In this document: piece by piece, positions 1 through 25,694 of the stretch
Numbering within the stretch: the first letter of the stretch is position 1
Layout of the letters: each line of letters opens with the position of its first letter
IMG/VR virus record: IMGVR_UViG_3300035184_000339
Coordinates: 1 to 25,694 of that record
Origin: a virus
Length of the DNA: 25,694 nucleotides
Strand: one strand, 5' to 3'
The notes under the pieces: generated by a model
The model's input: only the letters and a program-made list of their open reading frames with translations
The model's database searches: none
Told to the model about the DNA's origin: nothing
Made by a program: the position numbers and the translations under genes

Positions 1-452
1 TCCATGTCCATTTCTTCTTCTGATTCATCATCGCCTGACATAATTTTTTCGAATTCTGCTTCTAGTTCTGCTAATGCTGACTCTAGATCATCTACACGTG
101 TTTCAACGTCATCTTCGCCTTCTTCAGCATCGTCCATTTCCAGGTCGTCAACTGCTTCTGCGTCATCCATTTCATCTTCGTCATAGATTTCTTCTGCTTC
201 AATTTCATCTGCATCTGATTCAATTTCGTCTGTTGAATCGTTGAATGAAAGTTCGCCTTCTTCTAGTTCTAGTTCTTCTGCTTCGTCTAGATCCTCAAGG
301 TCATCTTCTACAACTTCATCACTTTCGTTTAGAAGTTCCTCGTGGATTTGACGAGCGTTCTCTACGATAAAATCATGTAGTAGCTCTTCTGCTGCTACAC
401 GTTCTTCGTTGATAAGAAGTTCTAGGACTTGTTCTAGTTTGCTTCTTGACAT
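1..452 (-). CDS. 67: gp67-like acidic prohead core protein (C-terminus beyond window)
   Basis: This reading frame is open from an ATG at 450-452 to the left edge, at least 150 codons. The first ~35 residues form an amphipathic helix (MSRSKLEQVLELLINEER, then an AAEELL segment). The rest is extremely rich in Glu and Asp. A short helix followed by an acidic tail is the layout of T4 gp67 (PIP), an internal scaffold-core protein cleaved during head maturation, but T4 gp67 has only about 80 residues, so this version is much longer. A strong ribosome site (AAGGAGA) lies just upstream of the ATG. It is downstream of portal gp20, as in T4 (20-67-68-21). A late-promoter box at 529-536 should drive it. 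The assignment rests on composition and position, so another acidic scaffold protein such as gp68 is possible. Confidence 0.7.
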   Translation of the reverse strand, partial: MSRSKLEQVLELLINEERVAAEELLHDFIVENARQIHEELLNESDEVVEDDLEDLDEAEELELEEGELSFNDSTDEIESDADEIEAEEIYDEDEMDDAEAVDDLEMDDAEEGEDDVETRVDDLESALAELEAEFEKIMSGDDESEEEMDM

Positions 453-528
453 ATTAAGTCTCCTTATCTAAATTAAGCCACGCCAAAATTATAGTGGCAA
501 GGTTGTAGAAACACTCTTGTTTCAAAAG

Positions 529-536
529 TATTTATA
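529..536 (-). promoter_or_regulatory. T4-type late promoter TATAAATA for gp67-like gene
   Basis: An exact match to the T4 late box TATAAATA is read on the minus strand, about 77 bases before the gp67-like start and just downstream of a hairpin at 568-593. The gp55 homologue in this window would be the sigma factor that recognises it. The -35 region needs no consensus for this class. Confidence 0.7.
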
Positions 537-567
537 ACTAATTTTATATATGTGGTGTAAATACAAG

Positions 568-593
568 AAAAACGACTGTTTTTAGTCGTTTTT
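568..593 (-). terminator. Intrinsic terminator hairpin between small ORF and gp67-like gene
   Basis: Perfect 10-bp inverted repeat (AAAAACGACT / AGTCGTTTTT) with a 6-base loop. Because the stem begins with A and ends with T, each strand gives a U-tract, so it can act in both directions. It would end transcripts from the gp20 side before the next late promoter restarts transcription. Confidence 0.7.
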
Positions 594-605
594 TCGGTGT
601 AGAGA

Positions 606-613
606 TATTTATA
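606..613 (-). promoter_or_regulatory. Second late-promoter box TATAAATA upstream of the hairpin
   Basis: Exact TATAAATA on the minus strand between the small ORF (ends at 662) and the hairpin at 568-593. A transcript starting here would carry the hairpin at its extreme 5' end. The hairpin would then either stop it or act as a protective leader structure. It may also be a chance match in AT-rich DNA. Confidence 0.4.
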
Positions 614-661
614 ATACTCTGATATGCTTAAACATACTAGTTAATACGAAAAGCAGAACTT

Positions 662-880
662 TTAAAGTTCTGCTCCCATATCATCATCTCCAGACGCTCC
701 GTATTGCTTTTTAAGCTGTCCGTTTTTTTTAGCTTGTTCATATCTACGAAACTCACGTATCTTTCTGAGTTTCGCAAGGTGTTTAAGAGTTAAGCGAACT
801 GTACGAGTATCACTTAACTTTGCTACAACTGAATTATCCTCGGTCGGAGAATAGGTTTCTTTTAAATCTGAATATCTCAT
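662..880 (-). CDS. Small basic conserved-type phage protein downstream of gp20
   Basis: A 72-residue protein. The middle part (about residues 27-58) is rich in Lys and Arg and predicted helical, and the last residues are acidic (GDDDMGAEL). It lies 8 bases after the gp20 stop on the same strand, which suggests a role in head assembly or simple co-expression with the portal. No enzymatic motif is visible and I do not recognise a named family. Small ORFs of this sort often follow gp20 in marine T4-like phages. There is no clear Shine-Dalgarno sequence. The upstream bases are occupied by a TATAAATA late box that overlaps the gp20 stop codon. Translation could therefore depend on coupling to gp20 or on an mRNA with almost no leader. 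Confidence 0.75.
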   Translation of the reverse strand: MRYSDLKETYSPTEDNSVVAKLSDTRTVRLTLKHLAKLRKIREFRRYEQAKKNGQLKKQYGASGDDDMGAEL

Positions 881-885
881 AATAC

Positions 886-893
886 TATTTATA
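886..893 (-). promoter_or_regulatory. Late-promoter box overlapping the gp20 stop codon
   Basis: Exact TATAAATA on the minus strand. Its bases include the TAA stop of gp20 (889-891). With T4 spacing, transcription would begin about 5-6 bases after the box, almost at the ATG of the small ORF at 880. Whether it is used cannot be seen from sequence. Confidence 0.45.
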
Positions 894-2577
894 CATTTTC
901 TTCAGTTTCAGCATCTGTGTTTTCAGAACCATCAATAACTGATCCTTCTTCAGAATCATCTACGTCAGTTTCATCAAAATCAAATTCGCCAGCATCGTCG
1001 CTCATTGATGGAGAAGATCCAATATCTTGCATGCCAGCAGCGTCATCACTGACCTTATCTCGCATATCATTCTCTTCGCGCCACATACGTTCATTCTCTA
1101 GGATTTCATCTTTTGATAGTCCTAAGAAACGTTCTAATGCAAAACGCTTACTAATATAGTCTGCACCTTCAATGCTAGAGAACACATTCATAGCAACTTG
1201 ATCTACCTCAGCTTGACGGAACTTACCAAAGTTCTGCGGATCATTGAATTTAAGATCAAATAGTGAACTTTCAACTTGTACACCACGATGCTTCAAAAAC
1301 ATCTTGAACTCACGATCAAATTCTTCAACGATAAGTGATTGAATACGCTCACAAAATTTTGTAAATCTAAATTCTTCAATCATTGCTGTGCCGACACGAC
1401 CATCATTATATGAACCACTATCTGCTCCTTGTCCCAAGTAAGATGTAGGTACACGCAGACCGCGCATCAGCTTATCATTAAAGTATTTCAGGTCATCAAT
1501 CTGTCCCAAGTTCTCCCCGCCTGGAAGTGTTTCAACTTTAGAACCGCGACCTTCTGATGTCTGAGCAAAGAAATAATCTTCCATGATTGATAGTGGATTA
1601 TATGCACTATCAGTAATGTTCTGTCCGCCACCGGTCTTAGATGGAATGCGTCTTTGGTGAATCTCACCCTTGATACGCTCCAAGTGCGCTCTTGCTTTGT
1701 GTGTTGGCATGTTACCGACATCAATATAGAATACTCTACGTTCAGGTGCACGTTGTACACGGTAAATTAAAATAGCATCTTCTAATAGTTCTTTTTGCTT
1801 ATAAACCTTGAAGATAGGCTCAAGAATAGATGTACCAAATGGCCAGAAGTGGTCAACACCTTCACTTAATGAAATGTGGACAACGTGTGCTGCATCAACT
1901 GGTGTAGACTTTTGATCATTTGCAAATCTTGTGCCACCAGCTGCTCCATTATGGCCCTGTGCTGTGTTAGCATTAAGATTTGGCATACCCATTGCGCCGA
2001 CTCCTGTTTGTGTCAGTCTTCTATGGTCAGCCGTAACGCTCATACTTTCGATATTAATATCCATATCTTTTACGTAGTATGCTTCTACTTTCTTGCCTTT
2101 TCCTTCATTGACGATAACTTTATCTACTTTAGCAGGATCAACCCAGAACAATTTATATGTCTCCGGATCACGAACAAACATTTGGTCACCGTATTTGATA
2201 GCGTTTCGGAAGATACGGAAGATACGCTTGTTCATTTCATTGACATTGCACCACTGCTTCAGTGTACGAGTAACGATATCACTCTCGGATTCAGTTGGGT
2301 CCACGTTGAAGTTAAGACTAAATGGTATATTAGTTTGCTCATCCTTTAGCGTGGAAAATTCAGCAATAACATCAAGTGCGGCATTGACTTCTGAATCTAA
2401 ATCCATTTGATCATACTGACCGTAACGTTGTACTCGATTTGGTTGTCCTTGATAGACTTCCGGTAACCAACTACTATAACGTTTGTTCGATGCTTCGCTA
2501 CCCTGATCGGATGTGCTTGATGAGTCTCGTTGTGGGAGTCCATCGTATGTTTTAAAGTATTTTTTCCAAGTTGCCAT
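889..2577 (-). CDS. 20: Portal vertex protein gp20
   Basis: A 562-residue protein, close to T4 gp20 (524). It forms the dodecameric portal through which DNA enters and leaves the capsid and on which the prohead assembles. Typical T4-group portal segments are visible: SWLPEVYQG near residue 37, DLDSEVNAALDVIAEF near 58-74, IYRVQRAPERRVFYIDVGNM in the middle, and GSKVETLPGGENLGQIDDL followed by KYFNDKLMRGLRVP. The C-terminus is rich in Asp and Glu. The start ATG at 2577 has an AGGAAGAAA-type ribosome site upstream. A perfect sigma-70 promoter sits at 2606-2634. It is followed by the small ORF and the gp67-like gene, matching T4 head-gene order. Identification is secure. Confidence 0.97.
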   Translation of the reverse strand: MATWKKYFKTYDGLPQRDSSSTSDQGSEASNKRYSSWLPEVYQGQPNRVQRYGQYDQMDLDSEVNAALDVIAEFSTLKDEQTNIPFSLNFNVDPTESESDIVTRTLKQWCNVNEMNKRIFRIFRNAIKYGDQMFVRDPETYKLFWVDPAKVDKVIVNEGKGKKVEAYYVKDMDINIESMSVTADHRRLTQTGVGAMGMPNLNANTAQGHNGAAGGTRFANDQKSTPVDAAHVVHISLSEGVDHFWPFGTSILEPIFKVYKQKELLEDAILIYRVQRAPERRVFYIDVGNMPTHKARAHLERIKGEIHQRRIPSKTGGGQNITDSAYNPLSIMEDYFFAQTSEGRGSKVETLPGGENLGQIDDLKYFNDKLMRGLRVPTSYLGQGADSGSYNDGRVGTAMIEEFRFTKFCERIQSLIVEEFDREFKMFLKHRGVQVESSLFDLKFNDPQNFGKFRQAEVDQVAMNVFSSIEGADYISKRFALERFLGLSKDEILENERMWREENDMRDKVSDDAAGMQDIGSSPSMSDDAGEFDFDETDVDDSEEGSVIDGSENTDAETEENV

Positions 2578-2605
2578 CTTTATTTCTTCCTATAAAGTAT
2601 ATTTT

Positions 2606-2634
2606 ATTATAACACAATTTTATACTAGTGTCAA
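2606..2634 (-). promoter_or_regulatory. Perfect-consensus sigma-70 promoter upstream of gp20
   Basis: On the minus strand TTGACA (2634-2629), a 17-base spacer, then TATAAT (2611-2606), about 29 bases before the gp20 start. All 12 box bases match the bacterial consensus. This implies recognition by unmodified host RNA polymerase, which is notable for a structural gene expected to be late. Confidence 0.85.
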
Positions 2635-2640
2635 ACGTTA

Positions 2641-4689
2641 TTAATTTTTGTTGAGATTCTTAATCAATGAGTCTATCTTGCTTATTAATGAATTGAAAGG
2701 AGCCAGTTCTTCCTCATCTGCACCTGTAAAATTCTCCCGCCTTCTATCTTTTTTGAGTTCGTTTAAGATGGCGTAAAGAGAATTCGAAAATTCTTTGTTC
2801 TCTTCTGCAAGAGATGCTAACTCTTCTACACCCATATCACTTATTTGCTGATTTTGCTTATTCCTAGTAAGTTTTGAAAACTCCGGCTGTACGCCAGCAG
2901 TTTTATTAAATTTACCCTGTGTTCTATTAATTGCTGCTGTTAGATTATCTATGGCAGTAGTATTGCCTCGTATTGACTCAAACTCTCCCTCTGCCATTGT
3001 TAGCTTTTTAGCAGCGGTGGCAGTATTAATTGCGAAGGCAACACTATCAATAATTTTCGATTCAATGTCCATTGATGTCTCTGCTGCTTTGCCAACAACA
3101 CCAGAAAAAGCCGCGCCCGCATCTCCCATTGCCTTAGTAAGTTGTAAAGAAGATTCATTGAGTTGACTGGTATATTTAGTAAGATCAATTGCAGCCAAAG
3201 TCATGTTTCCGATATTTTCTAACTCTTTATCTCTCTGCCTAGCAACTTCAATCGTTTGATTCATCGCTTGGTCCTCTGATGTGATTCCAATACGGCCAGC
3301 GTCTGCATTTTTTAACGTCTGTAGCATCTCCATAGCGGCTGCTTGTGATGCCTGTGCATTTCCAACATCTGACAATATCAATGAACTATTGGTTTTACCA
3401 AATTGTACCATTGCCTCTAATGATGGTCCCATACTGGCTAATGCTGCCTGCATTGCTTCTGGTCCTCCACTAGAAGCAGAGGCGATTTGTTCTATCATCG
3501 GCAAGAACTGTGCAGTCAATGCATCACTATTAATATTCGTAAATTCAGCAGTCTGTGCGAAAGCGCCTGCACTTCCAGCTGCTAAACGTGTAGCCAAGGC
3601 TTGAGCAAACGGTGAATCTTGTCCACCGAATTGTCCGACCATATTTTTTACAGCATCCGCAGTTGTTTTATCTAGTGTAGATAGCATTGAAGCGAATTTA
3701 TCCTGTTTTAGAGTATCCCTAATCATTTCCGCAGCATCTTGTAGATTAATTTTCATTATGTTAGACGTAGATACAACAGTTGACATGAAGCTGTCCATTC
3801 CAGAACGCAAATCGGCATTTGAAATTTTGTCTAATTGTCCTAACGAACGTACACTATCAAGATAAGTACCAGCAATATCACTGACTTCTCTGAATTCCAT
3901 TCCGAAATTGTTCATCATATCACCCATACCTTCGCCACTAGATGCCATACTATTTGCAAATTCCATCGAGGCTTTTACTCCTCGGATACCCACTGACTGT
4001 GAAAATTGTTGCGTAAATCGCTGTGCTTCTCCGAATGTGAAGTTAGCAGCAGTTATAGTCTTTGCAATATTAGTCATTCCAGCACTGAAAGTATCCATTC
4101 CAGCAAACATACCGGATTGTCTCATTTCTTGTGATAAATTGAAACGATCCATGCCACCTTGCTTGACTGCCTCGTTTAAGCCTTTGCCAGCAATAAGGAG
4201 CTTCTTAACAAACCCTGCGCCATCCTCTGCTATCTTTTTCATTTTCTCAATATCAGATTTACCTTCACCAAACTCTGCTTCTATCCTTGCCGCGTCTGGC
4301 GACACACCTTTACTAGTTAATTTCTTGATTTGCTCTTGTATTCTATTTCCGCGTTCAGTAGCAGCTACTAACTTATTTGTACCAGTTAACATTCTAGTCA
4401 AAAAGGAAAGTTGATGTTCTTCAGTTTTACCGGTGGATTTAGCTTCTTTATGTGTCTTAGTTGCAACGCTATTTGCCTGTGCTAACTGAGAAACTGCTGC
4501 TGAAAGTTGAGCAGATGTAGACTTATCTCCGTTAACAATTTTTTGTAGTACCGCAAGCATCTGAGTATTTGCTTGAGTATTTTTATTCATGCCAGTTTGC
4601 ATAACTTTTAATAGTTGTTGCTGTGTAGTCTCAGTGCTCCATACTGGAAGTCCTGATCCTAATCCTTCAATATAAACACTATCAGCCAT
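2641..4689 (-). CDS. Probable tail tape measure protein (gp29-like)
   Basis: A 682-residue protein rich in Ala, Ser, Met, Gln and charged residues and almost entirely predicted helical, with few aromatics. It starts with an N-terminal segment (GLPVWSTETTQQQLLKVM, about residues 13-30) of a type seen at the start of tape-measure-like proteins in marine T4-like phages. T4 gp29 has 590 residues, so the length fits. Such a protein sits in the tail tube, sets tail length and is ejected with DNA. It lies directly opposite the gp26-like chaperone genes, which are the usual partners of a tape measure. The ATG at 4689 is preceded by an AAAGGTGA ribosome site. The call rests on composition, length and context. 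Another elongated virion protein is possible. Confidence 0.65.
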   Translation of the reverse strand: MADSVYIEGLGSGLPVWSTETTQQQLLKVMQTGMNKNTQANTQMLAVLQKIVNGDKSTSAQLSAAVSQLAQANSVATKTHKEAKSTGKTEEHQLSFLTRMLTGTNKLVAATERGNRIQEQIKKLTSKGVSPDAARIEAEFGEGKSDIEKMKKIAEDGAGFVKKLLIAGKGLNEAVKQGGMDRFNLSQEMRQSGMFAGMDTFSAGMTNIAKTITAANFTFGEAQRFTQQFSQSVGIRGVKASMEFANSMASSGEGMGDMMNNFGMEFREVSDIAGTYLDSVRSLGQLDKISNADLRSGMDSFMSTVVSTSNIMKINLQDAAEMIRDTLKQDKFASMLSTLDKTTADAVKNMVGQFGGQDSPFAQALATRLAAGSAGAFAQTAEFTNINSDALTAQFLPMIEQIASASSGGPEAMQAALASMGPSLEAMVQFGKTNSSLILSDVGNAQASQAAAMEMLQTLKNADAGRIGITSEDQAMNQTIEVARQRDKELENIGNMTLAAIDLTKYTSQLNESSLQLTKAMGDAGAAFSGVVGKAAETSMDIESKIIDSVAFAINTATAAKKLTMAEGEFESIRGNTTAIDNLTAAINRTQGKFNKTAGVQPEFSKLTRNKQNQQISDMGVEELASLAEENKEFSNSLYAILNELKKDRRRENFTGADEEELAPFNSLISKIDSLIKNLNKN

Positions 4690-4707
4690 ATCAATTCACC
4701 TTTTTTA

Positions 4708-4736
4708 GTTATATTAGCACATAACTAATCAGTTAA
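4708..4736 (-). promoter_or_regulatory. Sigma-70-like promoter for the tape measure gene
   Basis: Minus strand TTAACT (4736-4731), 17-base spacer, TATAAC (4713-4708). This is 4/6 and 5/6 of consensus, with a leader of about 15 bases before the ATG at 4689. It is weaker than the perfect promoters elsewhere in the window. Confidence 0.4.
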
Positions 4737-4746
4737 ACACTATTAT

Positions 4747-4754
4747 AATAAATA
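4747..4754 (+). promoter_or_regulatory. Late-like box AATAAATA before gp26-like gene
   Basis: AATAAATA on the plus strand, one base from the TATAAATA consensus, gives a ~30-base leader with an AAGGAAA ribosome site before the ATG at 4792. Confidence 0.35.
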
Positions 4755-4765
4755 TATTATAAGTG

Positions 4766-4773
4766 TATTTATC
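4766..4773 (-). promoter_or_regulatory. Late-variant box GATAAATA facing the tape measure gene
   Basis: GATAAATAC on the minus strand, the same variant box found upstream of the gp48-like and gp25 genes. It would give a ~70-base leader to the ATG at 4689, diverging from the box at 4747-4754. Confidence 0.4.
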
Positions 4774-4791
4774 TTTAGTTAAGGAAACAAC

Positions 4792-5625
4792 ATGAACCCA
4801 CTAAACAAGTATTTTAGGCAACCTAAAATTTACATAAAATTGCCAACTGGCGGCAAATTTAATCCAGAACTAGAAACAACTGTATTAGATGAAATTGGTG
4901 TGTGCTCTATGTCTGCCATAGATGAAATAACATTGAAGAATCCAGAATCACTACTCAATGGCGAGGCAATCATCAGTATAATAAAAAGTTGTGTTCCCAG
5001 TATTTCTGATCCTAGAAAATTATGTAATATAGATGTAGAAGCATTATTCCTAGCAATACAGTACGCAACTTACAACAAAGATATAACACACGAACATACA
5101 TGTAGTAAATGTAGTGAAGTCAGTGAATTTTCAATTGACGTTAACTATATGTTAAATCGTTTTCCAGATATTGATTTCATTGAACCAATTCAATATGAGG
5201 ATGCATTGATTCATATCAGACCGCCGACAGTGGATAACATCACTAGAATGACACTCATTGATTTAGAACAAAAACGTATTATCCAGGGGCTATCTACAGT
5301 AGATGACCAGTCTGAAGAAATGGAAGTGGCAAAGAAGTTCTACAATAGTTTTAAGAAAATTGCAGAATTCAATGTTGACATGTTAGCAAATGCAATAAGT
5401 CATATTGAAATCCCAGATATGAAAGTAAGTGACCAAGATCAAATTTCTGAGTTTTTACATAATATACCAACCACATTAGTAGACGAAATCAATGAAGCAG
5501 TTGGGAAATTAGTGGATAAACCAGAAGAAGCAACATTAATGAAGTTTGTATGTTCAGAATGTGGTCAAGAGGACGAGGTACAGATGGAGATGAACCCTGC
5601 AAATTTTTCAAAAGCTGGCTCTTGA
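4792..5625 (+). CDS. 26: gp26-like tail/baseplate assembly protein (upstream part of a frameshift pair)
   Basis: A 277-residue protein. The N-terminal motif (QPKIYIKLPTGGKF, residues 10-23) and the MSAIDEITLKNPESLLNGEA stretch are characteristic of the T4 gp26 family, annotated as baseplate hub or hub-assembly protein. It carries two CxxC pairs (Cys104/107 and Cys254/257), suggesting a bound zinc. T4 gp26 has 208 residues. Good ribosome site (AAGGAAA) 8 bases before the ATG. The last codons overlap a second ORF in the -1 frame, and an AAATTTT slippery heptamer with a downstream hairpin lies at 5601-5637. A fraction of ribosomes may therefore make a longer 349-residue product. This resembles tail assembly chaperone pairs such as lambda G/GT, which act on the tape measure protein, here the divergent neighbour. 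Confidence 0.85.
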   Translation: MNPLNKYFRQPKIYIKLPTGGKFNPELETTVLDEIGVCSMSAIDEITLKNPESLLNGEAIISIIKSCVPSISDPRKLCNIDVEALFLAIQYATYNKDITHEHTCSKCSEVSEFSIDVNYMLNRFPDIDFIEPIQYEDALIHIRPPTVDNITRMTLIDLEQKRIIQGLSTVDDQSEEMEVAKKFYNSFKKIAEFNVDMLANAISHIEIPDMKVSDQDQISEFLHNIPTTLVDEINEAVGKLVDKPEEATLMKFVCSECGQEDEVQMEMNPANFSKAGS

Positions 5626-5840
5626 CCGCAACCCAGCAAGATATACAAAAAAAATCAGATAATTTTGAAAAAGAGCTTGACATGTTTCATAAAAATATGT
5701 TAAGATTATGTTGGTACATGAGGGGCGGAGTAACAATAGAACAAATGTACGATATGCCTCCCGCTCACTTAGAACACATTAATTCCATCGTAGAAGATAA
5801 TTTTGAAATGAGTAAGAAGGCAGGAATGCCAATAATATAA
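5550..5840 (+). CDS. Tail-assembly chaperone C-terminal module, probably made by -1 frameshift
   Basis: An open frame in the -1 phase relative to the gp26-like gene. The nominal ATG at 5550 has no ribosome site and its first ~18 codons are merely the overlapping frame. The conserved-looking part begins near 5607 (FKSWLLTATQQ) and continues through a helical segment with LRLCWYMRGG to a KKAGMPII end. Short proteins with a WYMRGG motif and a 'KK(S/A)G.P' tail follow gp26 in marine T4-like phages and are sometimes labelled gp51. T4 gp51 itself is much longer, so I do not use that symbol. Entry at 5601-5607 would fuse 77 residues to the first 272 of the upstream protein. Alternatively it starts internally, for example at the ATG at 5681, where AAGAG lies upstream. 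Confidence 0.65.
   Translation: MFRMWSRGRGTDGDEPCKFFKSWLLTATQQDIQKKSDNFEKELDMFHKNMLRLCWYMRGGVTIEQMYDMPPAHLEHINSIVEDNFEMSKKAGMPII
5601..5637 (+). other. Candidate -1 programmed ribosomal frameshift signal
   Basis: The heptamer A AAT TTT (5601-5607) matches X XXY YYZ in the correct phase of the gp26-like frame. Six bases later a hairpin begins: GCTGG (5614-5618) pairs with CCAGC (5633-5637) around a 14-base loop that contains the zero-frame TGA stop. The loop bases CTCTT (5619-5623) could also pair with AAGAG at 5671-5675 as a pseudoknot. Confidence 0.7.
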
Positions 5841-5854
5841 TTTTAAAATACATC

Positions 5855-5883
5855 TTGCAATTATGTAAAAATTGATGTATACT
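5855..5883 (+). promoter_or_regulatory. Sigma-70-like promoter into the gene-free region
   Basis: Plus strand TTGCAA (5855-5860), 17-base spacer, TATACT (5878-5883). That is 4/6 and 5/6 of consensus. A perfect 10-base palindrome, TGTACGTACA (5883-5892), covers the expected start point and could be an operator. No ORF follows for 700 bases, so the product would be an RNA. Confidence 0.5.
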
Positions 5884-5892
5884 GTACGTACA

Positions 5893-5937
5893 CTAATATA
5901 AATCTAATATAAATCTAAATACACAGCTAATATAAAC
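5893..5937 (+). repeat. Repeated CTAATATAAAY units
   Basis: CTAATATAAAT occurs at 5893-5903 and 5904-5914 back to back, and CTAATATAAAC at 5927-5937. A partial CTAAAT lies between them. Each unit contains TATAAA(T/C)C, close to the late box TATAAATA, so the array may be weak tandem late promoters, a binding array, or simple AT-rich repetition. Confidence 0.6.
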
Positions 5938-6521
5938 CTAGTACATTACCCCCATAACTAATAAAATGCTAATATATCAAACATAGTGGAACTGTTAGTT
6001 GGGTAGCCAACTCGGGATTGAATCTGCCAGCATTTAAAGATGTTGTTGCCGTTAGACTAGTAGGGATGAATTCCTACCATCTTCTCGTTAACCACAAATA
6101 AGAGTATTCAAAATATTCAACAGCCATGACTCTAAAGGTCAGGGCTGACCAGTTTCTACCGTGCTTTTTAGCACATACTGCTGATAGACTACTTAGTACT
6201 ATCGACTCTACAATGTTTTTTAATGTATAGATATTGTAAGGGTGCCGTTGGGTCGCAAGACGCAATAGTGAATGATGAGGGGATCGCCAACCGACCTCGC
6301 TGTATCTGGCAGCTAGTTCACATACATTAGTTACGAGCATAGGACAGATTCATATCTGTGTTAAGTTTTTTTCAATTGTCCTGGCAACAGGGCAATTGTG
6401 TCTACTTCACAGGACAGAATATATAAGATTATATCATAATTATATTATATATTAATATATATGTGGATTAGAAAAGAAATACTGAATTAAATGAATGAGT
6501 GGAACGAATGAAGTTAATGAA

Positions 6522-6554
6522 AGTATTAGGTCTTTAGACCTTTTAATGAATACT
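6522..6554 (+). terminator. Weak hairpin terminator before the nuclease gene
   Basis: AGGTC-TTTA-GACCT (6528-6541) followed by TTT, with an outer AGTATT/AATACT pairing (6522-6527/6549-6554). The U-run is short, so termination may be partial and allow read-through into the gene at 6619. Confidence 0.4.
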
Positions 6555-6618
6555 AAAAAAAATATATATTATTATATTGTGTAAATAGATAGTAATGATA
6601 ACATAGAAATGGACAGAT

Positions 6619-7164
6619 ATGGCGAGTAAAAGTAAAACAAAAGGAAGTAGTTACGAAAGAGATGTATCTAAGTTTCTGAGTGAGAAATATAATGGGAGTT
6701 TTGTAAGAGTACCAAATTCCGGAGCGTATATCGGAGGTTCTAATTACCATCGTGCCCAGCATCTTAGTGAGGGCCAAGTTCGTTCTTTTAAAGGAGATAT
6801 TATTCCGCCTGATGAATGGAAGCATTTTAACTGTGAGTGTAAGAACTACGCAGACTTTACATTTCATCACTTCTTTATGAACAAACATATACCGATCTTA
6901 GAAGATTGGATTAGTCAGTGTTTGGATGTAGCAGAAGATGGGGATGTGAATATTATGTTTATCAAGATTACCCGTAAAGGGCAATTTGTATGTTATCCAG
7001 AGTATATGTTTCAAGCAGGGTTCACAACCACTAACTATACGATATATCAATCCGCCGACCATGGTAAATGGATATTTGCTGGATGGGACTCATTCTGGAA
7101 CAAAAACACAGACAAAATTAAAGATGCCTGTGTTAATGGATTTGATAGAAATAGTTTTTACTAA
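6619..7164 (+). CDS. PD-(D/E)XK nuclease, Holliday-junction-resolvase-like
   Basis: A 181-residue protein. The catalytic pattern of the PD-(D/E)XK superfamily is readable: an N-terminal helix with Glu13 (GSSYERDVSKFL), Asp60 in a KGD turn, then Glu73-Cys-Lys75 (CECKNY) on the next strand. The spacing fits archaeal-type resolvases and related single-domain nucleases. A likely role is cutting branched DNA before packaging or in recombination, or degrading host DNA. The true substrate cannot be read from sequence. An ATG at 6609 is in another frame, so 6619 is the start. Its ribosome site is weak (GGACAG). The gene converges with the small ORF at 7174 with a 9-base gap. Confidence 0.75.
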   Translation: MASKSKTKGSSYERDVSKFLSEKYNGSFVRVPNSGAYIGGSNYHRAQHLSEGQVRSFKGDIIPPDEWKHFNCECKNYADFTFHHFFMNKHIPILEDWISQCLDVAEDGDVNIMFIKITRKGQFVCYPEYMFQAGFTTTNYTIYQSADHGKWIFAGWDSFWNKNTDKIKDACVNGFDRNSFY

Positions 7165-7173
7165 TTCAGATAG

Positions 7174-7365
7174 TTACTTATCATCTTTGATCATATTTTT
7201 TGGTGCAGGTCTCCGAAATTTATACTTCATATCAGCCGCATCTGTGCCTAGTCCTGCCGGTATAACTTGTACTTTGCCACCTTTAGCAAGAAAATCTGCC
7301 ATGGCTTTATCTGCTATGGCTCTTTCTTTTTCCGACTTCGCTGTAGTTTGTCTCGTAATACTCAT
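7174..7365 (-). CDS. Small unknown phage protein (63 aa)
   Basis: A 63-residue basic protein. The N-terminal half is a charged helix (SEKERAIADKAMADFLAKGG) followed by a short beta-like KVQVIPAG segment. Proteins with this 'KAM.DFL.KGGKV..IP' pattern recur as small unannotated ORFs in marine T4-like phages and may bind nucleic acid, but no function is established. An AGGA ribosome site precedes the ATG at 7365. A near-consensus sigma-70 promoter with an overlapping GATAAATA box lies at 7402-7435, immediately downstream of a terminator, so the gene has its own transcript. It converges with the nuclease gene. Confidence 0.8.
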   Translation of the reverse strand: MSITRQTTAKSEKERAIADKAMADFLAKGGKVQVIPAGLGTDAADMKYKFRRPAPKNMIKDDK

Positions 7366-7401
7366 TTTAAAGATCCTAACTGTTAATGTTATGTAGTCAT
7401 A

Positions 7402-7435
7402 TATTTATCATAACACATATCTTCTTAGGTGTCAA
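7402..7435 (-). promoter_or_regulatory. Sigma-70 promoter with overlapping late-variant box
   Basis: Minus strand TTGACA (7435-7430), 17-base spacer, TATGAT (7412-7407). GATAAATA (7409-7402) overlaps the -10 box, so one site could serve host polymerase early and gp55-polymerase late. It begins immediately downstream of the terminator at 7440-7468 and serves the 63-aa ORF. Confidence 0.7.
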
Positions 7436-7439
7436 TGAA

Positions 7440-7468
7440 AAAACCCGACACTAGAAGTATCGGGTTTT
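7440..7468 (-). terminator. Strong intrinsic terminator
   Basis: AAAACCCGA (7440-7448) pairs perfectly with TCGGGTTTT (7460-7468). Inner ACT/AGT pairing closes the loop. Both strands end in a T-run, and on the minus strand the stem is followed by TTTTTT. It ends minus-strand transcripts from the 7587-12086 operon and from the small-RNA promoter at 7551. Confidence 0.85.
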
Positions 7469-7545
7469 ATTTCCACATGCTCTGTTGGAATAATAAGAAA
7501 GTAATTATCAGTTAGAGAGAATGGTAAATAACTTTCTTTCTTATA
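7440..7545 (-). ncRNA. Candidate ~105-nt small RNA
   Basis: A promoter (7551-7579) and a strong terminator (7440-7468) on the minus strand bracket about 100 bases with no ORF. The transcript could fold as a long hairpin: AAGAAAGT (near 7495) pairs with ACTTTCTT (near 7531). A small TTCC/GGAA stem follows, then the terminator. Target and function are unknown. It could alternatively be a leader whose terminator is conditional. Confidence 0.5.
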
Positions 7546-7550
7546 TACTT

Positions 7551-7579
7551 AATATATCATAAGAATGATACATTGTCAA
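7551..7579 (-). promoter_or_regulatory. Sigma-70 promoter for the candidate small RNA
   Basis: Minus strand TTGACA (7579-7574), 17-base spacer, TATATT (7556-7551). The -35 is perfect and the -10 matches 5/6. It lies just after the stop of the histone-like gene, and no ORF follows before the terminator at 7440-7468. Confidence 0.65.
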
Positions 7580-7586
7580 CCTTTAA

Positions 7587-7763
7587 TTACAACGCATTCT
7601 TCTTTTCTTGAATTTCTGCGCGGCGCATTTTTGTTAGTTTACCAATTTCACCAAGTGCTTTACGCGCACGTGCTGCTGCTGCTTTTACGCCTTTTTCTTC
7701 AAATGCGGTATGCTCTTTGACGTATGTTTCGACTTGTTCTAGAATTTGATCGTGATTTGTCAT
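7587..7763 (-). CDS. Histone H1-like (Hc1-type) small basic protein
   Basis: A 58-residue protein. An acidic first half (HDQILEQVETYVKEHTAFEE) is followed by a Lys/Arg/Ala-rich half (KAAAARARKALGEIGKLTKM, then RRAEIQEKKNAL). The 'KA.ARARKALGEI.KL.K.RRAEIQE' pattern matches histone-H1/Hc1-like proteins of T4-like marine phages and bacteria, which probably bind and compact DNA. The AGGAGA ribosome site before the ATG at 7763 lies in the short gap after gp46, so it is the last gene of the gp55-gp47-gp46 operon. Function is inferred from composition. Confidence 0.8.
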   Translation of the reverse strand: MTNHDQILEQVETYVKEHTAFEEKGVKAAAARARKALGEIGKLTKMRRAEIQEKKNAL

Positions 7764-7772
7764 AGTATTCTC

Positions 7773-9572
7773 CTAAATGACTGCTGTTTCAATTGCGATA
7801 CCGGGTTCTAGTATCTCTGCTTCTTGTGTGAACGTAGTGAACCCATTCTCTTTTACTACGTTCAATACATCACTTACTCTTCCTACTAGTTCATCACGGT
7901 GAGATACTAGGAACAATGAACGTCCACTTTCTCTTACCATCTTCTTTAGTACTGCAAGTGACGCTTCGACACCATTGGTGTCCATTCCACTATCTATAAG
8001 TTCATCAATGAATAATACATTGATTGTACTGTATAGTGATTCGAATATGTCACGAAATGCCCAAGATAGGCCCAAGATAAGTCTATTACGTTCACCACGT
8101 GATAGGTTATCAAAGTCTAAATCGCGACCTAACTCTGTAATCTCAACTGTTAAATCACTCTGAAAACGAACTTCGTGTGGAAGTCCCAATTTGTCTAGAT
8201 ATGATTCTAACCTGTTATTCAAGAAACTCAAGTTTTGGTCAATGATCTTCTTGCGAATAAAACTGTCTTTGTTAGTTAGTAGTTTCATTAAGAAGTCCTG
8301 ATGCTCACGGAAAGATATTAGCGTATTCATAGTAGAATAATCTATCTCTTCTAATGAACTATCACGCATTTCATTAATCTGATCTGCATATGGGTCCTCT
8401 GATTTTTTCTTTGTTTCTATCTGTTCAGACAATAAGTTAACCGAGTTTTGATGCTCATATGCATCCTGTAATGATTTGTATGATACTTTAGGTACAGTAC
8501 CTAAATCACCAATTACAGATATGATTGTAGAGTGTTCTTCTCGTTGTAGATCATTTGCAGTTATTTGTAACACTGCTTCTTTCTTCTGATCATTCTTGGC
8601 ATTAAGAATTTCTTCTTGCTTGCTATCATGCATATCTTGTCCACAAGCATAACACTTATGTTCTACTAGTAACGCAATCTCGTTTTCAAGCTTACTGATT
8701 ACTTTTTCTTGCTTTTTGTCATCAGTATCTATACTAGACAACCATCTATTTGCTTCGTTAACTTTAGCAAGATTTTCATTGTATTCAACCAGTAAAATTT
8801 GATTTTTAACTTCAACTTCAATATCAATATGTGATAATGAATCCAGTGCATTTTCTAAACTTGATAGATCAGTAGTATGCTTCTCTGTCCAGACTCGTTG
8901 TCTACGTTCAATATCTTTAATAGATTTCAAGATGCGCTCATTTGCATCCTGGATTGCTTTTAGACGATATTCTTCATCTTTGATCTGTTCCTTAGTCAAT
9001 TTAACTTCATCACGTAGACATTCAGCCTTACGAGATAGTTCCGTAATGCCCAATAGTTCTTCGATGATTTCACGTTGGTCACCTGCCCGCATACTTAAAA
9101 ACGGTTCAGTATACGTATTTAGTGCTACGATATGCTTAAACATAGAATGTGAGATACCAATAATGGAATCAACTTCAACCTGCGTTTGTCTCATTTCGCC
9201 TTGTGCTTCGTCTTCTACATCGTTTATGTCGATGCCGTCACGTTTTAATCTGAAAACATTAGGACTCCTACCACGTTCGATGCGATAGTCAGTTCCATTG
9301 TATTCGAAATCTACAGTGACTAGCATACCTTTGCCATTAGTCTTGTTGATTAGATTATTCTTTTTGATGTTGGTGAGCGCGTTGCCATATAAGCCATATG
9401 ACAGTGCATTGATAAGAGTTGTCTTACCAGTGCCATTACGGGACCCATCGCCACCTAAGTCTAGGTTACTACCTAATACAAGTGACAGTGAATCACGTTC
9501 TAAGTCTACTGCTTGCGTGACATTGCCGACACTCATGAAGTTACGGACAGTAATGTTTTTAATTTTAAGCAA
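7773..9572 (-). CDS. 46: gp46 recombination endonuclease, Rad50/SMC-like ATPase subunit
   Basis: A 599-residue protein (T4 gp46 has 560). With gp47 it forms the phage equivalent of Rad50-Mre11, resecting DNA ends for recombination-dependent replication and helping degrade host DNA. The Walker A motif is at residues 43-51 (GSRNGTGKT). Long coiled coils follow, broken by a zinc hook, Cys307-Tyr-Ala-Cys310. The C-terminal half has an ABC signature (LSRGERNRL), a Walker B motif (VLFIDELID) and a final switch-like SHRDEL. The start appears to be TTG at 9572, served by the AGAGAGG ribosome site inside the end of the preceding gene. The N-terminus LKIKNITVRNFMSVG is the normal family start, so a later ATG would truncate it. 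Confidence 0.95.
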   Translation of the reverse strand: MLKIKNITVRNFMSVGNVTQAVDLERDSLSLVLGSNLDLGGDGSRNGTGKTTLINALSYGLYGNALTNIKKNNLINKTNGKGMLVTVDFEYNGTDYRIERGRSPNVFRLKRDGIDINDVEDEAQGEMRQTQVEVDSIIGISHSMFKHIVALNTYTEPFLSMRAGDQREIIEELLGITELSRKAECLRDEVKLTKEQIKDEEYRLKAIQDANERILKSIKDIERRQRVWTEKHTTDLSSLENALDSLSHIDIEVEVKNQILLVEYNENLAKVNEANRWLSSIDTDDKKQEKVISKLENEIALLVEHKCYACGQDMHDSKQEEILNAKNDQKKEAVLQITANDLQREEHSTIISVIGDLGTVPKVSYKSLQDAYEHQNSVNLLSEQIETKKKSEDPYADQINEMRDSSLEEIDYSTMNTLISFREHQDFLMKLLTNKDSFIRKKIIDQNLSFLNNRLESYLDKLGLPHEVRFQSDLTVEITELGRDLDFDNLSRGERNRLILGLSWAFRDIFESLYSTINVLFIDELIDSGMDTNGVEASLAVLKKMVRESGRSLFLVSHRDELVGRVSDVLNVVKENGFTTFTQEAEILEPGIAIETAVI

Positions 9573-9579
9573 AAGTAAT

Positions 9580-10194
9580 CTACCTCTCTCTTGCGTATGT
9601 TCCAGCTTGAATTGGATCTAAACTGATCTCGTTTATATTAACATATTTTGGCTGACATAGCAACCATAAAATAACATCTGCAATATATTCTACATCAATT
9701 AGTTGTCTATCAGGATGTTTCTTCATCACATTTGGTGTAGTCAGACTGCCAGGTGATAATAATGTTGTCTTTATATTAGAACCTCCTATCGCCATATATG
9801 ATAAGTCTCGGTTATAATTTCTTAATGCTTTTTTCTCGGTTGGATAACGCCACGTCCGACCTTTTACTCCAGTATCTGCTGTACTTCCAATATGAATGAA
9901 TTGTGCGCTAACACCTGCATTCTGAATGGCGTTGTACATAGTCTCTGCTAGTAAAGTCTGTTGGAATTTCCACATAGCAGAATTATTGATGAATACATTA
10001 AATCCTTCATCGATAAAATATTGAGCTAGTCTTTCTTGTCCCGTAGTGTTATCTAGGCACCAATCGTTAGACCTAGAAACAGCGTGATAATCACAACCAT
10101 CCACACTATCAAAAAGATTGCAAATTTCTTTACAAAGTCCATAATCTCTGTTTCCTGTAATTAGAATCTTCTTTGGATTACTATTAAAGTCCAT
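9580..10194 (-). CDS. Short-chain dehydrogenase/reductase inserted between gp47 and gp46
   Basis: A 204-residue SDR-type Rossmann protein. Visible family marks are an N-terminal strand and nucleotide-binding turn (ILITGNRDYG, Thr13-Gly19), Asn70-Asn71 in the NNxA position, Ser104 (HIGSTAD), the catalytic pair Tyr117-xxx-Lys121 and the SPGSLTTP segment after it. It should bind NAD(P)H and oxidise or reduce a small molecule. Substrate is unknown; nucleotide-sugar or lipid precursors are typical for the family. The ATG at 10194 overlaps the gp47 stop by 11 bases. A TTG at 10206 is a less likely start. Neither has a strong ribosome site, so coupling to gp47 is likely. It is shorter than many SDRs. 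Confidence 0.8.
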   Translation of the reverse strand: MDFNSNPKKILITGNRDYGLCKEICNLFDSVDGCDYHAVSRSNDWCLDNTTGQERLAQYFIDEGFNVFINNSAMWKFQQTLLAETMYNAIQNAGVSAQFIHIGSTADTGVKGRTWRYPTEKKALRNYNRDLSYMAIGGSNIKTTLLSPGSLTTPNVMKKHPDRQLIDVEYIADVILWLLCQPKYVNINEISLDPIQAGTYARER

Positions 10195-11197
10195 TGTAAA
10201 TTTCAATCAATACGTTCTTATCGTAACTGCCATCAAGTGATGCTAGTTGAGATATAACAATCTGGTCGATAGTTTCAAAGTGAATTTCTGCACCTACATC
10301 TTCGGTGTGCTCTGACAACTTTACTGGTACTAGTGTGACATCACGCAATGCGTATGTTTCCACAAACGTATCTTTGATAAAGTTTGCCTCTTCATACGAA
10401 ATATCAATGTCTAGTGAAATCTTAATAGTAGACTTTGGTAATAAATATTTTTCTGGTGAATCTAATAGTTTAGATAACGGTATTGTCTTATACTTAGGCG
10501 CATCTTCCCATGAAAAGAATTCAGGTTCACCATCCCATTCTAAGAACATCCAACCACGATCATCATCCCATGCATCACTAAAGTTGTGTGGGAATGCATT
10601 GCCAGTATAGATAATGTTATCTTTAACTTGTCTTTGATGGAAGTGACCGGTGAATACATAGTCTTGGTGTGAGAACATCTCACGTTTCAGACCGCCATGA
10701 TCTGGCATTTCTACCATAGCATTTAGTTTGAATGTTGGAAGTTCAAAGTGACCAAACATATACTTAGATTTTATCTTAGGAACTTTCTTCCATTCGTCTC
10801 CTACTAGCCAACTGACTAGTGCAACATCGCCTATGATTGTAGTATCATCCACAACTGTGATGTTTTCAAATTCTTTAGCAAACTCTACAGAACTAACTTC
10901 ACGGCTTTCACGGTAAAACAAATCGTGGTTGCCTTTTAAAAAGTAAACATTATCAAACGCATCATTGAGTTTTCTTAAACACTCTATACTATACTTCATA
11001 GTTGAAATGTTCAAACTCGCACGATTGTGATGCCAATCACCTCCAAAGATACAGGTTTCGCAACCTTTCTCCTTTGCTTGAATTATAAACCAATCGACAA
11101 AATCACTACAATCTTTGTTGTGTTGTTGTGCATTGTTTCGCATTCCAAAATGAATGTCTGTGAAGAATGCTAAATTTTTGAATAGATTATCAGTCAT
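10184..11197 (-). CDS. 47: gp47 recombination endonuclease, Mre11-like phosphoesterase subunit
   Basis: A 337-residue protein, matching T4 gp47 (339). Metal-binding motifs of the Mre11/SbcD calcineurin-like family are in order: Asp14-Ile-His16 (FTDIHFG), GGDW with Asp54, GNHD at residues 89-92, GHFE with His150, and GHFHQ with His185 and His187. It is the nuclease partner of gp46. The frame is open upstream to 11242, but that part overlaps gp55. The ATG at 11197 gives the usual N-terminus (MTDNLFKNLAFFTDIH) and an 8-base overlap with the gp55 stop, typical of translational coupling. Confidence 0.95.
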   Translation of the reverse strand: MTDNLFKNLAFFTDIHFGMRNNAQQHNKDCSDFVDWFIIQAKEKGCETCIFGGDWHHNRASLNISTMKYSIECLRKLNDAFDNVYFLKGNHDLFYRESREVSSVEFAKEFENITVVDDTTIIGDVALVSWLVGDEWKKVPKIKSKYMFGHFELPTFKLNAMVEMPDHGGLKREMFSHQDYVFTGHFHQRQVKDNIIYTGNAFPHNFSDAWDDDRGWMFLEWDGEPEFFSWEDAPKYKTIPLSKLLDSPEKYLLPKSTIKISLDIDISYEEANFIKDTFVETYALRDVTLVPVKLSEHTEDVGAEIHFETIDQIVISQLASLDGSYDKNVLIEIYNGL

Positions 11198-12086
11198 TAT
11201 CTGCGTAAATCTCTTTGATTGTTTCAGTTGGGATTTGTTCATCAGTGATGTTAGATTTGATAACTTTCTTCCACCGCTCTTGTGATTTCATTTCGTGCTC
11301 TAACTGACGTGTCCAACTCGGAGCTTGTCCTGCTTTTTCAAGTAGATCATCACGAATGCCTTGATTTTTCTTTTCGATATTCAAAACACGTGTGAACGAA
11401 TTATTAACCGCCGCAGTATAGTATGCGAATGGGTTGTCTGACTTAGCTTCATTAAACTGTAGGCCAATTTGTGCCAATTGTAGAAGTGCTTGTCCGCGCA
11501 TTTCATCAATATATGTATATCCACGCCAGTTGCCACGCTGTGAATAACGCTCAACTAGTTTGATATACATATTTGCCAATGTTGCAGTGATTTTACCATG
11601 TATCAAATCAAATTCTTTTGTTTTGGGATTGAAGTGCGAGATTGCAACTTCTGCAATTTCGCCATTTCGTAGAATGTATTGCTTGAATGGTGGAAATGGA
11701 AGTTTTACCTTATGGTCAGCAACTGTCTTTGGATTTGCTTTACGTCCAGGCTCGTCTGGAATATGCTCAAATGTCATTACTCGAAATACAAGTTCTTCTT
11801 CACGGAATGATTCTATATCAACTGCAAAGTGAACTTGCTTCAACTTCTTATCAGTGTTAAGATCCCATGCTGCTTTTTGGATACGATCTGCTCGACTTTG
11901 ACGTGCGACACCTTCTAGACTACGAATTTCTTCTTGTAGGTCTAGTTCTCCGGCGACATTATCGATAATCACGTCATATTGATGGTGTAGTTCGCGATTT
12001 TCAAACCAACTGTAGTTAGATTTTGATATATGAATTTCTTTTAGCATATCTCTGTTGTTTAAGTAATTTTGACCTCGTCGAGCCAT
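11190..12086 (-). CDS. 55: gp55 late-transcription sigma factor with a large internal insertion
   Basis: A 298-residue protein, against 185 for T4 gp55. The N-terminal NYLNNRDMLKEI (residues 7-18) corresponds to the T4 start region (NYVNNKELL). Residues ~171-245 form the sigma region-2-like core: NMYIKLVERYSQRGNWRGYT, then DEMRGQALLQLAQIGLQF, then a NPFAYYTAAVNNSFTRVL helix. Between them lie about 125 residues with no T4 counterpart, including a beta-rich stretch (residues 85-165). gp55 joins host RNA polymerase core, with gp33 and the sliding clamp in T4, and recognises TATAAATA late promoters, several of which are in this window. It is the first gene of the gp55-gp47-SDR-gp46 operon behind a perfect sigma-70 promoter. 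Ribosome site AGGAGA. Confidence 0.9.
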   Translation of the reverse strand: MARRGQNYLNNRDMLKEIHISKSNYSWFENRELHHQYDVIIDNVAGELDLQEEIRSLEGVARQSRADRIQKAAWDLNTDKKLKQVHFAVDIESFREEELVFRVMTFEHIPDEPGRKANPKTVADHKVKLPFPPFKQYILRNGEIAEVAISHFNPKTKEFDLIHGKITATLANMYIKLVERYSQRGNWRGYTYIDEMRGQALLQLAQIGLQFNEAKSDNPFAYYTAAVNNSFTRVLNIEKKNQGIRDDLLEKAGQAPSWTRQLEHEMKSQERWKKVIKSNITDEQIPTETIKEIYADND

Positions 12087-12112
12087 GAGTAATTCTCCTA
12101 ATTATTAATACC

Positions 12113-12141
12113 ATTATACATCATATAATTTAACTTGTCAA
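12113..12141 (-). promoter_or_regulatory. Perfect-consensus sigma-70 promoter of the gp55-gp47-gp46 operon
   Basis: Minus strand TTGACA (12141-12136), 17-base spacer, TATAAT (12118-12113), about 27 bases before the gp55 ATG. All box bases match consensus. This fits early expression by host polymerase of the late sigma factor and recombination genes. Confidence 0.85.
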
Positions 12142-12163
12142 CCTTAAAATTTAAAATTTGATT

Positions 12164-12215
12164 CTTGTCAAGTATTATTTTTCAAATATACGTAGTTTAT
12201 AACAAGATAAATACT
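12164..12215 (+). promoter_or_regulatory. Late-promoter module, copy 1 (before gp48-like gene)
   Basis: A ~52-bp module almost identical to 21753-21803. In order it holds the palindrome CTTG-T-CAAG, an identical 19-base core (CAAATATACGTAGTTTATA) and AGATAAATACT containing the late-variant box GATAAATA at 12206-12213. A ribosome site (TTAGGAGAA) and the ATG at 12242 follow. It drives the tail and baseplate block. Confidence 0.75.
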
Positions 12216-12241
12216 GTTAACGATTTAGGAGAACGCAACAA

Positions 12242-12934
12242 ATGCCTTATAACCCATACACCGATAGACAACCAGTGTACATCACTGATCCTAGTGGACG
12301 ACTTACCGCAAGTGGGATACAAACGTTTAATTTTCCGTATACTCCTACTGTTTCTAGTATCATTAACACAAACTATTCTAGTGCAGCAACAACTCACTCC
12401 AATTACCAACAAGCGTTCTTTGAATCTGCGGCAAATGCAAGTTTTACGGTGACTGCTCCTATTTTAATTGAGAATCAAGCTCAGGGCAGGCATATACTAA
12501 AAGCTTTGAATTTCTTTCGTGGGTCAATGAAGATGCGCTTTGGCAAAGAAGATGACCAACGAGGTCTCCCGCCCCCAGTTCTACGATTTTTTGCACATGG
12601 GGTACATACAAATGTGCCAGTGTTGATTACAGATTTTACTTATAACTTAGATTCTGATGTTTCATATATTGAGATAGATGATGAACCCGCATTTGATACT
12701 CCTCCTCCTCTATTTGGTGGCATGGGATCGTCATCTGCGTCTGGTGGGTCTGACCCAGCAGAACAAGAAAAACCTACTCCGAGTCGCAACGAATCTTCTA
12801 TGAAAACTAGATTACCAGTTAGTGGGATGTTTGTTATGAGTTTGATAACAACGTATTCTCCTAAAAGTGTACGAGAAAACTTCACACTTGACAAATATCT
12901 CAAGGGCGAATTGAAAGGACAGGGATATGTATAA
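12242..12934 (+). CDS. gp48/gp54-type baseplate tail-tube cap or initiator protein
   Basis: A 230-residue protein. The order of segments resembles T4 gp48: a loop-rich N-terminus with FNFPYTPTVSS, an APILIENQAQGRHILKALNF helix followed by FFRG, a proline-rich LPPPVLRFFAHG stretch, a beta segment (VLITDFTYNLDSDVSYIEID), a low-complexity Ser/Gly/Pro linker (about residues 158-185) and a C-terminal SGMFVMSLITTYSPKS segment. T4 gp48 has 364 residues, so this is a reduced version and gp54 cannot be excluded. Such proteins cap the hub and start tail-tube polymerisation. It is the first gene after the late-promoter module and overlaps the next gene by 8 bases. Confidence 0.65.
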   Translation: MPYNPYTDRQPVYITDPSGRLTASGIQTFNFPYTPTVSSIINTNYSSAATTHSNYQQAFFESAANASFTVTAPILIENQAQGRHILKALNFFRGSMKMRFGKEDDQRGLPPPVLRFFAHGVHTNVPVLITDFTYNLDSDVSYIEIDDEPAFDTPPPLFGGMGSSSASGGSDPAEQEKPTPSRNESSMKTRLPVSGMFVMSLITTYSPKSVRENFTLDKYLKGELKGQGYV

Positions 12935-13217
12935 CAGTAAATCACCCTGGAGTAATACTCCTATACTATATAATAAAATATTAGATATTCAAAAGCGTAG
13001 ATTTCTGACAAAAGACCCGATGGACATGGAATATATTATACCACAAAGACTTGACCGTAGACCTGATCTGTTCAGTTACGAGCAATACGGCACATCTAAG
13101 TACTGGTGGATATTCTCACAGCGTAACCCAGATATTATACAAGATCCAATAAACGATTTCAAAGCTGGTACAATGATTAGAGTTCCTAGTAAAAATAATA
13201 TCGAAAGAATGGGATAA
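12927..13217 (+). CDS. 53: gp53-like baseplate wedge protein
   Basis: A 96-residue protein. The pattern 'R.DP.D.EYIIPQR...RPDLFSYEQYGTSKYWWIF..RNPD...DPI.DF..GT.I.VP' is the hallmark of T4 gp53-like wedge proteins with a LysM-like fold, where the YGT..WWIF segment is the most conserved part. T4 gp53 is about twice as long, so only the core domain is present. gp53 locks wedges around the hub. It overlaps the upstream gene by 8 bases and is followed within 3 bases by the hub gene, indicating one operon. Confidence 0.8.
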   Translation: MYNSKSPWSNTPILYNKILDIQKRRFLTKDPMDMEYIIPQRLDRRPDLFSYEQYGTSKYWWIFSQRNPDIIQDPINDFKAGTMIRVPSKNNIERMG

Positions 13218-13219
13218 CA

Positions 13220-16200
13220 ATGGCTGGTATACCTAGAAATATAAGAAACAATAATCCTGGCAATATCAGAATTAGCAAAAGTAATGATTGGGACGGTGCA
13301 GTTAAAGGCACTGACACCGAGTTTGAAACATTTGCTACTCCTGAGATGGGTGTTCGTGCAATGGTTAAAACATTGCATACATATCAATCTCGCTACAATG
13401 ATCAAACTGTTAGTCAAATAATTAGTCGTTGGGCACCACCAAATGAAAATGATACCGCAGGGTATATTGAGTTTGTTTCTAAAAGTATGGGGGTAGACCC
13501 GAATACTCCAGTTGATTTAAAGAATAATCCAGCACTTACTAAAAAACTTGTAAACGCTATGATACAGAAAGAAGGTGGTGTGAAATCATCAAACTTTTTT
13601 GACAGTCATGTAAGTAAAGGGATAGCATTAGCATCCAATAATAATTCCGTTGTACCAGAAGTACCAGATGAACTAGATAGTTCAGCAGGACTAGATACGG
13701 GACTAGATGCGTTCGGTGGAACTGGAAATTTTATCCCCACGTCTGATACCAGAGATGAAGATGCTGCTATGTCACAATCTCTTGTTCCAGCAAAACCTAG
13801 TTTTGCCAGTGGTTCATTTTCCAATATGAAAGAAGTATTGAATTTTGTAGAAGAAAATGGTGATATATGGGACAATGAACTTGATACGTATGAAAACTAT
13901 TCATACAATGTAGAGCTATTCATCGTACCTGAAAATGTATCACGTGAATTTTTGGCTTTTGGCAGAGACTCTGAATTAGACTTTAAAGAAGTTATAAATG
14001 ATGAGTGGCCCGCAAATGATGTTTCTTATATCACTATTGCAAAAACTGCCACAACAACTGAATTTAGTATTGATAACCTACAAATAGACTCTCGGGCGGC
14101 TGGTTCTGGCAATGCGCTAAAAATGGTAGGTCTTGATGTGTCACTGTCTTTTGATATTACACAAATTGGTAATACTAATCTATCTGACTCACTTATGGCG
14201 GCTTGTACACTGATGGGGTATCCTTTGATATCACAAGCAACATTTTATTTTAAGATAACATATAAAGGATACGAAGACGGTAATCCAGAAAATTCTGATA
14301 AGTTGCCAATAACTAAAGTAGTGCCATTTAGATTAAGTAAGTTAATTGACTTAGCAACGACAACTAATTCTTCTGGAACAGTAACCTCACTTGAGGGTAA
14401 TATATTATCTGCCACATCTACGTATCATGATGTTAATACTACTAAAATAGATGTACAGTGGATTATTGGTACTACACTTGAAGAAACTTTACAGCATTTT
14501 GTTGATGCATTGAATAAAGCGCAAAATCCTTTTGCTGGATATAACGAAGACCAGCAGATGTTTACTAATTCATATGCTATTGAATACAGTGAATCATTCG
14601 AAAACTTCAAAGCTTCGAAGATGAATGGAATTGAATCTAATAAAAGTTCTGCAAGTAATGATATCGATGAGCGCACTAACGGTATAAACATATCAAAGCA
14701 AATTGGACAGATTACTCCTGGTATTAGTGTAATTGATATTTTATATGATATGTGTATACAATCACTTGATGTTCGCAAGGAATTACTGGCAGAAAACGAT
14801 GCCTTTAATAAAGTTATACGTATTATACCAGAAGTAATACCAAAAGAGAACGGTTATAATGTTTTAACTGGCACATATGGTGTCGATGTAAAGTATGTTA
14901 TTACTATGCATGAAGAAGTGGTTATACAAAATCAATCGGACCAAGTTAATAGAATTTCTACAACACGTAAATTACTTGAACAAATCTTTGATCGAAAAAG
15001 ATGTAGAAAAGTTTACTACCATGATTACACTGGGTTAAATGACCAGATACTAGATTTGACTATTTCACTTGATCGTCAACTTCAAAAAACATATCGTGTG
15101 CCAGAAGATTCATTTGCGTGGAATGTATTCTTGAAACCTGGCACCGATTTGAAATCCTCGTTAGATGCTGACCAGCTAAAAACCTTCAACGACATCAACA
15201 AGAAAATTACAGATTTAGCAGCCGTCAAAGACAAGCAAAGCAAAGACGTTGATAAAATGCAAAACGAGTTAGTTGATCTAAAAGAAGATATCTTCATTGG
15301 CGTAAAAGAAAAAGCTGATGCTACTGGACCATTCGAGCACAATGAAACAAATCCATTTGCTGGTCTTGACCAAAACTTCGATGACCCTAATTTCTTGTCA
15401 AAATTAAAGTCAGTTAACCCGGAAATATTTGATGAAGTTACCAAGGGCGCCCGTAAGGAAAACTTTGACCGGCTAAGAAAGGCGATAGATAAAGCGACTG
15501 GATTAGTAAACGGCACTAATGATGAAATCAATGAATTGCAAAAAGAAGCAGATATATTAATACAATCTCAGCTAGGAGCTAAAGTAACACAGGAATTTGA
15601 AGGAGTACTACGTGAAAGTGCGGATCAAGTATTACAAGGAGTAGATTCTACTGGAGGATTAATTCTGTTAGAAGAATTAGGAAGTGACTTTATATCTAGT
15701 AAACTTGATAATAAACAGTTTTCAGCTTTAATGGATGTTATGATGTTGAACCCCGTGACATTTACCAGAGCTATACTACCTAGATTACACGGCAGTAGTG
15801 TACCGTCTGCGTTTAAGTCTAGTGACATGGAAAATTTGGTATTAGCAAGAAGTAAATTCAATGAATCATTGGATGCCGATATGAGTATGCATCGCCTTAG
15901 TATGACTATTAAGGGTGATCCATTCTGGTCAGAATATTACATGACCACGGAAAAAGCAAAAGAAATTTTTAATAAAGATAATAGTAATGATGAATTTAAA
16001 TCGTATCAATCAAAAGTAAATGGTTCTAACTTTATGATGTTAGTTGTTAATAAAGCAGCTGGAGTAGATGAGTTCGACAACATACAAATAGAGGAGTTAG
16101 ATGTATTTGTGTATCAGGTAAACTCTGTTCTGAGTATGTTCTCTCGTGGACATTTCACACAACAATTAGAATGCGTGAGAATGCCTATACCAGTTAACTT

Positions 16201-18229
16201 TGCTGCACAAGTAGATAGTACAGGCAGTGGACCCACATTCGGATTTGGTACCGCGGCTGACGGTGAGTTTGGTGGAATGGGACCTAATAATGACGGTCTC
16301 TTTGATTTTGGAACAGGCGGAGAATTTGCTGGGGTAACTAATCGTATAGGCGGCGGGAGAGGCAGTGATCCTAGTGCATTCGGTGACCTGTTCGGCAGAG
16401 GTATTCCTGGACTAGATGCATTTGGCGGTGTAGGAGCAGCAATTGGCGGCGCGAATCCATTAGATGCATTTGGAGGAGCAGGCGAGTTACTCGGCATTGC
16501 TGAACTTGGCAGAGGCGGAGCTTTAGATCCCAGAATTGTAGCAGAAAATAGTTTTAATAGAATGTCAGGCGGACTATCATCACTTGCTACTGTAATATCA
16601 GAATCTTCATTGCCGACATCTGACCAAGCATCTAGATTGTCTTCTCTGTTGAATGAAGCACAAATGGCTAGTAACTTTGGTTCTACAAGTGCGACTGCAT
16701 CTATTGCAAATATAAAATCATTAATGCAAGATACTTTCGGTACACCAGCAGAAGCAAGTGAAATTTTACAAGAGTTGACTGATATCGGCGAAATAGTTTC
16801 CCCAGAGTTAATAGCAATGTTAAATACTCAAGTGTATGAAGACGAAACAGTTACTGCGCCCACTGGCGTTGATACAGCAGCAGTTATTGAAGTTATGAGT
16901 GAGATTGAAAATATTAATAATTTAAATACTAGTAGTGTGGACGAGATAGCATTTAATGTGCCGGCGTTTATTACTCCAGTAGTTAATACAGATCCAACGA
17001 ATACTACTGCGCCTAGTAAACTTGAATTGTCAAATTCTAACATGATGTTAGATGGTATACTTCCATTGGAATCAACTACAACATACAAAAGTACAGATCC
17101 AGTTGAAGAGAATTATGATTCTGTGAAGTTAGAAAACTCTGATTTACCAGAAGATGTAAAACAGGGTTATAAAGATGTAGTAGCCAGTAATAATGGAATT
17201 AAAGTACGTAAGTATTTGGATAGTTTACCAGCCAACCAAGCAGCAGAATTAGAAAATATTGATAATAATTTCACCGAACAAACCAATAGTACCGCTACAG
17301 CGGCTACGGCTACGATAGCGGAAATAGTTGCGACACCGTTAAAAACTCCCAGAGAGGCTATCATGCAAGCGAGAATTATGGATGCCCAGAGACAAATGAT
17401 TGCAGAAGCCGGTGGAAGTTATAATGATTTATCATCAGATGAAAAACGTCATTATGAAAATCTAGGCGATGCGTATGATGATATAGATGTCGCAGCACAG
17501 ATGGATCCTATCCGTAATGAATCAAAATTAATTAAGATTACTGATGAGTTAGATAAATCAATTAGAATATATAATGATAAATTATCTGGCGGTGACAGTG
17601 AATGGAGTTGGAATGAGGAAGAGGCAGAAACGAAACAGAAAGAATTAGACCAAGCGAAACAGAATGTGGCAGATTTGGCTTTAAATTCTGTTTCGTCATC
17701 GGCTGCACGTGTCAGAGTTAATGAAGGTGGCTCAACCAGTATCATGTTTGATCAAACTCTGCCTGCTGAGCCTACTCCAGGTTATAAACTACCAATAAAT
17801 ACTCTTTTTAATTCTAAAGATCCAACTTTTGTTCCAACTGCTGCACATATCGCTCAGTGGGAAGAATCACAAGACATACTTCGTAGAGTGCGATTCGCCG
17901 AAGAAAAAGTGGAAGTTAATGTAGTAACATCTTATGGGGAGACATATAAGATTACTGGTCAGGGCAAAAGATTCGACCCTGCGTTAACTGAATTTTACGG
18001 TTTTGATAGTGGAGTATTTACAGAAGGTGAAACAGTAACTGAAGATGACCCTAGATTCGATACTCAAATGGCACTTAATATAGTTCTTCTGAAGCAAAGA
18101 ATTGCAGAGAATTATCCATTAGTTTCGACCTTAGATTTAATTCCTGAATCCGAATTAACAGAAGAAAACAACGCACTGAAACTCGCGTACGGTGCTGGCC
18201 AGATGATAATTATAGAAGGTAATAACTAA
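13220..18229 (+). CDS. Giant baseplate hub protein with N-terminal muralytic-like domain
   Basis: A 1669-residue protein. Residues 1-120 carry the motif 'RNNNPGNIR...W.G....F..F..PE.G.RAM...L..Y......TV..II.RWAPP.ENDT..YI', known from phage structural peptidoglycan hydrolases. Residues ~225-460 are beta-rich virion-like sequence. Residues ~640-710 form a charged coiled coil. A segment near 900 (MTIKGDPFWSEYY) matches the 'IKGDPYW' type found in myophage hub proteins. Residues ~1020-1110 are Gly-rich with three LDAFGG motifs, and the rest is Ala/Ser/Glu-rich and partly helical. Position between gp53 and the gp5-like spike argues for the hub (gp27/gp29-like role). No single T4 gene matches the whole, so it may be a fusion. 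The stop overlaps the next ATG by one base (TAATG). Confidence 0.7.
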   Translation: MAGIPRNIRNNNPGNIRISKSNDWDGAVKGTDTEFETFATPEMGVRAMVKTLHTYQSRYNDQTVSQIISRWAPPNENDTAGYIEFVSKSMGVDPNTPVDLKNNPALTKKLVNAMIQKEGGVKSSNFFDSHVSKGIALASNNNSVVPEVPDELDSSAGLDTGLDAFGGTGNFIPTSDTRDEDAAMSQSLVPAKPSFASGSFSNMKEVLNFVEENGDIWDNELDTYENYSYNVELFIVPENVSREFLAFGRDSELDFKEVINDEWPANDVSYITIAKTATTTEFSIDNLQIDSRAAGSGNALKMVGLDVSLSFDITQIGNTNLSDSLMAACTLMGYPLISQATFYFKITYKGYEDGNPENSDKLPITKVVPFRLSKLIDLATTTNSSGTVTSLEGNILSATSTYHDVNTTKIDVQWIIGTTLEETLQHFVDALNKAQNPFAGYNEDQQMFTNSYAIEYSESFENFKASKMNGIESNKSSASNDIDERTNGINISKQIGQITPGISVIDILYDMCIQSLDVRKELLAENDAFNKVIRIIPEVIPKENGYNVLTGTYGVDVKYVITMHEEVVIQNQSDQVNRISTTRKLLEQIFDRKRCRKVYYHDYTGLNDQILDLTISLDRQLQKTYRVPEDSFAWNVFLKPGTDLKSSLDADQLKTFNDINKKITDLAAVKDKQSKDVDKMQNELVDLKEDIFIGVKEKADATGPFEHNETNPFAGLDQNFDDPNFLSKLKSVNPEIFDEVTKGARKENFDRLRKAIDKATGLVNGTNDEINELQKEADILIQSQLGAKVTQEFEGVLRESADQVLQGVDSTGGLILLEELGSDFISSKLDNKQFSALMDVMMLNPVTFTRAILPRLHGSSVPSAFKSSDMENLVLARSKFNESLDADMSMHRLSMTIKGDPFWSEYYMTTEKAKEIFNKDNSNDEFKSYQSKVNGSNFMMLVVNKAAGVDEFDNIQIEELDVFVYQVNSVLSMFSRGHFTQQLECVRMPIPVNFAAQVDSTGSGPTFGFGTAADGEFGGMGPNNDGLFDFGTGGEFAGVTNRIGGGRGSDPSAFGDLFGRGIPGLDAFGGVGAAIGGANPLDAFGGAGELLGIAELGRGGALDPRIVAENSFNRMSGGLSSLATVISESSLPTSDQASRLSSLLNEAQMASNFGSTSATASIANIKSLMQDTFGTPAEASEILQELTDIGEIVSPELIAMLNTQVYEDETVTAPTGVDTAAVIEVMSEIENINNLNTSSVDEIAFNVPAFITPVVNTDPTNTTAPSKLELSNSNMMLDGILPLESTTTYKSTDPVEENYDSVKLENSDLPEDVKQGYKDVVASNNGIKVRKYLDSLPANQAAELENIDNNFTEQTNSTATAATATIAEIVATPLKTPREAIMQARIMDAQRQMIAEAGGSYNDLSSDEKRHYENLGDAYDDIDVAAQMDPIRNESKLIKITDELDKSIRIYNDKLSGGDSEWSWNEEEAETKQKELDQAKQNVADLALNSVSSSAARVRVNEGGSTSIMFDQTLPAEPTPGYKLPINTLFNSKDPTFVPTAAHIAQWEESQDILRRVRFAEEKVEVNVVTSYGETYKITGQGKRFDPALTEFYGFDSGVFTEGETVTEDDPRFDTQMALNIVLLKQRIAENYPLVSTLDLIPESELTEENNALKLAYGAGQMIIIEGNN

Positions 18230-20268
18230 TGTTGGAAAATGAAAACACAAATAACTTCGCTAAATCTATTAAACGAGAGCGCCAGTTAAACTCTAATCCG
18301 GCGTTACATAATATAGAAAGTGGTATATACCATGCTATTACTGTTGGCGGCAACCCAGACCCTGAAGGACGCGGAAGATTAGCAGCATACGTTCCAAAAC
18401 TAGGCGGTCATCCAGATAGACCTATGTACTTTCAGTATGCATCTCCTTTTGCCGGTTCAAATTCAGGCGGCAGTTATGGATTACATGCAGTGCCAACAAA
18501 TTCAGGTATTACTATTCTTGTATTCTTTGCTGACAATGGCGAACTTAGTGAAGGTTATTGGTTTGCTGTAGCACAGGAAGTTCCAGATGTCGCTGCTGGA
18601 GGTGCATCCGGAAAAGCAAATATAGACGGAACTGGACAGGGAACTGGCGCATTTAAGGATCAACCATCTGCTTTAATTAATCATACAGATTTAACAACAT
18701 CACGCGGCGTGGATACCGGCAGTGAAGGAGAAGATGCACGTGGAAGAGATGGTATTCAGCCTGCTACTGATAAACAAGACGCGGGTCTTACACCAAAACT
18801 AGATGGCAAGGATGGCAATTTTGCAACAGTAGGAAAAGAAAAACCAGATGATGAAGTAAAAGAAGGCAGAAATCAGAATAATAGTTCAAATAATACTGCT
18901 ACTCGTACTAACAGAAATAAAGAACGTGAGAATCATGCGAGGAATATTAACACTGCAATACAAGGTATCTATGCTGATGGTGTTAGAGGACAAACCACCG
19001 CCTCGCCATTACGCAATGCAAGTTATAAAGACCCTAAGGAAAATACGGTATTTGGTATCAAGACACCTGGATCAACTGCAATTACAATGGATGATGGATC
19101 TGTGGATGATGAAGGCTTTGTTCATCCCAATCAGATTAGAATACAAACCGGTTCAGGTTCTAGTATTATACTTGATGGAACAAATGATTTAATTTATATG
19201 GTTAACTCAACTGGTTCAGGTTGGGTAGAAATTGGGGCAAGCGGCGAAGTTATGATATATGCACAGGGTTCTCTGAGCATGAGAACAGAAAAAGATTTTA
19301 ATATTAGGGCTGATAAGAATATCAATATTGAATCTGGTGAAAATATAAATATAAAATCCGGCAATGACTTTCTAGTTAACAGTGGTGACCAAATACATCT
19401 AAAGAGTGATGGTTCACAGTTTTATGATAGCGGTGGTTCCAATCACACTAAAGTAAAAACTAATATGTATGTTAGTACTGGCGGAATACTAAATCTTAAT
19501 GGACCACAGGCAGCAATTTCGCCTGGTATTAACACGGTATCTCATGCAGATATACAGAACTTAGAGTCAACTAAGGTAGAAGATAGTATTCTTTCAACGA
19601 TGGTATCTCACGAACCAATGATGCGTAAAAAACCTGCACCTGCTAATACCAGTTCATCAAGCGCAGCTAGTGACACAGTTAATGGCGGTAAAATACCAGA
19701 AACTTCAGCCGATCAAAACTCTACCTCAGTTAATGATACGACCGATACTGCCGAGCAGAAAAAAGTTACTGACGAAGCAATTGCGGAACAAGTTGGTAAT
19801 GGAAGTGGCAACGTCACATATTCTGGAGACTTTAGTACAAAAACACGCAACCAAGTCATTAAAGATGAATTGTTTGGTATATTAGAACAAGCCGCAAGTT
19901 CTGCCGGTGTTGATGTAGTTATATTTTCTGGCGGACAAGACCCTGAAGGACCAGGCGCAAGACGTACAGGTAGCACCCGCCATGATAATGGCTTTGGGGC
20001 TGACGTGTATTTGTTTAGTGAGGGTACAGCGGAATTGAGTTCTAGTAGAAATTCTGATATACCAATAATGAAGAAATTTGCAAAAGCGTGTTTTGATGCT
20101 GGCGCAAATGCAGTTGGGGTTGGACCAGGTTACATGAACGACATTGGGGTACACGTGGATATTGCAACATATAAAGCTGATCAAGGAGTTTGGGGATCAA
20201 CGCACGAACATGGTTCAGCTCCAGGTTGGTTAGTAGCATCAAGAAATGAAAGTAGTTGGAGAGCATAA
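18229..20268 (+). CDS. 5: gp5-like central spike with C-terminal M15-type peptidase
   Basis: A 679-residue protein. Residues ~30-130 look like the gp5/VgrG OB-fold (HAITVGGNPDPEGRGRLAAY, GYWFAVAQ). A low-complexity charged linker follows. Residues ~300-430 have the short alternating repeats of the gp5 triple beta-helix (for example DFNIRADKNINIESGENINI). Residues ~530-660 resemble a zinc peptidase of the M15 D-Ala-D-Ala/endopeptidase family: His585-xx-Gly-xxx-Asp592 (RHDNGFGAD) and His642-Val-Asp644, then a WG near the end. In T4 gp5 a lysozyme domain sits between the OB-fold and the helix; here none is seen there and the muralytic domain is at the far end. It should pierce the outer membrane and digest peptidoglycan during infection. 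Confidence 0.88.
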   Translation: MLENENTNNFAKSIKRERQLNSNPALHNIESGIYHAITVGGNPDPEGRGRLAAYVPKLGGHPDRPMYFQYASPFAGSNSGGSYGLHAVPTNSGITILVFFADNGELSEGYWFAVAQEVPDVAAGGASGKANIDGTGQGTGAFKDQPSALINHTDLTTSRGVDTGSEGEDARGRDGIQPATDKQDAGLTPKLDGKDGNFATVGKEKPDDEVKEGRNQNNSSNNTATRTNRNKERENHARNINTAIQGIYADGVRGQTTASPLRNASYKDPKENTVFGIKTPGSTAITMDDGSVDDEGFVHPNQIRIQTGSGSSIILDGTNDLIYMVNSTGSGWVEIGASGEVMIYAQGSLSMRTEKDFNIRADKNINIESGENINIKSGNDFLVNSGDQIHLKSDGSQFYDSGGSNHTKVKTNMYVSTGGILNLNGPQAAISPGINTVSHADIQNLESTKVEDSILSTMVSHEPMMRKKPAPANTSSSSAASDTVNGGKIPETSADQNSTSVNDTTDTAEQKKVTDEAIAEQVGNGSGNVTYSGDFSTKTRNQVIKDELFGILEQAASSAGVDVVIFSGGQDPEGPGARRTGSTRHDNGFGADVYLFSEGTAELSSSRNSDIPIMKKFAKACFDAGANAVGVGPGYMNDIGVHVDIATYKADQGVWGSTHEHGSAPGWLVASRNESSWRA

Positions 20269-20269
20269 A

Positions 20270-20908
20270 ATGATTTATGATAAGCGCAAAGGTTCATTGT
20301 TAAACTACATACAATTACCATTACACACTATTACACCGTATGGTACTTATCTAGGGACAGGATATGATGTGAATTCATTGCCTACTTACATATTATCAAG
20401 TACCCGAGTTACTGCCTTTCCTGTAAACGAACTTGTATTTTCTAATCTTAGTAAGAATGCTATTATTCGGGATGTGGTACCAACGCTAGAGATAAAGAAT
20501 GGAATGATTGGATATAATTATGAAATATCAGATGTAGAATATAAGTATGGGTATATTACGGTAGCATCACAAAGAATTAGTATTACTTCCCAGAAGATAA
20601 CACAAAACGCAGCACAGTTTCTTCTTGAGAAGCAGTTACGTGCAATCGGTAACATATTAGAAATATTTGTTAAACAACCGTTAGGTCAACCACAATTTGA
20701 TGCTTTGGTACATTATTTTTATTATGAAGGAGTAAGTAATATACCGAATCATAACATTATTAATCTTATTAATAGAGAAAAATGGTTTGACATTACTGAT
20801 GAAATACAGACTCATATAAAAAGAAAAAACGGCAAAGTCGATGACCGACTTGCCGCTTTAAGAATTGAAACTGCCAAGATGTGGAGTTATGTTCCTGGAT
20901 TTAGTTAA
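20270..20908 (+). CDS. Lysozyme (GH24)-like protein lacking an obvious catalytic N-lobe
   Basis: A 212-residue protein. The C-terminal half (about residues 115-210) follows the phage GH24 lysozyme pattern: an IT..AA.FLLEKQL helix, [25 protein letters not shown] and [19 protein letters not shown]. The N-terminal half (residues 1-110) is beta-rich and has no EG..L.AY.D..G..TIGYG motif, so the Glu-Asp-Thr triad of T4-type lysozymes is not apparent. It may be a structural relative rather than an active enzyme. The ATG at 20270 follows a GGAG site and sits one base after the preceding stop; an earlier in-frame ATG at 20246 lies inside the spike gene. Its stop overlaps the clpP stop tail to tail by 4 bases. 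Confidence 0.7.
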
Positions 20909-21504
20909 AGATCAGGACGCTCTTCGATAACCATATCTACTAGACCATAATCAAGTGCTTCCTGTGCATTCATAAAGTTGTCACGCTCCATTGCAGCCAT
21001 CATTTCTTCTACTGTTTTGCCGGCAGAGTTATGCTTTGCATAGATTTCAGTTAGTGAACGTTTCATCTTTAGAATTTCTTTAACTTGAATTTCCATATCA
21101 GTCGCTTGCCCGCCAGCACCGCCACTTGGTTGATGAATCATATGCCTAGCGTTTGGCAGAATATATCGTTTACCTTTAGCGCCAGCAGTTGCTAGCAATG
21201 AACCCATAGAACATGCTTGTCCTAGAACAGTCGTACAAACATCTGGCTTGATGAATTGCATGGTGTCATAGATTGCCATGCCAGCAGTAACTACTCCTCC
21301 GGGTGAGTTGATATAGAAGTGAATATCTTTTGTTGGATTTTCGCTTTCCATAAATAATAGTTGTGCACATAGTAGGTCTGCTTGATAATCGTTTACTTCT
21401 CCAGTGAGAAAGATTACACGTTCTTTAAGAAGGCGTGAAAAGATATCGTAACTGCGTTCGCCGCCCGCAGTTTGGTCGACGACCATTGGTACTAGATTAG
21501 GCAT
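20905..21504 (-). CDS. clpP: ClpP serine protease (phage-encoded, complete)
   Basis: A 199-residue protein, full length. It is the proteolytic subunit of Clp, a tetradecameric chamber fed by ClpX or ClpA. The catalytic triad is intact: Ser99 ([10 protein letters not shown]), His124 ([10 protein letters not shown]) and Asp175 (ERDNFM). The bacterial core segments [28 protein letters not shown] and the C-terminal EALDYGLVD are almost unchanged, suggesting recent or strongly constrained acquisition from a proteobacterium. The long E. coli propeptide is missing; the protein starts at the mature-like end ([20 protein letters not shown]). No Clp ATPase is seen in the window, so it may use the host's ClpX/ClpA. 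It is on the opposite strand to the flanking baseplate genes and overlaps the upstream small ORF by 8 bases. Confidence 0.97.
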
Positions 21505-21715
21505 TTATATTCCTTAGTGTTATTTTAAGATCATGTAATTCTTGTGATAATGCAGAAATTCTTACATATGAATGGCTAAGACTTCGTTGTAATTCAGATA
21601 TTTCTATTATGTACATTTGTTCTTTTGTAAGCGGGTTCTTCACTCTGAAACCTAGATCATTGTCATCAAAGAATTCTAACTGTGTTACATCGGTCGTATC
21701 ATTGTTCATTTGCAT
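21497..21715 (-). CDS. Small unknown protein co-transcribed with clpP
   Basis: A 72-residue protein. The first 25 residues are acidic (DDTT-type and FFDDND stretches), and residues ~32-70 form a helix or coiled coil ([20 protein letters not shown], then LSQELHDL). The open frame extends to 21760, but the AGGAG ribosome site precedes the ATG at 21715, so I use that start. Its stop overlaps the clpP ATG by 8 bases, indicating translational coupling and perhaps a joint role such as an adaptor or regulator of Clp. That role is only inference from position. The family is not recognised. Confidence 0.75.
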
Positions 21716-21731
21716 TACTCCTGATATGTAT

Positions 21732-21760
21732 ATATTATAGTAATATTTATCTCTTGTCAA
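21732..21760 (-). promoter_or_regulatory. Sigma-70-like promoter for the clpP cassette
   Basis: Minus strand TTGACA (21760-21755). At 17 bases the -10 reads TAATAT (21737-21732); at 15 bases it reads TATAAT (21739-21734). GATAAATA (21751-21744) lies between. The TTGACA overlaps the late-promoter module that reads the other way. Confidence 0.55.
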
Positions 21761-21803
21761 GCACTATTTTCAAATATACGTAGTTTATACCCAGATAAAT
21801 ACT
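21753..21803 (+). promoter_or_regulatory. Late-promoter module, copy 2 (before gp25)
   Basis: Near-identical to 12164-12215, differing by a few substitutions and one indel. The 19-base core is at 21771-21789 and GATAAATA at 21793-21800. A GAGAG ribosome site and the gp25 ATG at 21833 follow. Confidence 0.75.
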
Positions 21804-21832
21804 CTTAATAAAATATACATTGAGAGACACAA

Positions 21833-22195
21833 ATGCAAGTTAGATTTTCAGGATTTAGTACAAAACACAAAAATGCAATCAACCATAGACTTTTTGGTAA
21901 AGACTTGGTGATTGAAGACTTGATGAATCAGATAATGACTCGTAAAGGTGAGCGTATTATGATGCCTACTTATGGCAGTATCGTTCATGATATGATTTTT
22001 GAACCATTGACACCTGATGTTAATGATATGATTCATAACGATATATCTAGAATTGTGAATGAAGATCCTAGAGCGATTCTAGAAAACATTTCAGTTACTG
22101 ACGATAGCAGTCATGCATTAAATGTAAAATTAACAGTTTCAATAATTCCTACAGGTGAACAAGTTGAACTTACAGTAAATTTAGAAAGAGAATAA
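21833..22195 (+). CDS. 25: gp25 baseplate wedge subunit
   Basis: A 120-residue protein (T4 gp25 has 132). The family pattern is clear: 'HKNAINHRLFGKDLVIEDL', 'IMTRKGERIMMPTYGSIVHD', 'FEPLTPDV' and 'ISRIVNEDPRA', matching the gp25/W (lysozyme-like sheath-initiator) family conserved in contractile tails, type VI secretion and pyocins. It joins gp6 and gp53 in the wedge and nucleates sheath assembly. It is the first gene behind the second late-promoter module, and gp6 starts 2 bases after its stop. Confidence 0.96.
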   Translation: MQVRFSGFSTKHKNAINHRLFGKDLVIEDLMNQIMTRKGERIMMPTYGSIVHDMIFEPLTPDVNDMIHNDISRIVNEDPRAILENISVTDDSSHALNVKLTVSIIPTGEQVELTVNLERE

Positions 22196-22196
22196 C

Positions 22197-25100
22197 ATGA
22201 GCCAAGAAAGAGTTGACAACTTATTTGCTAGTGAAAGTTGGAGTGCAGTATACACTGCTTATAGTAGTATTAGTTTAAAAGCATACGATTTTGATACAAT
22301 CAGAGAAGCGTTACTCGCTTATGTACAACAAACATATCCTGATAAATTTAATGATTTCATTGCAAGTTCAGAATTTATCGCAATCTTAGATTTAGTTGCA
22401 TACGTTGGTCATTCACTATCATTTAGACTAGATATGAATACGCGGGAAAACTTCTTAGATACCGCGGAACGTAGAGAATCTATTCTTAGAATGGCAAAGA
22501 ACTTGGGCTACATTAAAACTAGACCAATCAATGCACGTGGCTACATGAAAATTACTAGTGTAACAACTAATCAAGATGTTGCTGATAATGAAGGCAATTC
22601 TCTCTCAAATACAACAGTGAATTGGAATGATGCCAACGATTCAAGTTGGTATGAAAACTTTATCACCATTTTGGATTCTTCCTTCTCTGAAAACTCTAAA
22701 GTTCAAGATCCAGTTTCAAGTCTCAATATTCAAGGTGTTGAAAACTTTCTTTATGAAGTTAATGAAAACCCTGCAAATAAGCGTGTAAATTATCCATTTA
22801 CTGCTAACATAGATGGCGAAAGTAGACGTTTCGAAACTGCAAAAGTACTAATGTCTGATAAATTAATAACTGAAGCAGAACCAAATGCATCAAGAAACTT
22901 TAGTATTATTAATCGTAATGATAATCTAGGCCCGGCGTCAGACCGTACGGGGTTCTTTGTGTACACAAAACTAGGTGAAATGCAGTTTAGTGACTATAGT
23001 TATAATACAAAAATGTCTAATAGAGTACAAGCGATTGGTGCTACAAATATCAGTAATACAGATGTGTGGGTACAAAAACTAGATTCAAATAATGCATATC
23101 TCTCCAGTGTTGCAATTGTGGATAATGACAGCAGAGAAACTGCAATCTATAATGCATTACGAAATGGCAGTGGTGACTTAGCTAGTATTACTACCAACAT
23201 CGACAATAGTATTCAAATTAATTTTCCAGATGGTATATTTGGCAATGCAGCTTATGGAAACTATCGTGTTTGGTACAGACGAGCGGATAACAGTAGTTTC
23301 GCAGTTAATGCAGATGATGTATCAGAAGTATCAGTTACTGTTCCGTATATCGGAGAGGACGGCCGAGCGTACAACTTAACACTAACGATGTCAACTACAA
23401 GAGATTTCTCTGAAAATTACGAGGCTGAAACATTCGAAAGTGTAAGAAGAATTGCCCCGAGGAGTTATTACTCTCAAGATAGAATGATTAATGCACAAGA
23501 TTATAACATATATCCTCTCACCCTTGGTTCAAACGTTATATCTAAATCAAAAGCGGTTAATACTTCATTTGCTGGCAAATCTCGATTCTTTGAAATGGAT
23601 GATCCGACCGGTCACCACTCAAATGTAAGTGTAACTGGAACAGACGGTAGCATTTATCTAGATGATGATAAAATTACTATGAACTTGACATACGATAGAA
23701 CAAATGGTCGCGCAGACGATTTTATCCGTAATGTTATGTCTACCGTAATCAAGCATCCTAGTTTGATAAACTTATACTATTGGGCAAACATGTTTAACCC
23801 TCATGCAGTAATAGATGTACCAAAACTAAGTTTTGAAGTTAAGCCCACTAATTTAAAAGTTATTGATGTTAAGTCTACACAGGTAGGCACACAAACATTT
23901 TTATATCCCGGGGACCATTTGTTAACAGTTGGCACAGAAGATTTAGCAGAATCTTGGACTACAGTTTCTGGACTTTCGATTTCAGAGGTAGGTAGTTCTG
24001 TCGAATCATTTTTAATTGACGACATCATTCCGGAAATGACTGGTAAAATCAATAAGGTTGTTCGCGGTTACCGAACTAGGTTTGAAGATACTGAAATTGC
24101 GAAAATAAAATCTGAAAAAATTGAAGACTTATCAGTAGAAACATTTGTCATTGCATATATTAATACTCCTAATACTAGTAGTTGGGAGTGGGTAATTCAT
24201 AATTCAGTAACTGATGTTCCATTAACAGAAGGAACAGATGTTTATATTACATTTACATACAGCGCCGGCGTAAGAGCAAATGAAGCAGAATATACAGCTA
24301 GGTTTAGTGGTAAAAAAGTTATATTCGAAAGTACTGATCAGGTTAAGTTTTTCTACAGTAATAAAAAATTCGTTGTTGACAATGAAACTAATTTGGCAGA
24401 GAGAGACCTTATATTATTAAATTATTACACCACAACATTAGATGGTAATACCACTATCGTAGAACCTGATAGTATGAAAATTAATATAGGCACTGCGCCA
24501 TTATCTTCTATAGTAGACAATGGCGACAATACTGCTACGTTTGATGGTGTATATGCAAATACTGGTGCAGATTTGACCAATGAATTTGTTGAAAATTCAC
24601 AATCTTATAATCCTGTAAGCACACAACATAAATTGATATCACCTGTTGGGATTGAATATCCTATCACGCCTACGTTACCTTCTTCTGATACAGTAATTGG
24701 TAACGCACCGTTGTACACAGTTACGTATAATATAGATGATCTTGGTTCACTTGTAGGTGATGCGATAGACACTGAAGAAGAGCCATCGGTTACTGCAACC
24801 GCAGAATATGTTTATTCAATTAATCCATCATTGGTGGAAAAAGAGATCGATGCGAATGTTAATACAGCCACGTTTACTACTACGCACACAGAAACATCAT
24901 TATCTGACAACGGAATGAAAGGTATTATTAGTTCGGAGTATTTTAGTCTTGCTACGATAACGAACAATTTTGTTTGGATTGATGAAAACGAATTGCCTGT
25001 TGGAGAAACACTAGATACTGCAATCGCCCCGATGCTTGGTGTACAAACAGATTATATTACTTCAGTTCTTGGATCAACATATGAATTCACATTCCCGGAC

Positions 25101-25694
25101 ATGATTGGTTCTGGTTGGACAATAAATGAACTAGATGACGACATTTACTGGAAACAGTTTGCATTTGGTGAAGCTAACTTCGTTTCGACACAAGCGGTGA
25201 ATATTAATACTATCATAATTAAGAACGAATTAAATGAAATTATTGATCGTAATCATTGTGAAATTTCATCTGTTGGTAATAATCATAGAATTGTATTCTG
25301 GACTACTAATCCAGGCATAGGATCAATATTAAGTATTTTTGTAGAGGGTACTGGCGAAGCAGATTTGAATGAGTTCTCGGTTAGAGTAGAACGTACAGTA
25401 GTGTCTACTGTTGTGGATCAAACATTCGTTGAAACATATGGCGAAATAGAAAGTTATATAGCAGATGAATTCATCACTTCTTCTGGCTACATTGACTATA
25501 CAAAAGTAAAACTATACACGGAAGATACTACCAGAAATCCACATGGTATTTTGCAGGTATTCTCTAACACAGATAACAGTGCAAACAGTGGCATAGTTGG
25601 AGATATTTCAATTATTGAATTTGCTCATGTTATTTTGGAAAACTATTTTATTGACGGTGTAGAATACGAGCGTGTTAGTGATAGAGCAATTGCA
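22197..25694 (+). CDS. 6: gp6 baseplate wedge subunit (3' end beyond window)
   Basis: The frame starts at ATG 22197 and is open to the window edge, at least 1166 codons. The first ~440 residues match T4-group gp6 (baseplate J-like): 'FIASSEFIAILDLVAYVGHSLSFRLDMN', 'ENFLDTAERRESILRMAKNLGY', 'FPDGIFGN' and 'RIAPRSYYSQDRMINAQDYN', each characteristic. gp6 forms the inner baseplate ring that drives the hexagon-to-star change on contraction. T4 gp6 has 660 residues, so this one is at least 500 longer. The extra C-terminal part is Thr/Asp/Glu-rich and beta-like with no domain I recognise. An AGAG ribosome site overlaps the end of gp25. Confidence 0.95.
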   Translation, partial: MSQERVDNLFASESWSAVYTAYSSISLKAYDFDTIREALLAYVQQTYPDKFNDFIASSEFIAILDLVAYVGHSLSFRLDMNTRENFLDTAERRESILRMAKNLGYIKTRPINARGYMKITSVTTNQDVADNEGNSLSNTTVNWNDANDSSWYENFITILDSSFSENSKVQDPVSSLNIQGVENFLYEVNENPANKRVNYPFTANIDGESRRFETAKVLMSDKLITEAEPNASRNFSIINRNDNLGPASDRTGFFVYTKLGEMQFSDYSYNTKMSNRVQAIGATNISNTDVWVQKLDSNNAYLSSVAIVDNDSRETAIYNALRNGSGDLASITTNIDNSIQINFPDGIFGNAAYGNYRVWYRRADNSSFAVNADDVSEVSVTVPYIGEDGRAYNLTLTMSTTRDFSENYEAETFESVRRIAPRSYYSQDRMINAQDYNIYPLTLGSNVISKSKAVNTSFAGKSRFFEMDDPTGHHSNVSVTGTDGSIYLDDDKITMNLTYDRTNGRADDFIRNVMSTVIKHPSLINLYYWANMFNPHAVIDVPKLSFEVKPTNLKVIDVKSTQVGTQTFLYPGDHLLTVGTEDLAESWTTVSGLSISEVGSSVESFLIDDIIPEMTGKINKVVRGYRTRFEDTEIAKIKSEKIEDLSVETFVIAYINTPNTSSWEWVIHNSVTDVPLTEGTDVYITFTYSAGVRANEAEYTARFSGKKVIFESTDQVKFFYSNKKFVVDNETNLAERDLILLNYYTTTLDGNTTIVEPDSMKINIGTAPLSSIVDNGDNTATFDGVYANTGADLTNEFVENSQSYNPVSTQHKLISPVGIEYPITPTLPSSDTVIGNAPLYTVTYNIDDLGSLVGDAIDTEEEPSVTATAEYVYSINPSLVEKEIDANVNTATFTTTHTETSLSDNGMKGIISSEYFSLATITNNFVWIDENELPVGETLDTAIAPMLGVQTDYITSVLGSTYEFTFPDMIGSGWTINELDDDIYWKQFAFGEANFVSTQAVNINTIIIKNELNEIIDRNHCEISSVGNNHRIVFWTTNPGIGSILSIFVEGTGEADLNEFSVRVERTVVSTVVDQTFVETYGEIESYIADEFITSSGYIDYTKVKLYTEDTTRNPHGILQVFSNTDNSANSGIVGDISIIEFAHVILENYFIDGVEYERVSDRAIA

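Follow-up and report, generated by a model that had tools for sequence, protein, structure and literature searches.

Judging from the sequences compared here, it is very likely that the region from position 4792 to 5840 of the window, i.e. the whole stretch of 25,694 bases analysed (virus record IMGVR_UViG_3300035184_000339), is a single tail assembly chaperone gene from which two products are made by a programmed -1 slip of the ribosome. An earlier note on this DNA had proposed that a programmed -1 frameshift joins the two chaperone ORFs, and this reading is supported by the conservation of the arrangement in 113 of 113 sequences as well as by the lack of a separate start for the downstream ORF in many relatives.

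The short form, TAC-N, is encoded on the plus strand at 4792-5625 (277 residues, computed mass 31.3 kDa) and belongs to the gp26/gp51 family: in profile searches, the zero-frame product matched PF12322 (T4_baseplate; E=1.1e-12, 48.6 bits, above the cut-off of 24.5 bits) and phrog_150 (labelled 'baseplate hub'; E=5.8e-18), in keeping with the gp26-like label given to it earlier. The 3' end of the ORF reads AAC CCT GCA AAT TTT TCA AAA GCT GGC TCT TGA, with the zero-frame stop at 5623-5625 (+), and the slippery heptamer A AAT TTT lies at 5601-5607 (+) in the zero-frame phase, as the earlier note had described. It is the sole in-phase XXXYYYZ (Y=A/T) of the gene 4792-5625. The -1 frame is open for 77 codons to 5840, so that the proposed slip would add the extension TAC-C (5607-5840, +; 77 residues and the stop) and produce a joined protein of 349 residues (40.0 kDa); recomputed from the frames, both lengths agree with the 277/349-residue pair proposed before.

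In the mechanism that we envisage, most ribosomes would keep to the zero frame and terminate at 5625, which would yield the 277-residue TAC-N, the gp26 homologue. A minority would pause at a downstream hairpin while AAT occupies the P site and TTT the A site, move back by one base onto AAA/TTT and read the -1 frame to 5840, and the product of these slipped ribosomes would be TAC-NC, with 349 residues. By analogy with lambda G/GT, both proteins may then keep the tape measure protein coated and in solution until the tail tube polymerises. That the slip occurs, that it is made by a minority of ribosomes and that the products act as chaperones is what we infer from the comparisons described below.

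Taken alone, the window makes a weak case, since at least one in-phase heptamer within the -1-open overlap (5520-5625) also arose in 20.6% of 20,000 codon-order shuffles. What decides the case for frameshifting, as far as sequences can, is the conservation among relatives rather than the window itself. Relatives were collected by tblastn, where 65 phage records matched, all with <60% identity and mostly from jumbo phages, 17 of which were taken (L003-L019), and by two scans of viral_contigs with motifs from the first part of the protein, which are independent of the slip site and contributed 16 loci and then the best 80 of at least 573 loci. The resulting set comprises the window and 113 loci, i.e. 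114 sequences, among them L037, another contig of the window phage. Without L076, which runs off its contig, 113 sequences remain in which the gene end is complete (window included), and these represent 96 distinct sequences, the second scan contributing its 80 best loci out of at least 573.

In all 113 sequences, an in-phase heptamer stands within the last 25 codons, at the homologous place, and is followed by a homologous -1 extension, the length of which is 69-80 residues in the relatives except for L085 and L098, where it is cut by the contig ends. The earlier note had named separate, non-overlapping ORFs or a lost heptamer in relatives as findings that would speak against frameshifting; neither was seen, the arrangement being intact in 113 of 113. 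As for its question whether heptamer, phase and stem are conserved, heptamer and phase are (113/113), whereas the stem is conserved within the window clade (28/28 distinct sequences) and inconsistent outside of it.

The heptamer itself varies. Among the 96 distinct sequences, 46 carry T TTT TTC only and 25 A AAT TTT only, while 21 combine A AAT TTT with T TTT TTC, two combine A AAT TTT with T TTT TTA and two are of the T TTT TTT type; at the site AAATTTTTTC, for example, A AAT TTT overlaps with T TTT TTC. Whatever the type, the junction within the joined protein is identical. Even at synonymous sites, the slippery bases are preserved throughout the 96 distinct sequences: all 96 use TTT for the first Phe and have a T at the end of the preceding codon, compared with 682 TTT and 277 TTC among the Phe codons earlier in these genes, a bias for which a naive probability is unusable as the 96 sequences share kinship.

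The most serious alternative, which we nevertheless regard as quite unlikely, is that the downstream ORF represents a small gene in its own right, whose translation would begin at the TGA by re-initiation or coupling (via TTG 5622) or at an internal ATG (5550 or 5559). It would agree with public annotations, in which a separate gene is listed (121Q gene 595, XbC2_245, GAP32_242), and the -1 frame of the window does offer the candidates ATG 5550, ATG 5559 and TTG 5622, the last of which overlaps the TGA. However, no SD match of at least 4 bases was found at any of these three starts, and in several phages the conserved N-terminal R-x-x-L-L of the extension stands upstream of the annotated start. 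The preservation of slippery bases at synonymous sites likewise argues against a separate gene. When the 96 distinct sequences were scanned for ATG, GTG or TTG from the last upstream -1 stop onward, no start was found before extension codon 10 in 71, before codon 18 in 52, before codon 25 in 35 and before codon 32 in 23 sequences, and a start within the first 25 extension codons stood behind an SD match of at least 5 bases in 6 and of at least 4 bases in 23 of the 96. Since 23 of 96 have no start before extension codon 32, separate initiation cannot be general, and on the basis of the start and SD scans we reject it for the family. The earlier statement that the downstream ORF has no credible start thus holds for the window candidates and extends to the many relatives in which a separate start is missing.

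It is hardly conceivable that the two frames stem from a sequencing or assembly error, or from a recent frameshift mutation in a formerly single ORF. The site is admittedly homopolymer-rich and the contig metagenomic, but another contig of the window phage (L002), which differs at 17 of 4,086 positions, has identical bases at the signal, and assembly error can therefore be ruled out; moreover, the two frames are offset by -1 in the same way in each of the 113 sequences, and nowhere in this set was a single uninterrupted ORF seen. Very improbable, too, is a -1 product that is made yet has no role in tail assembly. In its favour, one may point out that the identity of the neighbouring gene product as tape measure protein is unsupported by profile libraries and T4 gp29. 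Against it stands the constraint on the extension at the protein level, and furthermore the homologous part of cyanophages matches the end of T4 gp51, which is required for hub assembly according to PMC3004832.

This constraint is apparent from the pairwise changes within the window clade, which at -1-frame positions 1/2/3 amount to 4553/3432/6035 for extension codons 5-30 and to 5019/2369/10488 for codons 31-70. Among the 26 members without a start in codons 1-25, the changes in these very codons are 2618/1954/3276. By this measure, the substitution pattern in the -1 extension is protein-like; as a protein family, it is conserved and under constraint.

Returning to the proposed slip, two further elements flank the heptamer of the window and may serve as its stimulators. 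Downstream, after a spacer at 5608-5613, a stem-loop spans 5614-5637 (+), 6 nt 3' of the heptamer, with the arms GCTGG (5614-5618) and CCAGC (5633-5637) and the stop TGA in its loop, in coordinates that agree with the GCTGG/CCAGC hairpin noticed before. The hairpin of the window is modest (-8.1 kcal/mol, z -1.95), but it has counterparts throughout its clade: in all 28 distinct sequences a hairpin of the GCTGG/CCAGC type begins 5-7 nt past the heptamer, and 26 of 28 have z<-1 against -1-frame synonymous variants (mean z -1.78). The 3' arm of the window is shifted by 4 nt from the usual place in the clade, that of L041 is likewise displaced downstream by a few bases, and the hairpins of L038 and L040 pair differently from the rest. 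In the outer pairs of the clade stem, G-C is exchanged for A-U or G-U and C-G for G-C. The covariation is weak, its score being reached by 16 of 500 shuffles; two pairs changed on both sides, a number that 224 of 500 shuffles also attained. In the 63 distinct sequences outside the clade, hairpins range from strong to absent, with z<-1 in 21 of them.

Upstream, an SD-like GGAG at 5586-5589 (+), 11 nt before the heptamer and with an anti-SD pairing of -6.4, is a tentative stimulator. An SD 4-mer some 10 nt upstream of the heptamer is present in 10 of 28 sequences of the window clade and in 0 of 63 others, and the mean z of the anti-SD pairing is -1.6 in the clade compared with -0.28 in the others. 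In addition, the slip site is bracketed by an inverted repeat of 12 bases with one wobble, in which TGTGGTCAAGAG (about 5562-5573) faces CTCTTGACCGCA (about 5619-5630). It is confined to the window, other clade members reaching 5-10 bases, and because of this peculiarity it was left unused as evidence.

The sequences with T TTT TTC only are mostly devoid of hairpin and SD-like sequence, and two heptamers are kept by 23 of the 96 distinct sequences. One could speculate, at slightly less than even chances from our point of view, that the family forms a natural series in which lineages switched the heptamer and rebuilt the signal around it, in the window clade with A AAT TTT, a matching hairpin and partly an SD-like sequence, while the product stayed constant. 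If true, such a series would show the rebuilding of a frameshift signal under an unchanged product.

Vladimirov, Gautam and Davidson are said to have named the gp26/gp51 homologues tail assembly chaperones in 2022, and their abstract reportedly states that several T4-like groups keep the frameshift and that T4 uses two genes. In phage lambda, the short and the long chaperone G and GT are made from one gene by a -1 slip, with a slip site and a protein family different from those of the window. The cassette of E. coli dnaX consists of an upstream SD-like element, a heptamer and a downstream hairpin. The window resembles it in having these three elements; it differs in the heptamer and by the SD-like element being present in only 10 of 28 sequences of the clade. 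For lambda G/GT, PMC10885494 cites Xu (2004). PMC10885494 and PMC12846349 cite frameshifting in the tail assembly chaperones of T4-like phages as published (Vladimirov, 2022); the former adds that, in place of frameshifting, some T4-like phages possess a short gene together with a long, fused one, and the latter that TAC-N genes of T4-like phages are known to contain poly-T signals, and it reports a GTTTTT site in Vandenendeviridae. As it is already in print for T4-like phages, the frameshift described here is of a known kind.

We re-read five T4-like phages in this light and found a site followed by a -1 extension of 57-63 residues in 5 of 5, with T TTT TTC at the end of the PF12322 gene in the cyanophages P-SSM2 and S-PM2 and in KVP40, and T TTT TTT in phiM12 and Pelagibacter phage HTVC008M. 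The window clade shares with the TAC-N/TAC-NC of T4-like phages the PF12322 family, the slip site near the stop and the -1 extension, but it uses A AAT TTT, often alone, together with a conserved hairpin. It is thus an added, poorly annotated case of the same scheme. T4 itself differs, as its genes 26 and 51 are separate and divergently oriented and no slippery heptamer was found at the end of gene 26; the products of both match PF12322, and a C-terminal segment of gp51 (residues 210-245) resembles the cyanophage -1 extension (hhalign probability 89.8%). The extension of the window clade aligned in register with the cyanophage extension, albeit weakly (probability 21%), and its direct comparison with T4 gp51 failed to give a significant match (probability 2%). 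Its sequence therefore weakly resembles the C-terminus of gp51, more clearly through the cyanophages, by way of which the relation stands, than directly. AlphaFold2 predicts an all-helical TAC-C (pLDDT 91.4) and an alpha/beta TAC-N (pLDDT 81.7); a fold search of the PDB with both models returned no match at E<=0.001 and no known chaperone.

The finding connects the scheme of frameshifted chaperones with a large and mostly uncultured set of T4-like phages, i.e. jumbo relatives of RaK2, 121Q, GAP32 and Atu_ph07 as well as many environmental contigs, and it lends weight to the idea that T4, with its two genes, is the exception. In the open-licence literature, we found no paper in which frameshifting is treated together with jumbo phages, RaK2 or 121Q. 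Public annotations of these phages divide the long product or leave it out: in 121Q, GAP32 and others the extension appears as a separate gene, and in RaK2 and PA5oct it is unannotated.

With regard to the surroundings of the gene, the earlier note had placed it next to the tape measure gene, a claim that our searches did not bear out. The neighbour at 2641-4689 (-) encodes a protein of 682 residues that has no family match in the window phage; no tape measure family of the profile libraries was matched, nor was T4 gp29, and an annotation note in RaK2 is the sole pointer to such an identity. It is possible that 2641-4689 encodes the tape measure protein. This gene adjoins the portal gene, as it does in RaK2, Phosso and PA5oct. 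Past the chaperone gene, about 700 bases (5850-6560) contain GC-richer, possibly structured parts and no convincing gene; neither Rfam families nor tRNAs were found in the window. The ORF at 13220-18229 encodes 1669 residues, the first 140 of which resemble transglycosylase/endolysin and tape-measure families, and a Clp protease gene (20905-21504; PF00574, E 5.4e-80) lies amid the structural genes.

Follow-up and report, generated by a model that had tools for sequence, protein, structure and literature searches.

A large structured noncoding RNA in a group of marine jumbo phages, with leader repeats common to gp32 leaders

Introduction

What large structured RNAs of phages, GOLLD and ROOL among them, do and which proteins they work with is a long-standing puzzle. 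The GOLLD, ROOL, and OLE classes form homo-oligomeric RNA particles (PMC12286853); the RNA described here is known from sequence alone. Its likeness to ROOL and GOLLD is clear: it is phage-encoded, several hundred nucleotides long, rich in helices, contains a pseudoknot, and encodes no protein. It differs from them in having no Rfam match, another structure, and no nearby tRNA in the window, by which we mean the whole 25,694-base IMG/VR virus record analyzed. Besides, it is limited to one jumbo-phage group, and the repeats in its leader are common to gp32.

Two other kinds of RNA are comparable. The lncRNAs of phage K (Kayvirus) adjoin tRNA genes, are transcribed, and were likened by their authors to GOLLD and ROOL (PMC9241854). 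They are long noncoding phage RNAs like this one, differing from it in their proven transcription and in their position beside tRNA genes. HEARO-type nuclease-associated RNAs are likewise structured RNAs beside an endonuclease gene, whereas the present RNA precedes two unrelated nuclease folds and has no Rfam match.

A described counterpart of the leader is the gene 32 operator of T4 and RB69. In T4, gp32, the single-stranded DNA-binding protein (SSB), holds down translation of its own mRNA: it first binds a pseudoknot and then, in a cooperative manner, the unstructured UUAAA/UAAA repeats that span the ribosome site (PMC535899, PMC3014915). By analogy, the CUAAUA repeats seen at the corresponding place in the gp32 leaders of the jumbo phages may be a similar set of single-stranded, A/U-rich, SSB-bound repeats. 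The sequences are different (UUAAA/UAAA in T4 and CUAAUA here), and the repeats of the RNA head a noncoding RNA rather than a ribosome site, with gp32 binding being putative.

Results and Discussion

The gap and its phage

The gap is located at 5841–6618. Its left neighbor is a 96-aa ORF, which overlaps gp26 (4792–5625; Pfam T4_baseplate), the baseplate hub gene, at the end of the latter. Its right neighbor is a PDDEXK_15 nuclease gene (6619–7164); also to the right are a late sigma factor gene (11190–12086) and SbcC/SbcD-like genes of the gp46/gp47 type. The portal protein is 50.9–55% identical to those of Atu_ph07, PA5oct, and Phosso. The portal and hub proteins group the phage with the jumbo phages of Atu_ph07/PA5oct/Phosso. 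It had been taken for a marine T4-like phage in the preliminary description; the portal identities place it in this jumbo-phage group instead, not among ordinary T4-likes. T4-type late promoters (TATAAATA or AATAAATA) are seen near gene starts at 4747 on the plus strand and at 893, 613, and 536 on the minus strand, in agreement with the presence of the late sigma factor gene.

The same description gave about 220 bases as the upper limit of all other gaps, which is unsafe: 7165–7772 consists of the tail of an ORF (6986–7396) and ORFs of at most 63 aa. It is a second stretch with small ORFs. Its counterpart in the largest relative, a 342-kb contig (G001), is at 183633–184357, where one strand folds somewhat better than shuffles.

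Noncoding nature and distribution

Nothing between 5840 and 6619 makes a convincing gene, as had been stated before. The sole ORF of at least 40 aa inside the gap is 88 aa long, on the minus strand, and not conserved. The longest ATG ORFs of the homologues are 0–43 aa on the plus strand and 0–88 aa on the minus strand. ORFs of at least 25 aa cover no column in more than 56% of the homologues, and indels among the homologues are mostly not multiples of three. The lack of a common reading frame and the non-triplet indels indicate that this is a noncoding RNA. No codon-wise conservation was found among the homologues, and hence no protein gene is revealed. The gap holds a conserved noncoding structured RNA on the plus strand, roughly 520–650 nt in length (about 600 bases).

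The Rfam search of the gap matched no family even at E up to 5, with one unrelated weak match on the minus strand. Neither the covariance models of GOLLD, ROOL, and OLE, nor the group I/II intron core and domain V, nor the tmRNA, RNase P, and tRNA family models matched. The tRNA search found none in the window, and the nearest tRNA in the 342-kb relative is tens of kb away; the neighborhood of tRNA genes that is frequent for GOLLD and ROOL is not seen. Against annotated phages, the gap as a DNA query returned short A/T-rich chance matches only. No earlier description of the RNA was found in the literature searched, whose coverage leaves out most subscription journals. This large structured phage RNA represents a new class, one that matches no Rfam family. 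The preliminary reading, an unrecognized large ornate RNA, is supported by the Rfam result, the homologous gaps beside gp26, the covariation of stems and pseudoknot, and the lack of codon-wise conservation; what it missed is the jumbo type of the phage, the CUAAUA repeats, the doubtful nature of the terminator, and the exchange of nucleases downstream.

More than 80 IMG/VR contigs, all from one group of marine jumbo phages, have a homologous gap, and the 342-kb contig is one of them. Their position beside gp26 is confirmed in dozens of phage contigs, and gp26 adjoins the gap wherever the contig includes the upstream region. A search with the PDDEXK protein encoded downstream yielded 29 contigs, 28 of which have the homologous stretch upstream of the gene. 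The RNA-derived pattern GTGCCGTTGNNNCGNAAGNNGCAATA, in which some columns were fixed as invariant while 6251 was left free and 6287 was outside its reach, yielded 87 stretches. These two positions form the pair that carries the argument for the pseudoknot described below. A looser pattern in viral contigs added one relative only (L132) among the newly fetched loci tested. The RNA is absent from the species-genome collection in a pattern scan, which indicates that it is confined to this phage group on present evidence. The covariance model of the core found nothing in the related cultured jumbo phages PA5oct, SCTP-2, Phosso, and Atu_ph07, and switching off the filters changed nothing for PA5oct and Phosso.

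Phosso (Sinorhizobium phage; L121:7224–8237) and PA5oct (L119:1168–2680, minus strand) have long gene-free or gene-poor, partly structured stretches upstream of a PDDEXK gene, with no recognizable relation to this RNA. In the 342-kb contig, no other stretch lacking an ORF of 70 aa is as long as the gap. This contig has ten tRNAs and a separate permuted tmRNA of alphaproteobacterial type. The tmRNA (tag ANDNYQPEMAMAA) and a manA RNA are seen at L177:1167–1489 and L177:4861–5059.

Secondary structure

The plus strand of 5960–6420 folds with −141 kcal/mol (z = −4.9), and 0 of 100 shuffles is as good; folding of the minus strand is no better than that of shuffles (z = −0.9). The RNA is arranged as a promoter, a mostly single-stranded leader, a core at about 5982–6418, an A/T linker, and a 3' domain (Table 1). 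Both the stems and the pseudoknot covary strongly in the homologues, based on a tree and pair counts of 34 representatives and, for the pseudoknot domain, a pairing test on 33 sequences.

Table 1. Features of the RNA and the adjoining gene. Positions are those of the window.
Feature	Position	Strand	Remark
Sigma-70-type promoter TTGCAA-17-TATACT	5855–5883	+	transcript would be expected to start near 5890
5' leader, five CUAAUA repeats	5893–5974	+	repeats start at 5893, 5904, 5927, 5958, 5969
5' domain	5982–6095	+	multibranched; closing stem 5986–5989/6092–6095
5' domain hairpin	5997–6002/6007–6012	+	conserved pairing
5' domain stem	6013–6017/6083–6087	+	conserved pairing
5' domain stem	6022–6029/6046–6053	+	imperfect in the window sequence itself
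5' domain hairpin	6060–6065/6072–6077	+	conserved pairing
Hairpin	6121–6126/6142–6147, inner 6129–6131/6137–6139	+	alifold and pair counts
Hairpin	6183–6190/6195–6203	+	6184/6202 and 6188/6197 each changed jointly three times
Long-range stem closing the pseudoknot domain	6220–6228/6322–6330	+	moderate support
Pseudoknot GUUGG/CCAAC	6247–6251/6287–6291	+	covariation
Hairpin in pseudoknot domain	6252–6254/6259–6261	+	pairing test
Stem in pseudoknot domain	6268–6275/6314–6321	+	pairing test
Stem-loop	6277–6280/6295–6298 and 6284–6286/6292–6294	+	34/34 paired
Hairpin in pseudoknot domain	6299–6303/6309–6313	+	pairing test
Direct repeat AGGACAGA, copy 1	6341–6348	+	changes jointly with copy 2 in relatives
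11-bp hairpin	6373–6398	+	conserved stem, variable loop
Direct repeat AGGACAGA, copy 2	6411–6418	+	conserved core ends here
3' domain stem	6478–6527	+	after variable A/T linker
3' hairpin AUUAGGUCUUUAGACCU	6525–6541	+	perfect inverted repeat; invariant
PDDEXK_15 nuclease gene	6619–7164	+	right flank of gap; SegE-like GIY-YIG gene instead in other clade

In the 5' domain, 96.3% of cells are paired against 84.5% when shuffled, and 12 of the 24 pairs show changes on both sides. The two adjacent domains previously drawn here (5964–6035 and 6037–6083) are replaced by one multibranched domain with the hairpins 5997–6012, 6022–6053, and 6060–6077.

The pseudoknot domain is paired in 99.3% of cells (90.3% when shuffled), with both-sided changes in 12 of its 25 pairs, and the pairing falls to about 40% when the partner is slid by one base. 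The pair 6251/6287, the variable one of the pseudoknot, shows ten independent double changes between G-C and A-U on the tree with no breaks. It alone reaches E < 0.05 in a strict phylogeny-aware test of all pairs, done with our own R-scape-style script and not with R-scape itself; support for the other stems comes from counts of compensatory changes. The long-range stem that closes the domain has two joint changes at 6227/6323, and 27–34 of the 34 sequences are paired, depending on the pair. The pseudoknot between GUUGG and CCAAC and the stem-loop at 6277–6298 had both been proposed from the window sequence; the former proves exact and backed by covariation, the latter correct. As for the 11-bp stem with its GCAA loop at 6373–6398, the stem is conserved and the loop is not.

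The direct repeats flanking the last hairpin of the core change together, the variants being AGGACAGA, GGCAAGT, TATCAAG, TGACAAG, and GAACAAGT. There is no conserved complementary partner for them inside the RNA. They could be contacts between molecules, which would fit an abundant, self-assembling RNA particle of the ROOL/GOLLD kind, independent of gp32, with the CUAAUA repeats merely keeping open or protecting the 5' end. Further likenesses to those RNAs are its length, its strong promoter, its wealth of helices, its pseudoknot, and its origin in a phage (PMC12286853). Against this, neither sequence nor structure matches those families, the window has no tRNA, and the coincidence of the repeats with those of gp32 is left without a reason. 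Such an assembly is the main alternative, although we consider it rather unlikely, and SSB could bind the leader in that case too.

Ends of the RNA

Many relatives have promoter-like sites where the window has its sigma-70-type promoter. The other, more distant clade reads TTGACA-17-TAGTAT there, with a consensus −35 box. The sigma-70-like promoter noted earlier at the left end is plausible and conserved.

The 3' end is less clear. Joint changes in the stem of the 3' domain are found at 6482/6523, 6490/6514, 6492/6512, and 6496/6508. The core of the 3' hairpin, AGGTCTTTAGACCT, is present in 109 of 109 loci, once each, and also once in each of six large records. The U-run after the hairpin is not conserved, which indicates that the hairpin is not a standard terminator. 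Of the hairpin stop suggested previously for the right end, the hairpin stands, being invariant, while its role as a stop is doubtful. Clade L012–L029 contains a promoter-like TTGACA-17-TATAAT between the core and the 3' domain, and the other clade contains the late-promoter-like AATAAATA there. Because of these sequences, the 3' domain may be either a part of the RNA or the 5' UTR of the next gene, and the 3' limit of the RNA is uncertain.

The inverted repeat of the 3' hairpin, ATTAGGTCTTTAGACCT, is invariant amid diverging surroundings, with one copy in each record examined. It could be a protein-binding site on either DNA or RNA. A pairing between CUAAU of the leader and AUUAG of this hairpin was considered and dropped; L040, L048, and L071 read UUUUAGG there.

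Exchangeable nuclease genes downstream

In all clades inspected, a nuclease gene begins 17–60 nt past the invariant hairpin on the same strand. Which nuclease it is depends on the clade. It is PDDEXK_15 in the clade of the window and in one more clade, and a SegE-like GIY-YIG nuclease (PF19835, E = 5e-35) in a third (L033, L038, L040–L047, and others), the two being swapped at the same site behind the RNA. gp26 upstream and the gp46-like genes downstream remain despite the exchange. The PDDEXK family also occurs without the RNA in L031, and so does the GIY-YIG family in Melnitz. The RNA precedes two unrelated genes, and both families are found without it, which indicates that it is tied to no particular gene as its leader and to no particular nuclease as its partner.

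These facts bear on two alternatives. The close, co-oriented nuclease gene would suit a cis-acting 5' leader controlling transcription or translation of that gene. This is improbable, because the same RNA stands before two genes of unrelated folds rather than a constant regulated gene, and because promoter-like sequences separate the core from the 3' domain in two clades, one of them being AATAAATA. The core also exceeds the usual size of a riboswitch, which counts against a cis-acting leader. The other alternative is an intron, a guide RNA, or the RNA of a homing element acting with the adjacent nuclease. The nuclease adjoins the RNA in the loci examined and the GIY-YIG protein is a member of the SegE family of homing endonucleases; nevertheless this is very hard to uphold, as no intron model of Rfam matches, the flanking genes are intact, one RNA is combined with two nuclease folds, and either family can do without the RNA.

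The SegE-like GIY-YIG nucleases are labeled "NAD synthetase" in PHROG 447 and in many phage records. The label is apparently a propagated mis-annotation.

CUAAUA repeats in the leader and in gp32 leaders

In all homologues whose leader can be read, the stretch between the promoter and the core contains three to six repeats of the CTAATA type. In 43 distinct RNA leaders, CTAAT is observed 177 times against 23 expected. The repeats are predicted to be mostly unpaired (0.66, compared with 0.38 in the core).

When 24 records were scanned for three such repeats, the matches fell in the RNA leader, at a single additional place in each of five records, and at one stray site; the reversed control pattern had no match in any of the 24. 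The five further places are 40–49 nt upstream of the start of gp32 (PF08804), the SSB gene, and gp32 is present in exactly those five records. Among 37 distinct gp32 leaders, whose encoded proteins are 72–100% identical to the query, all contain CTAATA, with two to four copies between promoter and start codon (123 observed, 14 expected). The last repeat usually abuts the Shine-Dalgarno sequence, and the repeats thus extend through the gp32 5' leader up to the ribosome site, as in a gp32 operator. In the 342-kb genome, the gp32 leader is, besides the RNA leader, the sole cluster on the sense strand leading into a gene. In the RNA, the repeats have the same orientation as in gp32 mRNA and are irregularly spaced.

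Unpaired repeats that face the same way at irregular spacing speak more for an SSB-type filament on the RNA than for an operator on DNA. At both loci, the repeats follow a sigma-70-type promoter, and CTAATA could accordingly be read as a site on DNA through which a phage regulator acts on the promoters of both the RNA and gp32. We find this quite improbable: the repeats are short and non-palindromic, they are always on the transcribed strand at irregular spacing, and the last one in gp32 is usually in contact with the Shine-Dalgarno sequence, all of which suits an RNA operator better. Repeats adjoining a structured transcript with a strong promoter are also reminiscent of a primer or origin RNA for DNA replication, like ColE1 RNA II, with CTAATA as iterons. 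This is scarcely credible, since the 342-kb contig has no GC-skew extremum at the RNA and the same repeats are in the gp32 leader.

The front of the RNA carries the repeats of gp32 leaders, and these common repeats suggest that gp32 may bind the leader of the RNA. The RNA would work like an ornate RNA, probably with an SSB operator attached. The best explanation, to which we would give an even chance, is a gp32-bound RNA that titrates or senses free SSB. Host polymerase would probably transcribe the RNA from the sigma-70 promoter at 5855–5883. SSB not engaged on single-stranded DNA would then bind the CUAAUA leader cooperatively. The RNA would compete with gp32 mRNA for free SSB, so that autorepression of gp32 would be delayed; in addition or instead, occupancy by SSB may switch the state of the RNA itself. 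Both gp32 as the reader of CUAAUA and the consequence of its binding are what we infer from the sequences.

Two observations count against this explanation. The repeats head the RNA 5' of the core, while those of gp32 mRNA come after a putative 5' structure and before the ribosome site. PA5oct and Phosso have no repeat common to the gp32 leader and the matching gap. Some other regulator common to the RNA and gp32, acting on either RNA or DNA, is also conceivable. Simple folding of crudely trimmed gp32 leaders, seeking a pseudoknot like that of T4, gave no consistent structure.

The large conserved core implies more than titration. It can be speculated, with somewhat less than even confidence, that this is the first phage noncoding RNA with the operator repeats of the SSB (gp32) of its own phage, reading or buffering the pool of free SSB and linking that pool to a large folded RNA that has some further activity. 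If true, SSB autoregulation as known from T4 would be extended to a trans-acting RNA in jumbo phages. This RNA class offers a covariation-backed fold together with an unusual clue to its partner, the repeats of the SSB gene, and therefore its function is directly testable with purified protein and an in vitro transcript.

The gp32 leaders themselves (L216–L295, for example G001:C1:226337–226383) amount to a candidate translational operator for SSB, unlike that of T4 in sequence. The gp32 leader of Atu_ph07, an Agrobacterium phage (L299:98–325, minus strand), contains several copies of a different short repeat similar to CACAATT, which is possibly another SSB operator sequence.
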